A stretch of DNA of 64,000 nt from Acidobacteriota bacterium (lineage in GTDB: Bacteria; Acidobacteriota; Vicinamibacteria; Vicinamibacterales; CAVVIG01): contig QHWB01000031.1 in NCBI GenBank assembly GCA_003222395.1, positions 250,501-314,500 of the forward strand, written 5' to 3'. The position numbers and the translations under genes are program-made. Below the pieces are notes generated by a model, which saw nothing but the letters and a program-made list of their open reading frames with translations, was not told the origin of the DNA and ran no database searches. This document shows, in pieces, positions 1 through 64,000 of this stretch. Numbering within the stretch: the stretch's first letter is position 1; each line of letters opens with the position of its first letter.

Positions 1-245
1 ATGATCGTCGACCGGCGCGCGATTTCGCGGCGATCCTGCATCTCGACGCCGAGGCCGTCGTGATGCGGCTGGCGCGTTTCAGGAACGTCGGGATCGCTGA
101 GCGCGACGATGTGGCGCGCCACCGGCTTCGGATCGGACGCGGGACCGCCGAGCACGACGGCGATCGCGTAGCCGGATTTCACGCGCAGACCGATCGCTCG
201 GCTAACGCCTTCGCGCGCCGTCCGAGCCGAGCCGTCGCGCTCCAT
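1..245 (-). CDS. Partial hypothetical protein, C-terminus beyond the window edge
   Basis: An open frame runs from an ATG at 245 to the left edge without a stop, giving about 81 residues. It starts 2 nt after the TGA of the upstream isocitrate lyase-family gene, so the two are probably translated from one mRNA. The protein contains GLRVKSGYAIAVVLGG followed by a region rich in charged residues. The codons use G/C at third positions like the neighbours, which supports real coding. I do not recognise a named family, and no catalytic motif is visible in the part present. Confidence 0.6.
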   Translation of the reverse strand, partial: MERDGSARTAREGVSRAIGLRVKSGYAIAVVLGGPASDPKPVARHIVALSDPDVPETRQPHHDGLGVEMQDRREIARRSTI

Positions 246-247
246 TG

Positions 248-1063
248 TCATCGCATCAGCTCGTTGACGTCGTCGTACGGCAGCGCGTGGTCGAGGAAGC
301 CGTACGTGCCGCGCGTCTTCAGCTCGCGCGCGATGTCGCGCATGAGCGCGAGCGCGGCGCGCGCCGGCCCCGATCCGATGCTGACGCGCGCGACACCCAT
401 CGCTTCGAGCTCCTGAACCGGCGGCGTCCCGGCGGTCGCGAGGATGTTCACCGGACCGCGGATCGAGCGGACCAACGCCGCGATCGTTTCGCGATCGCGC
501 ACGCCTGGAACGAAGACGCAGTCGGCGCCCGCGGCGAGAAACGCGTTGCCGCGCTCGATGGCGACCGGCAGGCGCGTCGGCAGCAGGCCGATGCCGCGGA
601 GGAACACGTCGGTGCGCGCGTTGATGACCACTCGCACGCCGCTCTTCGCCGACGACTTGGCGATCGTGGCGATCTTGTCGCATTGGAGCGACAGCGGCTC
701 CAGATCGGTGGTGCCCGGCACGCAGTCCTCGATGTTCACGCCGACCGCGCCCGCCGCGATGACGCGCTGCACGACGTCGGCGGCCGCGTTCGGCGTCGCC
801 GCGTATCCGTGCTCGATGTCGGCGGTCACCGGCACCGACACCGCGCGCGCGATCCGCGCGATCGCCTCGATCATTTCGTGAGGCGGAACCGCTCCCCCAT
901 CCGGATGGCCGAGCGCCGCGGCGACGCCGGCGCTCGTCGTCGCGACCGCGGAAAAGCCTTCGGCCTCCACGATCCGCGCCGTCGCCGCGTCCCACGCGTT
1001 GGGTAAAACGAGAATGGGCGGGCTCTTGTGCAGAGCCCGCAGGCGTTCCGCCTTGTCGGGCAT
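248..1063 (-). CDS. Isocitrate lyase/PEP mutase family protein
   Basis: This 271-residue protein belongs to the isocitrate lyase/phosphoenolpyruvate mutase superfamily, TIM-barrel enzymes that make or break C-C or C-P bonds next to a carboxylate using Mg. Visible family signatures are PNAWDAATAR near residue 21, ADIEHGYA near 81-88 (metal and substrate acids), NIEDC near 110-114 and NARTD further on. The isocitrate lyase KKCGH catalytic motif is absent, so it is closer to the PEP mutase/2-methylisocitrate lyase-like or oxaloacetate-hydrolase-like branch; the substrate is unknown. The ATG at 1063 is chosen because the family N-terminus begins there and a TATACT box lies 8 nt upstream, which suggests a leaderless mRNA. 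The next gene follows after 2 nt. Confidence 0.85.
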   Translation of the reverse strand: MPDKAERLRALHKSPPILVLPNAWDAATARIVEAEGFSAVATTSAGVAAALGHPDGGAVPPHEMIEAIARIARAVSVPVTADIEHGYAATPNAAADVVQRVIAAGAVGVNIEDCVPGTTDLEPLSLQCDKIATIAKSSAKSGVRVVINARTDVFLRGIGLLPTRLPVAIERGNAFLAAGADCVFVPGVRDRETIAALVRSIRGPVNILATAGTPPVQELEAMGVARVSIGSGPARAALALMRDIARELKTRGTYGFLDHALPYDDVNELMR

Positions 1064-1071
1064 GGCGGAAG

Positions 1072-1077
1072 AGTATA
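1072..1077 (-). promoter_or_regulatory. -10 box of the isocitrate lyase-family gene (leaderless type)
   Basis: On the minus strand TATACT matches the sigma70 -10 consensus at five of six positions and ends 8 nt before the ATG at 1063. Transcription would start at or next to the start codon. No convincing -35 box or Shine-Dalgarno sequence is seen. Confidence 0.5.
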
Positions 1078-1143
1078 CCCGCGGTTTCTGTTGATTCGCG
1101 CGCGGCCGCGGCGATCGACGCCGAACGGGCTGATATCGACAAT

Positions 1144-3789
1144 TTACTCCGCGCGTAAAGTCGTCACCGGATCGAGCATGATGGCGCGGCGCGCCGGCAC
1201 GAGGCACGCGCAGCAGCCGACGAGCGCGAGGGCGATTGTGACCACGGCGAACGTCGCCGCGTCGGTCGCGCTGATGCCGAATACCTGGCTCGCCATCACG
1301 CGCGTCGCCGCGGCGGCCCCTGCGAGTCCCAGCGCCGTGCCGGCGAGCACGAGCGCCATGCCGTCGGCGACGATCATCGCGAGCACGTGGCGCGGCCGCG
1401 CGCCGAGCGCCAGCCGGACGCCAATCTCGTGGGTGCGCTCCGCGACCGCAAACGCGACGATGCCGTAGATGCCGATGGCCGCCAGCGTCACCGCCAGCGC
1501 GGCGAAGAGAGACAGCAGCAGCGTATTGAACCGGCGCCGCCCCAGCGATTCCCCGATTCGATCCTCCATCGTCCGCACGCTCGAGATCGGCTGATCGGGA
1601 TCGATCGATGCGACGACTTCGCGCACGGCGCCGGCGGCCGAGGTCGGCTGGAACGATGTCCTCACGACGATGAACATCGGCCGCGCTGTCCAGCCCTGGA
1701 AGAGCGGCTGCGAGTACGGGACGTACAGCTCGGGCTTCTCGGCTGCATCCAGCGTGCGATGGCGGATGTTCCCGGCGACGCCGACGACTTCGTACCACGC
1801 CGGTTCCTGGCGATCGAACGCGACGCGCTTGCCGATCGGATCCTCATGGGGCCAGTACTTGTTCGCGAGCGCCTCGTTGACGACCGCGACACGCGGCGAC
1901 CGTAGCGTGTCGCGGGGCGTGACCTCGCGGCCGACCCGCAGCGGGATCCGCATCGCCGAGAAGTAGCCGGCGCTGACGAAGCGCACCTGCTCGTCCGGCT
2001 TCTCCGACGGCGGCGGATTGAGCTTCGCTTCGAGAAAGAACGAGCGATCCCCGCCGTAGCCGGAGAACGGCAGCGCGTCGATCGCGGCAACAGCCTCGAC
2101 GCCCGGCTTCGACGCCAGCTGCGAGAATACGTCCGCATAGAGCTGCTCGCTCTTCTCGAACGTGTACTTCGCCGTCGACGGCGCGAGTCGGAACGTGAGG
2201 AGATGACTCGGATCGAAGCCCGGTGCCACGTCCTGCAGTCGCGCAAAGCTGTTGATGAGAAGTCCGGCGCCAATCAGGACGACGAGCGAGAGTGCGACCT
2301 CGGCGACGACGAGCGCCCGGCGGACGCGATGACCTCCGGCGATCGTGCGGCTTCCCTCCTTCAGCGCTTCGGTGAGATCGGCGCGCGACGCCTGCAGCGC
2401 CGGCGCCACGCCGAACACGATTCCGGTGAGCATCGACAATGCAGCCGTGAACGCGACGACGCGGCCATCGAGCGCGACCTCGTGCAGCCGCGGAATGTCA
2501 GCCGGCGCGAGTGCGACGAGCGCCTTGACGGCCCAGAACGCGAGCGCGAGCCCGACGCCGCCGCCGATTGTCGACACCACGAGGCTCTCGGTGAGCAGCT
2601 GGCGGCCGATGCGAGAGCGCCGTGCGCCAAGCGCGGCGCGAATCGCGATCTCCTTTCGCCGCGCGTGAGCGCGCACGAGCAGCAGCCCCGCGATGTTCGC
2701 GCACGCGATCGCCAGCACCAGCGACACGGCGCCGAGCAGCAGATACAAACCGGCCGTCGTGTCGCTGAGGATGTCGCCTTTCAGATTGCGGACGGTCGTC
2801 GTGAAGCCGCCGCGGTAATGCGACGGGTAGTCGCGCACGAGCGAGTCGGCGACGTGGTTCATCGCCTCCTGCGCCTGCGCGATGGTGACGCCCGGTTTCA
2901 GCCGCGCCAGCACCGTGTAGGTGCGCGATCCGCGGTTGTTGTCGCTCAGCAGCTCCGCGTCGATCACGATCGGCATCCACACGTCCGGCTCGTTCTCGCC
3001 GAAAGCGAACACGGTTCCCGGGCGCAGCACACCGACGATTTCGGTGAGCTGCCCTTCGAGCGCGACGAGGCGGCCGACGACACCCGGGTCGCCGCCGAAG
3101 CGCCGTTGCCACACCGCATGACTGAGCACGGCCACGCGGGCGCGACCCGGCTGATTGTCGGCGTCCTGCAGCACGCGACCGATCGCCGTCCTGGCGCCGA
3201 CCAGCGGAAACAGGCTGCCGGTGACGACGACGCCGTTGAGGCGCTCGGCTTCACCCTGACCGGTGAGGTTGAACGCCGCCGGGTCATAGGCGCCAATCGC
3301 ATCGAAGACCCGGCTGCGATCGCGGAAGTCGACGTACTCCGCGCCCGAGACCACGATGTCCTGCAGATGGATCGACGGCAGGTTGCCCCAGACGACCACG
3401 AGACGATCCGCGTCAGGATAGGGAAGCGGACGCAGCACGATCGCGTTGACGACGCTGAAGATGGCGGCGGTCGCGCCGATGGCGAGCGCCAGCGTCGCCA
3501 CGACGGTCGTCGCGAAGAGAGGGTTCTTTCCCAGCCCGCGGACCGCATACCGAAGATCGCCAACGACGTCGCCGACGCCGAAGGCCACCGCAGCGGCAGA
3601 CGCCGGACGCGTGGATCGTTCGCGCACATCGGCGCCTTTTCGCGACTCGGCGGGCTCGTCGAGGTCGAGCTCCGCCCGCGTCGCGCGCACGGCTTCCTCG
3701 TGCGAGGCGCCCGCGGCGCGCAACTCGTCGTAGCGGTCGTCGAGATGCTGCTGCATCTCCTCGTTCACCGAGCGTCCCCAGTCAGGCAT
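1144..3789 (-). CDS. ADOP-type MacB/FtsX-like ABC transporter permease
   Basis: This 881-residue integral membrane protein is an acidobacterial duplicated orphan permease. A cytoplasmic prefix of about 75 residues comes first. It is followed by a first MacB-like periplasmic core flanked by membrane segments (near 95-115 and three segments near 345-490), then a second periplasmic core and a final FtsX unit with three segments near 765-870. The C-terminus RAIMLDPVTTLRAE is typical of FtsX permeases. No ATPase is encoded beside it, as is usual for this family; the substrate is unknown. Its start overlaps the stop of the PadR regulator gene by 8 nt, so the pair is translationally coupled and probably under PadR control. 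Confidence 0.92.
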   Translation of the reverse strand: MPDWGRSVNEEMQQHLDDRYDELRAAGASHEEAVRATRAELDLDEPAESRKGADVRERSTRPASAAAVAFGVGDVVGDLRYAVRGLGKNPLFATTVVATLALAIGATAAIFSVVNAIVLRPLPYPDADRLVVVWGNLPSIHLQDIVVSGAEYVDFRDRSRVFDAIGAYDPAAFNLTGQGEAERLNGVVVTGSLFPLVGARTAIGRVLQDADNQPGRARVAVLSHAVWQRRFGGDPGVVGRLVALEGQLTEIVGVLRPGTVFAFGENEPDVWMPIVIDAELLSDNNRGSRTYTVLARLKPGVTIAQAQEAMNHVADSLVRDYPSHYRGGFTTTVRNLKGDILSDTTAGLYLLLGAVSLVLAIACANIAGLLLVRAHARRKEIAIRAALGARRSRIGRQLLTESLVVSTIGGGVGLALAFWAVKALVALAPADIPRLHEVALDGRVVAFTAALSMLTGIVFGVAPALQASRADLTEALKEGSRTIAGGHRVRRALVVAEVALSLVVLIGAGLLINSFARLQDVAPGFDPSHLLTFRLAPSTAKYTFEKSEQLYADVFSQLASKPGVEAVAAIDALPFSGYGGDRSFFLEAKLNPPPSEKPDEQVRFVSAGYFSAMRIPLRVGREVTPRDTLRSPRVAVVNEALANKYWPHEDPIGKRVAFDRQEPAWYEVVGVAGNIRHRTLDAAEKPELYVPYSQPLFQGWTARPMFIVVRTSFQPTSAAGAVREVVASIDPDQPISSVRTMEDRIGESLGRRRFNTLLLSLFAALAVTLAAIGIYGIVAFAVAERTHEIGVRLALGARPRHVLAMIVADGMALVLAGTALGLAGAAAATRVMASQVFGISATDAATFAVVTIALALVGCCACLVPARRAIMLDPVTTLRAE

Positions 3790-4132
3790 GCTCCACCCGT
3801 GTGATGCGGTTGATCGCCTCGACGAAGTCGCGCCACGTATTGCGCTGCGACGCCAGCACGCCGGCGCCGGCGGCCGTCAGCTTGTAATAGCGGCGGCGCC
3901 GCTGGCCGGCCTTCTCCACCCAGCGCCCTTGAATCCAGCCGCGATGCTCGAGCCGGTAGAGCAGCGGGTACAGCGAGGCGACGCGGAATTTCAGCAGCCC
4001 TCCGGATCGGGTCTCGATCAGCTTGCTCAGGTCGTATCCGTGGCGCGGCTCGTTTTCGAGGAGCGAGAGGATCAACAGCTCCGCGCTCCCTTTTTTCAGC
4101 TCCCGATCGAGCATCGCGTTGTTATGTTGCAT
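3782..4132 (-). CDS. PadR family transcriptional regulator
   Basis: This 116-residue winged-helix repressor has the PadR signatures ELLILSLLENEPRHGYDL (helices 1-2), ASLYPLLYRLEHRGWI (recognition helix and following turn) and the basic wing GQRRRRYYKLT. PadR proteins respond to small molecules or cell-envelope stress and commonly control an adjacent transporter. Here the gene precedes and overlaps an ADOP permease by 8 nt. The ATG at 4132 is preferred over the in-frame ATG at 4114 because a -10-like box ends 6 nt before it and neither start has a Shine-Dalgarno sequence. A perfect inverted repeat covers the -10 box and start codon, which suggests autoregulation. Confidence 0.92.
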   Translation of the reverse strand: MQHNNAMLDRELKKGSAELLILSLLENEPRHGYDLSKLIETRSGGLLKFRVASLYPLLYRLEHRGWIQGRWVEKAGQRRRRYYKLTAAGAGVLASQRNTWRDFVEAINRITRVEHA

Positions 4133-4140
4133 AGCAACAT
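4124..4140. promoter_or_regulatory. Putative PadR operator
   Basis: A perfect 7-bp inverted repeat, ATGTTGC-ATA-GCAACAT, covers the first codons of the padR-like gene and the edge of its -10 box. Known PadR operators are ATGT...ACAT palindromes, and this site has exactly those ends. Binding here would block transcription of the regulator and the permease gene behind it. The role is inferred from position and pattern. Confidence 0.55.
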
Positions 4141-4167
4141 ATTGCTCTAAGGCATAACACGCGTCAA
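4139..4167 (-). promoter_or_regulatory. Promoter of the padR-permease operon
   Basis: On the minus strand a TTGACG -35 box (4162-4167) is followed after 17 nt by CAATAT (4139-4144), which ends 6 nt before the ATG at 4132. The -35 box is strong and the -10 box weak. The spacing to the start codon predicts a leaderless transcript. Confidence 0.45.
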
Positions 4168-4195
4168 GCGGCGCAAACGTTGACTGTTAACATCT

Positions 4196-4212
4196 GACGG
4201 CGATCCGCCGTC
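4196..4212. promoter_or_regulatory. Small hairpin in the leader of the sigma factor gene
   Basis: A perfect 7-bp inverted repeat, GACGGCG-ATC-CGCCGTC, lies 21 nt before the ECF sigma start. Just upstream, 4179-4191 is a near-palindrome (GTTGACTGTTAAC). Either could be a regulator site or an mRNA hairpin; the sequence does not decide between them. Confidence 0.3.
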
Positions 4213-4233
4213 CTCCTCAGGGGCGGACCTCGC

Positions 4234-4797
4234 ATGGACCACGTGCTCGAGCTTCCGCGCGTTCCCGTCGTGACCTGGCGCCGCGAGCCGGAGACCCTTG
4301 CCGAGACGATCCGCGCCGTCGCGAGCGGCGACCAGGACGCGTTCGCGCGGCTGTACGCCGACTACGTCCGCCTGGTCCACGCGATCGTGCTCGGACGCGT
4401 GCCGCGCCGCGACGTCGACGACCTCGTGCAGGACGTGTTTCTCACCGCGTACGTGCGCGTCCGCGAGCTGCGCGATCCGGCGGCGTTCGGCGGCTGGATC
4501 GCCGCCATCGCGCGCAACCGTGCGACCGATTACCTGCGGCAGTCGCCGCGGCAGGAACCACTGCCGGAGGAGGTCGCCGGCGGCGATCCGATCGAAGCGG
4601 AAACGCTCGCCGTGCTCGACGTGGTGCGGAAGCTCCCCGACGCGTACCGCGAGACGCTGCTGATGCGGCTCGTCGAGGGGATGAGCGGAAACGAAATCGC
4701 CGAACGCACCGGGCTGACGCCCGCGTCGGTGCGCGTGAATCTGCATCGCGGGATGAAATTGCTCCGCCAGCGACTGGGATGGACCGGCCATGAATGA
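4234..4797 (+). CDS. ECF-type RNA polymerase sigma factor
   Basis: This 187-residue protein has the two conserved parts of an extracytoplasmic-function sigma factor. Region 2 runs from about residue 30 to 95 (DAFARLYADYVRLVHAI, then DDLVQDVFLTAYVR and AFGGWIAAIARNRATDYLR). Region 4 runs from about 128 to 182, with the helix-turn-helix EGMSGNEIAERTGLTPASVR. It would direct RNA polymerase to a small regulon in response to an envelope signal. The stop overlaps the next gene, a FecR-like membrane protein, by 8 nt, so that protein is the likely partner anti-sigma factor. No clear self-promoter was identified. Confidence 0.93.
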   Translation: MDHVLELPRVPVVTWRREPETLAETIRAVASGDQDAFARLYADYVRLVHAIVLGRVPRRDVDDLVQDVFLTAYVRVRELRDPAAFGGWIAAIARNRATDYLRQSPRQEPLPEEVAGGDPIEAETLAVLDVVRKLPDAYRETLLMRLVEGMSGNEIAERTGLTPASVRVNLHRGMKLLRQRLGWTGHE

Positions 4798-5827
4798 CGA
4801 CTACTTGTGGGACGCCTCGGGCCCGCCCGATCCCGACATCCAACGTCTGGAACGGCTGCTCGGACGGCTGCGCAGCACGCGGAATGCCGGTGAATTCCGC
4901 GTGAAGGCGGACGCCGCCGATCTCGCGGTCGTCCGCTGGACATCGGCGCGCTTTCTCGCGCCGGCGCTCGCGGCGGCGGCCGCGATCGTCATGATGGTCG
5001 GCGCCACGTGGAGCACCGTTCGCGTGGCGTCGCCGCCGTCGACATTTTCCTACTGGCCGGTCGCGGCGATCGAGGGGCGGCCGCGGATCGGATCGACGGC
5101 GCTCGCGGGATCGGGACGGCTGGCGGTCGGGCAAACCCTCGTCACCGACGCCGTCTCGCGCGCGCGCGTCGAGGTCGGCACGATTGGCGAGGTCACGGTC
5201 GATCCCGATTCGCGCGTGCGACTCGTCTCCACGCGCGACGGCCATCATCGCTTTGCGCTCGCGAGCGGCACGCTCCGCGCCGTCATCACGGCGCCGCCGG
5301 GCCAGTTCGTCGTCGAGACGCCGTCGGCAACCGCGATCGACCTCGGGTGCGCGTACACGTTGCACGTCGACGAAGACGGGTCCGGTTTGCTGAGGGTCAC
5401 CGCGGGCTGGGTATCGCTGCAGCTCGCCGCGCGCGAATCGTTCGTGCCGGCCGGCGCCTCGGCGCGCATCGATTCGGCGCTCGGTCCGGGCACGCCGCGG
5501 TACGACGACGAGGATCGGGAGTATCAGGACGCGATCGATACGTTCGACTTCGATGAGGATCCGGGGCGGCGCGCGTCCGCGCTGCGCGCGCTGCTCGCGC
5601 GCACGCATTCAGGCGACGCGGTCACGCTCTGGCATCTGCTGTCGCGCGTCGGCGAACCCGATCGGGCGGCCGTCGCCGACGCGCTCGCGGATCAGGTCGC
5701 GATCCCGGCCGGCGTCACGCGCGACCAGGTCCTGCGGCTCGATCGCGACGCGCTCGACGCGTGGTGGAACGCGCTCGGCCTGGGCGACGCGACGTGGTGG
5801 AGAAAATGGAGGTTGGAAAACTGGTGA
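4790..5827 (+). CDS. FecR-like anti-sigma/membrane sensor protein
   Basis: This 345-residue protein has a short cytoplasmic N-terminus (about 50 residues), one membrane segment near 52-75 rich in Ala, and a periplasmic part. That part contains a FecR-like beta domain around residues 95-225, with runs such as VEVGTIGEVTVDPDSRVRL and PPGQFVVETPSATAIDLG. The last 100 residues are helical and acidic. FecR-type proteins receive a periplasmic signal and hold or release an ECF sigma factor. The 8-nt overlap with the sigma gene supports that pairing. No ferric-citrate receptor is encoded next to it. Confidence 0.85.
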   Translation: MNDDYLWDASGPPDPDIQRLERLLGRLRSTRNAGEFRVKADAADLAVVRWTSARFLAPALAAAAAIVMMVGATWSTVRVASPPSTFSYWPVAAIEGRPRIGSTALAGSGRLAVGQTLVTDAVSRARVEVGTIGEVTVDPDSRVRLVSTRDGHHRFALASGTLRAVITAPPGQFVVETPSATAIDLGCAYTLHVDEDGSGLLRVTAGWVSLQLAARESFVPAGASARIDSALGPGTPRYDDEDREYQDAIDTFDFDEDPGRRASALRALLARTHSGDAVTLWHLLSRVGEPDRAAVADALADQVAIPAGVTRDQVLRLDRDALDAWWNALGLGDATWWRKWRLENW

Positions 5828-5857
5828 ATTGATCGAATCCATGAGCGCGTTCAGTCG

Positions 5858-5875
5858 TGTAGCGTGCGTGCTACA
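5858..5875. promoter_or_regulatory. Operator of the toxin-antitoxin operon
   Basis: The inverted repeat TGTAGC-N6-GCTACA overlaps the -10 box TACAAT at 5872-5877. Antitoxins of the Phd/YefM family repress their own operon by binding such palindromes over the promoter. The match of site, promoter and gene type supports that reading. Confidence 0.5.
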
Positions 5876-5877
5876 AT
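5872..5877 (+). promoter_or_regulatory. -10 box of the toxin-antitoxin operon (leaderless type)
   Basis: TACAAT ends 6 nt before the GTG start codon of the antitoxin gene, with a weak -35 (TTCAGT) 16 nt further upstream. The transcript would begin at the GTG. Confidence 0.5.
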
Positions 5878-5883
5878 GACTCC

Positions 5884-6138
5884 GTGAGCCACCGGATCAC
5901 CCAACGAGAGCTCCGCAACGACAGCGGACGAATCATGCGGGCTCTGGACAGGGGAAAAGCCTTCATCGTCACGCGCAATGGTGTGCCCGTCGGGGAGCTG
6001 ATTCCCGTACGACAGCGGCAATACGTGCCGACCGAAACCGCACTGGCGGCTTTCGCCAATGCCCCACGCGTAGCGTTCCGGCGATTTCGGAAAGATGTAG
6101 ACGCCGTTAGCAATCAGGATCCCACGCCGCGTGGCTGA
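5884..6138 (+). CDS. Phd/YefM family antitoxin
   Basis: This 84-residue protein matches the Phd/YefM antitoxin family. The N-terminal DNA-binding part has the typical RITQRELRNDSGRIMRAL and a short beta turn, FIVTRNGVPVGELIP. The C-terminal 30 residues are the flexible part that would cover the toxin active site. It neutralises the PIN-domain RNase encoded next and probably represses the operon at the palindrome in its promoter. The start is GTG, placed directly behind a -10 box without a ribosome binding site. The stop overlaps the toxin start by 8 nt. Confidence 0.88.
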   Translation: MSHRITQRELRNDSGRIMRALDRGKAFIVTRNGVPVGELIPVRQRQYVPTETALAAFANAPRVAFRRFRKDVDAVSNQDPTPRG

Positions 6139-6541
6139 CCCACGCCATCCCCGCGGACTAGTCGACACTTCCGTTGTCATCGACCTGGAGCTGGTAGACC
6201 TCGCCGACTTGCCCTTGGAGCTCGCGGTCTCGGCGATTACGATGGCTGAACTCGCGGCGGGTCCACACGCAACCGCCGATCCGGCTGAACGCGCCCGGCG
6301 TCAGGATCGATTGCAACGTGCCGAAGCGACCTTCGATCCCTTGCCAGTCGATGTGGCGGTCGCTCGAGCGTACGGCCGTGTCTACACGGCAGTCGCCGTG
6401 GCAGGGCGCAAGGCACGAGGCCGGCGCGCGTTCGATCTGCTCATCGCCGCAACGGCAATTGCCGCCGGTCTGCCCCTCTACACTCGCAATCCGGACGATT
6501 TCTCCGGTCTCTCGGAGCTGCTCGAGATCGTCACTGTGTGA
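6131..6541 (+). CDS. VapC-like PIN-domain toxin ribonuclease
   Basis: This 136-residue PIN-domain protein has the expected Mg-binding acids: Asp12 in VDTSVVID, Glu40 in ITMAELAAG, Asp102 in RAFDLLIAATA and Asp122/123 in TRNPDDF. VapC toxins cleave tRNA or rRNA when released from their antitoxin. The GTG start overlaps the antitoxin stop by 8 nt, so both are made from one mRNA. All catalytic residues are intact. The RNA target cannot be told from sequence. Confidence 0.9.
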   Translation: MADPRHPRGLVDTSVVIDLELVDLADLPLELAVSAITMAELAAGPHATADPAERARRQDRLQRAEATFDPLPVDVAVARAYGRVYTAVAVAGRKARGRRAFDLLIAATAIAAGLPLYTRNPDDFSGLSELLEIVTV

Positions 6542-6637
6542 TCTTTGCGCCCGATTCGGTTTTGGTCGTCGTGGCTCATCACTACGGCGGCATTTCTGCC
6601 GAACGTCAATATTCGGCTCATCTGAGCGCGTGGCGCG

Positions 6638-8947
6638 TCACGCGCTCCTCGCCTTGATCGCGGCCAGCACTCGGTCGGATCTGAACGGCACTCGCCGGAT
6701 CCTGACGCCGGTCGCGTCGTAGATCGCGTTCGCCACAGCCGCGATCGTCGGCTTGCACATCGTCTCGCCGGCGCCGTAATGCGGCAGATCGGGCCGGCTC
6801 GCATTCGGATCGCCGTTCACCAGGACGACGTCGATCGTCTCCGGCGTATCGGCGTGCGTCAGCGTCGGATGCGAAACCCAATCGACGCTGGTCACCTTTT
6901 CGCCGTCGAACCTCACTTCTTCGTGAAGCGCGCGGCTCAGCGAATGCAGCATCCCGCACTCGATCGTGTGGCGCAGCGCCTCGGGGTTGACGACGAGCCC
7001 GCAGTCGTGCGCGCACACCAGTCGCTTCACCCACACGCGGCCCGTCGCGCGATTCACTTCGACTTCCGCGATTTCCGCGACGACGGTCTGGTTGCGGAAC
7101 GCGTACGCGATCCCGCGGCCGGCGAGGATGTTTCCGGCGCGTCGCGATCGTGGTGAAGGACGAGCGTCCCACCCGTACTTCTCCGCGGCGGCCTTGATCA
7201 CCGCGATGGATCGCGCGCGCCTGAACCCGCCGTCGTCGTCGGCGCTCGCCGTCAGCAGCTTCAATCGGAATGCGACCGGATCGGCTTTCGCGGCGGCGGC
7301 GAGCTCGTCGATGAACGACTCGGAGGCGAACGTCACCTGCGGACCGTTCGGGTCGCGCAGATTGCCCGTGCGCAGCGGAGTCTCCCACACGACCGGCAGC
7401 CCGACGACGTGTCCCGCCATGCGACGGTTTGGAATCACGTACATGTCCGACGGTGTCGACACGCCGCCGCGCGCGGGCGTCGGGCGGCGCATGCCGGTGA
7501 GCTGCGCGATCAGCACCGTGTCGGGCTCGTTGTACCCGAGGTGATTGTGATCGCAGGCGCGAGCCTCGTAGTTCAGCGCGACGAGGTTGCCGTCGCCATC
7601 GAGCCCGCCGCGCATGCTGATCGTGTACGCAGGGCCTTTCGTATCCCAGGCCGTTTCCTCCTGCCGCATCCACTGCACGCGAACGGGGCGCCCCAGTTCC
7701 TTTGCGAGAAACGCCGCCTCGAAGCCCGCATCGTCGGCGGCCGTCCGTCCGAACGCCTGCGGTCCGTCCATCCAGATGACGCGCACGCGATCGCGCGGCA
7801 TCTGCAGAAACTGCGCGACGCCGTTCCGCAGGCCGTACGACTTCATGTCGTTGGAATAGATCGTCATCTGATCGTTCGACGGATCCGCGGTGGCGTGGGC
7901 GGGACCGATCGCCGTATGCCCCTGGAACGGCACGTCGTAGACGGCCTCGAGTACCTTCGCGGCGCCGGCGAGCGCCCGGTCGATGTCGCCCGACGTGACT
8001 GGCGCGATGGTCGACGTGGGGGTCGCGCCGCGCATGTAGTCGAAGAGATCTTCGGACGTCGGGAAAGGCGCGACCGGCGGCTTCTGCCAGTTCACCTTCA
8101 GCTGACGCGCCGCTCGAATCGCCTGCTCTTCGCGCTCGCAGACGACGGCCACGTAGTTGCCCTTGCGGACCACTCTCACGAAGCCCGGGATCCCGCGAAC
8201 CGACGATTCGTCGATGCCGAGGAGCTTCGCGCCGGCAACCGGCGGCTTCACGTTGCGCGCGTGAAGCATGCCCGGCAGCTTCACGCCGACGGCCCACTGG
8301 AGCGAGCCGTCGACCTTCGGCGGGATGTCGAAGCGCCGCGGCGACTGGCCGACCATCCTGAGCTCCTGGACGGTCTTGACCTTCGCGATGCCGGCCGTCG
8401 CATCGATGTCCTTGCCGGTCAGCGCGACGTTGAATCGCTTCCCGCCGATCAGTTCGCCATACGTCACGCGCCGCGACGGGTCGTTCCTGATCGAGATGAC
8501 GCCGTCGCTGACGGCGAGGCGATCGGACGTCACGCCAAATCGCGTCGCCGCCATCTCCAGCAGCACGCGCCGTGCCTCGGCCGCGACGCGCCGCATCGGC
8601 CAGCCGTCGGTCTGCAGCGCGTCCGAGCCGCCCGAGCCGCCCTGATCGACGGTGATGTCGGTCCGCCCCATCACGACGGTGGTCTTGTCGTACGGGATAT
8701 CGAGCTCGTCCGACATGATCTGCCGGAATGCCGTGCCGGTTCCCTGACCGAGATCGGTCTTGCCGACGTAGAACGTCGCGGTGTTGTCGCCGCGGATGAC
8801 GATCCACGAGTCGAGCTGTCTGAAGTCGGGATCGGCGTACGGGCCCGCGTCCTGAACCGCCGCGATATCGGCCAGCGATATGGCGCCGGCGCTGACCACG
8901 AGGAAGCCGGAAGTCTTGAGGAAATCCCGTCGCGAAGGCGAGGTCAT
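6638..8947 (-). CDS. Xanthine dehydrogenase-family molybdopterin-binding subunit
   Basis: This 769-residue protein is the large catalytic subunit of a molybdenum hydroxylase that oxidises an aldehyde or N-heterocycle with water as oxygen donor. A Tat signal starts the protein (SRRDFLKTSGF, residues 5-15), so the folded enzyme is exported. Cofactor motifs include GQGTGTAF, QGGSGGSDALQ, GRTAADDAGFEAAF and the C-terminal GAGETMCKPTIAAVANA. The Tat signal and the absence of an FAD subunit resemble the isoquinoline 1-oxidoreductase (IorB) layout. The start at 8947 is chosen because the Tat motif begins there and overlaps the 2Fe-2S subunit stop by 4 nt. The substrate is unknown. Confidence 0.92.
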   Translation of the reverse strand: MTSPSRRDFLKTSGFLVVSAGAISLADIAAVQDAGPYADPDFRQLDSWIVIRGDNTATFYVGKTDLGQGTGTAFRQIMSDELDIPYDKTTVVMGRTDITVDQGGSGGSDALQTDGWPMRRVAAEARRVLLEMAATRFGVTSDRLAVSDGVISIRNDPSRRVTYGELIGGKRFNVALTGKDIDATAGIAKVKTVQELRMVGQSPRRFDIPPKVDGSLQWAVGVKLPGMLHARNVKPPVAGAKLLGIDESSVRGIPGFVRVVRKGNYVAVVCEREEQAIRAARQLKVNWQKPPVAPFPTSEDLFDYMRGATPTSTIAPVTSGDIDRALAGAAKVLEAVYDVPFQGHTAIGPAHATADPSNDQMTIYSNDMKSYGLRNGVAQFLQMPRDRVRVIWMDGPQAFGRTAADDAGFEAAFLAKELGRPVRVQWMRQEETAWDTKGPAYTISMRGGLDGDGNLVALNYEARACDHNHLGYNEPDTVLIAQLTGMRRPTPARGGVSTPSDMYVIPNRRMAGHVVGLPVVWETPLRTGNLRDPNGPQVTFASESFIDELAAAAKADPVAFRLKLLTASADDDGGFRRARSIAVIKAAAEKYGWDARPSPRSRRAGNILAGRGIAYAFRNQTVVAEIAEVEVNRATGRVWVKRLVCAHDCGLVVNPEALRHTIECGMLHSLSRALHEEVRFDGEKVTSVDWVSHPTLTHADTPETIDVVLVNGDPNASRPDLPHYGAGETMCKPTIAAVANAIYDATGVRIRRVPFRSDRVLAAIKARSA

Positions 8948-9411
8948 GACGCCATCTCCTTCGCCGCACGCTTGATAGCGGCCTGGATGCGGTAATACGT
9001 CATGCAGCGGCACAGCGCGCCCTCCATCCCCTGCCGAATCTCCGCGTCGGTCGGATGCGGATTTCGATCGAGCAACGCTTTGGCCGTGAGGATCTGGCCG
9101 TTCTGGCAGAAGCCGCACTGCGGCACCTGCTCGTCAATCCAGGCGCGCTGCAGCGGATGGAGTACTCCGTCGCGCGCGAGCCCTTCGAGCGTCGTGATGT
9201 CCGTTCCCTGCGCAGTGGAAACGGGCCTGGTGCACGATCGCACCGCTTCGCCTTTGATGATCACCGTGCATGCCCCGCACTGCCCGAGGCCGCATCCGAA
9301 GCGCGGCCCCTCGAGGCCAAGATCGTTGCGCAGCACGTAGAGGAGCGGAACGGAAGGCTCGACATCCACCAGATGCGGCGTGCCGTTCACGGTCAAGGTA
9401 ATCCTGCTCAT
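8944..9411 (-). CDS. 2Fe-2S subunit of the molybdenum hydroxylase
   Basis: This 155-residue small subunit carries two [2Fe-2S] clusters that pass electrons from the molybdenum centre. The plant-type ferredoxin cluster uses Cys40, Cys45, Cys48 and Cys60 (FGCGLGQCGAC). The helical cluster uses Cys99, Cys102, Cys134 and Cys136 (CGFC and CRC). Length and motifs match CoxS/IorA proteins. The gene overlaps the large subunit gene by 4 nt. A GGAGA ribosome binding site lies about 11 nt before the ATG. Without its own signal peptide it would be exported bound to the Tat-targeted large subunit. Confidence 0.93.
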   Translation of the reverse strand: MSRITLTVNGTPHLVDVEPSVPLLYVLRNDLGLEGPRFGCGLGQCGACTVIIKGEAVRSCTRPVSTAQGTDITTLEGLARDGVLHPLQRAWIDEQVPQCGFCQNGQILTAKALLDRNPHPTDAEIRQGMEGALCRCMTYYRIQAAIKRAAKEMAS

Positions 9412-9603
9412 CGGTTCGGGTCTCCAAGGAATTACACCACGGTGAGTCTCGCTCCGACATCGGAGGAAATCAACATCTCGTGTAGCGAATCTTGCGCCAG
9501 CAGGCCGGACGTTGATAGGCTGCGCCCTTCACTTCGCTCAGTTCATGCGGTCGCCGCTGATGTCGTCGGCGTGCGTCCTTTCAGCGTCACAGGAGAATCA
9601 CTT

Positions 9604-12336
9604 ATGCGTAAGCGATTCGCTCTCGCAGCCGTCTTGTGCCTTTCACTCGCCGGGCTGTTCGTCGGCCTGAGCGCGAACGATCAGCGGGATCAACAGAGCT
9701 CGCAACGCGCCGGCAAACGTCTTGGCGGCAAGATGTCGGCCGCAGGCCAGGCCGCCCGGCGGCGTTCGAGAAACGCCGGTCTCGAGACACCGGCGCTCGG
9801 CCGCATTCAGGAGCTGCTCGGCACCAAGTCGCCGGGAAAAGCGCAATGCGCAGAGGCGGACGACGGAGAGTGCGGTGAAGGAGAAGGACTGACCGACGGG
9901 CCTCCGAGCACCCAGTCAGAAGTTTCGATTGCCGTAGACAGTACCGGTCAGCACGTCGTGGTCGGCTTCAACGACTTCCGCGGCTTCGACAACGGAACCA
10001 ATCCACTATCGGTCTCGGGGTTCATGTACTCGGATGACGGCGGAGCGACGTTCGTCGATGGCGGACAATTGCCATCACCCGGAACCGACGCCATCGGCAC
10101 CCAGAGGTTCCCGCAAGTGTTCGGCGATCCTGACGTCAGATATTTGGGCGCGTGCAATTTCATCTACTCGTCGATCATCCTCACGAAGTTCTCGCCGACG
10201 ACGGCGGCGGAGACGATGGGCGTTCATCGGTCGACCGACTGCGGACACACGTGGACCGGACCGTTCGAGGTGACGGCCGCGACGAATCCGAACGGATTCA
10301 TCGATAGGTTCGGCTCTCCCGTTGACGCCGCCGACAAGGAATTCATGTCGGTCGACTCTGACACCGGACGCGTGCTCATGAGCTGGTCGAATTTCACCAA
10401 TCCCGCCGTGGTGCCCTCGGCGCCGGGCGGCGTCGAAATATCAACGACCTACTCCGATAACGTGATGACCGCGACACCGCCGACGTGGTCGGCGCGCAGA
10501 GTCGTCGGGCATGACGAGCAGGACGGCCAGTCGTCCATTCCGGCGTTTGCGGGACGCGGCTCGAACAACGCGTACGTTGCGTGGTCGCGGTTCCCGCTCT
10601 TCGGGTTCATCCACAAGGTCGCCTTCGCCCGTTCCACCGACAACGGCGCGACGTGGTCGGAGCCGACCGAGTTGTCGCGCGAGTTCGCGGCGACCGATCA
10701 GATTCTCGGTAACGATCGCGTGAACACCAGCCCGTCGCTGGCGGTCGACACGTCGCGCGGCCCACATCGCGGCAATGTGTACGTCGTCTACGGCAACAAC
10801 AACACGTTCGACGGCGCCGACGTCGTGTTTCAACGAAGCATGGACGACGGTGTGACGTTCTCGGCGCCGATCTACTTGAACAGCCGCCCCGGCGAAGATC
10901 GCGCACAGTGGTTTCCATGGGTGGCGGTCGACGCCACGACCGGGCGCGTGAACGTGTTCTATTACGACCAGGACGTCGACGCGAGCGGCGATGTCACGGC
11001 GGTGTCGTGGCAGTACTCGAACGACGGCGGTCTGTCGTGGAGCAAGCCGATGGCGCTGACGGCGCGCGCGTTCCACGCGGGACACGGGAACGACACGGGT
11101 CAGCCGAACCTGGGCGACTACAACCAGGCGGTTGCGAGGCAGAACCAACTCTTCGCCGCCTACGCGTCGACCCGTCAGGTCGGCTTCGCAGATGGGCAAC
11201 CAGGCCTGCGGTTCACCGTGCCCGACGTCTCGTTCACTCGGAATCCGCCGCAGAAGATCTCGCTGCGTCAGGGACAGATCACCGTCACAGATCCACCCTC
11301 CGACCGGCGCAAGGGCAGGCATGACGGAGAGGACGATGACGATGAGAACGATGGGGTCGTCAAGCTCGTGAAAATCCCGCTGTTCAACTACGTCACCAAC
11401 CCGCTGAATGCTTCGGCGATACGAAACGTCGAAGGCAGGCTGTCCACGACGACGCCCGGTGTCACGATCGACGACGACGAGCGCGAGTACCGGACGATCG
11501 CAGCGGGCCAGACGAAGACCGAGGATGGCGACTACGTGCTGAAGCTGGCACGCAGCTTCGTTGCAGGCACGCCAATCGAGCTGGTGCTGCACGTGTCGAG
11601 CGAAGAAGGATCGACGGTGCTCCTCGATACGATTGATACCGGCCAGGCGCAGGCGACACAGTTGCTCGCCGAGAACTTTGACGGAGTCGCGCCAGGCACC
11701 CTGCCGGCGGGATGGGCGGCGGTGCACGTCGCTCGCGCGAACGGCACGCCGAACAACATTCCTTGGACGACGAGCAACTCGTTCTGCGGCACGACCTCCA
11801 ACGCCGCGTTCCATGTGAACGCGAACGACGTCGCGATGCCGCCAGCGCCGAACCAGGCGCGATTCGAGCGGTTGTTCAGCCCGGCCTTCGACGTGCCTGC
11901 CGTATCGAGCTACGTGACGCTCGACATGGACGTCTGCACGAACACCGAGGACGAGCCGTTCTTCAACGTCCAGGCGTACGACGGTCTGGTGCTTCGCATC
12001 ACCGATCTGACAACGGGCCGCGTGCTTCGAAGCAATCTGGCGGAGGCATTCGCGAAAGAGATCAGGACCGGTAGCGCCAAGCACTATCCGAAACACTTCC
12101 CGCGCTTCTCGAGCGCCGTATACCTGGAAGACATGTCCGCGTGGGCGGGCGATTCGCACGGATTCCAGCACGTGCACATGAAGCTGCCAGGCATGGGCGG
12201 CAGCCGGGCTCAATTGCGGTTCGAATACACTCAGGACTCGGCCGCCGATTGCACGTTCGTACGGCCCGGCACATCGTGCGGCGTCATGGTCGACAACATC
12301 GCGATCAGGAATGTGGTGCTTGGAGGACGACCGTAG
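9604..12336 (+). CDS. Secreted Asp-box (sialidase-like) propeller protein
   Basis: This 910-residue exported protein has a signal peptide (MRKRFALAAVLCLSLAG). Its beta-propeller has at least five Asp-boxes: YSDDGGATF, STDCGHTW, STDNGATW, SMDDGVTF and SNDGGLSW. An acidic linker near residues 560-575 (GEDDDDENDG) leads to two C-terminal beta domains. The last one, around residues 690-905, has paired cysteines and resembles a jelly-roll carbohydrate- or surface-binding module. Sialidase catalytic residues were not identified, so a binding or uncharacterised hydrolase role is possible. The ATG at 9604 follows an AGGAGA site at 9591 and matches the signal peptide. Confidence 0.8.
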   Translation: MRKRFALAAVLCLSLAGLFVGLSANDQRDQQSSQRAGKRLGGKMSAAGQAARRRSRNAGLETPALGRIQELLGTKSPGKAQCAEADDGECGEGEGLTDGPPSTQSEVSIAVDSTGQHVVVGFNDFRGFDNGTNPLSVSGFMYSDDGGATFVDGGQLPSPGTDAIGTQRFPQVFGDPDVRYLGACNFIYSSIILTKFSPTTAAETMGVHRSTDCGHTWTGPFEVTAATNPNGFIDRFGSPVDAADKEFMSVDSDTGRVLMSWSNFTNPAVVPSAPGGVEISTTYSDNVMTATPPTWSARRVVGHDEQDGQSSIPAFAGRGSNNAYVAWSRFPLFGFIHKVAFARSTDNGATWSEPTELSREFAATDQILGNDRVNTSPSLAVDTSRGPHRGNVYVVYGNNNTFDGADVVFQRSMDDGVTFSAPIYLNSRPGEDRAQWFPWVAVDATTGRVNVFYYDQDVDASGDVTAVSWQYSNDGGLSWSKPMALTARAFHAGHGNDTGQPNLGDYNQAVARQNQLFAAYASTRQVGFADGQPGLRFTVPDVSFTRNPPQKISLRQGQITVTDPPSDRRKGRHDGEDDDDENDGVVKLVKIPLFNYVTNPLNASAIRNVEGRLSTTTPGVTIDDDEREYRTIAAGQTKTEDGDYVLKLARSFVAGTPIELVLHVSSEEGSTVLLDTIDTGQAQATQLLAENFDGVAPGTLPAGWAAVHVARANGTPNNIPWTTSNSFCGTTSNAAFHVNANDVAMPPAPNQARFERLFSPAFDVPAVSSYVTLDMDVCTNTEDEPFFNVQAYDGLVLRITDLTTGRVLRSNLAEAFAKEIRTGSAKHYPKHFPRFSSAVYLEDMSAWAGDSHGFQHVHMKLPGMGGSRAQLRFEYTQDSAADCTFVRPGTSCGVMVDNIAIRNVVLGGRP

Positions 12337-12345
12337 GGCAGAGGC

Positions 12346-13374
12346 ATGCGCATTCTCCTGATCGGCGGATCCGGCTTCATCGGCCGTCACGTCGTTGAGT
12401 TGTGGCGCGGCCCTTCGAGGGCCGCGCCCGATCTGACGATCTTCCACAGAGGCACGACTCCGATATCCGGCGCGCGCGAGATCATCGGCGATCGCAGACA
12501 GCTGCCGGCGTACGCCGGCGTGCTGCGCGCGCTGAAGCCGGACGTCGTCATCGACCTGATCCTCAGCTCCGGCGGCCAGGCGCGCGATGTGATGACCGTC
12601 TTCCGCGGCGCGGCCGGACGCGTCGTCGCGCTGAGCAGCGCGGACGTGTACCGCGCCTGCGCCGTGCTGCATGGCCTCGAGCCCGGACCGCTCGAGCCGA
12701 TTCCGCTGACGGAAACCTCGGCGCTGAGAACTCAGCTGCACACGTATCCGCCGGCACAGCTCAGGATGGTGCAGCAGCTCTATCCGTGGATCGACGACGA
12801 GTACGACAAGATCCCGGTCGAGCGGGAGATCATGAGCGACGCGACGCTGCCCGGAACGGTGCTGCGGCTGCCGATGGTGTACGGACCGGGCGATCCGCTC
12901 CGTCGCTTTCACGGCATGCTGAAGCGGATGGACGATCGGCGTCCGGCGATTCTGTTCGAGCAGTCGTTCGCGGCGTGGCGATCGCCGCGGGGCTTCGTCG
13001 AGAACGTCGCTGCGGCGATCGCGCTCGCGGCGACAAACGATCGCGCGGCCGGCCAGATTTACAACATCGCGGAAGCCGAGAGCTTCACCGAGCTCGAATG
13101 GGCGCAGATGATCGCGCGGTCGGTCGGATGGGCCGGCGAATTCGTCGTGCGGCCGGCCGATCAGGTGCCGGAGCATCTGCGGCTGCCGGGCAACACGCAG
13201 CAGCACTGGGTCGTCGACTCGACGAAGATCCGTCGCGACCTCGGGTACACGGAACCGATCGCGCGCGACGAAGCGATCCGCCGCACGGTTGAATGGGAAC
13301 GGACGAACCCTCCGTCAGGATTCACCCCGCACCGGTTCGACTACGCGGCGGAAGATGCGGCTTTCGCGCATTGA
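12346..13374 (+). CDS. NAD-dependent epimerase/dehydratase family protein
   Basis: This 342-residue short-chain dehydrogenase-like protein has the N-terminal nucleotide-binding motif GGSGFIGRHVV (residues 7-17) and the later SSADVYR and YGPGDP motifs of nucleoside-diphosphate-sugar epimerases. The usual catalytic YxxxK is not present in standard form; the nearest is EYDKIPVE, where Lys is two residues after Tyr. Activity is therefore uncertain. It follows the Asp-box protein gene by 9 nt. A perfect hairpin is embedded in the coding sequence at 12404-12428, encoding RGPSRAA in a surface loop. The substrate cannot be assigned. Confidence 0.8.
   Translation: MRILLIGGSGFIGRHVVELWRGPSRAAPDLTIFHRGTTPISGAREIIGDRRQLPAYAGVLRALKPDVVIDLILSSGGQARDVMTVFRGAAGRVVALSSADVYRACAVLHGLEPGPLEPIPLTETSALRTQLHTYPPAQLRMVQQLYPWIDDEYDKIPVEREIMSDATLPGTVLRLPMVYGPGDPLRRFHGMLKRMDDRRPAILFEQSFAAWRSPRGFVENVAAAIALAATNDRAAGQIYNIAEAESFTELEWAQMIARSVGWAGEFVVRPADQVPEHLRLPGNTQQHWVVDSTKIRRDLGYTEPIARDEAIRRTVEWERTNPPSGFTPHRFDYAAEDAAFAH
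12404..12428. repeat. Perfect hairpin inside the epimerase gene
   Basis: An 11-bp arm, GGCGCGGCCCT, a TCG loop and the exact complement of the arm lie in frame near codons 20-28. This part of the protein aligns with a short loop in related enzymes, so the hairpin looks like an in-frame insertion. Confidence 0.7.
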
Positions 13375-13376
13375 GG

Positions 13377-13402
13377 TGTAGCGCGAGACTTTCAGCCGAG
13401 CG
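13377..13402 (+). repeat. GTAGCGCGAG-type repeat at a convergent gene end
   Basis: One copy of the repeat TGTAGCGCGAGCCTTTCAG (here with A for C in GAGACT) begins 2 nt after the epimerase stop codon and lies before the end of the convergent propeller gene. Other copies are at 41099-41250, 58490 and 62317-62464. Confidence 0.65.
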
Positions 13403-13414
13403 ACGGACGGACGT

Positions 13415-16400
13415 TCAGCGCAGTGCGCGGTCGGCGTCGGCCTTGATGGCAGCCCACTCCTTCATCAGATCGTTGAACCGCTCGTACGCGCTCGCGCCGA
13501 CTTTCTGATCGGCCTGGCCGATCTCCCGACCGACGTTCGACAGCTGATCGATGAACATCTGATCTTCGTACGGACCGGACCTGGTGATCAGGCGCTCCTG
13601 CAGCGACTGCAGCGCCGCCTGATCGCCGCGCCTGGCGTCGATGGCCTGCCGGACGCGCTGCGCGAGCTGACGTGCTTCGGCGAGGGCGTCGCGCACTTTG
13701 AGCGCGAACTTCGTCTGCTCGGCGAGATCGGCGGCGGTGACGCCGTCCTTCGCGACGCGCGGATCGATCTTCACCGTGAACGATTCGGTCTTCGTGACGC
13801 CGTTGGCCGTCAGGCGCGCGCGATAGGTGCCGGGCGCCGCGAGCGGTCCGCCGCCGCTGATCCCGCCCCCTTCGCCGTCACCGCCACCTGCGGGGCCGCC
13901 CGGATAGCGCAGGTCCCACACGAAGCGATTCATCCCCGTCTTGATCGGCAGCGTCGACGGCAGATTGCCGCCGCGGCGTCCGCCGCCGCGTCCGCCCTGC
14001 GGCGCGCCGCGCGACACGCTCGTGTACTCGCGGACGGTTTTTCCAGCCGCGTCGACGATCTCGAGCTTCACTTCACCGGACGGACTGGCGAGGAAGTAAT
14101 CGAGGCGCGCGCCGGCCGGTGGAAACTCCGGCATGTCGGGCCGTCCCATCGAGGCGGCGAAATGCATGCGATACGCAGGCGCCGGCGTGAAGAGGAACAC
14201 GTTCGAGCCGTCGAACGGTTTGATGGGCGTGCGAGCGGCCGTCGCCGCAGGGCCGACACGTTGGTCGGCCCCTACGCGCGGCCGCGTCTGCATCGACGCG
14301 CGGACAACGTCCCGCCCCTCCTGTCCGTCCCGCCCATCCCGCCCCTCCTGCTCATTCGGGTTATCAGTCGAACGCGGACGCGGACGCTTCGTCACGCTCG
14401 CCGCGATCTGCCTGAGCGGTGCGATGTCATCCATGATCCAGAACGACCGCCCCATCGTCGACGCGAGCAGATCGCCATGGTGCACCTTGAGATCGGTGAC
14501 GGGCGTCGCGGGCAGGTTCTGCTGCAGCGTCTGCCAGTGCTTCCCCTGATCGAACGACACGTACGCGCCTTCGAGCGTGCCGGCGTACAGCAATCCTTCC
14601 TGCTCGGGATCTTCGCGCACGACGTGCATCGGCTGATCGGCGGGAATGCCGTTGGTGCCGTCGGTGAGCAGCGTCCAGTGCTCGCCGTAATCGTTGGTCA
14701 TATAGAGGTACGGCTTGAAGTCGTTGAAGTACATCCGGTACACGGACACGTACGCCGATCCCTTGCGGTGCGGCGAATCCTCGATGGTGTGCACGCGTCC
14801 GCCGGGCGGCAGCCCTGCCGGCGTGACGTTCTTCCAATGCGCGCCGCCGTCCTTCGTCACCCACACCGGGCCGTCGTTCGAACCGGTCCAGAACACCGCG
14901 GGCTCGAGCCGCGACGCGCGCATCGAGTACAGCGCCGCGTACACTTCCTCGCCGGTCATGTCGCGCGTGATCGGCTCGCCCGACGTCACCTGACCTTCGG
15001 GGCCGTTCGCCGTCACGTCCGGGCTGAAGCGCGTCCAGTGGATGCCGCCGTCGGTCGTCTTGTGCACGTACTGCGACCCGTGATAGACGATTTTCGGATT
15101 GCGGGGATCGATCTCGATCGGCGCCTGCCGCACGAACCGGTACTTCATGTCCTTCGGATTTTTCCCGTAGCGCTGCTGCGGATAAATCCAGTAATGCTGC
15201 TCCTGACCGGTCTCGACGTTGTAGCGGCCGAACTCACCCTTACAGTCGCCGTAGATGATCTTCCCGTCGGGCACGATGCGAATCTGGCCGCTCTCGCAAC
15301 CCGACGCCTGGAACCACGTCTGCGTCGGGCTGTCCATCGGCCACGCGAACGCCGGCAGGCTCGCCACCGCGTAGGTGCTGTTGTCCTGCTGTGGACCGAC
15401 GAGCCGATAGGGAAACTCCTCGTCGGCGTCGACCATGTAGATTTCCGCGGTCGGCTGATTCATCTCGGAGGAGAAGCTGCGTCCGCCGTCCTCGGTGATG
15501 TTGGCGCCGCCGTCGTTGGTCTCGATGAAGATCTTCGGGTTGTCGGGATTGATCCACATCACGTGGTTGTCGCCGTGCTGCGGACTGAGCGTCGTGAACG
15601 TCTTGCCGCCGTCGGTCGAGTGATGGAACCCGAGCTCGGTCACGTACACTTCGTTCTCGTCCTTCGGGTTGACGAAGACCTTGTTGAAGTAGAACGGCCG
15701 CGCCCGGAGCGACTGGCTGCTGTTGACGAGCGTCCACGTCGAGCCGCTGTCGTTGGAGCGGTACAGGCCGCCTTTCGCGCCCTTCGCTTCGACCTGCGCG
15801 TAGACCACTTTCGGATTCGACTGCGCGACGTCGACCCAGACCTTGCCGATCAGGTCGTCGGGCAATCCGTTGCCGACGCGGCTCCAGTGGTCGCCGCCAT
15901 CCGTGGTCTTGTAGACGCCGCCTTCGCTCGCCGGCCCGCCGCTGATGATCGTCCACGCCTTGCGCTGCGCGCGCCACGCGCCCGCGTAAATCTCGTTCGG
16001 ATTCGACGAGTTGATCGCGACCGAGACGACGCCGGTCTGATCGTTGATGAACAGCACCTTCTGCCAGGTCCTGCCGCCATCCTTCGTCCGATACACGCCG
16101 CGATCGGGTCCCCATCCGAACGGGTTGCCCGAGGCCGCGACGTACGCGATGTCGGGATTCTTCGGATGTACTTTCAGCTGGCCGATCTGTCCGACTTCCC
16201 GCAGGCCGACGAACTGCCACGTGCGCCCGGCGTCGGCCGAGCGGTATACACCGCGGCCGAGAATCACGTTCGACCGAATCGCTTCGCTGCCGGTGCCGAC
16301 GTAGACGACGTTCGGGTTGGAATCGGCGACGTCGATGGCCCCGATCGATCCGGTTGCGATCTGTCCGTCGCTCACCGGCGTCCAGGTGATGCCGAAGTTC

Positions 16401-16636
16401 TCCGTTTTCCACACGCCGCCGCCGGTCGCGCCCATGTAGAACACGTTGGGCTGCGTGCGGACGCCGGCCGCGGCCGTCGAACGCCCCCCGCGATGCGGGC
16501 CGATCGATCGCCACCGCAAATCCTGATACGTGTTCGGATTGACCGCGCTGCCCGACGATGTCTGCGCGTGATCGCGCGCCTGCTCGAGCGCGACCATCGA
16601 CAGGAGAGTCAGCGTCAGAAGAAGGATCTTTCTCAT
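13415..16636 (-). CDS. Exported sortilin/VPS10-like BNR propeller protein
   Basis: This 1073-residue protein has a signal peptide (MRKILLLTLTLLSMVALE). A long propeller is rich in VPS10/BNR repeats such as GGVWKTENFGITW, GVYRSADAGRTW, GVYRTKDGGRTW and GVYKTTDGGDHW. The C-terminal 300 residues contain a Gly-rich beta region and a helical tail. Many Acidobacteriota and Bacteroidota carry such proteins, often annotated as glycosyl hydrolases; a true substrate is not established. Between the two parts, around residues 755-805, is a low-complexity GRDGQEGRD stretch and an in-frame palindrome (14250-14271). The ATG at 16636 has a TAAGAT box 8 nt upstream. Confidence 0.85.
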   Translation of the reverse strand: MRKILLLTLTLLSMVALEQARDHAQTSSGSAVNPNTYQDLRWRSIGPHRGGRSTAAAGVRTQPNVFYMGATGGGVWKTENFGITWTPVSDGQIATGSIGAIDVADSNPNVVYVGTGSEAIRSNVILGRGVYRSADAGRTWQFVGLREVGQIGQLKVHPKNPDIAYVAASGNPFGWGPDRGVYRTKDGGRTWQKVLFINDQTGVVSVAINSSNPNEIYAGAWRAQRKAWTIISGGPASEGGVYKTTDGGDHWSRVGNGLPDDLIGKVWVDVAQSNPKVVYAQVEAKGAKGGLYRSNDSGSTWTLVNSSQSLRARPFYFNKVFVNPKDENEVYVTELGFHHSTDGGKTFTTLSPQHGDNHVMWINPDNPKIFIETNDGGANITEDGGRSFSSEMNQPTAEIYMVDADEEFPYRLVGPQQDNSTYAVASLPAFAWPMDSPTQTWFQASGCESGQIRIVPDGKIIYGDCKGEFGRYNVETGQEQHYWIYPQQRYGKNPKDMKYRFVRQAPIEIDPRNPKIVYHGSQYVHKTTDGGIHWTRFSPDVTANGPEGQVTSGEPITRDMTGEEVYAALYSMRASRLEPAVFWTGSNDGPVWVTKDGGAHWKNVTPAGLPPGGRVHTIEDSPHRKGSAYVSVYRMYFNDFKPYLYMTNDYGEHWTLLTDGTNGIPADQPMHVVREDPEQEGLLYAGTLEGAYVSFDQGKHWQTLQQNLPATPVTDLKVHHGDLLASTMGRSFWIMDDIAPLRQIAASVTKRPRPRSTDNPNEQEGRDGRDGQEGRDVVRASMQTRPRVGADQRVGPAATAARTPIKPFDGSNVFLFTPAPAYRMHFAASMGRPDMPEFPPAGARLDYFLASPSGEVKLEIVDAAGKTVREYTSVSRGAPQGGRGGGRRGGNLPSTLPIKTGMNRFVWDLRYPGGPAGGGDGEGGGISGGGPLAAPGTYRARLTANGVTKTESFTVKIDPRVAKDGVTAADLAEQTKFALKVRDALAEARQLAQRVRQAIDARRGDQAALQSLQERLITRSGPYEDQMFIDQLSNVGREIGQADQKVGASAYERFNDLMKEWAAIKADADRALR
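14250..14271. repeat. In-frame GGGCCGAC palindrome inside the propeller gene
   Basis: GGGCCGAC, a 6-nt loop and the exact complement GTCGGCCC are followed by CTAC. This resembles the GTAGGGGCCGACC-type palindromes dispersed in related genomes (from memory). Translated on the minus strand it gives GADQRVGPA, next to a low-complexity segment at about 14296-14356. Confidence 0.55.
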
Positions 16637-16644
16637 GGCTGCGG

Positions 16645-16650
16645 ATCTTA
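16645..16650 (-). promoter_or_regulatory. -10 box of the sortilin-like gene (leaderless type)
   Basis: TAAGAT on the minus strand ends 8 nt before the ATG at 16636. No Shine-Dalgarno sequence is present. This fits the same short spacing seen at about ten other genes here. Confidence 0.4.
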
Positions 16651-16733
16651 GCCGCGGGAAACCACGGCCGTCCATTCCCTCGCGACCGGGCTGGAGGGTC
16701 ACGCGCAGACCAACGGTTGCAGATGCAGATGAA

Positions 16734-16853
16734 TCAGCGGCCGCCGACGGCCGAGTCGACGGCGATGGTGACGGCATCACGCCGTTGGCTTCCGCGCCAG
16801 ACGTGCGCCATGGTGAAGTTCTTGGCCAGCCGCGCGTCGAGTTGTACGGTCGC
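16734..16853 (-). pseudogene. Remnant of a TonB-dependent receptor C-terminus
   Basis: A minus-strand frame without a start codon reads VQLDARLAKNFTMAHVW and continues for about 20 residues to a TGA at 16734. It aligns without large gaps with the C-terminal region of the receptor encoded at 26684-29272 (AQLDLRLIKSIAVVHV, then QRRNAIELMVD). Only about 39 codons remain. It lies just after the last gene of the glycosyltransferase cluster. The rest of 16637-16869 holds no other gene that I can support. Confidence 0.4.
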
Positions 16854-16869
16854 AGGCGCCCGGCTCCGA

Positions 16870-18024
16870 TCACACGGCACGCCTCAGCGGCTGCTCGAGC
16901 GCCCGCTCCAGAACGCGCGCCACAACTCGCCGAGCGTCGAAGTGCTCCTCGACCAGCGCGCGAGCCTGGCGGCAATGGTATTCGTAGTCAGCTTCGGCGG
17001 CGCAGAGAGCGGCGGCGGCTTCGTCGAGACTGCGGAATCGGAACAGGCCTTCGCCGTCGGGAAGAAATTTGCTGCGGCCCGTGTGTTGGACGACCGCCGG
17101 CCTGCCGCTGGCCAGATAGCACAGGGTCCGGTCGCTGATCCACGCAGTCTCCAGCCTCACGTACGCCGGTTTCGCGCAGCTGAACTCGCCGCGCGATCGC
17201 TGAATGTAAGCGCGGTACGCTTCGAGAGTCGAGCTGACGTCCCACGCTTCACGCACGCGCCACCCGTGCGGCTCCATGAGCTGGCGGCATTCGTCGAAGC
17301 ACTGGGCCAGGCACACGGCGACCTCCAACCGGACGCGCGCCCGCGCAGGCAGCTCGAGATAATCGAGGAAGGCAACGCGCTTCTCGTTCCAGAACGTCGT
17401 GCCATCGTGCTCGAATTTGCCGCCCCACCAGTGCGCCACGGTCGTGTATGCAGCCGCGCCCTCGGGCGGCATTGCCGGCCATTCCGGCAGAAACACCGGA
17501 ACCGGCGTGTAGATCCATTGCAACCCGCAATCCGGGAACAGTGCCCGCGGCGTGCCGACGGTTTCGCCAATGGTGAAGTAGACGTCATGCGGCGCAACCT
17601 TGACGCTGCCGTTCGTCATCCACGTCTGCAGCAGTCCGGGATCGGTATCAATCAGCGCGGAGCGGCGGAACCGCCGCACGACCTCGGCCGGCAACGAGTG
17701 CCAGAGATTCAGGAGGAGATCGGCCTGTGCGGCGGTCTCGAAATCGAGAGCTCCGGTCGCGACGTCGCCCGGCGGCGCCGCGCCCGCGGGCGTCGTGAAG
17801 GCGAGAGCGTTCGCGAGGTCCCAGCGGGCCAGGCGCTCTCGCAGGATCGTGACATTTCGTCGCGTCTCCTCCACCGGATCCGCAGGATCAATCTGTTCGA
17901 GCCAGATCACGTCGCAGCCAAGCGCTCGAAGCCCGAGCGCCCACTGGAGATATACCCAGAAATGGCCGCCGCCGTTCGGGTAAGCGATGGTATGCGCCGG
18001 TGCGAGGCAAATCGTGAGAGTCAT
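16870..18024 (-). CDS. GT-B-like glycosyltransferase, paralog 1
   Basis: This 384-residue protein is one of three paralogs in the cluster. The N-terminus has YPNGGGHFWVY (15-25), a glycine loop typical of a Rossmann-like sugar-nucleotide fold. The C-terminal half has RGEFSCAK (278-285), WISDRTLCYLASGRP (near 295-309) and HTGRSKFLPDGEGLFRF, as in CgeB-like and family-1-type glycosyltransferases. The acceptor and donor are unknown. The start overlaps the previous gene by 4 nt. It is the last gene of the nine-gene minus-strand cluster. Assignment to a glycosyltransferase rests on the C-terminal motif pattern; confidence in the exact family is moderate. Confidence 0.7.
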   Translation of the reverse strand: MTLTICLAPAHTIAYPNGGGHFWVYLQWALGLRALGCDVIWLEQIDPADPVEETRRNVTILRERLARWDLANALAFTTPAGAAPPGDVATGALDFETAAQADLLLNLWHSLPAEVVRRFRRSALIDTDPGLLQTWMTNGSVKVAPHDVYFTIGETVGTPRALFPDCGLQWIYTPVPVFLPEWPAMPPEGAAAYTTVAHWWGGKFEHDGTTFWNEKRVAFLDYLELPARARVRLEVAVCLAQCFDECRQLMEPHGWRVREAWDVSSTLEAYRAYIQRSRGEFSCAKPAYVRLETAWISDRTLCYLASGRPAVVQHTGRSKFLPDGEGLFRFRSLDEAAAALCAAEADYEYHCRQARALVEEHFDARRVVARVLERALEQPLRRAV

Positions 18025-19268
18025 GAGTCGTTGTCACGCCGATCCGTCATACCCGGCGTGCCCGATTCTCCGCGGGCAGGAGCGGGTCGGTACTGGTCGG
18101 GAATCTTCGAACCGAGCGTTTCATCGAGCAGCCGGGCGACGATCTGCTCGGCATTGAAGTACGTTTCGGCGATTTCTCTCGCTGCCCGGCAGTGTCGCTC
18201 GTAATGAGTATTCACGGACTCGATGGCGGCCGCCGCTTCCTCGACCGTCGTAAACCGAAACAAACCTTCCCCGTTCGGTAAGTAGGTGCTCGGTCCCGTA
18301 TGCTGCACGATGGCGGGTTTTCCGCTGGCCAGATAGCATACGGTCCGGTCGCTGATCCAGGCGTTTTGAAAATCGATGCACGATGCCTTTGCACAACTGA
18401 ACTCACCACGCGACTGCTGGATGTACGAGCGATACGCCTCGGGGCTGCCGGCAGTGTCGCGCGAATGACGCACTCTCCACCCGTGTTCGTCGAGGCGCAC
18501 CCGGTCTTCCGAATCCTGTTCGGTCAGATACAGCGCGAGTTCGAGCGGCTGATGCGTGTGGCTGGGAAGGTCCAAAAACGGCAGAAAGGCGACGCGTTTC
18601 GTGTTTTCTCGCAGGACGGTCTTCCCGTTCTCCCTGACTTTGAGAAAGTCGGTGGTCAACCAGGTCGAGATTGTGGTGAACGCCTCCGCCTGCGGGATAT
18701 AGGTGAACGGCCAGAGATCGAGACAGATTGGCGGCCGGATATGAATCCACGGCAGTCCACAATCGGAGAACCGGGCGCCCGGTGTGCCGACCGTCTCGCC
18801 CGTGGTGAGGTAGTAATCATGTGGTTGCACGACAAGTTGACCGGTACTCATCCAGTACTGGAGCAGTCCGGGATCGATGTCGACGAGCGCCGTGCGCCGG
18901 ACGGAAGCGAGCAACCGAGGATCGATCGCGTAGTGAAAGTTCAGCAAGACATCGGCGCGTTGCAGTACCGCCTCTGCCTCGGCGGACGTTGATCCGGCGA
19001 ACTGGAGCGAACCGGTGCCGCCCGGGGCACGCTCGCGCGTGTAGAGCAGCGTTTTCCCTTCGAGGCCAAACCGTTTCATCCGTTCGAAGAACATCGCGAG
19101 CAGGACGTCCTCGCGCTGTGGATCCCGTTCGGGCTTGAGCTGCTCGAGCCAGTAGACCTCGCACCCGAGGCGCAGCAGGGCCTGCACGTACTGCATGTAC
19201 ACCCAGAAATGGCCGCCACCATCCGGGAAGTTGGCGACTTTGTACACCGAGATCACCACCGTGCTCAT
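18021..19268 (-). CDS. GT-B-like glycosyltransferase, paralog 2
   Basis: This 415-residue paralog of the proteins at 16870 and 22679 has FPDGGGHFWVY (14-24), RGEFSCAK (287-294), WISDRTVCYLASGKP (304-318) and LPNGEGLFRF (330-339). It carries about 30 extra residues at the C-terminus, rich in Pro, Gly and charged residues. It would transfer a sugar to a lipid- or metabolite-linked acceptor in the cytoplasm. The gene overlaps both neighbours by 4 nt (deacetylase upstream, paralog 1 downstream), showing tight translational coupling. Differences in the central region suggest that each paralog uses a different acceptor. Confidence 0.7.
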   Translation of the reverse strand: MSTVVISVYKVANFPDGGGHFWVYMQYVQALLRLGCEVYWLEQLKPERDPQREDVLLAMFFERMKRFGLEGKTLLYTRERAPGGTGSLQFAGSTSAEAEAVLQRADVLLNFHYAIDPRLLASVRRTALVDIDPGLLQYWMSTGQLVVQPHDYYLTTGETVGTPGARFSDCGLPWIHIRPPICLDLWPFTYIPQAEAFTTISTWLTTDFLKVRENGKTVLRENTKRVAFLPFLDLPSHTHQPLELALYLTEQDSEDRVRLDEHGWRVRHSRDTAGSPEAYRSYIQQSRGEFSCAKASCIDFQNAWISDRTVCYLASGKPAIVQHTGPSTYLPNGEGLFRFTTVEEAAAAIESVNTHYERHCRAAREIAETYFNAEQIVARLLDETLGSKIPDQYRPAPARGESGTPGMTDRRDNDS

Positions 19269-19948
19269 CTCGATCGCTCCGCCGCGTCGAGGCCTGTGGA
19301 GACGACGGACAACTCACGAAAGCCAATGAGACGAATTTCCTTTCCGTGAATCGCCTGGCGAACGCGGTCGTCGCACAGCGTCCGCAACTCCTCTTCCCGT
19401 TCAGCGGCGTAGCTCGAAGGGAATCCAGGCTCGATGTAGCCGGGGTGACAATTCAACTCGGTCACATCGCCGCAAACATCGGCTTCGAGCATGCGAATCA
19501 GACTCTCGACGCTGATCTGCTCGAGATGGGTTTCGCCGCCCCACTGGCCGTAGAATTTCGAAAAGTGGCGTGCCCGCGAACAACCCCGCACGTGCACGCC
19601 GATCCGTCGCGACCAGACCAGTACGTGGGGCAGCACACGCGGGTCGTAATGCACGTCGTGGTGCGAATCCGCGTGAGTAGGAGCGCCGCCAACCAGTTCC
19701 AGAAAGCGGTCGTACTGCCGTTCGAGCTCCGCGGGGACGCGGTCGGCGTGGTTCGGATCCAGTTCGAGATGGATGCCGACGCTCAATGTCTTGTACTCAC
19801 GCGCGAGGCTGCCCGCCTCATCGCCTGCCGGTCTATCGACCATGAGGCTCGTGCTGGTGAGGATGCCCTCGCAGTGAGCCTGGATGATCCCGCGATTGAT
19901 TCCGCTCGTAATGCCGAAATCGTCGGCGGTCACGATGAGCCACTTCAT
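19265..19948 (-). CDS. ChbG/YdjC-like carbohydrate deacetylase
   Basis: This 227-residue protein belongs to the YdjC/ChbG family, metal-dependent enzymes that remove an acetyl group from N-acetylglucosamine-type sugars. The metal-binding TADDFG (residues 7-12), HADSHHDVHYD and NCHPGYIEPGF motifs are all present. In this cluster it would expose an amine on a sugar made by the neighbouring glycosyltransferases, as in aminoglycoside or glycolipid routes. It sits 6 nt after the kinase gene and overlaps glycosyltransferase paralog 2 by 4 nt. The length is a little shorter than ChbG itself. Confidence 0.85.
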   Translation of the reverse strand: MKWLIVTADDFGITSGINRGIIQAHCEGILTSTSLMVDRPAGDEAGSLAREYKTLSVGIHLELDPNHADRVPAELERQYDRFLELVGGAPTHADSHHDVHYDPRVLPHVLVWSRRIGVHVRGCSRARHFSKFYGQWGGETHLEQISVESLIRMLEADVCGDVTELNCHPGYIEPGFPSSYAAEREEELRTLCDDRVRQAIHGKEIRLIGFRELSVVSTGLDAAERSR

Positions 19949-19954
19949 GGGCCT

Positions 19955-21025
19955 TCACTCCTCCAGCGCCGGACGGAGAGCCGCGAAGTAGCGATCCCAA
20001 TCGATGATGTCATTGACCGCCCACTCGGCGTCATCGTGCAGCAGCGCCATCGCGGCAAAGAGCAGACAGTGCACATACCGCGAGCTCTCGGCGGTGTGGA
20101 ACAGCAGGTTCAGCTCTTCGAGTCCCGGCAACTGCCAGCCTGCACGCGCCACCGTCTCGCGGTACTGCTGCACGATCCACAACCGCTCCTCGGGAGCGGA
20201 GCGATATAAGAATGTCGAGAGGTCGTAGCTGAACGGGCCCGCCCCGACGTGATCCCAGTCGATGAGCTGTGCGCGCACCGCTTCGCCGTCACCGGTCACG
20301 AACACGTTTTTGGGCCACAGATCGCCGTGCAAAAGAGTGTCGGGGCCACCCGCGTCCTTCATCAATTGGACGCGTCGCGGTGCATCCTCGACGAGCGCGT
20401 GGACACGCTGCAGCAGGCGCGTCCGGGCGCCAGCGAACTCCGGTGGCAGCCCCGACCGGACCGTCTCCAGCGCTTCCAGGGCGACGGCGGCATCGTTCAG
20501 GTTCGATGTGAAGAAGTGCACGCCGTGGTCGCGAGCGCGCCAACGGACTTCTGGAATCAGAGGGTGGTTCGCGGCGCGTGTGTGCAGCTCGGCGATCAGC
20601 GCGACGGCCGCGGAGAGACGTGCGGGTTCGCGCTGCGAGTTGAGCGTCTCGTCCCCGATGTCCTCGTACGCGTGCCACACCCAGCACCCGTCGCGTTCCG
20701 CCGCGCCCGCCAGCAGCCTCGGCGAGCGATCGGTGAGGCCGAGCGCAGGCAGCCACCGCTCCATCACGAGGCGATCCGTCTGTGCGATGGCCGGCTTCAG
20801 ACATTTGAGTACGATCGCGCGCGGTTCATCGCCGCCGATGCGCAGCCGGTAGACTCCGTTTTTGAGTCGTTTCAGGTCGAGCGTCGGCGCTGCCGAGACG
20901 ACCGTACCATTCAGCATCCGCTGGATGAGATCGCACAGCTCTCTCGCGCCGGGTTCTTGCCGCTCTTCGAGCGAGGGTCCGAGCTGCTCGTGTACATCAA
21001 AGCGTTCACCGATCTGACTCGCCAT
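19955..21025 (-). CDS. APH-type small-molecule kinase
   Basis: This 356-residue protein is an aminoglycoside phosphotransferase/choline kinase-like enzyme. The nucleotide-binding lobe contains IVLKCLKP (Lys near 74). The catalytic loop is LHGDLWPKNVF (HGD at 233-235, Asn240) and the metal-binding motif is LIDWDHVGAGPFSYDLS (Asp256). All catalytic residues are intact. Such kinases phosphorylate sugar or amino-alcohol hydroxyls. I prefer the ATG at 21025 to the in-frame ATG at 21064 because a strong GGAGAGGG site precedes it. The deacetylase gene follows after 6 nt. It may phosphorylate the cluster's sugar product as an intermediate or for self-protection. Confidence 0.85.
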   Translation of the reverse strand: MASQIGERFDVHEQLGPSLEERQEPGARELCDLIQRMLNGTVVSAAPTLDLKRLKNGVYRLRIGGDEPRAIVLKCLKPAIAQTDRLVMERWLPALGLTDRSPRLLAGAAERDGCWVWHAYEDIGDETLNSQREPARLSAAVALIAELHTRAANHPLIPEVRWRARDHGVHFFTSNLNDAAVALEALETVRSGLPPEFAGARTRLLQRVHALVEDAPRRVQLMKDAGGPDTLLHGDLWPKNVFVTGDGEAVRAQLIDWDHVGAGPFSYDLSTFLYRSAPEERLWIVQQYRETVARAGWQLPGLEELNLLFHTAESSRYVHCLLFAAMALLHDDAEWAVNDIIDWDRYFAALRPALEE

Positions 21026-21129
21026 CGTTCCCTCTCCTCGTTCGCGCATCACGGAGCTCGGCATCCGAGCGTCGATTGATGTCAGAGTGCCTCATTCACC
21101 AATATTTGCGGCGACTAAGGTCGTCGCCT

Positions 21130-22656
21130 TCATCCATCGCGGAGCGCAAAATCCAGCGCGGAAACGAAATCCCCGTTGCTGCCGTTCCGACCCAGCCCTA
21201 CCGGTTCGAGACGCTCGCACAGGGCGAGCACGGTATGGAGACGGAGATCCTCAGCGCCGACCAGGTGCTCGGGTTCCGCGTTGTAATGAGCGAGAAACGC
21301 GTCCCTGCACAACCGGTACGCCCCGGCATCGAAGCGGGCCAGTGTGAAGCACGCGAGATCGGCCGCGAAGCCCCCAAGGTCGAACCCCGGGTTGGACCGC
21401 CGGCAGTTCTCAAACCGGTAAAGATAGAACTTCCCGTCGATGCCGAAACGGATGCAGTCCCAGGCCATCGCACCGTGGATCGGACACCGGGGGCGCTGCA
21501 TTTTCAATGCAGAGCGCGCCTCGCTTGCATGAACGCACATACGAAACCGATTGACGAAATCTGATCCGAGGACGGCCCGGACGGTCGTCTCCGCTCGAGC
21601 AATCGCGCGTTCAAGGGTTTCGCCGCCATCGCGCTCCGTTCCGGGAACCGTGACGCGGCTCTTGTGCAGAGCCGAGAGCGTCTGCGCGACCCGTTCGGCG
21701 AAGTGCCGGACGGACCGGGGCCTGCGACGACACGCGAGATACTCCCAGAGATTCATCCATGGGTCGAAGTCGAACAGTACCAGGCGCGGCTCGCTCGTGA
21801 GCCGCGCCAGCGGCCGCGGGATTCGCATGCGCTCGGCGAACCCGGCGTCGTGGAGCCTGGCGGCCGCTTCGAGGTCCGCCCGCGCGCGGTCCTCCGCCCC
21901 ATGCAGCCTGCCCGTAACAACCCGCGTTTCGAACGTTTCGTCATCAGAGTGCGCAATGCGGACGGCGTATCGGTAACCGCTGTCACCAGCATCGGGGGAA
22001 ATCGCGTAGGCGGTACAGGACACGGCGCCGTTCCCGCCGTTGACGAACTCCGGAAGCACCGACAGTTCCTCTGCGATACGACGGGAGGACGGATCCTCGT
22101 GGTTGTGAGGGGCGAAACGGAACGATGAAGCCGGGATTGGATCTGGCGCGGGACGGTAACACAGAAGAATCGTCCGTCCCTCGTTTTCGAAGCTGACTAC
22201 CGTCGACACTGCGCAGTCGAGATTGCGGAATCCGCACCCGTGATTCTGATAATAGGCTTCTTCGTCCCGATATCTCTGGTATGTAACGGCAACATCGAAG
22301 CCGGGACCTTGATCGGTGATGGCGATCAACGCGCCCTCGCCGGTCAGCACCATTTCGACGGCAACTGTCTTCTCCGGATCGCCGCCGTTGCCGTGCTTCC
22401 AGGCATTGCCAAGCGCGTTCCTCAGCGGGATCAGCAAATCCGGCAGCAACTCCATCCGCGGCACCGATGCAAAACGATCGGAGAGCACGACCTCCAGGAA
22501 TGGAAACAGATCGTCACGACCGTGACCAGAGAGCCGGACCTGCACGTCGCGACGGGCAACGCGGCGGTCGGCCAGGTCGTTCACGGGCTCGGTCGGGTGA
22601 TGCGATGCATCGATCTCCGCCAGCAGCTCCGCGCGCGTGCGATCAAGCGCGATCAT
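21130..22656 (-). CDS. RsbW-like HATPase fused to a degenerate APH-like domain
   Basis: This 508-residue protein joins two parts. Residues 45-165 form a GHKL ATPase of the anti-sigma kinase type, with N-box NALGNAWKHGN (80-90), DQGPGFD (115-121) and CGFRNLD (141-147). Residues 200-490 are an APH/choline-kinase-like domain: the fold landmarks IHGAMAWDCIRF (393-404) and FYLYRFENCRRSNPGFDLG (about 410-428) are recognisable. The catalytic HGD is HGA (Ala396), the Asn position is Cys401 and the metal Asp is Arg414, so this half should be inactive. It may act as a sensor or scaffold controlling the active kinases. The gene is between a glycosyltransferase gene (22 nt) and the APH kinase gene (104 nt). 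Confidence 0.75.
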   Translation of the reverse strand: MIALDRTRAELLAEIDASHHPTEPVNDLADRRVARRDVQVRLSGHGRDDLFPFLEVVLSDRFASVPRMELLPDLLIPLRNALGNAWKHGNGGDPEKTVAVEMVLTGEGALIAITDQGPGFDVAVTYQRYRDEEAYYQNHGCGFRNLDCAVSTVVSFENEGRTILLCYRPAPDPIPASSFRFAPHNHEDPSSRRIAEELSVLPEFVNGGNGAVSCTAYAISPDAGDSGYRYAVRIAHSDDETFETRVVTGRLHGAEDRARADLEAAARLHDAGFAERMRIPRPLARLTSEPRLVLFDFDPWMNLWEYLACRRRPRSVRHFAERVAQTLSALHKSRVTVPGTERDGGETLERAIARAETTVRAVLGSDFVNRFRMCVHASEARSALKMQRPRCPIHGAMAWDCIRFGIDGKFYLYRFENCRRSNPGFDLGGFAADLACFTLARFDAGAYRLCRDAFLAHYNAEPEHLVGAEDLRLHTVLALCERLEPVGLGRNGSNGDFVSALDFALRDG

Positions 22657-22678
22657 GGGTCAACTTCTTCGCGCCGAA

Positions 22679-23848
22679 TCAGTCGAGCGCCCGCTCGAAG
22701 ATCCGTCGCACCACGCGGCAGGCGTCGAAGTACTCCTCGGCGAGGGCTCTGGCGCGGCGGCTGTGCCGCTCGTAATCGGTCTCGAGGTCAGCGAATGCGC
22801 GGACTGCGTCGTCGATGCTCCGGAATCGAAAGATCCCCTCCGCCTCCGGCAAGAACCGGCTCGGACCGGTGTACTGGACGACGGCCGGCTTTCCGCTGGC
22901 GAGATAGCAGACGGTTCGGTTACTGGTCCAGCTGTTGACAAACTGCGGGCAGTACGACTTGACGCAGCTGAACTCACCTCGTGATTGCTGGAGGTAAGTC
23001 CGGTAATCGTCGGGCGTCGCGCTCACATCCCATGCCTCGCGAATTCCCCAACCGCGAGGCTCGAGACGCGCGCGCCATTCTTCGTAATGTTCACCGAGGC
23101 AGATGGCCAGCTCCAGCTGTGCCGTGGTACGTCCCGGGAGGTCAGCGTATTCGAGAAAAGCCGCCGACTTGTCGTTGGAGAAGGTCTCGCCCCGGAACTC
23201 GAATGTCCCGCCCCACCAGTGCGTCACCGTCGTGTACGGCGCTGTGGCCTCGGTGCGGATGACGGGCCATGCAGGCAGGAACACGGGCGTCGGCGTGTAG
23301 TGCCAGCGCAGCCCGCAATCCGGGAAACGTGCCAGGGGCGTTCCCACGGTTTCGCCAGTCGTGAAATAGATATCGTGCGGCGCCAGCTGGATGTCGCCTG
23401 TCGTCACCCACACCTGCACCAAACCCGGATCGGTATCGACGAAGATCTTCCGGCGGAAGCGGCTCACCACCGGCGCCGGCAGCGAGTGCCAGGTATTCAG
23501 GAGCACGTCGCCGGCCGCCGCAGCATCCAGATCGAGACAGCCTTGGGCCACGTCGGCGGGTACCGTCCCGCCATTCATCGAGAAGAGCGCCAACGCGTCG
23601 GTCAGGCCGTAGGAGTCCAGCCGCGCCTTCAGAATGGCGACGCACTCGCGCGGATCGGCACCCCGCCAGCGCCGGCGCCGCGCGGTCGAGTCGCCGGCGC
23701 CGTCGAGGTCCACTCCTTCCAGCCAGATCACCCGGCAGCCGAGCTCTCGCAGCGCGAGACCCCAGTTCAGGTATTCCCAGAAGTGGCCGCCTCCCCGCGG
23801 GTAGCCGATGGTCGGCGCGGGGACGAGGCACACAGTTGTAATACTCAC
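22679..23848 (-). CDS. GT-B-like glycosyltransferase, paralog 3
   Basis: This 389-residue paralog has YPRGGGHFWEYLNWGLALREL near its start, then RGEFSCVK, WTSNRTVCYLASGKP and LPEAEGIFRF in the C-terminal half. I chose the GTG at 23848: it makes a 4-nt GTGA overlap with the upstream gene as at other junctions here, has GGAGC 5 nt upstream, and gives an N-terminus like the other two paralogs. An ATG at 23860 is the alternative. It probably transfers a sugar in the same pathway as its paralogs. Together with paralog 1 it keeps a conserved DTDPG.. segment and APHD.YFT.GETVGTP in the middle of the protein. Confidence 0.7.
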   Translation of the reverse strand: MSITTVCLVPAPTIGYPRGGGHFWEYLNWGLALRELGCRVIWLEGVDLDGAGDSTARRRRWRGADPRECVAILKARLDSYGLTDALALFSMNGGTVPADVAQGCLDLDAAAAGDVLLNTWHSLPAPVVSRFRRKIFVDTDPGLVQVWVTTGDIQLAPHDIYFTTGETVGTPLARFPDCGLRWHYTPTPVFLPAWPVIRTEATAPYTTVTHWWGGTFEFRGETFSNDKSAAFLEYADLPGRTTAQLELAICLGEHYEEWRARLEPRGWGIREAWDVSATPDDYRTYLQQSRGEFSCVKSYCPQFVNSWTSNRTVCYLASGKPAVVQYTGPSRFLPEAEGIFRFRSIDDAVRAFADLETDYERHSRRARALAEEYFDACRVVRRIFERALD

Positions 23849-26607
23849 TGGTTGCTCCATCCAAGCCGCTCGAGGGCGTCGTCCAGCTCGATGACGTACG
23901 GTTGGAGAGCGCTCATCGATGTATGAGCCCAATCGTCCGCCAGATTGAGCACCTCCCACGACATGCCCGCCAGCGCACGGAATGCCGATCCGCAAACCGC
24001 AAGTCGTTGAACCGTTTCGACGGACGCGTCAGGCCAGCGGTCTCGAACAATCGACCAGTAAGTCGACAGGTCCGGATTGGCGGACAGCCGGTTGGAGAGC
24101 AATGACTGCTGCGCCAGATCCGCGGCCGGTATGCCCCAACCCGCCTCCTCCCAGTCGAAGACGAGCACACGACTGTGACCGTTATCCGATCGCATCAGCA
24201 GGTTCTTCGAGTTGAAGTCGCCGTGCACCAGCGTGCGCGGCAGCCCGGCACATATTGCGTCCATCCGGTCCCAACGAGCGGCGACGTCGCCGAGGTGCGC
24301 GTGAAGTGCTTCCAGCGTGTCGACGTCAACCGCCGTCAGGACGGGGTTCGCCAGGTGTTGCGAAATGAAGGCGCACGTCCCCTGCAAAAGCTCCCGATAT
24401 CGCCCCGGCCCCGCATCGGGCAGAAGCCCGTTCACCGGCACATCGGCGACTGAAGAGTGGAGCCGTCCCAGCCAGCGCGCCGCTTCGGCCCGATGTCCGG
24501 CCGAGAGACGTGAGTACGTCTCGCCCGTCGCGAGGTCCATGAAAATCCAACAATGTTCGCCGTCCGGCTCCTCGAAGAACCCGTGGTAGCCCAGCGACGC
24601 GACAGCCGCGCGGGGGAGAATCTGCTCGTTGACCGCACGCTCCACGACACCGCCGCGCTTCCCGCACCGTTTGGCGACGATGGCCGGACGACCGGCCATT
24701 TCGAGCCGGTAGATCTTGTTCTTCTGTCTGCGGACTCGTAAGGGGATCACCTGGAGCGGCGCAGCGTCCGGGTGGATTTGACACCAGGCTTGAGCGGCCG
24801 GGTGCGCCATGACATTCGACCGGCGCGTGGTGACGATGGCGGGCGCCGCTGGAACCACAGTCGTGGCTCCCCGGCTCGGAACATCGTTCACGATGCGGCC
24901 GTTCTCGATTCCAACGAGCGTCCTGCATCCCTCCAGCATGCTCGATCGATGCGTGATCACGAGCACGGTGCGTCCGCGCATGAGCCGGCGCATGGTGCGG
25001 AGAATTGCCGATTCCGACTCGGTATCGACGGCGCTCGTCGGCTCGTCGAGGATGAGCACCGGGCTGTCCTGCACGAACGCGCGGGCGAGGGCGATGCGCT
25101 GGCGCTGGCCGCCTGAGAGCTGAAGCCCGCGTTCGCCGACCTCGGTGTCGTAGCCGCGCGGGAACGCCGTGATGAAATCGTGGGCGTTCGCGACCTGCGC
25201 CGCTGCCACGATCTCGTCGCGCCCCACGCCCTTTTTGCCGTAGGCGATGTTCTCCGCAATGGTTGTGGAGAACAGCACCGGCTCCTGCAGCACGACAGCG
25301 AATTGCCGGCGGAGGTCCGCCAGCTTGTAGTCGCGAAGATCGATCCCGTCGAGCAGAATGCAGCCGTCGGTCGGGTCGTAGAAGCGCATGAGCAGGTTGA
25401 TCAGCGTGGTCTTGCCGGCGCCCGATGCGCCAACGATTCCCAAACGCGTGCCCGGCTCGATCTCGAACGACACATCGTGCAGGACGGCACGATCGTCGGC
25501 GTAACCGAAGCAGACATTTCGGAACTCGATCTTCCCGACCGCCCGCGCGAGTGGCCGGGCGTCCGGGCGCTCTTCGACATCGGCAGGGTAATCGAGCAGC
25601 GCGAAGGCGCGCTCGATGCTGGCCAGATAGCCCTGCACCGTCGCCACTTTCCGGCTGATGGTCTTGACCGGATCGTAGAGCTTGGTGAGGTAGCCCATGA
25701 TCAGCAACAGGTTTCCCAGTGACAGCGTCGCCGATCGAACGTGAGCGATGCCGACGAAGAGGACAGCCGCTGTCCCCGCGCCGGTCGCCAGCCCGACCAG
25801 AACGCTGAAGTGACCCTCAGCCGCGGCGAGTTGGACCCGGCGCCGCACTCCCTCCTGGGAACGGCGCATGAACCGGTCGGTTTCGTGATCCTCCTGCGCG
25901 AATGCCTTCACGACACGGAGTGCGCCAAGCACTTCGTGGACGATGGCCATTGCCGCGCTCTCGAGCTTCTTGACATCAGTCGACTGGGAGCGGAGGCGTG
26001 CCCGATAGGTCTGCGTCACCAGCAGGATCGGCGGCGAGATCGCGAGAGCGACGAGCGTCAGGCGCCAGTCCATCCGGATCATCACGTAGATCATGGAGGC
26101 CAGCATGGCGAAGGCGCTGACCGAGGGCATGAAGCCGTCGATCACCAGCGATCGCATCGCCTGGGCGTCGTTCTGGATCCGATACAGCGAATCCGCCGTA
26201 CCGGTGGTGTCGTGGTACGAGAGCGAGAGCCGCTGCAGCTGGCGGAAGATTCGATCGCGAAAATCGACGACGAGCCGCTCGCCGGCGACGGCGGTCAGGT
26301 ACCGGGTCGCGAGCGCCTGCACCTGAGTGAGAATCGCGATCAGGATTGTCAGCACCGCGGCGAATGTGAGCAGGAGCGTCGGCGTGCGCGAAAGCGCCGC
26401 CGGCACGAGGGCGTCGAGAAAGCGCGGCAGCGGACGCGACCCCAGCACGCTGTCGACGGCAATCTTCAGCGGCAGCGGCGTGAGCAGCGCCAGGGGCGTC
26501 GCAAGCAATCCGATCGCGAACAGCGCGGTAATCGACACCCATGACGAGAGCGCATGGCTCGCCAGGCGTCGGTATAGCGCGAAGTCGCCGTAGCTGGCTC
26601 TCGTCAT
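23845..26607 (-). CDS. ABC exporter fused to an APH-type kinase
   Basis: This 920-residue protein is a type IV ABC half-exporter with an extra enzyme domain. Membrane segments lie near 22-43, 76-98, 158-198 and 268-310. The ATPase (about 359-585) has Walker A GASGAGKT (393-400), signature LSGGQ (497-501), Walker B VLILDEP (517-523) and the H-loop His553. Residues 600-920 form a full APH/choline-kinase domain with VHGDFNSKNLL (HGD 795-797, Asn802) and VFDWEEAGWGIPAADLA (Asp818). All motifs of both parts are intact. An AGGAAG site precedes the ATG. It could phosphorylate a small molecule at the membrane and couple this to export. The stop overlaps the next gene by 4 nt. Confidence 0.88.
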   Translation of the reverse strand: MTRASYGDFALYRRLASHALSSWVSITALFAIGLLATPLALLTPLPLKIAVDSVLGSRPLPRFLDALVPAALSRTPTLLLTFAAVLTILIAILTQVQALATRYLTAVAGERLVVDFRDRIFRQLQRLSLSYHDTTGTADSLYRIQNDAQAMRSLVIDGFMPSVSAFAMLASMIYVMIRMDWRLTLVALAISPPILLVTQTYRARLRSQSTDVKKLESAAMAIVHEVLGALRVVKAFAQEDHETDRFMRRSQEGVRRRVQLAAAEGHFSVLVGLATGAGTAAVLFVGIAHVRSATLSLGNLLLIMGYLTKLYDPVKTISRKVATVQGYLASIERAFALLDYPADVEERPDARPLARAVGKIEFRNVCFGYADDRAVLHDVSFEIEPGTRLGIVGASGAGKTTLINLLMRFYDPTDGCILLDGIDLRDYKLADLRRQFAVVLQEPVLFSTTIAENIAYGKKGVGRDEIVAAAQVANAHDFITAFPRGYDTEVGERGLQLSGGQRQRIALARAFVQDSPVLILDEPTSAVDTESESAILRTMRRLMRGRTVLVITHRSSMLEGCRTLVGIENGRIVNDVPSRGATTVVPAAPAIVTTRRSNVMAHPAAQAWCQIHPDAAPLQVIPLRVRRQKNKIYRLEMAGRPAIVAKRCGKRGGVVERAVNEQILPRAAVASLGYHGFFEEPDGEHCWIFMDLATGETYSRLSAGHRAEAARWLGRLHSSVADVPVNGLLPDAGPGRYRELLQGTCAFISQHLANPVLTAVDVDTLEALHAHLGDVAARWDRMDAICAGLPRTLVHGDFNSKNLLMRSDNGHSRVLVFDWEEAGWGIPAADLAQQSLLSNRLSANPDLSTYWSIVRDRWPDASVETVQRLAVCGSAFRALAGMSWEVLNLADDWAHTSMSALQPYVIELDDALERLGWSNQ

Positions 26608-26683
26608 CGTGCGGCTTCCTGTCCACTCCCGCCCACTCGACCGTTTCGCTCCGCCAGTGGCGGCAGCTCGTTCAGAAAACTGC

Positions 26684-29272
26684 TCAACGCCGAAAGGTGT
26701 ATCGCAGCGAGAACTGAACGCTTCGCGCCATCGCGGCGACGTTGCCGCGGCCGAAGAACGGCGAGCTCATGTCCCCGACGATCGCGACGACGTTCGTCCG
26801 GTTCAATGCGTTGAATACGTCCACCATCAGCTCGATCGCGTTGCGCCGTTGACGCTGTGCCGCGTCGTCCACGTGCACAACGGCGATGCTCTTGATGAGC
26901 CGCAAATCGAGCTGCGCAAAACCGGGCCCGCGACCGGTGTTCCGGGTGACCCCCGCCGGCCGGTCGTTCGCCAGCGTGTCGTTATTGTCGTCCAGCCCGG
27001 TCGTGATGTCGTAGGGCCGACCGCTCGTGACCGATAACACCAGGCCGGTTTGGAAGCCGCGTGGGAGCGTCAAGACGCCCATCATGTTGAAGCGATGCCG
27101 CGCGTCCGCGTCCGAGGGGCCGGTCTCCGGGCGCAAGTCGTAGCTGTTTGCCGGAATCACGAACATCCCCGACGTGTTGTCGGTCGTCTTCGACAGCACA
27201 TACTGCGCGTACGGTTGAAAGATCTTCCCGACCCGCCCGCGCCAGGTGACGGTCAACGCCTGGCTGCGCATGAACGCGGTGGACTCGACCTGGTTGATGT
27301 TGAGAAAATTCTGATCGGGCCGAACATCGGTGACGGGAAACGGGGCGTTCACATTGCGCGAGCGAAACAGATGCGTTCCGCGGAACCACGCGTACTCGGC
27401 CGTGATCCAGTTCCGGTGGGAGATCTCCCGCTCGATGCTGACGCTGGCCTCCGAGAGCGAGGGCGAGTGGATGTTCGGGGCAATACTGACTTTGCTCGGC
27501 GCCGGCGTCACGTCGGCGCCGCTCGAGAACGGGGCGGGGAACGACGGATCGGCAATGACCACTTCCCGCAGCCGGATACCGTCGACGAGCAGCGATCGCT
27601 CGACCGCCGAACGGGGCAAATCGTCGTTGAAGATGCCGACGCCGCCGCGAAGGATCGTCTTCTTGTGATTCTCGGGCGCGTAGGCAAACGCGAACCGCGG
27701 CGCGAGATTCTTCTTGTCGTTGACCATTGACTGCCAGTCGTACCGGAGGCCGAAGGTCAGCGTCAGCTGCGGCCTGACCCGCACCTCGTCCTGCACGTAG
27801 CCGTTCGCCCCGTACAAGTTGAAGGCCGCATTCGGGTCGCCCCGGTTGATGCGAAAGAACAGAGGCGTTCCGGCGGCATACGACTTGAGGTCGGCGAATT
27901 CGTAGGTGCCGGCGAAATTCGAGGCATCGAACGCATCGACGCGGTCGCTCCTCAGCCGCGCGCCGAACGAGAAGGCGTGTCCCGTGTGGCCCAGATACCG
28001 CGCCGTGTTCTCGAGCGTGAAGGATTGTCTGGTCGCGCGCGTGAACGTCGGTGACGGCCCCGACGAAAACGCATCGCTGACATCAATCGCCGGTGCGGTC
28101 GCGGCCGCTCCGGCATGGTCCTCATTGTTGATGAGACCGAACAGGAAGTCGTTCTGCCATTGCGACGCACGCAGGAGCCGATGGCTGAAGGTCAAGGTGT
28201 GCTTGTGCTTCTCCGCGGCAATGCCCCGCTCAGCCAGATTGAATCCGCCCGCGTCGCGGTTGGAAAAATCGTGACCGCTGAAACCGTAGCTCACGATGAA
28301 TGTATTGAGATCGCTCGGCCAGGCCTGAAGCCGCGAAAAGATGCTGGTGTGATCGTGGCCCGTGGGCACGTTTGCGATCACCGGACCCGACAGCGTCTCG
28401 GCATTCACGATCCCGCTTTCGTCGTGGATGTGGCGCTGACCGGTGAAGAAAAACGACGACTTCTTCCCCGGGAGCGGACCGCCGAAGGTCGGCTGCACGA
28501 GGCCACGCTTCAAATCCTGGGTCGTCGTGGCAAACGCATTCCGCGCGGCGAAGAGAGTACTGCGGTTGGCCATCTCGAGAATGCCGTCGTACCGGCTTCT
28601 CCGGCCGCGCTTCGTCGACACCTCCAACCGCGCCTGGCCCGGATGCTGGTACAACGCCGAGTACGGATTTCGATTGAGCCTCACCGTGCCGATGGCGGCG
28701 GACGGAACCTCGATCTGATCCCCTTCGATGCCGTCGACGACGAGGGAGGCGCCCTGAGCTCCCTGCGCGCCCGGGTAAAAGAAGTTGGTGACGACGCCCA
28801 TGAAAAAGTCGGCGACAATCGGAAGCGCGCTGCGAAACTCGCTGTCCATCCTCATCGTCTCGCCGCTGCTGTTCGACGTTGAAAACGTGTCCGCGGATTC
28901 GTCGGCTTCCACCGTGACATCGGTTTCGAGCGTGGCGACACGCATCGCGATTTTGAGTGGAGGCGACGGCTCCTGGGTGACAGCAATGGGTTTCTGGTAG
29001 GTTTCGAAACCGGAGAGCTCGACTCTCAAGACGTATGCCCCCGGGGCGACTCCGTCGACGCTGAAGGTCCCGTCGGCTTGCGAGGTCGTGCTGCGCATCG
29101 CGCCGGCCTGACCGAGCAGGGTCACAGCCGCTCCGGGAATCACGCCGGCGCTCTGGTCGACGATCACGCCGGATACGACGACCCCGGCCGGCGCCGCCGT
29201 CTGCGCGCGCGCCGGCATGACGCTGAAGCCGCAGACGAGAACGGCAATAAGGATGTGGATTCGAGATCGCAT
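26684..29272 (-). CDS. TonB-dependent receptor with carboxypeptidase-regulatory-like domain
   Basis: This 862-residue outer-membrane protein has a signal peptide (about 1-24, ending ARAQ). A carboxypeptidase-regulatory-like beta domain follows (about 30-110, VSGVIVDQSAGVIPGAAVTL). Then come a plug region with SLVVDGIEGDQIEVP and a long beta-barrel typical of the acidobacterial receptor group. A TonB box was not identified. The gene begins 4 nt after the GH/GT2 fusion gene and is the second gene of the cluster, so it may move the cluster's glycan product or its precursor across the outer membrane. The ATG at 29272 is selected from the signal peptide. Confidence 0.88.
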   Translation of the reverse strand: MRSRIHILIAVLVCGFSVMPARAQTAAPAGVVVSGVIVDQSAGVIPGAAVTLLGQAGAMRSTTSQADGTFSVDGVAPGAYVLRVELSGFETYQKPIAVTQEPSPPLKIAMRVATLETDVTVEADESADTFSTSNSSGETMRMDSEFRSALPIVADFFMGVVTNFFYPGAQGAQGASLVVDGIEGDQIEVPSAAIGTVRLNRNPYSALYQHPGQARLEVSTKRGRRSRYDGILEMANRSTLFAARNAFATTTQDLKRGLVQPTFGGPLPGKKSSFFFTGQRHIHDESGIVNAETLSGPVIANVPTGHDHTSIFSRLQAWPSDLNTFIVSYGFSGHDFSNRDAGGFNLAERGIAAEKHKHTLTFSHRLLRASQWQNDFLFGLINNEDHAGAAATAPAIDVSDAFSSGPSPTFTRATRQSFTLENTARYLGHTGHAFSFGARLRSDRVDAFDASNFAGTYEFADLKSYAAGTPLFFRINRGDPNAAFNLYGANGYVQDEVRVRPQLTLTFGLRYDWQSMVNDKKNLAPRFAFAYAPENHKKTILRGGVGIFNDDLPRSAVERSLLVDGIRLREVVIADPSFPAPFSSGADVTPAPSKVSIAPNIHSPSLSEASVSIEREISHRNWITAEYAWFRGTHLFRSRNVNAPFPVTDVRPDQNFLNINQVESTAFMRSQALTVTWRGRVGKIFQPYAQYVLSKTTDNTSGMFVIPANSYDLRPETGPSDADARHRFNMMGVLTLPRGFQTGLVLSVTSGRPYDITTGLDDNNDTLANDRPAGVTRNTGRGPGFAQLDLRLIKSIAVVHVDDAAQRQRRNAIELMVDVFNALNRTNVVAIVGDMSSPFFGRGNVAAMARSVQFSLRYTFRR

Positions 29273-29276
29273 GTCG

Positions 29277-31829
29277 TCAGTCCGCGGTGACTGCCTGGTC
29301 CGAGACGCATCGTTCGATGACAGCGATCGCCAACCCGCAATGCCACGCCGCCCGCAGGGCCACAGACGCGGCCGCGATGCCGAGAACGGCTGCGGCGGGC
29401 CACGCCCGGTCGAATCCGGCTGCCACTGCAAGGGCCGTTGCCGCCATGGTGAGTACCGGCGTCACCGCCGACATCGTCGGCCACCAACGCGCCCGTATGA
29501 GCTGATTGCCGGCTCCGTGATCTTCAACCGCCATGATCAGACGCGCGGCGCCGAGCGTGCCGCATGCCACTTCCAGGTCCCAGCGATCCCAATCGCCGCC
29601 CCGCCGCACGGTGGATCCGACCGCGCGCAGCGTCTCCTCCACACTTCGGAGCCGCGCGTCGGGCGCCTCCCCTCGCTCGGTCCAGCGCGCGAAGGCCCGC
29701 GGCCGCGGGAAGGAAGGCCGAACCCCGCGGGCCGATGGGCACGATCCTGCCTCCAGCCGGCCGCACAGACGCGCAACGGGATGGAGCACGTGGAGCAGCG
29801 CCGTGAGAAGGCGCAGCGCGAATCGTCGGAGCCGGGCCTGACGACCGCAGAGCGTCGTCGGGAAGACGCCGCTCGTGCTCAACCACCCTTGAATGAAGGG
29901 CGCCATCGTGGTGAAGGCCAGCAGCGGCACCGCGAACAGGAGCGGGCGCCACAGGGTGCCGAGCGCCGAGATCACGGCGAGAACGGGTATCGCGAGGTAC
30001 CATTCGGGCATCAGCGATAGCGAATAGAGCGCGTGAGGCGCCGGGTGGTACAGCCGTTGGAACGGCGCTCCCCCCCACATGCCGTGATAGATACGTCCCC
30101 TTCGGAAATCGAGAGCCCGCGTGAGCCCGCGGCTGTAGATTCGACCCGCCCACGTGAGCTGCCCCGTCCCGTTGTATTTCTCCGGCCATTTCTTCTTGAG
30201 CAACGCCTCGGCCCGCCCATAGCCTCGCTGCTGCTTCCAATATGCGCGCACGGAGTTGCGGCGATGGTGCCAGACCATGGCGGTCGGGTGGAACCCGAGC
30301 GTCCAGCCGCATTCCTGAAGCTGCCAGCACACGTCCACGTCGTCGCCGGCGACGCGGAACTGCGGATCGAACCCGCCGATCGCTTCGAGGCACGCTTTGC
30401 GGAACGCCATGTTGCAGCCTGGGATGTGCTCCGCCTCGCGGTCGGAAAGGAGCACGTGCACGGGACCGCCCGGCGCATTGGCGACGCACTCTGCGATCGG
30501 CCCGTCATCCGGTGGCGGGATATTCGGTCCGCCCACGCCTGCATGGTTCGTGGCGCTGAAGGTTGACGCCAGGTATTTGAGCCAATGCGTGTCCGGACAC
30601 GCATCATCATCGATGTAGGCGATGATCTCGCCCGTGGCCGCGTGCAGGCCAGTATTGCGCGCGCTGCTCAGGCCGCGGTTTTCGGTCCGAATCAACCGAA
30701 CATCGTATTCGTCCACGATGTCCGCCGTACCGTCGGTCGAACCGTCGTCGACGACGATGACCTCATAGTTTGGATAATCCAGCCGCTTCAGACCGTCGAG
30801 GCAACCGCGGATCGTCCGTGATCCGTTGTATGTGCACACGACAACTGAGACGCGCGGCCACGGCAGATCCCAAAAGGGCACCTCGTCGAACCTCTCGCGA
30901 ACGGCAACGAGGGCGGGCTTGGGTCGACGCTCGCGGTCGGTGATGCCGAAGGCCCAGTCGTCCACTTCGGCTCCGGCCCGATGCCATTCGTCGGTCCAGG
31001 AGAAAACAAAAACGCCGGCACAGCCGCCGGCGAAGGCGGTTTCGATCTGCCAGTCGAGACTCTGGGCCTGCGCGAACTCGCCGTTGCGGAACGCGTCCAG
31101 TCCCAGCTCGCTGAGGATCAGCGGACGGTCCGCCGCAACATTCTGGAGGCGCGCGAGGTACGCATCGAGCGCCGACTGCCTTTCGAGATACACGTTGTAG
31201 CTGACGAGATCGAGGAACGGCAGCTCCAGGTATTCCGTCGAGGGGTAGTTCACGTACGTGACCAGTCCATCAGGGTCTTCATCTTTCACCGCGCGATACA
31301 GCCACTCGAGATAGCGTTCTACCCGGCGATGTCCGTACCACCTCGCAATGTGCGCCGGGATTTCGTTGCCGAGCGAGTAGGCCAGAAGCGCTGGATGGCC
31401 GACGCAGCGTCGTACCCGGTCGCGCAGCACGCGCTCAGGGTCAAGGTCCCTCCGCTTGTCGATGACGAAGCCGAGATACTGTTCGGCCGACAGCCCAACC
31501 ATCACCCAGAGTCCGTGTCGATGCGCGGCATCGAGCAATGAGCGCGGCGGCATCGTGTGAGGGATTCGAACACAGTTGATGCCGTTTTCCACCATCTGCG
31601 CGAAATCGCGCTCGATGGTGGCGAGGTCGTGATATTCGTTCCCGTCCGCGTCCGGCCGGAAGGCTCCGTAGGTCACGCCGCGCACATAGAGCTTGCGATC
31701 GCCGACGAAGAGAAACTTCCCTCGGATGGTCGGACGTGCTCCGTTCGACGGGCCGACTGACACAGACGACGGCGCCAGCGTACGAACCGGCACACGGAGT
31801 TCTGCCTGAGAATCTCCGGTCATCTGCAT
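29277..31829 (-). CDS. GH2-like TIM-barrel/GT2 glycosyltransferase membrane fusion
   Basis: This protein of about 850 residues has three parts. Residues 30-315 form a glycoside hydrolase TIM barrel of the GH2/GH5 kind, with acid/base Glu156 in SLGNEIP and nucleophile Glu241 in ILSELGLD. Residues 325-580 are a family-2 glycosyltransferase with SVVVCTYNG, VVDDGSTDGT (about 360-369), YIDDDA (405-410) and GDDVDVCWQ (495-503). The C-terminus has membrane segments near 610-660 and 795-840. It could build or remodel a membrane-linked sugar chain. The start is uncertain: ATGs at 31829, 31823 and 31946 are in frame and none has a ribosome site; I chose 31829 because the longer form overlaps a decayed copy. 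Confidence 0.8.
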   Translation of the reverse strand: MQMTGDSQAELRVPVRTLAPSSVSVGPSNGARPTIRGKFLFVGDRKLYVRGVTYGAFRPDADGNEYHDLATIERDFAQMVENGINCVRIPHTMPPRSLLDAAHRHGLWVMVGLSAEQYLGFVIDKRRDLDPERVLRDRVRRCVGHPALLAYSLGNEIPAHIARWYGHRRVERYLEWLYRAVKDEDPDGLVTYVNYPSTEYLELPFLDLVSYNVYLERQSALDAYLARLQNVAADRPLILSELGLDAFRNGEFAQAQSLDWQIETAFAGGCAGVFVFSWTDEWHRAGAEVDDWAFGITDRERRPKPALVAVRERFDEVPFWDLPWPRVSVVVCTYNGSRTIRGCLDGLKRLDYPNYEVIVVDDGSTDGTADIVDEYDVRLIRTENRGLSSARNTGLHAATGEIIAYIDDDACPDTHWLKYLASTFSATNHAGVGGPNIPPPDDGPIAECVANAPGGPVHVLLSDREAEHIPGCNMAFRKACLEAIGGFDPQFRVAGDDVDVCWQLQECGWTLGFHPTAMVWHHRRNSVRAYWKQQRGYGRAEALLKKKWPEKYNGTGQLTWAGRIYSRGLTRALDFRRGRIYHGMWGGAPFQRLYHPAPHALYSLSLMPEWYLAIPVLAVISALGTLWRPLLFAVPLLAFTTMAPFIQGWLSTSGVFPTTLCGRQARLRRFALRLLTALLHVLHPVARLCGRLEAGSCPSARGVRPSFPRPRAFARWTERGEAPDARLRSVEETLRAVGSTVRRGGDWDRWDLEVACGTLGAARLIMAVEDHGAGNQLIRARWWPTMSAVTPVLTMAATALAVAAGFDRAWPAAAVLGIAAASVALRAAWHCGLAIAVIERCVSDQAVTAD

Positions 31830-31887
31830 GGCGATCGGCGTGGCGAAATGCTGAAAGCGCAGCGCATGTTTCCGTTTTGCGGCGTCG

Positions 31888-32298
31888 CTAGAATCGGAAC
31901 AAGTAGCCGACCTTTGCGAATACCTGATGACGAGCCAAGCGGCCATACAGTCGCGCCGCCGGTTGCAGCCCGATGTTTCGCGCGCGCCTCAATCCGCAGT
32001 TGCGCGTGACGACCACGCGGAACCGGTACGCGCGCACGATTTCCGCCGTGCCGTCCGTTGATCCGTCGTCGACGACGATCACTTCGAAGTTGTCGTATTG
32101 AAGCTTTCGCAGTTGCTCGCGGCACGGTCGGACGGTCCGCGCGCCGTGGTCGCCGCAGACAACGACCGAACACGAAGGGCCGTGGGAAACGAACGTTCCG
32201 CGCACTGTCGGACGCACACCGCCGTAAATTGCGCGCATCGGCGGACACACGCCGGCGTGCATTCCGCGTGACGATCGTGACGTAGCTCGGTCCACCAT
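31888..32298 (-). pseudogene. Decayed GH/GT2 fusion gene fragment
   Basis: A 136-codon frame holds a collapsed copy of the neighbouring fusion protein. RPTVRGTFVSHGP matches the start of its GH domain (RPTIRGKFLFVGD) and then jumps straight to the GT2 part: CSVVVC, LRKLQYDNFEVIVVDDGST, NCGLRRARNIGLQ. The GT2 residues after RN.GL are missing. The end, VFAKVGYLFRF, instead resembles the last strand of an outer-membrane barrel. The TIM barrel and catalytic residues are lost, so it cannot be active. It looks like a recombination remnant at the upstream border of the cluster. Confidence 0.6.
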
Positions 32299-32528
32299 GC
32301 GCGCTTCTGTGCAACAGAATCGTTTCTGATTCCGCGCCCAAAGGACGCATTAAGTCGCTGGCGATCAAACGAAGTCAAACGAAAACTGCGCGAAGAGTTC
32401 TCTTTTCGGGAAGTGCTCAGGCTGAAAATGGGTTGGAGTCGGCTGGAGTCGCGTGACCGTACCAACAGCGCGCAAGACCAAGCGAGGCGCCCCAACGGGC
32501 GACAAGAAGAACTACGAAGAACTAGCAG

Positions 32529-32759
32529 TTACTTGCGACAGCGCCGGTTGCGCGCTTCGAATCGCACGACGTCCGCGAATGCGATTCGGTACAGATGCGT
32601 GCCGACCTGCCACACCGGCAGGATGCCGCTGTCAATGAATTTGTAGATTGTCCTGCGTCCGAGTTGCCATCGGCGCGCGAGCTGAGACACGGTGAGCCAC
32701 GCGGGTTCGACGGCGTGACGCGACGGCGAGAGTCGTGGCGTTTCGTACTGTGCGCTGGA
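32529..32759 (-). CDS. Excisionase-family helix-turn-helix protein, copy 1
   Basis: This small protein of about 76 residues contains an HTH_17/excisionase-type domain, WLTVSQLARRWQLGRRTIYKF, followed by a wing ILPVWQVGTHLYRI and the tail ARNRRCRK. Such domains bind DNA in MerR-like or phage Xis-like fashion. I use the ATG at 32759 because GAGGAGG lies about 10 nt upstream; an in-frame ATG at 32849 gives 106 residues. A second copy lies 520 bp upstream at 33048-33314. No integrase gene is near. Confidence 0.65.
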   Translation of the reverse strand, partial: SSAQYETPRLSPSRHAVEPAWLTVSQLARRWQLGRRTIYKFIDSGILPVWQVGTHLYRIAFADVVRFEARNRRCRK

Positions 32760-33047
32760 CATACGAGACGAACTCCTCCTCGGATCTCTTTCCCCACGGC
32801 GTGGCGCGGCGTCGACTTCCTGCATTGTGCGTATTGCATGTCCGCTCATGCTTCCAACGATTTTAGTATTGATCGTGGCAGTAACTTTTCGCGCCGCGGT
32901 TGAACGATATGTCGGACCGGCTAGCCAAAAAGTGCCTGCGGGAAAACTGTTGAAGTGGCTGCCCCCACCTCATGAGGTTCGAGTGAGACTCGATCGGCGT
33001 CGACGTGGACGGACGATGAAGCGATGGAAGTTGTCGGTGACGATCGG

Positions 33048-33314
33048 CTACTTGCGATAACGCCGGTTGCGCGCTTCGAATCGCAAGACGTCGGCGAGGG
33101 CGATGCGGAATAAGTGCGTGCCGACTTTCCAGACAGGCAGGGTTCCCTTGTCGATGAATTTGTAGATTGTCGTGCGTCCCAGCTGCCATCGGCGCGCGAG
33201 CTGAGAAACGGTGAGCCACGCTGGCTCACCCGCGTGTCTGCGCGACAACGGTTTTAGTGTTCCTGACCGTGCCGTTGGACGACGAGACGAGCGACCGCGG
33301 GTCTTTGTCCCCAT
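33048..33314 (-). CDS. Excisionase-family helix-turn-helix protein, copy 2
   Basis: This 88-residue protein is a close paralog of the protein at 32529, with the same core WLTVSQLARRWQLGRTTIYKF and ending ARNRRYRK. The DNA of the two copies is about 80 percent identical by eye over 180 bp (about 32531-32709 and 33051-33229), so they come from a tandem duplication. The divergent N-terminal 30 residues are basic. The domain binds DNA; the target is unknown. It may regulate the nearby cluster or be left from an integrated element. Confidence 0.65.
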   Translation of the reverse strand: MGTKTRGRSSRRPTARSGTLKPLSRRHAGEPAWLTVSQLARRWQLGRTTIYKFIDKGTLPVWKVGTHLFRIALADVLRFEARNRRYRK

Positions 33315-33784
33315 GGCGCAGCCCGGCCTACAACGTACCGAATTGAAGGTTTCGCATGTTCGTGTACCCGTTCGTGATGCAGATCGGGTGCCGACCTCCG
33401 ATCGAGATCGCTCAGGCTCGATCCCACACGTTTCGGAATGACGTGCGAGCCTCAGTGCCGAGAGATATCGACTCGCGAGCCCAAAAGTCTGCGGGCGGGC
33501 GTACTTCGTGATCTCGTGTCCAGTTGTGTCAGTTTCTTGACGTTCGGAACACGAAGGCGCACAACGGAGGCGCGCTGGTTACCGCGGGTCGGCAGTCGCT
33601 GACATCGCGTGCACGGCGATCGCACCGAACGCGATGCGCGCTGCGCTCTGTGGGTCCGTTCGAAAACAGCTGATGGTGAAAGAACGCGAATCAGTTGGCG
33701 TACCGGGACCGGTCGAGATGATCGAGCTCGTGGGTCACCTGCGCGAGCTGAATCGTGTCGGAGGCGATGTTCGAGTCGAGTGTG
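33315..33784. other. Gene-poor stretch before the second permease gene
   Basis: No gene is supported in these 470 bases. The sequence is less GC-biased than the neighbouring genes. A plus-strand frame starting at 33634 (MRAALCGSVRKQLMVKE...) runs into the permease gene in another frame and resembles nothing known to me. No convincing promoter or terminator was found. Confidence 0.4.
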
Positions 33785-36307
33785 ATGAAAAAGGAGTTGC
33801 CGTCGTTAACATCAGCGTTCGCGGCCGCGTCTTCATCACCGTTGGAAACCCTACTGCACGACGTTCGCTACGCCCTCCGGACGTTTGCCCGGATGCGCGG
33901 CGTCGTCGCCGTCGCCGTCGTCACGCTCGCGCTCGGCATCGCGGCGACGACGACGATGTTCAGCGTGGCGTACGCGGCGCTGCTGCGGCCGCTGCCATTC
34001 ACCGCGGTCGATCGACTGGTCATCCTTTATATAAACCGTTCGACTCCTCGCGAGGGCACGGTCCGCCTCCGATGGTCGAAACCGGTGATTGACATCGTCG
34101 GGGCGGTCGCTCCCTACGCGTTCGAATCGATTGCGACCTTCACCTCCACCAACATCAGCCTGAGCGGCGGCGAGCAGACGCCGGAGCAGGTCGACGGCGA
34201 GACCGTGTCGCCGAATTACTTCGACACGCTGCGCGTGTCGCCGATCGCCGGCCGCCTGTTCGCCGGCGAAGACGACGCCGTCGTTCTGATCAGCGAGCGC
34301 CTCTGGCGCCGACGGTTCAATGCCGATCCGTCCATCGTCCGGCGCACTATCCGGCTGAACGACGACCCGCTGACGGTTGCCGGCGTGCTGCCGGCGTCGT
34401 TCACGGGGCTGAACGGCAAGGCGGACGTGTGGATCCCGCGCGCGCTCGCGCCGCGGCTGATTTACTCGGACTATCTGACGACGCCGCAGCATTTCATCAG
34501 CGTCGTCGCGCGGCTGCGCGCGGGCACGACGCTCGGGCAGGCCAACGCCGCGCTGGCGACGATCGGTCCGAGGCTCGCCGACGCCGACGGCCCGCGCGAT
34601 GCCCGATGGAGCGCGATGGCGCTGCCGATCGGCGACGCGCGCATCGATCCGACGCTCCGGCGCTCGGTGCTCGTGCTGCTCGCTGCCGCATCGTGTGTGC
34701 TGCTCATCGCGTGCGTGAACGTGGCGGGACTGCTGCTCGCCCGGGCGCGCACGCGCGAGCGAGAAATGGCCGTGCGGCTCGCGATCGGTTCGAGCCGCGG
34801 CCGGCTCGTGCGGCAGCTCCTCACCGAAGCGCTGCTGCTCGCGGTCGCGTCCGCGGCCTTCGGCGTTCTGCTCGCGGAGTGGGGCGTCGAGGTCTTCGCC
34901 CGCACGTCGCCGGCAATCATGGCGTCGGCGCGCAACGACTACGGGGTCTTCGCGCCGTTTGCCGCGCCGGCGTTGGACGTGCGCGTCCTGCTGTTCACGC
35001 TGCTGATCACCGTGGCCACGACGATCGCCTGCGGCCTGACGCCGGCGCTCCAGGCATCGCGGGCGACGTTCGTGCCCGCCTTGAAGGAAGACGTCCGCAC
35101 CGGCGGCCGGCGCCGCGCGCTCGGCGGACTCGTGATCGCCGAGGTGGCGCTCGCGGTGCTGCTGCTGACGGCGTCAGGGCTGCTGCTCGAAAGCTTCGCC
35201 GGGATGCAGCAGCTTCGCGCCGGCTTCGCGCCGGACGGCGTGCTGACGTTCTGGGTCCGTCCACCGAATTCGCGGTACGCGCCGGCTGATGGACCGGCCA
35301 TCATCGAGCGTGTGCTCGCGCGGATCGAGCAGGTGCCGGGCGTCGTCTCCGCGGCGGTCAATCGCGCGACGCCGTTCATGGGCGGCGCCCGGACGACGGT
35401 TTTCTTTCCGGACAGGCCGGTCGATCCGCGAAACGCGCCGTCCGTCGGACGGCACTACGTCTCGGCGGCGTATTTCCGCACGCTCGGCGTGCCGCTGGTT
35501 GCCGGCCGCCTGCTGACGGCGGCCGATCGCAAGGGGCGTCCGCCGGTGACGGTCATCAACGAGACGGCGGCCCGCCGCTTCTGGCCGGGGGCGAACCCGA
35601 TCGGCAAGCGCGTGTGGTTCGGATCGGCGACGGGATTTACTGATCCTTCCAATCCGGTGGAAGTGGTCGGCATCGTCGGAGATGTGCCGTACGATGGCGC
35701 GGCGTCGGGCTCTGCGTTCTCTGCGTTCCATCCAGATTTCTACACCTCGTACCTGCAGTTCTCCTATCCCGACACGATCGTCCTGGTCAAAACGCGCGGC
35801 GACACGGCCGCGATTGTCCCGGCCCTGCGCAGCGCGGTCGCGTCGGTCGACCAGTCGATGCCGATTTTCGATCTGCAGACCCTGGACGAGCGCGTCAGCG
35901 TCGCGCTCGCGCGGCCGCGATTCAACGCGAGCGTCGTCGCGCTCTTCGCCGGCGCCGCGCTCCTGCTCGCGGCGATCGGCGTCTACGGCATGCTGTCGTA
36001 TTCCGTGTCGTCGCGCCTGCGCGAAATCGGCATCCGCCTCGCGCTCGGCGCCGATGCGGCGCGCGTCCTGCGGCTCGTGCTCGCCGACGGCCTGCGACTG
36101 ACCGCGGCTGGCTGCGCCATCGGATTGGCCGCCGCGCTCGTCGCGTGGCGGCTGCTGCGCGGCTGGCTGATTGGCGTCGCCGATCTCGATCCGCGGCTCC
36201 TCGTCTTCGTCGCAGCCGCGATGGCGCTCGTCGCGTCGGCCGCCGCGCTTCTGCCCGCGCGGCGCGCGAGCGCCGTCGATCCGGCGATCGTTCTGCGCAA
36301 TCTATAA
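33785..36307 (+). CDS. ADOP-type MacB/FtsX-like ABC transporter permease
   Basis: This protein of about 840 residues is a second duplicated permease. It lacks the helical prefix of the one at 1144. After a short Ser/Ala-rich start it goes to LLHDVRYALRTFARMRG, a first membrane segment and MacB core (about 60-270), three membrane segments (about 290-430), a second core (about 460-670) and the final FtsX unit with three segments near 705-820. The tail ARRASAVDPAIVLRNL is typical. No ATPase or PadR gene is adjacent. The start is uncertain: GTG 33755, ATG 33767 and ATG 33785 are in frame. The TAA stop overlaps a TATAAT sequence. Confidence 0.88.
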   Translation: MKKELPSLTSAFAAASSSPLETLLHDVRYALRTFARMRGVVAVAVVTLALGIAATTTMFSVAYAALLRPLPFTAVDRLVILYINRSTPREGTVRLRWSKPVIDIVGAVAPYAFESIATFTSTNISLSGGEQTPEQVDGETVSPNYFDTLRVSPIAGRLFAGEDDAVVLISERLWRRRFNADPSIVRRTIRLNDDPLTVAGVLPASFTGLNGKADVWIPRALAPRLIYSDYLTTPQHFISVVARLRAGTTLGQANAALATIGPRLADADGPRDARWSAMALPIGDARIDPTLRRSVLVLLAAASCVLLIACVNVAGLLLARARTREREMAVRLAIGSSRGRLVRQLLTEALLLAVASAAFGVLLAEWGVEVFARTSPAIMASARNDYGVFAPFAAPALDVRVLLFTLLITVATTIACGLTPALQASRATFVPALKEDVRTGGRRRALGGLVIAEVALAVLLLTASGLLLESFAGMQQLRAGFAPDGVLTFWVRPPNSRYAPADGPAIIERVLARIEQVPGVVSAAVNRATPFMGGARTTVFFPDRPVDPRNAPSVGRHYVSAAYFRTLGVPLVAGRLLTAADRKGRPPVTVINETAARRFWPGANPIGKRVWFGSATGFTDPSNPVEVVGIVGDVPYDGAASGSAFSAFHPDFYTSYLQFSYPDTIVLVKTRGDTAAIVPALRSAVASVDQSMPIFDLQTLDERVSVALARPRFNASVVALFAGAALLLAAIGVYGMLSYSVSSRLREIGIRLALGADAARVLRLVLADGLRLTAAGCAIGLAAALVAWRLLRGWLIGVADLDPRLLVFVAAAMALVASAAALLPARRASAVDPAIVLRNL

Positions 36308-36362
36308 TGGCCGCCCGCGATGCGCGGCCTCCGATATGCGCGCCGCGCGTTGAGTCTTCACC

Positions 36363-37604
36363 ATGAATGCACAACGCGTCATCGACGATCTTCGCGAGCT
36401 GGCTGCCCGCACCTCGACGGCAGACGGGGCGCAGCGGCTCGCGTGGGGTCCGGTGTGGCGCGAGGCGCGCGACTGGTTTCGCGGCAGGATCGCGGAGCTC
36501 GGGCTGGGCGTCGACACCGATTCGGCCGGCAACAACTGGGTCGCCCTTCCCGGCGCGTCGACGAAGACGGTGATCGTCGGCAGTCATCTCGATTCAGTGC
36601 CGAACGGCGGATGGCTCGACGGCTGCCTCGGCGTCATGGCGGCGCTCGAGGCGCTGCGCATGCACGCCGCCGCAAAACCGGCCGTGACCCTGAAGCTGGT
36701 CGACTGGGCCGACGAAGAAGGCGCGCGGTTCGGCCGCAGCCTGCTCGGATCGTCCGCGGCGGCCGGCAGCCTCGATATCGACATGGTGCGCGAGCTGACG
36801 GATCGGCAGGGGACGAGGCTCGTCGACGCGCTCGCGGAGAACGGCGTCTCGCTCGAGCGCATGCGCGACGCGCATCGCGAGCTGAAGGCGATCGACGCGC
36901 GCGCCTACCTCGAGCTGCATATCGAGCAGGGACCGGTGCTCGAGTCGATGAACAAGTCGACCGGCGTGGTGCTCGGCACGTTCGGGGTCGAGCGGAACAC
37001 GCTCCGTTTCACCGGCCAGGCGGCGCATTCCGGGTCGACGCCGATTCCGATGCGGCGCGACGCATTCCTCGCGGCCGCGCAGACGGCGCTCGAATGCCGC
37101 GAGATCGCGAAGCGCCATTCGCGCCCCGGAGCGGGCGTCGTCTGCACCGTGGGCGTCGTCGACGTCGAACCGAAGATCGTGACCGCCGTGCCGGGCGTAT
37201 GCGAGATCTCGCTCGATCAGCGCGCGCTCGATCCCGACGCGCTCGCGGCGATGCTGCGCGACGCGCATGCCGCGGCCGATCGCGCGGCCAGGGACAACAA
37301 CGTGGCCGTCGAGTGGCGGCCGCTGTGGCGGATCGATCCGCGTCCGTTCGATACGGCGCTGGTCGGTCTGTGCGAGGAAGCGGTCCGCGAGGAGACCGGC
37401 GACGCGCCACGCCTGCCGTCAGGTCCGCTGCACGATGCGGCCGAAATGGTGCCGCACATGCCGGTCGTGATGATGTTCGCGTGCTCGTCGAACGGTCTGT
37501 CGCACTGCAAGGAAGAAGACACGCCGATCCCGCATCTGGAGAAAACGATCCGCGCGTACCTGCGGCTCGTTCAGAAGACCGTCGCGCACGTGGCGAACGC
37601 GTGA
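36363..37604 (+). CDS. M20-family Zn-dependent amidohydrolase (allantoate/carbamoyl-amino-acid hydrolase type)
   Basis: This 413-residue enzyme belongs to the hydantoinase/carbamoylase branch of the M20 metallopeptidases, which hydrolyse allantoate, ureidoglycine-like or N-carbamoyl amino acids. Metal motifs are SHLDSVPNGGWLDG (His75, Asp86) and DEEGARF (117-123). HIEQGPVLE lies before the dimerisation insert, and SGPLHDAAEM, which supplies substrate residues, comes near the end. Length and motif order fit AllC/HyuC proteins. No other purine- or pyrimidine-catabolism genes are adjacent, so the substrate is open. A TATAAT sequence at 36303-36308 overlaps the end of the previous gene but lacks a -35 box. 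Confidence 0.9.
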   Translation: MNAQRVIDDLRELAARTSTADGAQRLAWGPVWREARDWFRGRIAELGLGVDTDSAGNNWVALPGASTKTVIVGSHLDSVPNGGWLDGCLGVMAALEALRMHAAAKPAVTLKLVDWADEEGARFGRSLLGSSAAAGSLDIDMVRELTDRQGTRLVDALAENGVSLERMRDAHRELKAIDARAYLELHIEQGPVLESMNKSTGVVLGTFGVERNTLRFTGQAAHSGSTPIPMRRDAFLAAAQTALECREIAKRHSRPGAGVVCTVGVVDVEPKIVTAVPGVCEISLDQRALDPDALAAMLRDAHAAADRAARDNNVAVEWRPLWRIDPRPFDTALVGLCEEAVREETGDAPRLPSGPLHDAAEMVPHMPVVMMFACSSNGLSHCKEEDTPIPHLEKTIRAYLRLVQKTVAHVANA

Positions 37605-37633
37605 ATCGCGTCCGGCGCGCCGCACGATGACCG

Positions 37634-37639
37634 TATAAT
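37634..37639 (+). promoter_or_regulatory. -10 box of a small membrane protein gene (leaderless type)
   Basis: A consensus TATAAT ends 8 nt before the ATG at 37648. No ribosome binding site is present, so a leaderless mRNA is likely. A -35 box is not evident. Confidence 0.5.
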
Positions 37640-37647
37640 CCCGCGGC

Positions 37648-37818
37648 ATGCGAAATCTGTGCTGGTTGTTGATTGGTCTCGCGGCGCTCGCGTTCGCGGT
37701 GGGCACCACGATCGCATTCAGCCATTCGGTGTTTCTGCTGGAACCGGTCGGCTACTGGCGCGGCGCTGTCGGATTTCTCTTGTTCGCAATCGCCTTGCGG
37801 ATGATGAGCAGAGAATGA
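37648..37818 (+). CDS. Small two-segment membrane protein
   Basis: This 56-residue protein begins MRNLCWLLIGLAALAFAV and ends IALRMMSRE. It has two hydrophobic segments (about 4-20 and 38-51) separated by a polar loop with HSVFLLEPVGYWRG. A consensus -10 box lies 8 nt upstream, which supports expression. It stands between the M20 hydrolase gene and the convergent exported-protein genes. I do not recognise a family; the role is unknown. Confidence 0.6.
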   Translation: MRNLCWLLIGLAALAFAVGTTIAFSHSVFLLEPVGYWRGAVGFLLFAIALRMMSRE

Positions 37819-37861
37819 TCGGATCGTTTGTCGGGATTATTCAGGGGGCAGCGAGCCCGAA

Positions 37862-38545
37862 TCAGTGCGTGACGCCGCCGCTCTGCTGGGGACGCGGATC
37901 GCCGACGTGCTGGCCGTTGATCGTCTCGTACTGGTAGGTCATCTTGAAGGTGGAGCGTCCTGCGATGAGCACGCTCGCTACTGATTCGATCGACACCGGG
38001 ACGCGCACGCCGGCAATTCTCTCGTAGCGCCGCACGATCTCGACGCGGCGCGTCCAGAACGACGGCGCCTTCGACAGCGTCCCTTCGATGCGCCGCAGAT
38101 CCCCTTGGTCGGGCTCGACGAAGATGGCGCCTTCGACGAGCAGCACGTCCTTGCGGCGCGGCGTGATCGCGACCGCCGCCAGCCCCTCGGGTCCGAGGCC
38201 GCGCTCGAGGAACGTGTAGTTCTCCGCCGTCAGCGATGCGCGCTGCGGCTCGCGCGCCGCCCAGATCCGCTGTTCGCCCTCGAGCGCCGCGCGCAGTACC
38301 TTCTTGCGCACGTATCCGCTGCCGCCCTCGGCGACGATCTCGAACTGGAGCCCGTGCTCGTCGTCGAACTCCGTCCACGCGTCCATCCAGCCGCTCGCGC
38401 CGAACTTCGTGTTGCGCGCCTCGAGATGACGCAGCGCGCGGTACGCGACCGCCGGGCTGTCTCCACGCGCGAGAAAACGCTGGAGCGCGGCGCCCTGAAA
38501 CGTGACGAGCGCGGCGACGAGCAGATATGGAAGAGTGAAGGTGAT
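37862..38545 (-). CDS. Exported LolA-like/DUF protein, paralog A, without a canonical start codon
   Basis: This protein is a paralog of the one at 38555-39292. Shared blocks are RALRHLEARN, PRRKDVLLVEG, SFWTRRVEIVR and LIAGRSTFKMTY. Similarity and a signal-peptide-like stretch (TLPYLLVAALVTFQGAAL) extend upstream to the TAA of paralog B, but there is no ATG, GTG or TTG in frame before the ATG at 38386, which lies inside the conserved region. I propose an ATC start near 38545, giving about 227 residues; the strict alternative is 38386 (174 residues, no export signal). The function is unknown; the beta-rich pattern recalls outer-membrane lipoprotein-sorting folds. Confidence 0.55.
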   Translation of the reverse strand: MTFTLPYLLVAALVTFQGAALQRFLARGDSPAVAYRALRHLEARNTKFGASGWMDAWTEFDDEHGLQFEIVAEGGSGYVRKKVLRAALEGEQRIWAAREPQRASLTAENYTFLERGLGPEGLAAVAITPRRKDVLLVEGAIFVEPDQGDLRRIEGTLSKAPSFWTRRVEIVRRYERIAGVRVPVSIESVASVLIAGRSTFKMTYQYETINGQHVGDPRPQQSGGVTH

Positions 38546-38554
38546 GTGGAAATT

Positions 38555-39292
38555 TTAACGCAGTTCCGCCGTGCGCCGCTGCGGTTGTGGATCGCCGACG
38601 TGGTGGCCGTGGACAGATTCGTATTCGTAAGTCATTCGGAAGGTCGACCGTCCCGCAATGAGGATGTTGGCCACCGATTCGACGGCGACCGGCATCCGGA
38701 AGCCCGCAAAGCGGCGAAACCATCTGACGATTTCGACGCGGCGCGTCCAGAACGAAGGAGACTTCGACAGCCGTCCCTCCAGCCGCACCAAATCGCCGTC
38801 GTCGGGATTCAAGAAGATCGATCCGTCGACGAACAGGACGTCCTTTCGTCGCGGCTTCACCTGCAATGACACGAGGCCGTCCGGCTGCTCGCCGCGATCT
38901 TCAAAAACGTAATTATCGAGCGTGAAGCCGGCGCGGTCGGGCGCGCCCGATGCCCACATCTCGGCTTCCGTCTTCAGCGTCGCCCTGAAGACGCGCGACC
39001 GGATGTAGTCCGATCCGCCTTCGCCGACAATTGTGTAACGGAACCCGGACCGATCGGCTTCGGTCCACACATCCATCCACGCCGTTTTGTCGAACTGATC
39101 GTTGCGCGCCTCGAGATGACGGAGCGCGCGCACGTCGGATGGCGTTGGATCGCTGAGCGCGAAGAACCGATCGAGGACGTTGGAGCGGCCGGCTGTGGAA
39201 GGCGAGGCTTCAATCAAGCGATCGGCTGCACCAACGGGTGCCAGGAGCGCGACCGCGAATCCCGCGGCGAGTACGCTATGGCTGAGCCGCAC
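38555..39292 (-). CDS. Exported LolA-like/DUF protein, paralog B
   Basis: This 245-residue protein starts with a signal peptide (RLSHSVLAAGFAVALLAPVGA). Its conserved blocks are ALRHLEARNDQFDKTAWMD, GFTLDNYVFED, KPRRKDVLFVDG and SPSFWTRRVEIVRWF. The C-terminal half is beta-rich with periodic charged residues. The start is GTG at 39292. Its TAA is followed directly by the frame of paralog A, so the pair arose by tandem duplication and is co-transcribed. The family is common in Acidobacteriota but I know of no function. Confidence 0.75.
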   Translation of the reverse strand: MRLSHSVLAAGFAVALLAPVGAADRLIEASPSTAGRSNVLDRFFALSDPTPSDVRALRHLEARNDQFDKTAWMDVWTEADRSGFRYTIVGEGGSDYIRSRVFRATLKTEAEMWASGAPDRAGFTLDNYVFEDRGEQPDGLVSLQVKPRRKDVLFVDGSIFLNPDDGDLVRLEGRLSKSPSFWTRRVEIVRWFRRFAGFRMPVAVESVANILIAGRSTFRMTYEYESVHGHHVGDPQPQRRTAELR

Positions 39293-39372
39293 GCCTCAGG
39301 AGAAGCAATTCGCGCGCCCAGCGGAACCGGCCGAATGGCGCGCAGAGACCGCAGAGAAATCTTCTCCTTGTA

Positions 39373-40527
39373 TCAACGATCTCTGCGGTTGCCCGCGCGC
39401 AATGCACTGCGCGCCCGAACGACCAGCGCGCGCGCTTCTTCGCTCGTCGCGGCGAGCGCCGTCAGATGTCCCATCTTTCTTCCCGCGCGAGCCGTTGCTT
39501 TTCCGTACAGATGAAGTTTCACGGAAGGAAAGGCGAATACGGCGGACCAGTCGGGCTCCCCTGACTCCCAGAGATCGCCGAGGATGTTCGCCATCGCGGC
39601 CGGCTGAAGCGCGTCCGGCGATCCGAGCGGCAGGCCGCAAATCGCGCGCAGCTGCTGCTCGAATTGGCTCGTGCGGCACGTCTCAATCGTGAGATGACCC
39701 GAGTTGTGCGGCCGAGGCGCCAGCTCGTTCACCATCAGCGATCCGTCGCGCGCGATGAAGAACTCGATGCACAGGATGCCGACGTAATCGAGCGCCGCCA
39801 TGACGCTTCGCGTGACGTCGACGGCCTGCCGCGCCGTCGGCGTCGGCACGCCGGCGGGCATCACCGATACGTCGAGGATGTGGCGATCGTGCGCGTTCTC
39901 GATCGGACCGAAATGCGACCATTCGCCGCCGGCGGCGCGCGCGCCGATGACCGAAATTTCGCGGTCCAGGTCGATGAACCGTTCGAGGATGGCTTCGGCG
40001 CGACCGAGCGACGTCCAGGCGGCTGCGGCGGCGTCGCGCGAGGCGACTTTCACCTGACCTTTGCCGTCGTAGCCGAACGCCGCCGTCTTCAGCACGGCGG
40101 GCGTGCCTACGTTATTAATAGCCGCCGCAAGCTCCGTCTCGGTCCGCACCGGCGCGAACGGCGTGACCGGCAGCCCGAGATCGGCGACAAACGTCTTCTC
40201 GCGGATCCGGTTCTGCGCGACGTGGAGCGCGCGGCCGTTCGGACGCACGAGCGCGCGCGACTCGGCCGCTTCGGCCGCCGCCGCCGACACGTTCTCGAAC
40301 TCGAAGGTGACGACGTCGACGGCGCTGGCGAAGGCGCGGACGGCATCGAGATCGTCGTACGACGCGTTGATTTCGACGTCCGCCACTTGTCCCGTCGGCG
40401 TGTCGTCGTCCGGGGCGAGCGTGTGCACGCGGTAGCCGAGACGGCGCGCCGCCATGGCGAACATGCGGCCCAGCTGGCCGCCGCCAAGGACGCCTATCGT
40501 GGATCCGGGGGGGATGACGCGGGACAT
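39373..40527 (-). CDS. purK: 5-(carboxyamino)imidazole ribonucleotide synthase PurK
   Basis: This 384-residue ATP-grasp enzyme makes N5-CAIR from AIR, bicarbonate and ATP in purine synthesis. The N-terminus has IGVLGGGQLGRMFAMAARRLGY. The ATP-grasp core has KTAAFGYDGKGQ and VKVAS, and the catalytic region ILCIEFFI and VNELAPRPHNSGH. Length and motifs match PurK. The gene follows purE after 54 nt that contain an 11-bp inverted repeat. It acts with PurE, which moves the carboxylate to C4. Confidence 0.95.
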   Translation of the reverse strand: MSRVIPPGSTIGVLGGGQLGRMFAMAARRLGYRVHTLAPDDDTPTGQVADVEINASYDDLDAVRAFASAVDVVTFEFENVSAAAAEAAESRALVRPNGRALHVAQNRIREKTFVADLGLPVTPFAPVRTETELAAAINNVGTPAVLKTAAFGYDGKGQVKVASRDAAAAAWTSLGRAEAILERFIDLDREISVIGARAAGGEWSHFGPIENAHDRHILDVSVMPAGVPTPTARQAVDVTRSVMAALDYVGILCIEFFIARDGSLMVNELAPRPHNSGHLTIETCRTSQFEQQLRAICGLPLGSPDALQPAAMANILGDLWESGEPDWSAVFAFPSVKLHLYGKATARAGRKMGHLTALAATSEEARALVVRARSALRAGNRRDR

Positions 40528-40550
40528 TACATTGCAGATTGATGATTGCA

Positions 40551-40581
40551 GATTGCTGATTGATCGCAGAAATCAGCAATC
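40551..40581. repeat. Hairpin and short tandem repeat between purE and purK
   Basis: GATTGCTGATT, a 9-nt loop and its exact complement lie between the purE stop and purK start. Just to the left a 14-nt unit (TGCAGATTGATGAT) is repeated. It is a folded spacer in the transcript and has no terminator U-tract. Confidence 0.6.
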
Positions 40582-41070
40582 TCACAATCTCTGTTGGCGC
40601 ACATCAGCAGCCATGTCGTCGCGGTACTTCTGCAGCTTCGCGCGCAGCTCGGGCCGCGCCGTCGCCAGAATCGCGACGGCGAGCAGGCCGGCGTTCGCGG
40701 CGCCCGACGCGCCGATGGCGACCGTCGCCACCGGCACCCCCTTCGGCATCTGGACGATCGAGAGCAGCGAGTCGAGACCGTTCAATGCGGCGCTCTTCAC
40801 CGGGACGCCGATGACCGGCAGGATCGTGTGCGATGCGACCATCCCGGGAAGATGCGCGGCACCGCCGGCGCCGGCGATGATCACTTCGATGCCACGCCCT
40901 GCGGCGAGCGATGCGTACTCGGCCATCCACGCGGGCGTCCGATGGGCGGAAACGACCTGGCATTCGTGCGGGATTCCGAATTCGGACAGTACGTGATCGG
41001 CGGCGCTCATCGTCTCCCAATCCGATTTGCTGCCCATGATCACGCCGACGAGCGGCCGCGTTTCCGGCAC
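40582..41070 (-). CDS. purE: 5-(carboxyamino)imidazole ribonucleotide mutase PurE
   Basis: This 162-residue class I PurE converts N5-CAIR to CAIR. The motifs [13 protein letters not shown] (9-21), SAHRTP and [11 protein letters not shown] form the nucleotide and catalytic sites; the His in AHRTP and the His in AAHLPGM are the active-site residues. The start is GTG at 41068-41070. No clear ribosome site is seen. The gene leads the purE-purK pair and is divergent from the M16 peptidase gene, with a tandem repeat array in the region between. Confidence 0.95.
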
Positions 41071-41098
41071 GACGTTATTTCATCATGATCGTCTGTGG

Positions 41099-41250
41099 AG
41101 CGCGAGTCTTTCAGACGGGCGCGAGCCTTTCAGGGTTGTAGCGCGAGCCTTTCAGGGGTGTAGCGCGAGCCTTTTCAGGTTGTAGCGCGAGCCTTTCAGA
41201 GTTGTAGCGCGAGCCTTTTCAGGTTGTAGCGCGAGCCTTTCAGGCGAGCG
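41099..41250 (+). repeat. 22-bp tandem repeat array
   Basis: Five clean units of TGTAGCGCGAGCCTTTCAG plus a 2-4-nt linker begin at 41137, 41159, 41181, 41203 and 41225, an exact 22-bp period. Two shorter, degenerate units begin at about 41099 and 41117. The array fills the region between purE and the M16 peptidase gene and ends directly before the peptidase gene's -10 box. The same core occurs at 13377, 58490 and 62317-62464. Confidence 0.85.
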
Positions 41251-41256
41251 TAGAAT
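41251..41256 (+). promoter_or_regulatory. -10 box of the M16 peptidase gene (leaderless type)
   Basis: TAGAAT ends 8 nt before the ATG at 41265 and begins right after the last GCGAGCG of the repeat array. No ribosome binding site is seen. Confidence 0.45.
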
Positions 41257-41264
41257 CGAGGCTC

Positions 41265-42608
41265 ATGAAACGCGCTGCCTCCGCTCTCCTGATGCTCGCG
41301 CTCGCGGCATCCGCGTTTGCCCAGACGCCGCCTCCGAAGCTCGAGCTCAAGTACACGCAGTTCACGCTGCCGAACGGATTGACGGTCATCCTCCACGAGG
41401 ATCACAGCGTGCCGATCGCGACGGTGAACATGTGGTACCACGTCGGATCGGCGCGCGAGAAACAGGGACGCACGGGGTTCGCGCATCTGTTCGAGCACCT
41501 GATGTTCATGGGGTCCGGTCACGTCAAGCCCGGCGAGTTCGACGCGTGGCTCGAGGCTGCCGGCGGCGACAACAACGGATCGACCGAAACCGATCGCACG
41601 AACTACTGGATCAACGTGCCGTCGAACGCCGTCGATCTCGCGCTGTTTCTCGAGTCCGACCGCATGGGGTATCTGCTCGACTCGATGACGCCGAAGACCG
41701 TCGACGCGCAGCGCGACGTCGTGAAGAACGAGCGGCGTCAGAGCTACGAGAACCGGCCGTACGGGATGGCCGAAGTCATGATGAGCGAGATGCTCTATCC
41801 GCAGGGACATCCGTACCACTGGCCGGTCATCGGCTACATGGAAGATCTCACCGCGGCGAGCTACGAGGACGTCGTCGAGTTCTTCAAGAAGTACTACTCG
41901 CCGGCGAACGCCAGCCTCGTGGTCGCCGGCGACATCGATTCGGCGAAGACGCGCGCCGCCGTCGAGAAATGGTTCGGCGACGTGAAGCCGGGGCCTGCGG
42001 CCGAACCGATGACGATTCCGGGCGCGCAGCTGACGGGCGTTCAGAGCAAGACCATCACTGATCGCGTGCAGCTGCCGCGCCTGTACCTCGCGTGGCTGAC
42101 GCCGCGTCACCTCGAGCCGGGCGACGGCGCGCTCGACGTGGTCGCCGACGTCCTCGCGGGCGGCAAGAACTCGCGCCTGTACAAACGGCTCGTCTACGAC
42201 ATGCAGATCGCGCAGGACGTCAGCGCGTTCCAGTCGTCGGGCGCGATCTCCTCGGCGTTTCAGATCGTCGCGACGCCGCGTCCGGGCCACGCGGTCGGCG
42301 AGCTGCAAAAGGTGATCGACGAGGAGATTCAGAAGCTGCAGCGGGAAGAGCCGACCGATCACGAGCTGCAGCGATCGATCAATCAGATCGAGTCGTCGTT
42401 CTTCAACCGGATGGAGCGCGTCGGCGGCTTCGGCGGCAAGGCCGATCAGCTGAATGCGTACTTCACCGAAACGGGCGATCCGGACTGGTTCAACGAAGAC
42501 CTGAGCCGCTACCGCGCGCTGTCCGCGTCCGACGTGCGCGCCGCCGCGTTGCGCTTCCTGCCGCTCGGCAAACGCGTGGAGCTGGCGGTGGAACCCGACA
42601 AGAAATAA
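41265..42608 (+). CDS. M16-family zinc peptidase (catalytic subunit)
   Basis: This 447-residue exported protease has a signal peptide (MKRAASALLMLALAASAFAQ). It carries the inverted zinc motif HLFEH (74-78) with the downstream Glu in NERRQSYENRPYG, so the active site is complete. The family cleaves peptides inside a clam-shell chamber formed with a second, inactive half. The next gene encodes such a partner. The length fits one two-domain half of an M16B peptidase. The C-terminal part carries the usual ADVLAGGKNSRLYKRLV pattern. Confidence 0.93.
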   Translation: MKRAASALLMLALAASAFAQTPPPKLELKYTQFTLPNGLTVILHEDHSVPIATVNMWYHVGSAREKQGRTGFAHLFEHLMFMGSGHVKPGEFDAWLEAAGGDNNGSTETDRTNYWINVPSNAVDLALFLESDRMGYLLDSMTPKTVDAQRDVVKNERRQSYENRPYGMAEVMMSEMLYPQGHPYHWPVIGYMEDLTAASYEDVVEFFKKYYSPANASLVVAGDIDSAKTRAAVEKWFGDVKPGPAAEPMTIPGAQLTGVQSKTITDRVQLPRLYLAWLTPRHLEPGDGALDVVADVLAGGKNSRLYKRLVYDMQIAQDVSAFQSSGAISSAFQIVATPRPGHAVGELQKVIDEEIQKLQREEPTDHELQRSINQIESSFFNRMERVGGFGGKADQLNAYFTETGDPDWFNEDLSRYRALSASDVRAAALRFLPLGKRVELAVEPDKK

Positions 42609-42682
42609 GACCCAATGGGTCAGTCGCGTCTTGTGACGTTCTGTTCTAAATACGCGCAAGCACTACGGTGCGAGCGCGTCAG

Positions 42683-42708
42683 CGCCGGGGGTGGGGCCCC
42701 GGCGTTTT
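42683..42708 (+). terminator. Terminator-like hairpin between the M16 genes
   Basis: CGCCGGGG, a 6-nt loop and the complement CCCCGGCG are followed by TTTT. The hairpin lies 33 nt before the second M16 gene, so it may be an attenuator that sets the ratio of the two subunits or an end for the first transcript. Confidence 0.5.
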
Positions 42709-42740
42709 GAAAAATGATGGGCCCCGCGAGAAACTAAAAA

Positions 42741-44192
42741 ATGTCGACAGGTCGCATCGTCTTGGCTCTGTGGCTCGCGATCGGTACAACGCCACTCGCG
42801 CAGCAGGCGCCCGATCGCAGCCATCCGCCGCAGCCCGGCCCGCCGCCGGCGCTCAATCTGCCGGCGATTCAGAAGCTGCAGCTCGCCAACGGCCTGCCGG
42901 TCTGGATCGTCGAGCAGCACAAGGTGCCGGTCGTGCAGGTGAATCTGCTCGTGCTCAGCGGTACGGCCGAAGATCCTGCCGGCAAGTTCGGCGCAGCGAA
43001 CCTCACCGCCGCGATGCTCACCGAGGGCGCCGGCTCGCGATCGTCGCTGGAGATCGCCGACGCGGTCGACTATCTCGGTGCCGATCTCGGCGCCGGCAGC
43101 GGCATCGATTCCTCCGGCGTCCGGCTGCACGTCCCGGTGGCGCGGCTGGCCGATGCGCTGCCGATCATGGCGGACGTCGCGGAGCGACCGACGTTTCCGA
43201 AAGACGAGCTCGAGCGGCTGCGCCAGGAACGGCTGACGAGCATTCTGCAGGCGCGCGACGACCCGCCGACGATCGCGTCGATCACGTTCTCCCGCGTGCT
43301 GTTCGGTCCGACGCATCGGTACGGGACGCCGATGTTCGGCACGGCCGAAGCGGTGAAGGCGATGACGACCGACGATTTGCGCGCCTTCTACACGTCGGCG
43401 TACCGTCCCGACAACGCCACGCTGCTCGTCGTCGGCGACGTGGCGCGCGCGACAGTCGTGCCGCTCCTCGAGAAGAGCTTCGGTTCGTGGAGGACGCAGG
43501 CCGCAACCAAATCGTCGCAGACGCTGCCGAACGTCGACCAGCCGGCGATGCGCCAGATCTACCTGGTCGACAAGCCGGAGGCGCCGCAGTCGCAGATTCG
43601 CATCGGCTGGATCGGCGTCCCGCGCTCGACGCCCGACTACTTTCCGATCCAGGTGATGAACACGATTCTCGGCGGATCGTTCAGCTCGCGGCTGAACACG
43701 AATCTGCGGGAGGAGCACGGATATACGTACGGCGCCGGATCGTCGTTCGACATGCGCGCGTCGGCGGGACTATTCGTCGCGTCCGCCGGCGTGCAGACCG
43801 ACAAGACCGCTGACGCGCTGAAGGAGTTCTTCAAGGAGCTCGGCAACATCCGTCAGGCCGTGCCGGCCGAGGAGCTGGCGCGCGCGAAGAATTACGTCGC
43901 GCTGCGGTATCCCAGCGCCTTCGAGACGACGGGCGACGTCTCACGGCGCCTCGAGGACGCGATCGTCTATCACCTGCCCGACGACTACTTCTCGAAGTAC
44001 GTGCAGAACATCCAGGCCGTCACCGCCGCCGACGTGCAGCGCGCCGCGCAGAAGTACGTGCAACCCGACAGGTTCGCCGTTGTTGTCGTCGGCGACCGTT
44101 CCAAGATCGAGGCTCCGATCCGCGCGCTGAACCTCGGCGCGATCGAGATCATGACGGTAGACGACATGTTCGGCCCGCCGCCAAAGCTCTAG
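42741..44192 (+). CDS. M16-family peptidase-like protein (non-catalytic subunit)
   Basis: This 483-residue exported protein is the partner of the preceding peptidase. A signal peptide is followed by the first M16 domain. The zinc motif is absent; the equivalent place reads ANLTAAMLTEGAG. The second domain keeps the substrate-binding pattern LGGSFSSRLNTNLREEHGYTYG. In known M16B pairs one chain holds zinc and the other holds this Arg/Tyr pair, so the two proteins should form a heterodimer in the periplasm. Confidence 0.9.
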   Translation: MSTGRIVLALWLAIGTTPLAQQAPDRSHPPQPGPPPALNLPAIQKLQLANGLPVWIVEQHKVPVVQVNLLVLSGTAEDPAGKFGAANLTAAMLTEGAGSRSSLEIADAVDYLGADLGAGSGIDSSGVRLHVPVARLADALPIMADVAERPTFPKDELERLRQERLTSILQARDDPPTIASITFSRVLFGPTHRYGTPMFGTAEAVKAMTTDDLRAFYTSAYRPDNATLLVVGDVARATVVPLLEKSFGSWRTQAATKSSQTLPNVDQPAMRQIYLVDKPEAPQSQIRIGWIGVPRSTPDYFPIQVMNTILGGSFSSRLNTNLREEHGYTYGAGSSFDMRASAGLFVASAGVQTDKTADALKEFFKELGNIRQAVPAEELARAKNYVALRYPSAFETTGDVSRRLEDAIVYHLPDDYFSKYVQNIQAVTAADVQRAAQKYVQPDRFAVVVVGDRSKIEAPIRALNLGAIEIMTVDDMFGPPPKL

Positions 44193-44339
44193 TCTTTCTT
44201 CGCGTTTTCGTGCCTTCGCGGCGTATCGTGGATTTATCCAAAAACGGATAATACGAAACCGGACGACATCTTTGCACATTTTGCAAACCGGCTCCGCCAG
44301 GTCCCGACACAGAGTGAAAAGAGAACACGGAGGCGTCAG

Positions 44340-44407
44340 CCACAGAGACACAAAGACCCAGAGTTCCTTTTGTACAAGAACGGCTCTGGGTCTCCGTGTC
44401 TCTGTGG
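44340..44407. repeat. 24-bp imperfect inverted repeat in a convergent intergenic region
   Basis: CCACAGAGACAC..AGACCCAGAG and its complement (two mismatches in 24 bp) flank a 20-nt loop. It lies between the convergent M16 and alpha/beta hydrolase genes and could end both transcripts. A smaller palindrome, TTATCC-N6-GGATAA, is nearby at about 44235. Confidence 0.65.
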
Positions 44408-44441
44408 TGTTTGCTCAGTGTCTCTGCCAACTCTGTGTCGA

Positions 44442-46508
44442 TTAACGTTGCCCGGTCGACGTCGTCGCCGTCGACATCAGCTGGTCCCAATGTCGTCCGG
44501 CGTTCTTGAGGATGACCGCGAGATCCTCGGCGAGGAGGAAGCGCTCGTCGATCAACTGCAGCGCCGCCTTCGAGACGAGTCCCAGGTACTGGTCCTTGTC
44601 GTGATAGCGCTCTTCGATCGACTGGCGCGGATCGCCGCTGCGCTTCCGATCGGACGCTGCGCGCGCGAGGGGAATATATGACCCCTGCATGCTCGAGATC
44701 ACGTCGGTCGGCCCCGCGCGCGCGTTGAAGAGATTCCATCCGGTGTAGGTCGCGAGCGGCGCCGCGAGCTCCGGCATCCTGATGCCGGCGATGCCGTTCC
44801 CGTCCGCGTCCCCCTGCGGCACGAGAATCGGGAAGGCGGCGCCGATGCGCGGCGGCTCGATCGTCACGACCCCTTCGGTGATGAATCGCGGACCGTAATC
44901 GGCGCGGTAGGCGCGGTGAACCGCCGTCGACGTCCTCACTCCCGGTACTTTCGGAAAGCGGAGCCGATCGGGTGCGACCAGCGTGCCGTCGCCGATGTGC
45001 GGGTATCGGCTCGGCGGCGGCGGCGTGCCGTCGGCGATCCAGCGATCCATGTCGAGCAGAAGGGCCTTCATCGCCCACCGGTAGTCGAGCGGGTTGTTGC
45101 GCTGCTGCCCGATCGTCTGTGTCGGCGGGAAGGGACCCGGTCCGTGCTGTCCGGCCGTCAGCAGATAGATGCGGACGTTGTCCATCAGCGGTGCGTCGCT
45201 CGCGCCGTCCGGCGTCGTGTGAATGAGCGATGCGGCACGGCCCCAGTACTCGTACTCCGAGTTCGTGTAGAACACCTTCGGCAGGAGATCGGGAGAACCG
45301 GCGTGCGTCAACAGGCCGTCGGTCACGCCGGTCACCGGATCGGTTTCCGCCGCGTCGGTGAACGGGAAGATGTCCGTCGGGTAGAAGAAGTTCAGGTACG
45401 GATGTCCGTCGCGCGACGGCTGCGCGAAGCGGTGGTTGAAGCTGCCGCGTCCCGCGCCGGCGACGTGCGCCATCACGCCGTCGAACACCCTGCGATTGCC
45501 TTCGTCGCGGTTGAATCCGTAGTAGAGATACGTGCGGAGAAACCGTCCGCTCTGCGAGACGCCGAATCCGACCGCGCGCCGAATCGCACCGGTCGGAATG
45601 GACCACGAGTCGGCCGACTTGTACTTCAGCATCGAGATCGTGTCGCGGATCGCCGCCGGTCCCAGGCCCACGAGCGGCGGGTTTTCAGCCGTGTAGACGA
45701 CCTCGTAGATCTTGTTCGGCTCGAACTTCGCGTTGAGATACACCTTCGTCCGATCCGCGGTGAAGCCCCACTGATCGCGCGGAACGAGCCGGCGCTGTCC
45801 CTCGACCGAATCGCGGACCGTCAGCACGTTGTCGGGAGACGTCGGATCGAGGACGGCATACGCCGCGTGATCGCGATCGGCGAGCGAATGATCGGCTTCA
45901 CGTTCCGTGACGACGAAGTCGCTGCGCACGACGCCGCGTATTGGCGTGCCGTTCTCCGTCGTCCCTCGACCCGGCTCGGGACGACCCTGAGGCTCTCGAA
46001 GGGTCGCGACCGGCGGATAGACGCGCACGAGGCCTGCCCGCTGCGGCGGGTCGAACTGCCATCCCACCCACAACAGCGTGAAACCCTGCTTCATCAGAAA
46101 ACCGTCGCCCATGTCGGCCAAAGACGATGGATCGAGGCTGCCCGTCGCGTGGTTGAAGAATCCGAGCATCCCCTTGCCGCCGCGGTTCGACACTTCGTAG
46201 AGCAGCGCGCCGTTGCCACGCTCGATTCGTTTTGGCTTGATGAGGAAGAAGTCGGACGAGAACTCGACCTTGCCGGCCGCATTGCGCGGCGCGTTGTCGA
46301 TGTCCGTGACGATGCGGTTCGCCGGCAGCGACGGATCGACGGCGAAGAAGATTTTGCCGGCGAGCTTCTCGTATGGACCGGCCGCGCCGAACGGCTGTCC
46401 TCCGACGAGATCGGCGCGCGACGTCACCTCGATCCGCACGACCTCGGCGGACACCGGTGCCGCCGCAAGCGCGAGCAGGACGATCACTCTCGAGACTCTG
46501 AATAGCAT
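44442..46508 (-). CDS. Exported alpha/beta hydrolase (Abhydrolase_10 type)
   Basis: This 688-residue protein has a signal peptide (VIVLLALAAAPVSA) and the layout of the Abhydrolase_10 family. The likely nucleophile lies in GVSQSGRFLRTYLYYG (Ser near 318). Other family blocks are YEVSNRGGKGML, GVMAHVAGAGRGSFNHRFAQP and DVISSMQGSYIP. The substrate is unknown; esters are likely. Residues 168-181 (TLREPQGRPEPGRG) come from a palindromic DNA repeat and look inserted. The start lies 11 nt after the stop of the CxxCH propeller gene, so the two are one operon. Confidence 0.85.
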   Translation of the reverse strand: MLFRVSRVIVLLALAAAPVSAEVVRIEVTSRADLVGGQPFGAAGPYEKLAGKIFFAVDPSLPANRIVTDIDNAPRNAAGKVEFSSDFFLIKPKRIERGNGALLYEVSNRGGKGMLGFFNHATGSLDPSSLADMGDGFLMKQGFTLLWVGWQFDPPQRAGLVRVYPPVATLREPQGRPEPGRGTTENGTPIRGVVRSDFVVTEREADHSLADRDHAAYAVLDPTSPDNVLTVRDSVEGQRRLVPRDQWGFTADRTKVYLNAKFEPNKIYEVVYTAENPPLVGLGPAAIRDTISMLKYKSADSWSIPTGAIRRAVGFGVSQSGRFLRTYLYYGFNRDEGNRRVFDGVMAHVAGAGRGSFNHRFAQPSRDGHPYLNFFYPTDIFPFTDAAETDPVTGVTDGLLTHAGSPDLLPKVFYTNSEYEYWGRAASLIHTTPDGASDAPLMDNVRIYLLTAGQHGPGPFPPTQTIGQQRNNPLDYRWAMKALLLDMDRWIADGTPPPPSRYPHIGDGTLVAPDRLRFPKVPGVRTSTAVHRAYRADYGPRFITEGVVTIEPPRIGAAFPILVPQGDADGNGIAGIRMPELAAPLATYTGWNLFNARAGPTDVISSMQGSYIPLARAASDRKRSGDPRQSIEERYHDKDQYLGLVSKAALQLIDERFLLAEDLAVILKNAGRHWDQLMSTATTSTGQR
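45967..46006. repeat. In-frame palindromic repeat inside the hydrolase gene
   Basis: CGACCC and GGGTCG bound a 40-bp element containing GGCTCGGGACGACCCTGAGG. The type CCTTCGAGAGCCTCAGGGTC is a familiar dispersed repeat in high-GC genomes (from memory). Here it encodes TLREPQGRPEPGRG and keeps the frame. Confidence 0.5.
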
Positions 46509-46519
46509 CGCGAACTCCG

Positions 46520-48664
46520 TTACTTCGCCAGCGGATCGGGCCGCATCTGGAAGTGCATCACCTTGCTCGTCGTTCCTTTGCCGGTCTCCATGTGGAATGG
46601 CGTGCGCGTGCTCACCGTCGCGTAGAGGCCGCGCCCTTTCCAACCCGCCTTGGCATCGTCGATCCGGCCGTCCATCCACTTCGTGTAGAAGCCGATCGGA
46701 TACGGAACGCGCAGGACGACCCACTTGCCGTCCTTCAGCACGAGCAGCCCTTCTGACGCGTTGCCCGTGTCGATCGGAACGTTCTCGCCGAGGCCGAGCG
46801 ATCCGTGCCAGTCGACCCACGTGTAGTAACTCGCTTCGGAGCTCCCCGGTTCGGTGACGCCTTTCATTTGCGGCAGCGGCTCCGCGTAAAGCGTCCACCC
46901 CTCGGGGCAGTGCTGACCGGTCGCCTTCGGGCCGTTGAGCGGTCCCTTGCACTTGCGGCGATCGAAGCTCGCCATGTGTCCGCTCGCGAGCGCGGTCCAA
47001 TAGACGCCGTTGCGATCGACATCGCCGCCACGCGGCGAGAAGCCGGGCATCGGCGGTTCGTACACTTCGGCGAGCGCCGTCTCCGGCGGATTCGATCCGG
47101 GATTCAACCGAACGACCGCGCCCGGGAATCCGAGCACGCTTCCCCAGATCGAACCGTCGGGCGCCGGCGCGACGGCGTAGAACGCGCTGCCGAATCGTTT
47201 GTCCTTCGTCGGATCGACCGGTTGGTTCGGCTCGACGTACGCGTCGCGCTTGCCGTTGCCGTTGGTGTCCATGACGAGCGCGGTCCAGCCCTGCGACTTC
47301 TCTTCGTCGTGGGTCTCGTCGAACATCTTGGTGTTCAGCCAGCCGACCACCTGGCCGCCACCGCTCGTCCACAGCGTCCGGTTCGCGTCCTCGGCGAACA
47401 TCAGGTGATGCGTGCCGAAACAGGTGCTGATGTGCGTCAGCTGTTTCGTCTTCGGATCGTAGACGGCCAGATGCCGTCCGGCATTCGCGAGCGGATACAG
47501 CTTCGCCGACGGATGGCTCGATCCCTCTTTGCAGAAGTCCGGATTCGGCGACGGACGCACGGCGGAGGTGATCCACACGCGTCCTTTTTCATCGAGCATC
47601 GGATTGTGGACGTTGTTCTTGCTGTTCCAGATCGCTTCTTCGCCCCAGTACGGCGACGGCGCCTCCATCTTCGGAGACGTCGGCGGCGTGTTCGGATCGC
47701 GGACGGTGAGCTTCACCTGGCTGATCTTGTTTTGAACGGGATCCAGCACCGGCAGATAGTCGGCGCTCAGCTCCAGCGATCCGTAAATGAGGCCGTTCGC
47801 GTTGATCGTGGGATTCCGCCTGTCAGTCGACACTTCGTCGTGCAGGTACGCTTTCGGGTCGGCCCAGTCCCACTGCGTGATGACGACGTTGCGTTCGAGC
47901 CCCTGCGGACGCTGAGGCGCGGGCGGCAGCTCGCCGGCCGCGATGCGATCGGTCCAGTCGGAGAACATCTGCAGCGCGCGCTCGCGGCCCAATGTGTTGA
48001 GGCCGCCGCTCATCTGCGCGCCGGCCTGTCCCGATTTGATGCGTCGATCCCATGCCTCGGCCGAACTGTGGAACGTGCCGAGCTCCTTCGGAATCTCGCG
48101 CGTCCCTTTCGTGCCGAGCTGATGACACGCCGTGCAGCCGCCCGACTTCAGACGCTGGATCCAGTCGGCCTGGCTCTTGATGTTGGGGGAGATCCCGTTG
48201 CCGCCCGGCGCGTTGCCCGGGAACTCGCTCTTCTCCGGCACGCGAATCATCGAGAACCAGAATCCGGCCGGATAGTACTGCGCCGCCGCGCGCTGGTCGG
48301 GCGCGACGACCGCCGTCAGGTTCAGGTTCTTTCCCGGCATCGCCTGGACCTTGCGCGAATCGACCAGTCCGTAGCCGCGCGCCCACACGTCGTAGGTCGC
48401 CTTCGGCAGATCGGGCAGCACGTAGCGTCCGCGGTCGTCGGTGACGACGATCTTCACGAACTTCGTCGGAAGCTCGTTCGTCTCCGCAATCACCCAGACA
48501 CCCGCCTCGGGTCCCTTCGCGCTCTTCACGACGCCGCCGATGTCGTCGGCGTCGATCCGAACGGCATCGTCGGCCTGCTGGACCGCGGTCGTGCGGACCA
48601 GCGACACATCGAGGAACACAGCAAAGCCAATCGCCACCGCGCACGCATAGAAGATTCGCGTCAT
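46520..48664 (-). CDS. Exported propeller protein with a cytochrome c-type CxxCH motif
   Basis: This 714-residue protein has an N-terminal membrane or signal segment. A carboxypeptidase-regulatory-like domain follows (GVVKSAKGPEAGVWVIAETNEL, about 44-115). It has a single haem-binding motif CTACH near residues 176-180 with conserved surroundings, then an NHL/lyase-like propeller (DEKGRVWITS, APDGSIWGSV, DRNGVYWTAL). It could be a c-type haem protein linked to oxidation of a small molecule; no enzymatic class is proven. The ATG at 48664 has AGGAG 7 nt upstream. It leads a two-gene operon with the alpha/beta hydrolase gene. Confidence 0.85.
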   Translation of the reverse strand: MTRIFYACAVAIGFAVFLDVSLVRTTAVQQADDAVRIDADDIGGVVKSAKGPEAGVWVIAETNELPTKFVKIVVTDDRGRYVLPDLPKATYDVWARGYGLVDSRKVQAMPGKNLNLTAVVAPDQRAAAQYYPAGFWFSMIRVPEKSEFPGNAPGGNGISPNIKSQADWIQRLKSGGCTACHQLGTKGTREIPKELGTFHSSAEAWDRRIKSGQAGAQMSGGLNTLGRERALQMFSDWTDRIAAGELPPAPQRPQGLERNVVITQWDWADPKAYLHDEVSTDRRNPTINANGLIYGSLELSADYLPVLDPVQNKISQVKLTVRDPNTPPTSPKMEAPSPYWGEEAIWNSKNNVHNPMLDEKGRVWITSAVRPSPNPDFCKEGSSHPSAKLYPLANAGRHLAVYDPKTKQLTHISTCFGTHHLMFAEDANRTLWTSGGGQVVGWLNTKMFDETHDEEKSQGWTALVMDTNGNGKRDAYVEPNQPVDPTKDKRFGSAFYAVAPAPDGSIWGSVLGFPGAVVRLNPGSNPPETALAEVYEPPMPGFSPRGGDVDRNGVYWTALASGHMASFDRRKCKGPLNGPKATGQHCPEGWTLYAEPLPQMKGVTEPGSSEASYYTWVDWHGSLGLGENVPIDTGNASEGLLVLKDGKWVVLRVPYPIGFYTKWMDGRIDDAKAGWKGRGLYATVSTRTPFHMETGKGTTSKVMHFQMRPDPLAK

Positions 48665-48808
48665 GGATCGACTCCTTGTTTCGGCGAGATTCTGCCACAG
48701 CGCCGCCGCAACGCACGGCAAATTCTGCGCAGTGATTTGCGCCCGTGCAGGCGATTTCATGGGGGAAAGCGCAGCTGATCGGTGCGGGACGCTCCTCGCA
48801 CGACGATG

Positions 48809-48814
48809 TAGAAT
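48809..48814 (+). promoter_or_regulatory. -10 box of the Uma2 gene (leaderless type)
   Basis: TAGAAT ends 7 nt before the ATG at 48822, with no ribosome binding site. Confidence 0.4.
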
Positions 48815-48821
48815 GCGCTCC

Positions 48822-49372
48822 ATGAAAGCGACCGATCCGCGCGTCACTTTCGCCGAGCTGCAGCAATGGCCTGACGACGGCCGCCGGTACGAGCTGTATG
48901 ACGGCGAAGTGATTGTGGTTCCATCACCCTTTCTTCGACATCAGCGCGTTGCGATGCATATTGAGGAGATCCTGCTCGAATATGAACGAGCGCAGGGCGG
49001 TGTCTCCGCCCTCGCACCGCTGGACATCGTTCTTTCCGAGCACAACGTCGTGCAGCCCGATGTCGTCTATTTCAAGCCGGAACGCCGTCACTTGCTCGAG
49101 GATTGGGACGCGAACCGCATTCCGCCCGACCTTGCGGTGGAAGTCCTCTCGCGCAGCACGGAGGCGCGCGATCGCGGCCGGAAGATGCAGCTGCTCGCGA
49201 GGTTTCAAGTCCCCAATACTGGATTGTCGACCCGGCGAAAAACACGCTCGAGATTTATGTGCTCCGCGATCATGACTACGTGCTCTTCGGCTCGTACGAC
49301 GAAGCTCAGGACGTCAACTCGCCGAGCCTGCCGGGACTTGCGTTTGCCGCCGCTCGTGTTTTCGCTGAATAG
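48822..49372 (+). pseudogene. Uma2-family nuclease gene with a frameshift
   Basis: The first 130 codons encode a Uma2-type PD-(D/E)XK nuclease: FAELQQWPDDGRRYELYDGE, then VVQPDVVYF and IPPDLAVEVLS. The frame shifts at a CCCC run (49211-49214); the rest, PQYWIVDPAKNTLEIYVL, continues in another frame to a stop at 49372. One missing C restores a full 183-codon gene. This is either a real one-base deletion or a sequencing error. As it stands the protein ends in unrelated residues. The parental family is common in Acidobacteriota and Cyanobacteria, but its function is poorly known. Confidence 0.75.
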
Positions 49373-49406
49373 CTGAATAGCAGAATTCGCGGCCAGGAGT
49401 AGTCCA

Positions 49407-51905
49407 ATGTTCGCTGTCCGTCCCATTCGCGCCGTCGCCATCATTGCGGCGCTGCTCGCCCCGACGCAGCTGGCGCAGTCTCCGGATCAACCAAGGTACC
49501 TGCTGCCGCCGCCGCAGATCGTGGCGACGTTCGACAAGCCGCCGCTTCCGCAGGTCATCGTCGGCCCGACGCGGCAGCAGCTGGCGGTGACGATGCGCAA
49601 GGGGAACCCGACGCTCGCCGAGCTGGCGCGGCCGACGCTCCGGCTGGCGGGATCGCGCGTCGATCCGAAGAACAACGCGCAGCACCGCAACCCGGGCGCC
49701 TACGCGATCACGCTGAAGAAGATCGCCGACGGAAGCGAAACGCCCGTGAAGGTGCCGCCGAACGCGAACCTCACGAACATTCGCTTCTCGCCCGACGGCG
49801 CGCACCTTGCGTTCGCGAACATCACCGACACCGCCATCCAGCTGTGGATCGCCGACACCGCCACCGGGCAGGCGAAGATGGTGAGCGGCAGCGATCGATT
49901 GAACGCCGCCACCTCCGAGCAGGACTCGGACACGTGCATCTGGGTGCACGACAACGTGACGATCATCTGCGAGATCGTGCCGCCCGATCGCGGACCTGCG
50001 CCGGTCGAACCGATCGTGCCGGTCGGGCCGCCGACGCTCGAGAACCACGACAAGGCCGCCCCGGCTCCCACGTACGAAGACATGATCCGGACGCCGTTCG
50101 ACGAGACCTTGTTCGAGTACTACTTCGCGAGCCAGCTCGCGGCGGTCGATACGTCCACCGGTCGAAGGACGCTCGTTGGCCGGCCGGCGATCTTCGAATC
50201 GGTCTCGCCGGCGCCGAACGGCGAGTACGTGCTCGTGTCGAAAGTGAAGCGTCCCTACTCGCACTTGATCCCCTTCGACGGGTTCCCGCAGGACGTGGAA
50301 ATCTGGAACCGTCGAGGCGAGGTGGCTCGAAAAGTCGCGGAGATTCCGTCGCGCGAAGGGGTGACGCTGACCGGCGTGCGCACGGGGCCGCGCGATTACC
50401 GCTGGCGTCCCGATCAACCGGCGACGATCGTCTGGGCCGAAGCGCTCGATGAAGGCAACCTCAAAAACAAAGTGCCGTTCCGCGACAAGGTGATGACGCT
50501 CGCCGCGCTGTTTGCCGGAACACCGTCGGAGCTGACGAAGACCGAGTACCGCTACACCGGCGTGTCGTTCACCGAAAAAGGGATCGCCCTCGTCAGCGAA
50601 TCCGACCGCGCGACGCGGCGCGTGCGCACCTGGCTTCTCGAGCCGGGCGCACAGCCGAGGAAGCTGTGGGATCGACGCCAGGAAGATCGCTACGCCGATC
50701 CGGGGACGCCGGTGGCGCGCGGCGACAACGGGACGCCCGCCGGCGGCGGCGGAGGCCGCGGCGGCAATCGCGGCGCGCCGATTCTGCAGAACGGCGACGA
50801 CATCTACCTGTCGGGCGAGGGCGCAGGTCCCGAAGGCGATCGGCCGTTCCTCGATCGACTCAACCTGAAGACGCTCGCGACCGATCGTCTCTTCCGCAGC
50901 GACGCGACGTCGTACGAGACGGTCGTCGCGCCGATGACGGCCGATGCGAAGACGCTGCTGACGCGCGCGGAATCGCGCACCGATCCGCCGAACTACTACA
51001 CGCGCACGGCCGGCGGCGACGCGAAGCGCGCCGTCACGACCTTCAAGGATCCGCAGGAGCTGTTCCGCGGCGTCGAACGGCAATTCATCACGTATCAACG
51101 CAAGGACGGCGTGAAGCTCTCGGCGACGCTGTACCTACCGCCTGGCTACAAGAAAGGCGAGCGTCTGCCGGTCATCGTGTGGGCGTACCCACGCGAGTTC
51201 TCGGACACCGATACAGCAAGCCAGGTCGTCGGCTCGCCGAACCGCTTCACGCTCGTCTCGCCGGGCAACACGCACATGTACCTGCTCTTCGCCGGCTACG
51301 CGATCCTCGATGGTCCGACGATGCCGATCGTTGGACCTGGCGAGACGGCGAACGATCACTATGTCGAACAGCTCGTGTCGAGCGCCGAGGCGGCCATCGA
51401 CAAAGTCGTCGAGATGGGCGTCGCCGATCGCAATCGCATCGGCGTCGGCGGCCACAGCTACGGCGCGTTCATGACGGCGAACCTGCTCGCGCACTCGCGT
51501 CTGTTCAAGGCCGGCTTCGCCGAGAGCGGCGCGTACAACCGCACATTGACGCCGTTCGGGTTCCAGAGCGAGCGCCGAACGTTCTGGGAAGTCCCCGATC
51601 TGTACGGGAAGATGTCGCCATTTTTCCACGCCGATCAGATCAAGGACCCGATTCTGCTGACTCACGGCGAGATGGACGACAACAGCGGCACGTTCCCGAT
51701 CCAGTCTGAGCGCTTCTACATGGCGCTGAAGGGACATGGCGCGACCGTTCGCTACCTCACTCTGCCGTACGAAGCGCACGGCTACGCCGCGCGGGAAACC
51801 CATCTGCACCTGATCGCCGAGAAGATTACCTGGTTCGACAAGTACGTAAAGAACAGTACCGCAAAGGCGACAACTGACTCACACACAGTAGGGATTCGGG
51901 ATTAG
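49407..51905 (+). CDS. Exported S9-family (glutamyl endopeptidase-like) serine peptidase
   Basis: This 832-residue protein has a signal peptide (VAIIAALLAPTQLA), a propeller of about 500 residues and a C-terminal alpha/beta hydrolase domain. The catalytic triad is visible: Ser in GVGGHSYGAFM (about 684), Asp in HGEMDDNSG (about 756) and His in EAHGYA (about 791). The GGHSYGAF pattern is like the glutamyl endopeptidase branch of prolyl oligopeptidases. A Gly/Arg-rich loop (GGGGGRGGNRGAP) interrupts the propeller. An AGGAG site lies upstream of the ATG. The last residues (VGIRD) and the stop codon come from a repeat. Confidence 0.92.
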   Translation: MFAVRPIRAVAIIAALLAPTQLAQSPDQPRYLLPPPQIVATFDKPPLPQVIVGPTRQQLAVTMRKGNPTLAELARPTLRLAGSRVDPKNNAQHRNPGAYAITLKKIADGSETPVKVPPNANLTNIRFSPDGAHLAFANITDTAIQLWIADTATGQAKMVSGSDRLNAATSEQDSDTCIWVHDNVTIICEIVPPDRGPAPVEPIVPVGPPTLENHDKAAPAPTYEDMIRTPFDETLFEYYFASQLAAVDTSTGRRTLVGRPAIFESVSPAPNGEYVLVSKVKRPYSHLIPFDGFPQDVEIWNRRGEVARKVAEIPSREGVTLTGVRTGPRDYRWRPDQPATIVWAEALDEGNLKNKVPFRDKVMTLAALFAGTPSELTKTEYRYTGVSFTEKGIALVSESDRATRRVRTWLLEPGAQPRKLWDRRQEDRYADPGTPVARGDNGTPAGGGGGRGGNRGAPILQNGDDIYLSGEGAGPEGDRPFLDRLNLKTLATDRLFRSDATSYETVVAPMTADAKTLLTRAESRTDPPNYYTRTAGGDAKRAVTTFKDPQELFRGVERQFITYQRKDGVKLSATLYLPPGYKKGERLPVIVWAYPREFSDTDTASQVVGSPNRFTLVSPGNTHMYLLFAGYAILDGPTMPIVGPGETANDHYVEQLVSSAEAAIDKVVEMGVADRNRIGVGGHSYGAFMTANLLAHSRLFKAGFAESGAYNRTLTPFGFQSERRTFWEVPDLYGKMSPFFHADQIKDPILLTHGEMDDNSGTFPIQSERFYMALKGHGATVRYLTLPYEAHGYAARETHLHLIAEKITWFDKYVKNSTAKATTDSHTVGIRD

Positions 51906-51953
51906 GGGTTAGGGATTAGCCGGCCGAATCTCGAATCACGAATCCCGAATCCC
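51891..51953. repeat. 13-bp inverted repeat forming the end of the S9 peptidase gene
   Basis: GGGATTCGGGATT and its exact complement are separated by 37 nt. The first arm encodes the final GIRD of the S9 peptidase and its TAG stop. The structure could stop transcription or protect the mRNA end. Confidence 0.75.
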
Positions 51954-52225
51954 GGCTGAGCTCTACTGGCCTCACGTTTGTATTCAGCCTCTGCATGAAG
52001 CCGTCCGGGTTGAGGCAGCCCAAGCCGATTGACCTCGGCCGCGTCCGAGAGTGGTTCGACCGCGGACCCGTGTACTACCGGGATCACCGCCGCGCCGAAG
52101 ATCGAATTCGCGATGAGCTGCGCGACTCGCGGGCGATCATCATCAAAGGGCGTCATTGGAAAAAGGCTCTGCCATAACGTACGGCCTCTGGTAGTAATCC
52201 AAACGCTCCCGATACATTCCGGCTG
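51954..52225. other. Intergenic stretch before the ABC transporter operon
   Basis: From the S9 peptidase stop to the ABC ATPase start there are 320 bases without a supported gene; the left end is the inverted repeat. A plus-strand frame at 51995-52177 and a minus-strand frame in the same place are both open but neither resembles a known protein. Confidence 0.4.
52213..52218 (+). promoter_or_regulatory. -10 box of the ABC transporter operon (leaderless type)
   Basis: TACATT ends 7 nt before the TTG start at 52226 and no ribosome site is seen. The box supports the unusual TTG as the true start. Confidence 0.4.
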
Positions 52226-52942
52226 TTGCTGCTCCAGGCCACCGGTCTCACCAAACGGTACGGGGATTTCAGCGCGCTGACCGACGTGTCGTTTTCGATC
52301 CGGCCGGGCGAAATCCTCGGTCTGATCGGACCGAACGGATCGGGGAAGACGACGCTGTTCGAGTGCCTCGCCGGCGTGCTGCCGGCTGACGGCGGCACGC
52401 TGCGACACGACGATCGCGTTGTTCCGCCCGGCGCGCGGTCCTCCATCCTCTTTTACATGCCCGACGCCATCGCACCCTGGCCGTCGCAGACGGTCAGGTG
52501 GGCGCTGGACTTCACTGCCGGCTTTTTCGGAGGGACGGTGCCGGAATCGGGGCCCGACATCGTCCCACAGCTGGACCTCGTGCCGCTGCTGGATGCGCCG
52601 ATCGGGACGCTGTCGAAGGGGCAGCGCAAGCGCGTGCTGCTGGCCATCGGCCTGCTGACGCCGCAGCCGGTGCTGCTCGCCGACGAGCCGTTCGACGGCC
52701 TGGATCTGCGACAGACGCGCGACGTCGCGCGCGCGCTCCGCTCGTACGCCGCCGCCGGACGCACGCTCTTTCTCTCGATTCACCAGATCTCCGACGCCGC
52801 TCGCATCTGCGACCGTTTCGTGCTCCTGAGCGCCGGCCGCGTCTGCGGCGAGGGGACGCCCGCCGAGCTGTCGTCGCTCGCCGCCGCGCGCGGCACGCCG
52901 CCGGCCGCGGATCTCGAGGAGGTCTTCCTTGCGCTCACGTAG
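52226..52942 (+). CDS. ABC transporter ATP-binding protein
   Basis: This 238-residue ATPase has Walker A LIGPNGSGKTTLFECLAG (about 34-51), the Q-loop region IAPWPSQTV, signature LSKGQRKR, Walker B VLLADEPFDGLD and the H-loop SIHQISDA. The signature LSKGQ in place of LSGGQ is common in ABC-2-type exporters. It would energise the permease encoded next. The start is TTG at 52226. The stop overlaps the permease start by 14 nt. The substrate is unknown. Confidence 0.93.
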   Translation: MLLQATGLTKRYGDFSALTDVSFSIRPGEILGLIGPNGSGKTTLFECLAGVLPADGGTLRHDDRVVPPGARSSILFYMPDAIAPWPSQTVRWALDFTAGFFGGTVPESGPDIVPQLDLVPLLDAPIGTLSKGQRKRVLLAIGLLTPQPVLLADEPFDGLDLRQTRDVARALRSYAAAGRTLFLSIHQISDAARICDRFVLLSAGRVCGEGTPAELSSLAAARGTPPAADLEEVFLALT

Positions 52943-54254
52943 ATCCGCGTTCGTGTGGCTGCTCGACAAGGAACGTCGCGAGCTCGCTGCGTCGAAGTCG
53001 TGGTGGGTGATGCTGCTCGCGATGGGACCGCTCGTCGGCGTGTCGTTCATCAGCGCGGTGCGAACCTACGCGGAAGCGAGCGGACTGAATGGCACTTCCG
53101 CCGGGGTGGGCGAAGCGTTCTCGCCGCTCGTCGGCGTATGGGCTCCGACGTTCTCCGCGTGCGAGCTCGCGGCAGCGTTTCTGCTGCCGTTCGTCGGCAT
53201 TCGCCTCGTGTCCGGAGACCGGCAGAGCGGCGCGCTGAAGCTCGAGCTTCAACATCCGATGCCGGCGTTCGTGCGTCTCGGCGCGAAAGCCATGGTGCTG
53301 TTGTCGGCGTGGATCGTCGCGTTGCTCGCGCCTCTGATCGCCGTCGTCCTGTGGCGCAGCTACGGCGGCGCGATTTATCTTCCCGAACTGGCGACCGTCG
53401 CAGCCGGACATCTGTTGAACGCCGGGCTGACGGTAGCGCTAGCCGCGTCGACCGCGGCGATCACCGAGCATCCGTCGACGGCGGCGATCCTGACGCTCAC
53501 GGTCACGGTCGGCACGTGGATCGTCAACTTCATCGCCGCCGTGCAGGGCGGTGTGTGGGAACGCGTCGCGGGATACACGCCGACGGCGATGGTCGGCGAA
53601 TTTCAACACGGCCTCGTACGCCTCGACGTCGTGTCGATTGCGGCGGCGCTCATCGCTTCGGGCCTCGTCGTCGCGGCGATCTGGCTGCGGCTCGGGATGC
53701 CGGTGCGACGCCGTGCCTATGAATCGATCGCCCTCGGCGCGCTGACCGCCGCGACGCTGTTCGCCTGCACCTTCATCACGCCGAGCTGGGACTTTTCCGA
53801 GAATCGGATGAACTCGTTCGCTCGGGCGGACGAGGAGGCGCTCGAGCAAATCCACGCGCCCTTGAGCATCGAAGCGCACCTCGCGCCGGAAGATCCGCGG
53901 CGCGTGGACCTCGAGCGGCGGGCGCTCTCGAAGCTCCGGCGCGTGATGCCGCAGGCGCAGGTCCGGTACGTGTCGGCGACCTCCATCGGCATCTTCGAAC
54001 AGACGTCACAGCATTACGGCGAAATCTGGTACGACCTCGGCGGCAAGCGCACGATGAACCGTGCGACGACGGCAGAAGGTGTGCTGGAGGCGATCTACGA
54101 TCTGGCCGGCGTGAAGCCGCCAGTCGAGACCGACGAGATCTTCCGAGGACATCCGCTCGCCGTGGCGCCGAAAGGCGCGGCCGCGGTGTTCTATGGCATA
54201 TGGCCCGCTCTGGTCGTCGCGGGCGCATTCTTCGTTCGCAGGAGACGGGCATGA
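52929..54254 (+). CDS. ABC-2-type permease with a GldG-like C-terminal domain
   Basis: This 441-residue membrane protein has about six segments (near 27-45, 75-95, 118-140, 155-200, 230-250 and 262-280), like GldF/ABC-2 permeases. Residues 285-400 resemble the start of GldG/ABC_transp_aux proteins: WDFSENRMNSFARADEEALEQIH, IEAHLAPEDPRR, then a beta region to GEIWYDLGGK. A final membrane segment is near 420. The TTG start at 52929 follows AGGAGG by 6 nt. The stop overlaps the next gene by 4 nt. It is a compact fusion of transport and auxiliary parts. Confidence 0.85.
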   Translation: MRSRRSAFVWLLDKERRELAASKSWWVMLLAMGPLVGVSFISAVRTYAEASGLNGTSAGVGEAFSPLVGVWAPTFSACELAAAFLLPFVGIRLVSGDRQSGALKLELQHPMPAFVRLGAKAMVLLSAWIVALLAPLIAVVLWRSYGGAIYLPELATVAAGHLLNAGLTVALAASTAAITEHPSTAAILTLTVTVGTWIVNFIAAVQGGVWERVAGYTPTAMVGEFQHGLVRLDVVSIAAALIASGLVVAAIWLRLGMPVRRRAYESIALGALTAATLFACTFITPSWDFSENRMNSFARADEEALEQIHAPLSIEAHLAPEDPRRVDLERRALSKLRRVMPQAQVRYVSATSIGIFEQTSQHYGEIWYDLGGKRTMNRATTAEGVLEAIYDLAGVKPPVETDEIFRGHPLAVAPKGAAAVFYGIWPALVVAGAFFVRRRRA

Positions 54255-55027
54255 AATCGCTGATCGGGACGCTCGCGCTGATTCCGCTGCTGGCGGCGGA
54301 CACGAAAGTCGATTTGAGCAGCGAGCAGGTCGGCAGACCGCCCGCGACGTTCGAGCCGATGGTCGGAACGTGGGTCGTGACGCAGGACGGCCCCGACAAG
54401 GTGATCATGGTCGATGGGCGGCCGTGGGTCGCGAGCAAGGACAATCCGACCAGGCTGCTGGTGCAGAGCGCGCGCCGGCTCTATGGCACCTCGAACGAGG
54501 AGCTGATGGACAACGCCAAGCAGTTCGCGTACTTCCCGGTCGCCGTGCTCAAGAGCGTCGACACGTTCTCGAACGGAACGATCAGCGTGAAGTTCAAGAC
54601 GATCGCCGGTGACGCGGATCGCGCGTCGGGAATTCTCTTCAACGTGAAGCCCAACGGCGACTGGCTGGCGGTTCGATACAACGACACCGAGAACAACGTC
54701 GCGCTGTGGGAGTTTCACAACGGCATCCGCCGGAACATCCGGTTCAGCGATCGCGCGAAGAAGTTCATGCTCGATCGGAACGCGTGGCACGACCTGAAGC
54801 TGGCGGTCGACGGCGCCGCCATCAAGACATGGCTCGATGGCGACGTCGCGCTCGAGTACGCCCTCGGGAGCGCGCCGGGAGCTGGCCGCGGCGGCGCGGC
54901 GCCGAATCCAGATTTGCTTCCCGAGAACAATCCCGTCCTGCGTCCGCCGGTGGCGGGAAAGATCGGTTTGTGGGCGAAAACCGACAGCACGAGCTACTTC
55001 AAGGATTACGTGGTCAGCCCCAAATGA
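54251..55027 (+). CDS. Exported DUF1080-like (concanavalin-type) protein
   Basis: This 258-residue protein has a signal peptide (MKSLIGTLALIPLLAA) and a single beta-sandwich domain. Segments such as TFSNGTISVKFKTIAGDADRASG, WLAVRYNDTENNVALWEF and VAGKIGLWAKTDS resemble the 3-keto-disaccharide hydrolase/DUF1080 and laminin-G folds. It may bind or cleave a sugar. Both ends overlap the neighbours by 4 nt (ABC permease before, TonB receptor after), so it belongs to the same unit. Confidence 0.75.
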   Translation: MKSLIGTLALIPLLAADTKVDLSSEQVGRPPATFEPMVGTWVVTQDGPDKVIMVDGRPWVASKDNPTRLLVQSARRLYGTSNEELMDNAKQFAYFPVAVLKSVDTFSNGTISVKFKTIAGDADRASGILFNVKPNGDWLAVRYNDTENNVALWEFHNGIRRNIRFSDRAKKFMLDRNAWHDLKLAVDGAAIKTWLDGDVALEYALGSAPGAGRGGAAPNPDLLPENNPVLRPPVAGKIGLWAKTDSTSYFKDYVVSPK

Positions 55028-57864
55028 TCGGCGCGCTGGTCACGCTGCTGCTCCTCGCGCAGTCGCAAGGCACCGCCACGATTCGCGGCCGCGTCGTCGA
55101 TCAGACCGGCGGGGCACTGCCCGGAGCGATCGTGACGGTGACGAACACGGACACCGGCATCAGCCGCGAAACAACGACCGATCGCACCGGGTTTTACACG
55201 GTTCCATCGCTGCCGCTGACGGGCGAGTACGTCGTGCGGATCGCGCTGCCCGGGTTCTCGACGAGACAGACGGACCCGCTCGACTTACGGGCGGGTGAAA
55301 CGGCGACCGTCGACGCGACGCTGCTGGCGAGCGGCGGCACAAGCGAGATCACGGTATATGGAACGGCGCAGGGCGTCCGGACGGATGAACCGCAGCTCGG
55401 CGTCACGCTCGATTCGGAGCGCATCGACGACGTGCCGATCGTGGGCCGCAAGCTGACGAATCTGCCGCTCCTCGATTCGGCGGTCCGGCCTGCCATCAAC
55501 ACCGGCGATCTCTTTCTCAACAACGTGCTGTTCGTCGTCGACGGCAGCGGCCGCCGCCAGACGACGTTCACGCTCGACGGAAGCTCGGCCGACGATGCGT
55601 GGGGACGGCAGACCATATTCACGAACGTGCCGCTGTCAGCGGTTCAAGAGTTCACGGTCCTGTCGAATGCGTTCTCGGCCGAATACGGCCGCACGACGGG
55701 TGGCGCCGTGAACATCGTCACGAAATCGGGCACGAACGTCGTGCGCGGCGATACGCTCGTCCTGTTCCGTCCCGCTCGGCTCGAACCCTCTCTGACGATT
55801 GACGCACTGGCGGCGATCAACAATCTCTCGGCGACGATGAAGGTGCCGGATGCACTGCATCAGATCGGCGGATCGCTTGGGGGTCCGCTGCTGAAGGACC
55901 GCACGCATCTCTTCGTCGCGGCGGAATTCAGCCATCAGATACGCGAATCCACGATTTCATCGCCCGCATCGCCGAATGCCGTCTTTACCGGTACGTACAA
56001 GCAGGTGCTGCTGAACGCGCGCGTGGACCATCGCGTGCGCGCCGGACGGACGCTGTCGGTGAAAGCGAACGTGGACGGCTTCAGCGACACGAACCCGCAG
56101 GGCGTTGTCGGCGGCCTGACGCTTCCGAGCGCCGGCCGCACGTTCACGCGACGCGCCTACGGCGGGCAAGGCGGCTATCAGTCGGTCGTCAGCGCGACGA
56201 TGATGAACGATGCGCACGTGCAGATCTTCTACGGTGCGCCTATCACGCGATTCTCGCCCGATAACCCGTCGACGCAGTTCGTGTACCCAGGCTTCGCGAC
56301 GATCGGCGAGTCGCGATTGGCGGATCTCTACAGCCACCAGGTCGACCTGTCCGACACGATCGCGATGAGCCGTGGGCGCCACAACATGCGCGCGGGGTTC
56401 AACGCGATGCATTCGACCTCCGGCGGCAACGGTCAGGAGTTCGGATCGCCCTTCGTCCTGGGTCAGTTCACGGTGCGGACGGGCGTCACGAAGCCGGTCG
56501 CGGAACTTGCCGCCGCCGACATCCAGTCGTTCACGCAGGGATACGGCGCCGCGACGTACGAAGTGAAAGAGTGGGTATTGGCGGCGTTCGCGCAGGATGA
56601 CATCAAGCTGAGGCCCGACCTCACCGTCAACCTCGGCCTCCGCTACGAGCGCCAGACCCTGACCGATGACACGAACAATCTGTCGCCGCGCGCCGGCTTC
56701 GCGTACAGCGTGGCCGGCGATGCGAGCACCTCCGTGCGCGGCGGCTACGGCGTCTATTACTCGGAGGTCCGCGCCAATACCGCGGCCGCATGGAATCTGA
56801 ACGGACCCACCGGATTTTTCTCGTTCACGGCGCAGCCCGGGCAGCCCGGCTTTCCAGCCTCGCTCGCGTCGATTCCGGCGACGCTGCCACCGGGCTCGGT
56901 GGTGCCGCCGCGAAATATCACCGTTCGTCCGGGGATGGCTTCGTATTACAGCCGGCTCTTCGACGTGTCGAGGTTGAAGGGTTACCCGAATGCGCTTCTG
57001 AACCCGCGCACACAGTCGGGATCGATCGGCGTCGAGCGCGAGATTGCGCGTCGGTGGTTCGGGAGCGTCGATTACGTGACGCAGCACACGAACCGGATCG
57101 ATCGGCCGCTCGACATCAACTCACCAGCGCCCTTCGTCCGCACGGCCCCTGGCCAAACGCGATCGGCGGCGGCCGCCGACCTGACGCGCCCAATCGTGCC
57201 GGCTGCCGGCGGCTATCGTCAAATCGTCGCGATTCTCAACAGCGGCGACGCCGACTACGACGGCCTGCAGCTGAACGTCCGCAAGAACAGCGAACGAGCG
57301 TCGCTGCTTGCGAGCTACACGCTCGCGAAGGTGACGAACACGGTCGAACCCGATGTGCCGGCGGGAACCCAGGCGCCCAACGACCCGAACGACATCGGCG
57401 AGACGGAGCGCGGCCCGGGCCTGCTCGATCAACGTCACCGCTTCGTCTTGAGCGGGTCGGTGCGCCTGCCGTACGACGTGGCGGTCGGCGGCGTGGTGAC
57501 TGCGGCGTCGGGTTATCGCTACAACGTCACGACGGGCACTGACAACAACGGTGACGGCTCCAACTCCGATCGTCCCGTGATCGATGGAGCGGTCATCGGA
57601 CGAAATGCGGGACGAGGAGATCCGATTTACAGCGCCGACGTGTTCGCGGAGCGCCGGTTCCCGCTGACGTCCGAGCGCGTCGTGTCCGCTCGCGTCGAGG
57701 CGTTCAACGTCTTCAATCGCGCGAACGTCGCCGGGTACAACGGCGTCTATGGCGACCTCGCGACTGGACTGCCGGCGTCATCGGCGTTCGCCACGCCGAA
57801 CACCGGCATCGCGAACGTCTTTCCAGGCCGCCAGGTGCAGTTTCAGGTGCGATTTCGTTTCTGA
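55024..57864 (+). CDS. TonB-dependent receptor with carboxypeptidase-regulatory-like domain
   Basis: This 946-residue outer-membrane receptor has a short signal peptide (MIGALVTLLLLAQSQG). A carboxypeptidase-regulatory-like domain follows (IRGRVVDQTGGALPGAIVTV). The plug has VQEFTVLSNAFSAEYGRTTGGAVNIVTKSG, a classic signature, and a long barrel ends in the outer-membrane terminal VQFQVRFRF. The ATG overlaps the previous stop by 4 nt. With the ABC transporter and the DUF1080-like protein it forms a four-gene unit that may move a carbohydrate or metal ligand across both membranes. Confidence 0.93.
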   Translation: MIGALVTLLLLAQSQGTATIRGRVVDQTGGALPGAIVTVTNTDTGISRETTTDRTGFYTVPSLPLTGEYVVRIALPGFSTRQTDPLDLRAGETATVDATLLASGGTSEITVYGTAQGVRTDEPQLGVTLDSERIDDVPIVGRKLTNLPLLDSAVRPAINTGDLFLNNVLFVVDGSGRRQTTFTLDGSSADDAWGRQTIFTNVPLSAVQEFTVLSNAFSAEYGRTTGGAVNIVTKSGTNVVRGDTLVLFRPARLEPSLTIDALAAINNLSATMKVPDALHQIGGSLGGPLLKDRTHLFVAAEFSHQIRESTISSPASPNAVFTGTYKQVLLNARVDHRVRAGRTLSVKANVDGFSDTNPQGVVGGLTLPSAGRTFTRRAYGGQGGYQSVVSATMMNDAHVQIFYGAPITRFSPDNPSTQFVYPGFATIGESRLADLYSHQVDLSDTIAMSRGRHNMRAGFNAMHSTSGGNGQEFGSPFVLGQFTVRTGVTKPVAELAAADIQSFTQGYGAATYEVKEWVLAAFAQDDIKLRPDLTVNLGLRYERQTLTDDTNNLSPRAGFAYSVAGDASTSVRGGYGVYYSEVRANTAAAWNLNGPTGFFSFTAQPGQPGFPASLASIPATLPPGSVVPPRNITVRPGMASYYSRLFDVSRLKGYPNALLNPRTQSGSIGVEREIARRWFGSVDYVTQHTNRIDRPLDINSPAPFVRTAPGQTRSAAAADLTRPIVPAAGGYRQIVAILNSGDADYDGLQLNVRKNSERASLLASYTLAKVTNTVEPDVPAGTQAPNDPNDIGETERGPGLLDQRHRFVLSGSVRLPYDVAVGGVVTAASGYRYNVTTGTDNNGDGSNSDRPVIDGAVIGRNAGRGDPIYSADVFAERRFPLTSERVVSARVEAFNVFNRANVAGYNGVYGDLATGLPASSAFATPNTGIANVFPGRQVQFQVRFRF

Positions 57865-57915
57865 TTCGTGACAGGCAAGAGGCAATGGGCATGACGCTGC
57901 GTCCCGTGAGTGACG

Positions 57916-58494
57916 ATGCCCACCGCGATTGACGCCTCCTCGGTCCTCGGCCTCGTCGCCGTCGGCGTCTTCACGGCGCAGATTCTGATCGGGCTGCTGC
58001 TGTCGGTCGGGTACAACCCGGTCCGACAGTGGCCGCGCCAGCGCGTCAAGCTGTTCATCTTCCACAACTGGCTCGCGTACATCGGCCTGACGATCGCCTG
58101 CACGCATCCGCTCGTCCTGCTGCTGTCATCGACGGCCGGATTTCGACTGTTCGACATCCTCGTCCCCATCTGGTCGCCGACGCAGCCGGTCCCGAACACG
58201 CTCGGCGCCGCCGCGCTCTATCTCGTCACGTTCGTCGTCCTGACGTCGTACTTCCGCCGGCTGCTCGCGCATCACACGTGGAAGCTGCTGCACTATGCGG
58301 CGTACGCCGCGGCGGCGGTGTTCTACGTGCACGGCACGCTCGCCGATCCGCTGCTGCAGAATCGCCCGGTCGACTGGATCGATGCGGAGAAGATGTACGT
58401 GGAAGCATGCGCGCTCGTCGTCGCCGCCGCGACGATCGCGCGCGTCCGGCACCGCCGCGGTCCGCGCGGACGACTTTCGCGAGCCTCGGTGTAG
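57916..58494 (+). CDS. Ferric-reductase-like transmembrane protein
   Basis: This 192-residue integral membrane protein has about five segments. His residues in FHNWLAYIGLTIACTHPLVLL and LLAHHTWKLLHYAAYAAAAVFYVHG fit the haem-ligand pattern of the ferric reductase/YedZ-like family. It would carry electrons across the membrane; no soluble domain for FAD is attached. An in-frame GTG at 57910 is an alternative start. The last codon and TAG stop (58489-58494) are part of a GTAGCGCGAG-type repeat. Confidence 0.82.
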   Translation: MPTAIDASSVLGLVAVGVFTAQILIGLLLSVGYNPVRQWPRQRVKLFIFHNWLAYIGLTIACTHPLVLLLSSTAGFRLFDILVPIWSPTQPVPNTLGAAALYLVTFVVLTSYFRRLLAHHTWKLLHYAAYAAAAVFYVHGTLADPLLQNRPVDWIDAEKMYVEACALVVAAATIARVRHRRGPRGRLSRASV

Positions 58495-58515
58495 GGCGAG
58501 CCGTTCAGGCGAGCG
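58490..58515 (+). repeat. GTAGCGCGAG-type repeat that supplies a stop codon
   Basis: TGTAGGGCGAGCCGTTCAG followed by GCGAGCG is a diverged copy of the repeat found at 41099-41250. Its TAG is the stop of the ferric-reductase-like gene. Confidence 0.7.
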
Positions 58516-58542
58516 AATCCGACGCGCGAAGGTCGACGCCGT

Positions 58543-58548
58543 TATGAT
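58543..58548 (+). promoter_or_regulatory. -10 box of the fdhE-like gene (leaderless type)
   Basis: TATGAT ends 6 nt before the ATG at 58555 with no ribosome site between. Confidence 0.4.
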
Positions 58549-58554
58549 GGCTCC

Positions 58555-59340
58555 ATGGCCGAATGGTGGGATCGGGCAATCCGGCGGGCTGACGAGATGG
58601 CTGCGGGCGACGGATCGGCTGCCTCGCTTCTTGCGTTCTACGCGCGCCTGCTGCGAAGCCAGAAACGCCTCTACGAATCGTTCCAACGCGGGACGCCGTC
58701 GGGTTCGATCGAGCGGGATCTGCCGTTGCTGAAAAAATCTGCGTCTGCTCTGCTGCGTGACGTGGCGGACCACGGTCCGGACCAACTCGCCGCCCAGGCG
58801 CGTCGCGTCCTCGACGACGACGCCGGGTCGACCGACAACCTTCTGCTGTCGTACTGGGAAACGCGATCCGATCGCGAGTTCTTCGCCAAGGCGATCGTTC
58901 AACCGTACGCCCTCTGGCTCGCGGATTCGGCCGTCGTTCCGCGCCGGCACGACGACGCTCAAACGGCGGAGAATCGTTGCCCGCGCTGCGGCGGCATGCC
59001 GCAGCTCTCGATTCTCGAGGCCTACGCGTCCGCGTCGGGCGACGGCAGCGGTCGACAGCTGCTGTGCGCCACGTGCCTGAAGCCGTGGTCGTTCCGCCGC
59101 GTCGTCTGTCCGCAGTGCGGCGAAGAAGATGAACGAAAGCTCGGGTACTTCCAGTCACCGGCGTTCGGTCATGTCCGGATCGATGCGTGCGAGACCTGCC
59201 GCCGATACCTGAAGACGGTCGATCTCGGACGCTTCGGGCTGGCGGTTCCTCTGGTCGACGAAGTCGCGGCAGCGCCGCTCGATCTCTGGGCGCAGGAGCA
59301 CGGCTATGCGAAGATCGAGCTGAACCTCGTCGGCCTGTGA
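58555..59340 (+). CDS. fdhE: FdhE-like formate dehydrogenase accessory protein
   Basis: This 261-residue protein has an N-terminal helical half and a C-terminal zinc-ribbon half with four CxxC pairs: 142/145, 171/174, 185/188 and 212/215. The end, YLKTVDLGRFGLAVPLVDEVAAAPLDLWA, matches FdhE. FdhE helps mature formate dehydrogenase, linked to selenocysteine or molybdenum site assembly. No formate dehydrogenase gene is in the window, so the client is elsewhere or is another molybdoenzyme. A leaderless -10 box precedes it. Confidence 0.87.
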   Translation: MAEWWDRAIRRADEMAAGDGSAASLLAFYARLLRSQKRLYESFQRGTPSGSIERDLPLLKKSASALLRDVADHGPDQLAAQARRVLDDDAGSTDNLLLSYWETRSDREFFAKAIVQPYALWLADSAVVPRRHDDAQTAENRCPRCGGMPQLSILEAYASASGDGSGRQLLCATCLKPWSFRRVVCPQCGEEDERKLGYFQSPAFGHVRIDACETCRRYLKTVDLGRFGLAVPLVDEVAAAPLDLWAQEHGYAKIELNLVGL

Positions 59341-59378
59341 GGTCGGTTCCGTGTTTTGTCGTGTCCCGCGTCGCTCCT

Positions 59379-60353
59379 TCAAAACATGTTCGCGAGATGT
59401 TTGGCGTCGGCGTCGGAGATCGCGATCGTGGTGGCCGGCAAGGCGGCATCGAGCTGCGCGATCGTGCGCGGACCGATGACGGCGGCATCCACGCGTGCAT
59501 GGCGCAACACCCACGCAATCGCGAGCGCGCTCATATCGACGCGCCGGGCTCTGGCTTCGTCCGCGAACGCCGCGATCCCGCGAAACGTCCTGTCGGATAC
59601 GAGGTGCAGGTACGGTTCGGGCCGCAGCGTCATCCGCGATCCATCCGGATACACGCCGGCCGAGCGATACTTGCCGGTCAGCCACCCGCCCGCGAGCGGA
59701 CTGAATGCGGTGAAGCCGACGCCCCGATCCTCACAGAGCGGAAACATCTCGCGCTCGGCGGTGCGATCGAGCAGGCTGTAGGAGTTCTGCACCCACTCGA
59801 AGCGGACCAGATTGCGGACGTCGCTCAGCCACAGTCCGCGCGCGAGCCGCCACGCTTCGATGTTGCTGGCGCCCACGTACAACACCTTGCCCATCCGGAC
59901 GAGATCGTCGAGCGCGACGAGCGTCTCCTCGAGCGGCGTCTCCGGATCGGGTTCGTGAATGAGATACATGTCGAGCCGATCGGTCTGCAGACGCGCGAGG
60001 CTCTCGTCGACCTGCTGCAGGATGTGTCGCCGTGAGAGCCCGCGATCGTTCGGTCCCGGTCCGACGCGATTGAACACTTTCGAGCTGAGGAGCAGCCGCT
60101 GGCTGACGGTGGATCCCTTCGTTTTCAGCCAGTTGCCGATGTAGGTCTCGCTGCGGCCGCCGCCATATGCGTTCGCCGTGTCGAAGAAATTCATGCCGGC
60201 ATCGAACGCGCGATCCATGAGCGCGAACGCCTGCGCCTCGCTCTCTCCCATGCCGAAGAATTCCGGCGCCGACCCAATCCCGCCGAAATTTCCGCAGCCG
60301 AGCCCGAGGCGCGAGATCTTCAGACCGGTAGATCCAAGGCGTGTGTACTCCAT
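59379..60353 (-). CDS. Aldo/keto reductase
   Basis: This 324-residue TIM-barrel NADPH oxidoreductase has FFDTANAYGGGRSE near residues 56-69 (Asp and Tyr), LLLSSKVF with the catalytic Lys, MYLIHEPDP with the His, and the NADPH motif AWVLRHARVDAAVIGPRTIAQL. It reduces aldehydes or ketones; the substrate is unknown. The start codon lies 6 nt behind a TATTAT box. The promoter region overlaps that of the divergent cupin gene. Confidence 0.92.
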   Translation of the reverse strand: MEYTRLGSTGLKISRLGLGCGNFGGIGSAPEFFGMGESEAQAFALMDRAFDAGMNFFDTANAYGGGRSETYIGNWLKTKGSTVSQRLLLSSKVFNRVGPGPNDRGLSRRHILQQVDESLARLQTDRLDMYLIHEPDPETPLEETLVALDDLVRMGKVLYVGASNIEAWRLARGLWLSDVRNLVRFEWVQNSYSLLDRTAEREMFPLCEDRGVGFTAFSPLAGGWLTGKYRSAGVYPDGSRMTLRPEPYLHLVSDRTFRGIAAFADEARARRVDMSALAIAWVLRHARVDAAVIGPRTIAQLDAALPATTIAISDADAKHLANMF

Positions 60354-60359
60354 CGCGAG

Positions 60360-60366
60360 ATAATAT
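60360..60366. promoter_or_regulatory. Overlapping divergent -10 boxes
   Basis: The 7-bp ATAATAT reads TAATAT on the plus strand (60361-60366, 7 nt before the ATG at 60374) and TATTAT on the minus strand (60360-60365, 6 nt before the ATG at 60353). Two leaderless genes would start from opposite faces of the same short site. Confidence 0.55.
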
Positions 60367-60373
60367 GACCCAC

Positions 60374-61000
60374 ATGAAAACGCTCGCAGCCGTCGTCGCG
60401 CTCACGGCGATTTCGATGCCGGCGCCGCCGCCGGCAGATCAACCGGCGGCTTCCTCGACCGTCGTACTGGAGAACGCGTCGGTCCGCGCCTATCGAACGA
60501 TGGCCGACGCGCTCACCCGAGTTCCTCACGGTCCTGGCGTCGTCGTGTGGCTGGAGACAAGTCTGCCTGACAAAGATGTGCGCGTGCTCTGGATGGACGA
60601 TGTCGCAGCACCTCCAGTGCTGGCCGCGCTAAGCGGTCCGGTTGTTGTCGTTCAGCCACTCCGGCGTCCGGCGGCTGCCGCGCCGCAACCCCCGCCCGAA
60701 TCGAGTCGCGGCAACGCGGAATTCGCCGGCATGAGCTTCGTGCCTGTCTTCGAGAACGGGCGCGTATCCGTTCGTCGCGCGCACATGGACGTCGACGCGC
60801 GCGAGAGTTTTCACACGCACGGCGCCGACATCGTCGTCGTCCACGTCTCAGGCGGCGAGATTGAGGACACGTCGAACGGCAAGACGGTCGTGAATCGCTG
60901 GAAGCCCGGCGATGTCGAATTCGAGGCGCGCGGCTCGAGTCATTCGGCGCGCAACGTCGGCCAGCCGATCAGCGTCGTCCTTGTCGAACTCAAACCGTAG
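60374..61000 (+). CDS. Exported cupin-domain protein
   Basis: This 208-residue protein has a signal peptide (MKTLAAVVALTAISMPAP) and, in the C-terminal half, a cupin fold. The metal site has DVDARESFHTHGADIVVVHVSGGEI (His residues and a Glu), then WKPGDVEFEARGSSHSARNVG. Cupins of this type bind Fe or Mn or act as small-molecule binding proteins; no reaction can be assigned. The start is the ATG at 60374 behind the -10 box. The end overlaps the likely start of the amino acid permease by 20 nt. Confidence 0.8.
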   Translation: MKTLAAVVALTAISMPAPPPADQPAASSTVVLENASVRAYRTMADALTRVPHGPGVVVWLETSLPDKDVRVLWMDDVAAPPVLAALSGPVVVVQPLRRPAAAAPQPPPESSRGNAEFAGMSFVPVFENGRVSVRRAHMDVDARESFHTHGADIVVVHVSGGEIEDTSNGKTVVNRWKPGDVEFEARGSSHSARNVGQPISVVLVELKP

Positions 61001-62321
61001 TTCCGCGCAGTCGAGCGGCCTCCGCCGCGTGCTCGGCCTCGGCTTCGGCCTGGCCGTCATCGTCGGCAGCACGCTCGGCATCGGTATCCTTCGCACGCCC
61101 GGCCTCGTGGCCGGTCAGCTGTCGACTCCATCCGCCATTCTCCTCGTCTGGATCGTCGGCGGGTTGTACACGCTGCTCGGCGCCGTCTGCTTCGCGGAGC
61201 TCGGAACGATGCTGCCCGAAGAAGGCGGCTACTACGTGTACGCGCGCCATGCCTTTGGCAACACCATCGGATTCGCCGTCGGCTGGACCGATTGGCTGTG
61301 CTACTGCGCCGTGCTCGGGTACGTGTCGATTGGCTTCGCGGAATTCACTCGCGTGCTCCTGCCGTCGCTGTCGCTTTCCGTCACGGTCGTTGCGGTCGCG
61401 GTGCTCGTCAGCCTGGTCGCGCTGCAGCTGGCCGGAGTGCAGGTGAGCAGCCGCTTTCAGCAGGGCGCCACGGCGGTGAAATTCCTCGCGTTTCTCGCGG
61501 TCGTCGTCGCGGCGTTCGCCGTTCGCCATCCCTCGCCTGCTTCGTCCCCGACCGCGTCCTCGGCGTCGGTCGCGGGCCTCGTGTTCGCGCTACAGGCCGT
61601 GGTCATCACGTACGGAGGATGGCAGAGCGCTCTGTATTTTTCAGAGGAGGATCGGGATCCAACCGCGAACATCCCGCGGTCGATGATTGGCGGCGTCGCC
61701 GCCGTCATCGTCGTGTATCTGCTCGTCAACCTCGCGCTCTTGTGGGTGCTGCGGGTTCCCGATCTCGCGCGGTCGACGCTGGCGGCCGCCGACGCGGCGC
61801 GAGTGCTGGCCGGACCGCGCGGTCAGCAGATCATCACGGTGCTGTCGCTCGTCTCGCTGCCGCCGATGCTGAACGCCATCGTGATGATCGGCGCGCGCAT
61901 CATGTTCGCGATGGGGCGCGACGGCTTGCTGTGGAGGAAGACCGCGGCCGTCGGCGCCGGCGGCACGCCAGCGATTGCGACGCTCATCACGACGGCCGTG
62001 GCGGTCGTCGGCATCGTCAGCGGAACATTCCAGCGCCTCGTCGCGATTACGGCGTTCTTCCTTGCGCTCAACTACGGCATCTGCTGCGTCGCGCTCGTCG
62101 TGTTACGCCGCCGCGAGCCGCACCGCGCGCGGCCGTTCGTCGCGCCCGGATATCCGTGGTCCGCGTACATCGTCCTGTCTGGCGCTGTCGCGCTGGTCGT
62201 CGGCACGCTGGTGGGCGACACGGTGAACGGCGGGCTCGCGATTGCGCTGCTGATCGCGGGCCTTATCGGGCGGATGGCGTTCGCCCGGCGCGGTGCGCGG
62301 CGATCGGTGGCGAAGTTGTAG
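60981..62321 (+). CDS. APC-superfamily amino acid permease
   Basis: This protein of about 446 residues has 12 membrane segments. The first-helix motif IVGSTLGIGILRTPG is typical of amino acid/polyamine transporters. Other parts are FAELGTMLPEEGGYYVYARHAFG, VGWTDWLCY and ALYFSEEDRDPTANIPRSMIGG. It imports or exchanges an amino acid by proton or sodium coupling; the substrate is unknown. The TTG at 60981 is inferred from length and N-terminal match; an ATG at 60912 would overlap the cupin gene much more. The last codon and TAG are part of a GTAGCGC repeat. Confidence 0.85.
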   Translation: MSNSNRSSAQSSGLRRVLGLGFGLAVIVGSTLGIGILRTPGLVAGQLSTPSAILLVWIVGGLYTLLGAVCFAELGTMLPEEGGYYVYARHAFGNTIGFAVGWTDWLCYCAVLGYVSIGFAEFTRVLLPSLSLSVTVVAVAVLVSLVALQLAGVQVSSRFQQGATAVKFLAFLAVVVAAFAVRHPSPASSPTASSASVAGLVFALQAVVITYGGWQSALYFSEEDRDPTANIPRSMIGGVAAVIVVYLLVNLALLWVLRVPDLARSTLAAADAARVLAGPRGQQIITVLSLVSLPPMLNAIVMIGARIMFAMGRDGLLWRKTAAVGAGGTPAIATLITTAVAVVGIVSGTFQRLVAITAFFLALNYGICCVALVVLRRREPHRARPFVAPGYPWSAYIVLSGAVALVVGTLVGDTVNGGLAIALLIAGLIGRMAFARRGARRSVAKL

Positions 62322-62464
62322 CGCAGGCCATACGGCTCCGCTCGCCTGAAAGGCTCGCGCTACGAAAGCCTGAAAGGCTCGCGCTACGAAAGCCTGAAGG
62401 GCTCGCGCTACGAAGGCTTGAAAGGCTCGCGCTGCGAAAGCCTGAAGGGCTCGCGCTACGAGAG
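62317..62464 (-). repeat. Inverted copy plus 24-bp tandem repeat array at a convergent gene end
   Basis: A plus-strand copy (TGTAGCGCAGGCC) at 62317 supplies the TAG of the amino acid permease. It is followed by five 24-bp units of the reverse-complement core CTGAAAGGCTCGCGCTAC, beginning at 62345, 62369, 62393, 62417 and 62441. The CTA in the last unit (62456-62458) is the stop codon of the convergent symporter gene. The first and later units can pair as a hairpin. Confidence 0.85.
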
Positions 62465-64000
62465 GAGCAGGCCAACGACGACGACGACGACGGCGCCGAT
62501 CAGGTTGTGCCACAGGAACTCGATCCACGGCAGCTCGATGGCGACCGTCAGAACGGCCGCCATGCCGGCGATGAGGCCGATGAAGGCGCCGCGCGCCGTC
62601 GCGCGCGGCGTCAGGATCGCGAGGATGAAGACGCCGAGCAGCGAGCCGTATACGAACGATCCGTAGCGGTTCACGACCTCGATCAACGATCCCTGCCCGG
62701 CCGCCCGCATGGCGACAACGCACGCGAAGAGTCCCCAGAACACCGTCGCGATCTTCGAGACATGGACGTAGTGCTGCTCGGGCGCGGACGTCACGAAGTG
62801 GCGCCGGTAGAAATCGATGATCGTCGCCGTCGCCAGCGCGTTCAGCTCGCCGCCGCTCGCCGACATCGCCGCGACGAAGATCGCTCCAATCAGCAGCCCG
62901 ACGAGGCCGACGGGCATACGCGTGGTGACGAACGTCGGAAAGATGTAGTTGGAATCGTTGTAGTTCTCGTCGCCGCTCGCCTGCTTCACGAGCGCGACCG
63001 CCCTGGCGCGGACGCCCTGCAGCCGCGCGTCGCTCGCCAGAAACGCGGTGCGCTCCCCGCGCTCGGCCGCGCCGCGCCGCGCCGCCACCGATCGATCGAA
63101 TTCCTGCTGGAGCGCTGCATAGTCGGCCGCATACGCGCTCCCGGCGATCCGATCGTCGTACACGCGGTTGAACAGCATGGGCGGCGTCTGGAACAGGTAG
63201 TACACGAACAGCAGCACGCCCGTCCCGAGGATCAGCAACTGCAGCGGGATCTTCACGTACGCGCTCATCATGAGCGAGTGGCGCGCCTCGTCGATCGACT
63301 TCGCCGAGAGATACCGCTGCACCTGGCTCTGATCGCAGCCGAAGTACGACAGCATCAGGAAGAGGCCGCCGATCATGCCCGACCAGAACGTGTAGCGCTC
63401 CGTGAGGTTGACGTTGAAGTCGATCGCGTGAAGCCGCCCGCTGGCGCCGGCGAGGTGCAGCGCCTGACCGAGGCCGACGTGCTGCACGATGCCGTACAAG
63501 AGGATCGCCACCGCCGCCAGCATCCCGAACACGACAATGAACATCTGCTTCACGTCGGTCCATGCCACCGCCTGCACGCCGCCGAACGTCGTATAGACGA
63601 TCATCGGCACGCAGATCACCAGGACCGTGACCGGGAGCGTCCATCCCAGAATGGCCGACATGACGACCGACGGCGCCGCGAGCGTGACGCCGAGCGAGGC
63701 GGCGCGCCCGACGAGGAAGAGGAGGCTGGCGAGCGACCGCGTCTTCGCGTCGAAGCGGCGCTCGAGATATTCGTACGCCGTGTAGACCCGTGCCCGAGTG
63801 AAGAACGGCACGACGGTGACCGACAGAATCACCATCGCGAGCGGCAGGCCGAAATAGAACTGCACGAAGCGCAGACCGGTCAGATATCCGAGTCCCGTGG
63901 TACTGACAATCGTCACCGCGCTCATCTGCGTCGCCATCACCGACAGGCCGACCGCCCACCACGGCAGCGATCGGTTGGCGAGTAGATAACCGTCGACCTG
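62456..64000 (-). CDS. Sodium:solute symporter family protein (N-terminus beyond the window edge)
   Basis: The frame runs from its TAG at 62456 through the right edge, giving 514 residues so far. It contains the SSS-family start SLPWWAVGLSVMATQMSAVTIVS, the sodium-site region GGVQAVAWTDVKQM, and SYFGCDQSQVQRYLSAKS and FVAAMSASGGELNALAT in later helices. About 12 membrane segments are visible; a few residues of the first helix are missing. It would import a sugar, sialic acid or other small solute with sodium. A GTG at 63940 is internal to the conserved start and is not the real start. Confidence 0.93.
   Translation of the reverse strand, partial: QVDGYLLANRSLPWWAVGLSVMATQMSAVTIVSTTGLGYLTGLRFVQFYFGLPLAMVILSVTVVPFFTRARVYTAYEYLERRFDAKTRSLASLLFLVGRAASLGVTLAAPSVVMSAILGWTLPVTVLVICVPMIVYTTFGGVQAVAWTDVKQMFIVVFGMLAAVAILLYGIVQHVGLGQALHLAGASGRLHAIDFNVNLTERYTFWSGMIGGLFLMLSYFGCDQSQVQRYLSAKSIDEARHSLMMSAYVKIPLQLLILGTGVLLFVYYLFQTPPMLFNRVYDDRIAGSAYAADYAALQQEFDRSVAARRGAAERGERTAFLASDARLQGVRARAVALVKQASGDENYNDSNYIFPTFVTTRMPVGLVGLLIGAIFVAAMSASGGELNALATATIIDFYRRHFVTSAPEQHYVHVSKIATVFWGLFACVVAMRAAGQGSLIEVVNRYGSFVYGSLLGVFILAILTPRATARGAFIGLIAGMAAVLTVAIELPWIEFLWHNLIGAVVVVVVGLLLS

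Follow-up and report, generated by a model that had tools for sequence, protein, structure and literature searches.

The kinases SpoIIAB and RsbW, whose domain belongs to the HATPase_c_2 type of GHKL domains, use the glutamate of the N-box as general base; this residue, placed four positions ahead of the Mg-binding asparagine, is needed for serine phosphorylation of the RsbW type, and in some histidine kinases the same position is occupied by an asparagine. Among proteins of the APH fold, LxmK is the class V lanthipeptide kinase (9DK1-3; NCBIfam model NF038156), in which residues Asp221, Gln226 and Asp241 are described, while RosX and TvaE keep a kinase fold devoid of the kinase residues and have a non-kinase role (PMC12291118). 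The bacterial spore kinases YtaA, CotS and YutH are APH-like spore coat proteins that include pseudokinase classes, and some of their genes are tightly linked to those of glycosyltransferases; no GHKL domain is mentioned for them in the passages considered (PMC2860764).

The gene considered here lies in a stretch of 64,000 nucleotides of Acidobacteriota DNA (hereafter the window) and encodes, in a single polypeptide, a GHKL domain followed by an APH-fold domain (see Table 1). Its N-terminal half shares with SpoIIAB/RsbW the fold, Asn84 and the G1 and G2 boxes; it differs in that the whole family (11/11 members) lacks the N-box glutamate, in being joined to a kinase-fold domain, and in its surroundings, the 17 genes scanned in the window including neither a sigma factor nor a STAS gene. 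For the C-terminal half LxmK is the best NCBIfam match and a close one by fold (Z 19.8), and the HxDxxxxQ pattern of LxmK is common to the motif-intact relatives of this half; in the fusion protein, however, the catalytic Asp, the metal-binding Gln and Asp and the Lys of strand beta3 are all replaced. The likeness to RosX and TvaE ends at the RiPP context of the latter, there being no indication of a cyclase function for the fusion protein, and we know of no GHKL fusion of RosX or TvaE. No report of a GHKL-APH fusion was found in the literature searched (titles and starts of abstracts, subscription papers being largely outside). The fusion is a real, conserved and unusual architecture made of known folds: one polypeptide with two apparent pseudoenzymes and with family-specific invariants at the former kinase site, whose motif-intact relatives within the same operons provide built-in controls. 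The question of what an APH-fold pseudokinase binds, and whom it regulates, thus becomes directly testable in this family.

The Fusion Gene and Its Cluster

Pfam recognises both halves of the fusion protein above the respective cut-offs: residues 76-164 as HATPase_c_2 (E 2.6e-07; 31.1 bits, cut-off 27.4) and residues 244-436 as APH (E 5.3e-06; 26.8 bits, cut-off 23.2). This bears out the fusion of a GHKL domain to an APH-fold domain proposed in a preliminary description of this DNA. The two live kinases placed nearby in that description are also found, one encoded by the next gene and the other fused to an MsbA-like exporter on the opposite flank, with a single gene (GTc) in between; both carry HGD, "live" meaning here motif-intact, as judged from sequence.

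Table 1. Features of the fusion gene and of its surroundings (nucleotide positions in the window; residues are those of the fusion protein).
Feature	Position	Strand	Basis or remark
GTa and GTb, relatives of GTc	16870..19268	(-)	glycosyltransferase-like by eye
YdjC-like protein	19265..19948	(-)	Pfam YdjC, E 7.4e-41
APH kinase with HGD, next gene	19955..21064	(-)	Pfam APH, E 1.6e-12
HATPase/pseudo-APH fusion gene (P0001)	21130..22656	(-)	508 aa, ATG start, internal stops 0
Predicted APH/LxmK-like pseudokinase domain, residues 190-508	21133..22089	(-)	AF2 model and fold matches
Arg414 at metal-Asp position	21415..21417	(-)	alignment
Cys401 at Asn/Gln metal-ligand position (HGDxxxxN/Q)	21454..21456	(-)	alignment
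HGA replacing HGD, residues 394-396	21469..21477	(-)	alignment
Arg250 at beta3 Lys position	21907..21909	(-)	alignment
Linker, residues 172-189	22090..22143	(-)	length variable among aligned homologs
SpoIIAB/RsbW-type GHKL domain, residues 36-171	22144..22551	(-)	Pfam, VIA-align, phmmer
N-box, residues 80-84	22405..22419	(-)	Asn84 kept; residue 80 (catalytic-Glu position) is Asn
GTc, 22 bp upstream of fusion gene	22679..23845	(-)	glycosyltransferase-like by eye and context; start codon unsettled
MsbA-like ABC exporter fused to APH kinase with HGD, opposite flank, with GTc in between	23845..26607	(-)
GH2-like TIM barrel and GT2	29277..31946	(-)	Pfam

The motifs of these kinases are kept in the cluster genes that were aligned. 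HGD, the Asn and the metal Asp occur without exception in the 24 aligned APH2-type genes (alignment A4: the window gene that follows the fusion gene and 23 of the 45 other APH2-labelled genes, selected for length), as do the H, D, N and metal Asp in all 15 aligned APH1-type kinases (alignment A5: the exporter-fused domain of the window and 14 of the 20 APH1-labelled genes, also selected for length). The HGD pattern is missing in two of the 45 APH2 genes (L076:2977 and L142:5247) and in four of the 20 APH1 genes (L070, L081, L121 and L134), that of L121, with HDD, being included in A5.

The glycosyltransferase-like proteins GTa, GTb and GTc form a family with no Pfam or NCBIfam match above cut-off, which spans 79 loci (from the best 80 of 103 stretches) in many phyla, cyanobacteria included; some of its matches lie in bins labelled as archaeal, which are possibly mis-binned. 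In 83 stretches, namely the 79 loci, three fetched regions and the window, many of them interrupted by contig ends, the cluster content is GT 80, ABC 57, APH2 46, GT2 43, APH1 41 and YdjC 36. A GT-like gene stands directly before the fusion gene in all five loci of this type with a visible upstream gene (the window, L085, L113, L121 and L125), and it overlaps the fusion gene by 4 to 8 bp in L113, L121 and L125. The fusion gene is an accessory of a widespread cluster of GT-like genes, MsbA-like exporter, APH kinases and YdjC, one that includes a GT-like family which the Pfam and NCBIfam models did not recognise.

Exporter and APH1 kinase carry a fusion label in 21 of the 79 loci and are two separate genes in others. 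In L085 (2966-3967) the fusion gene is followed by a gene for a protein that looks APH-like by eye, with HGE replacing HGD. PADLOC assigned the fusion protein and three neighbours to no defence family (E 0.01), an absence that does not exclude defence.

Distribution of the Family

With the fusion protein as query, no full-length homolog was found in viral contigs or on plasmids, and none of 23 pattern matches in genome contigs was confirmed. No other full-length homolog was present in 60 related genomes, where the 17 matches at E<=0.001 comprised the window's own and 16 confined to the N half, or in 396 genomes of the phylum, where the 10 matches at 1e-8 comprised nine confined to the N half and the window itself; with the C half as query, 6 of 162 genomes of the order matched, five of them weakly (E 0.001-0.01), the sixth being the window itself. 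The homologs came within reach only through the GT-like family next to the fusion gene, so these early negatives, obtained with a single diverged query, were misleading. A profile built from five glycosyltransferase-like proteins of the cluster (alignment A1) found relatives in 103 stretches, and of the 79 distinct loci among the best 80 of these, five carry long fusion homologs by tblastn: one in an Eisenbacteria MAG (L085), two in Verrucomicrobia MAGs (L113 and L121) and two in Acidobacteria MAGs (L125 and L105). Over their best-matching segment they share 42-51% identity with the window protein, and the proteins of L113 and L121 exceed it in length by 76 and 79 residues, mostly in the linker. 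A fusion unique to the window genome is rejected by these five loci.

Additional matches came from cluster-bearing genomes, in KSB1 (G556), in Eisenbacteria (G551, with a broken frame) and in Planctomycetota (G529, N half only). Eight of 48 such genomes, drawn from 50 of the 79 loci (L104 not among them), carry a match, the best E of each being 4.5e-41 or lower; the apparent enrichment over the window's phylum, where the only one of 396 genomes with the fusion is that of the window itself (E<=1e-20, three candidates scored per genome), compares mixed phyla with one phylum. The fusion occurs in 3 of 82 genomes in the phylum of G556, two of them new; among 47 genomes of the Eisenbacteria phylum it occurs in 2, neither of them new; the single match among 288 Verrucomicrobia genomes is the centre genome itself (five candidates scored per genome), and the one among 199 Planctomycetota genomes is the known N half (seven candidates scored per genome). 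The family, one of soil bacteria, is rare but conserved, its members coming from assemblies of Acidobacteria, Verrucomicrobia, Eisenbacteria and KSB1.

The APH-Fold Domain

The C half (residues 190-508) was modelled confidently by AF2, with a pLDDT of 83.6 and a pTM of 0.84; since six family rows were aligned together with five APH relatives encoded in the same loci (HGD in four, HGS in one), the model leans towards the APH fold. The top Foldseek match is PsiK (E 2.9e-08); by VIA-align PsiK (Z 20.5, 4.9 A, 294 residues) and LxmK (Z 19.8, 4.2 A, 284 residues) are tied, with lower values for glucosamine kinase (Z 18.9, 3.3 A, 272 residues) and TvaE (Z 16.0, 4.3 A, 275 residues). The best 50 matches range from Z 20.5 to 15.4 and are nearly all kinases of the bilobal APH fold, in agreement with the fold originally assigned to this half.

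Recognition by sequence profiles is more uneven. A profile of the C family (A3) has PDB matches to 4-hydroxytryptamine kinase (E 0.0014) and to LxmK (E 0.004), and the LxmK model NF038156 is matched by all 11 rows of alignment A7 at E<=0.01, the window protein scoring 20.1 bits as a whole and 22.1 bits over the C half, far below the cut-off of 315. Pfam APH is found at E<=0.1 in only three of six family members, with no match in the divergent L152, L153 and P0002, and hhalign relates the C family only weakly to either APH family of the cluster (probability 0.2 and 3.9), the second of these matches being in the expected register, with HGA on HGD, C on N and R on D. The register of HGA, Cys401 and Arg414 follows from the alignment to the motif-intact relatives and from the LxmK and PsiK matches of the profile, and it confirms the three substitutions (HGA, Cys at the Asn position, Arg at the metal Asp) first read from the sequence.

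In ten C halves, which are not independent because L113/L121 and L162/L163 are close pairs, the position of the catalytic Asp of HxD is occupied by Ala (7), Ser (2) or Gln (1) and that of the metal Asp (DxD/DFG) by Arg (9) or Gly (1), whereas both are Asp in the four motif-intact relatives, themselves two pairs of near-copies. The Asn/Gln metal-ligand position holds Cys (6), Ser (2), Asn (1) or Ala (1) against Gln in the four relatives, L152 alone retaining the Asn. The beta3 Lys, present in the four relatives, is Arg in all ten; in L153 a Lys lies two residues before this position, making the register arguable there. The possibility that homologs retain HGD elsewhere is rejected, none of the ten C halves having an Asp at the catalytic or the metal position. 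Arg250, Trp399, Cys418 and Arg419 are instead invariant in all ten, Trp399 and Arg419 being absent from the four motif-intact relatives.

Such family-specific invariants at a former active site might also be expected if the C half had taken up a non-kinase reaction on the APH scaffold, as in the RosX/TvaE AviCys cyclases, with a new site made of the invariant Trp399, Cys418 and Arg419 and, in most members, Cys401. This is the strongest rival to a regulatory role, since RosX, devoid of the kinase residues, is nevertheless a cyclase (PMC12291118). The presence of TvaE among the fold matches is consistent with it, as is the standing of LxmK, an enzyme of lanthipeptide synthesis, as closest NCBIfam match and one of the top two PDB matches by both profile and fold. 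On the other hand, the cluster genes scanned (Pfam and NCBIfam; small precursor ORFs lay outside the scan) include neither a lyase nor any further gene of RiPP synthesis, four of the ten members have N, S or A in place of Cys401, and the GHKL fusion is unlike RosX, so that this explanation appears unlikely.

The GHKL Domain

The full-length AF2 model is poor (mean pLDDT 51.9; below 50 for residues 297-508), and therefore only its N part and N-lobe were used. The N part superposes on SpoIIAB (1tid) with a VIA-align Z of 11.8 (2.4 A, 121 residues) and on RsbW with a Z of 11.4, and the N half matches SpoIIAB in sequence at E 0.009 (phmmer). According to the alignment, the nucleotide-binding boxes Asn84, Asp115-x-Gly-x-Gly and Gly140-x-Gly142 are present in all 11 family members, and the position of the N-box Glu (residue 80) is Lys in six, Asn in four and His in one. 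Other HATPase relatives from the searches of the related and phylum genomes served as controls (25 rows from 26 loci, L018 having no row); several of them are near-copies from one genus (e.g., L020 and L023-L026), and some are not stand-alone domains. In 24 of the 25 rows this Glu is present; the sole exception, L010, has Asn and looks by eye like a histidine kinase. An ordinary, live RsbW is rejected on this comparison (0/11 against 24/25). On the basis of these residues the N half likely binds nucleotide and probably lacks catalysis of the RsbW type.

The preliminary description had taken the N half for a live ATPase, a claim of which the conserved nucleotide boxes are all that stands, the label itself being unsupported because the N-box Glu is missing throughout the family. 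An Asn or Lys at this position is, however, no proof of an inactive ATPase, and the N half could still have ATPase or kinase activity by way of an unusual base, the C half acting as its sensor, as that description would have it. Every nucleotide-binding box examined is intact in all 11 members and an Asn replaces the Glu in the histidine-kinase-like L010, in keeping with such activity; the variation of the N-box position among Asn, Lys and His is unlike a catalytic residue, and we consider this version distinctly unlikely.

Quite improbable, in our judgement, is a partner-switching role in which the N half would bind a sigma factor or a STAS protein and the pseudo-APH half would serve as sensor. 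The fold and the sequence match to SpoIIAB/RsbW speak for it, but the Pfam scan of the 17 window genes that gave no sigma factor or STAS protein gave no PP2C phosphatase either, and the Glu required for RsbW-type Ser phosphorylation is absent from all members.

Conserved Change or Decay

Taken together, the residues of the two domains make a double pseudoenzyme the better reading of the fusion protein, both halves lacking those expected for their chemistry. By a simple count method, with no formal test, dN/dS between L113 and L121 is 0.29 for the N half, 0.30 for the C half, 0.44 for the linker and 0.42 overall, and it is about 0.35 between L162 and L163, values that point to purifying selection. 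The loss of the kinase residues is more than chance, since both Asp are missing in all ten C halves and dN/dS is below 0.5 in the pairs tested, and it reads as a conserved change rather than decay. That the fusion is a degenerating relic without function, as its sporadic distribution, remnants and frameshifts might suggest, is very improbable given these ratios and the identical losses and new invariants found across several phyla.

A Possible Regulatory Role

We tentatively prefer, at somewhat less than an even chance, to regard the fusion protein as regulating or scaffolding the neighbouring kinases or glycosyltransferases in response to a ligand and without catalysis of its own; sensor or allosteric regulator is the likeliest putative role. 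The N half would bind ATP or ADP without kinase action of the RsbW type. In the pocket of the pseudo-APH half the conserved Arg250, Arg414 and Arg419, with Trp399, may replace the Lys/Asp/metal machinery, the Arg at the metal position possibly substituting for the metal and holding a phosphate; this half could thereby bind a phosphorylated ligand (a nucleotide, a sugar phosphate or an NDP-sugar), perhaps without metal. The fusion protein would then hold or switch the APH kinases or glycosyltransferases of an operon presumably devoted to the assembly and export of an envelope glycan or glycolipid. Functionally, the closest precedent is offered by the APH-like kinases and pseudokinases of the spore coat, some of them encoded beside glycosyltransferases (PMC2860764).

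The reading may be carried further: both modules would have given up their old chemistry to form together a metal-independent sensor of phospho-ligands, or a new enzyme, governing live and dead APH-fold proteins in the glycan-export operons of several phyla. In this full extent it is doubtful.

A Second Operon Type, Split Halves, and Gene Loss

The distant members of the family belong to a second operon type, near RtcB, in which they stand among exporters, APH-fold proteins and GT4s. The order in L167 is ABC, ABC, APH, APH, fusion, GT4, GT4, APH, histidine kinase, response regulator, unknown gene and RtcB, the labels deriving from similarity to L159, from Pfam (RtcB, the first GT4, APH and the histidine kinase) or from inspection by eye (the response regulator and the second GT). 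Further APH-fold proteins of L167, L168, L159 and L157 have HGA, HGS or HGT replacing HGD and retain the metal Asp (LVDFD, LIDFD, LIDLD); to judge from these motifs, the second operon type apparently holds a whole group of kinases that are partly dead.

The N half of G529, which falls short of the Pfam cut-off for HATPase, is encoded by a gene of its own next to an APH-like gene with HGD, which suggests that GHKL and APH-type modules cooperate even when they are not fused.

The fusion gene is dispensable and sometimes lost, since only about 30 codons of it, a 5' remnant, are left in L117, it is absent from G010, where a deletion took most of GTc, and L125 and L153 have a broken frame, for which misassembly is another possible cause. 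At the G010 locus (L058:10872-11064) two fragments of GTc lie between the exporter-APH gene and the APH gene, as the footprint of a deletion at the place that the fusion gene occupies in the window. In L117 (11250-13486) the remnant follows a GT-like gene and is itself followed by an ORF which, by eye, resembles a tyrosine recombinase.
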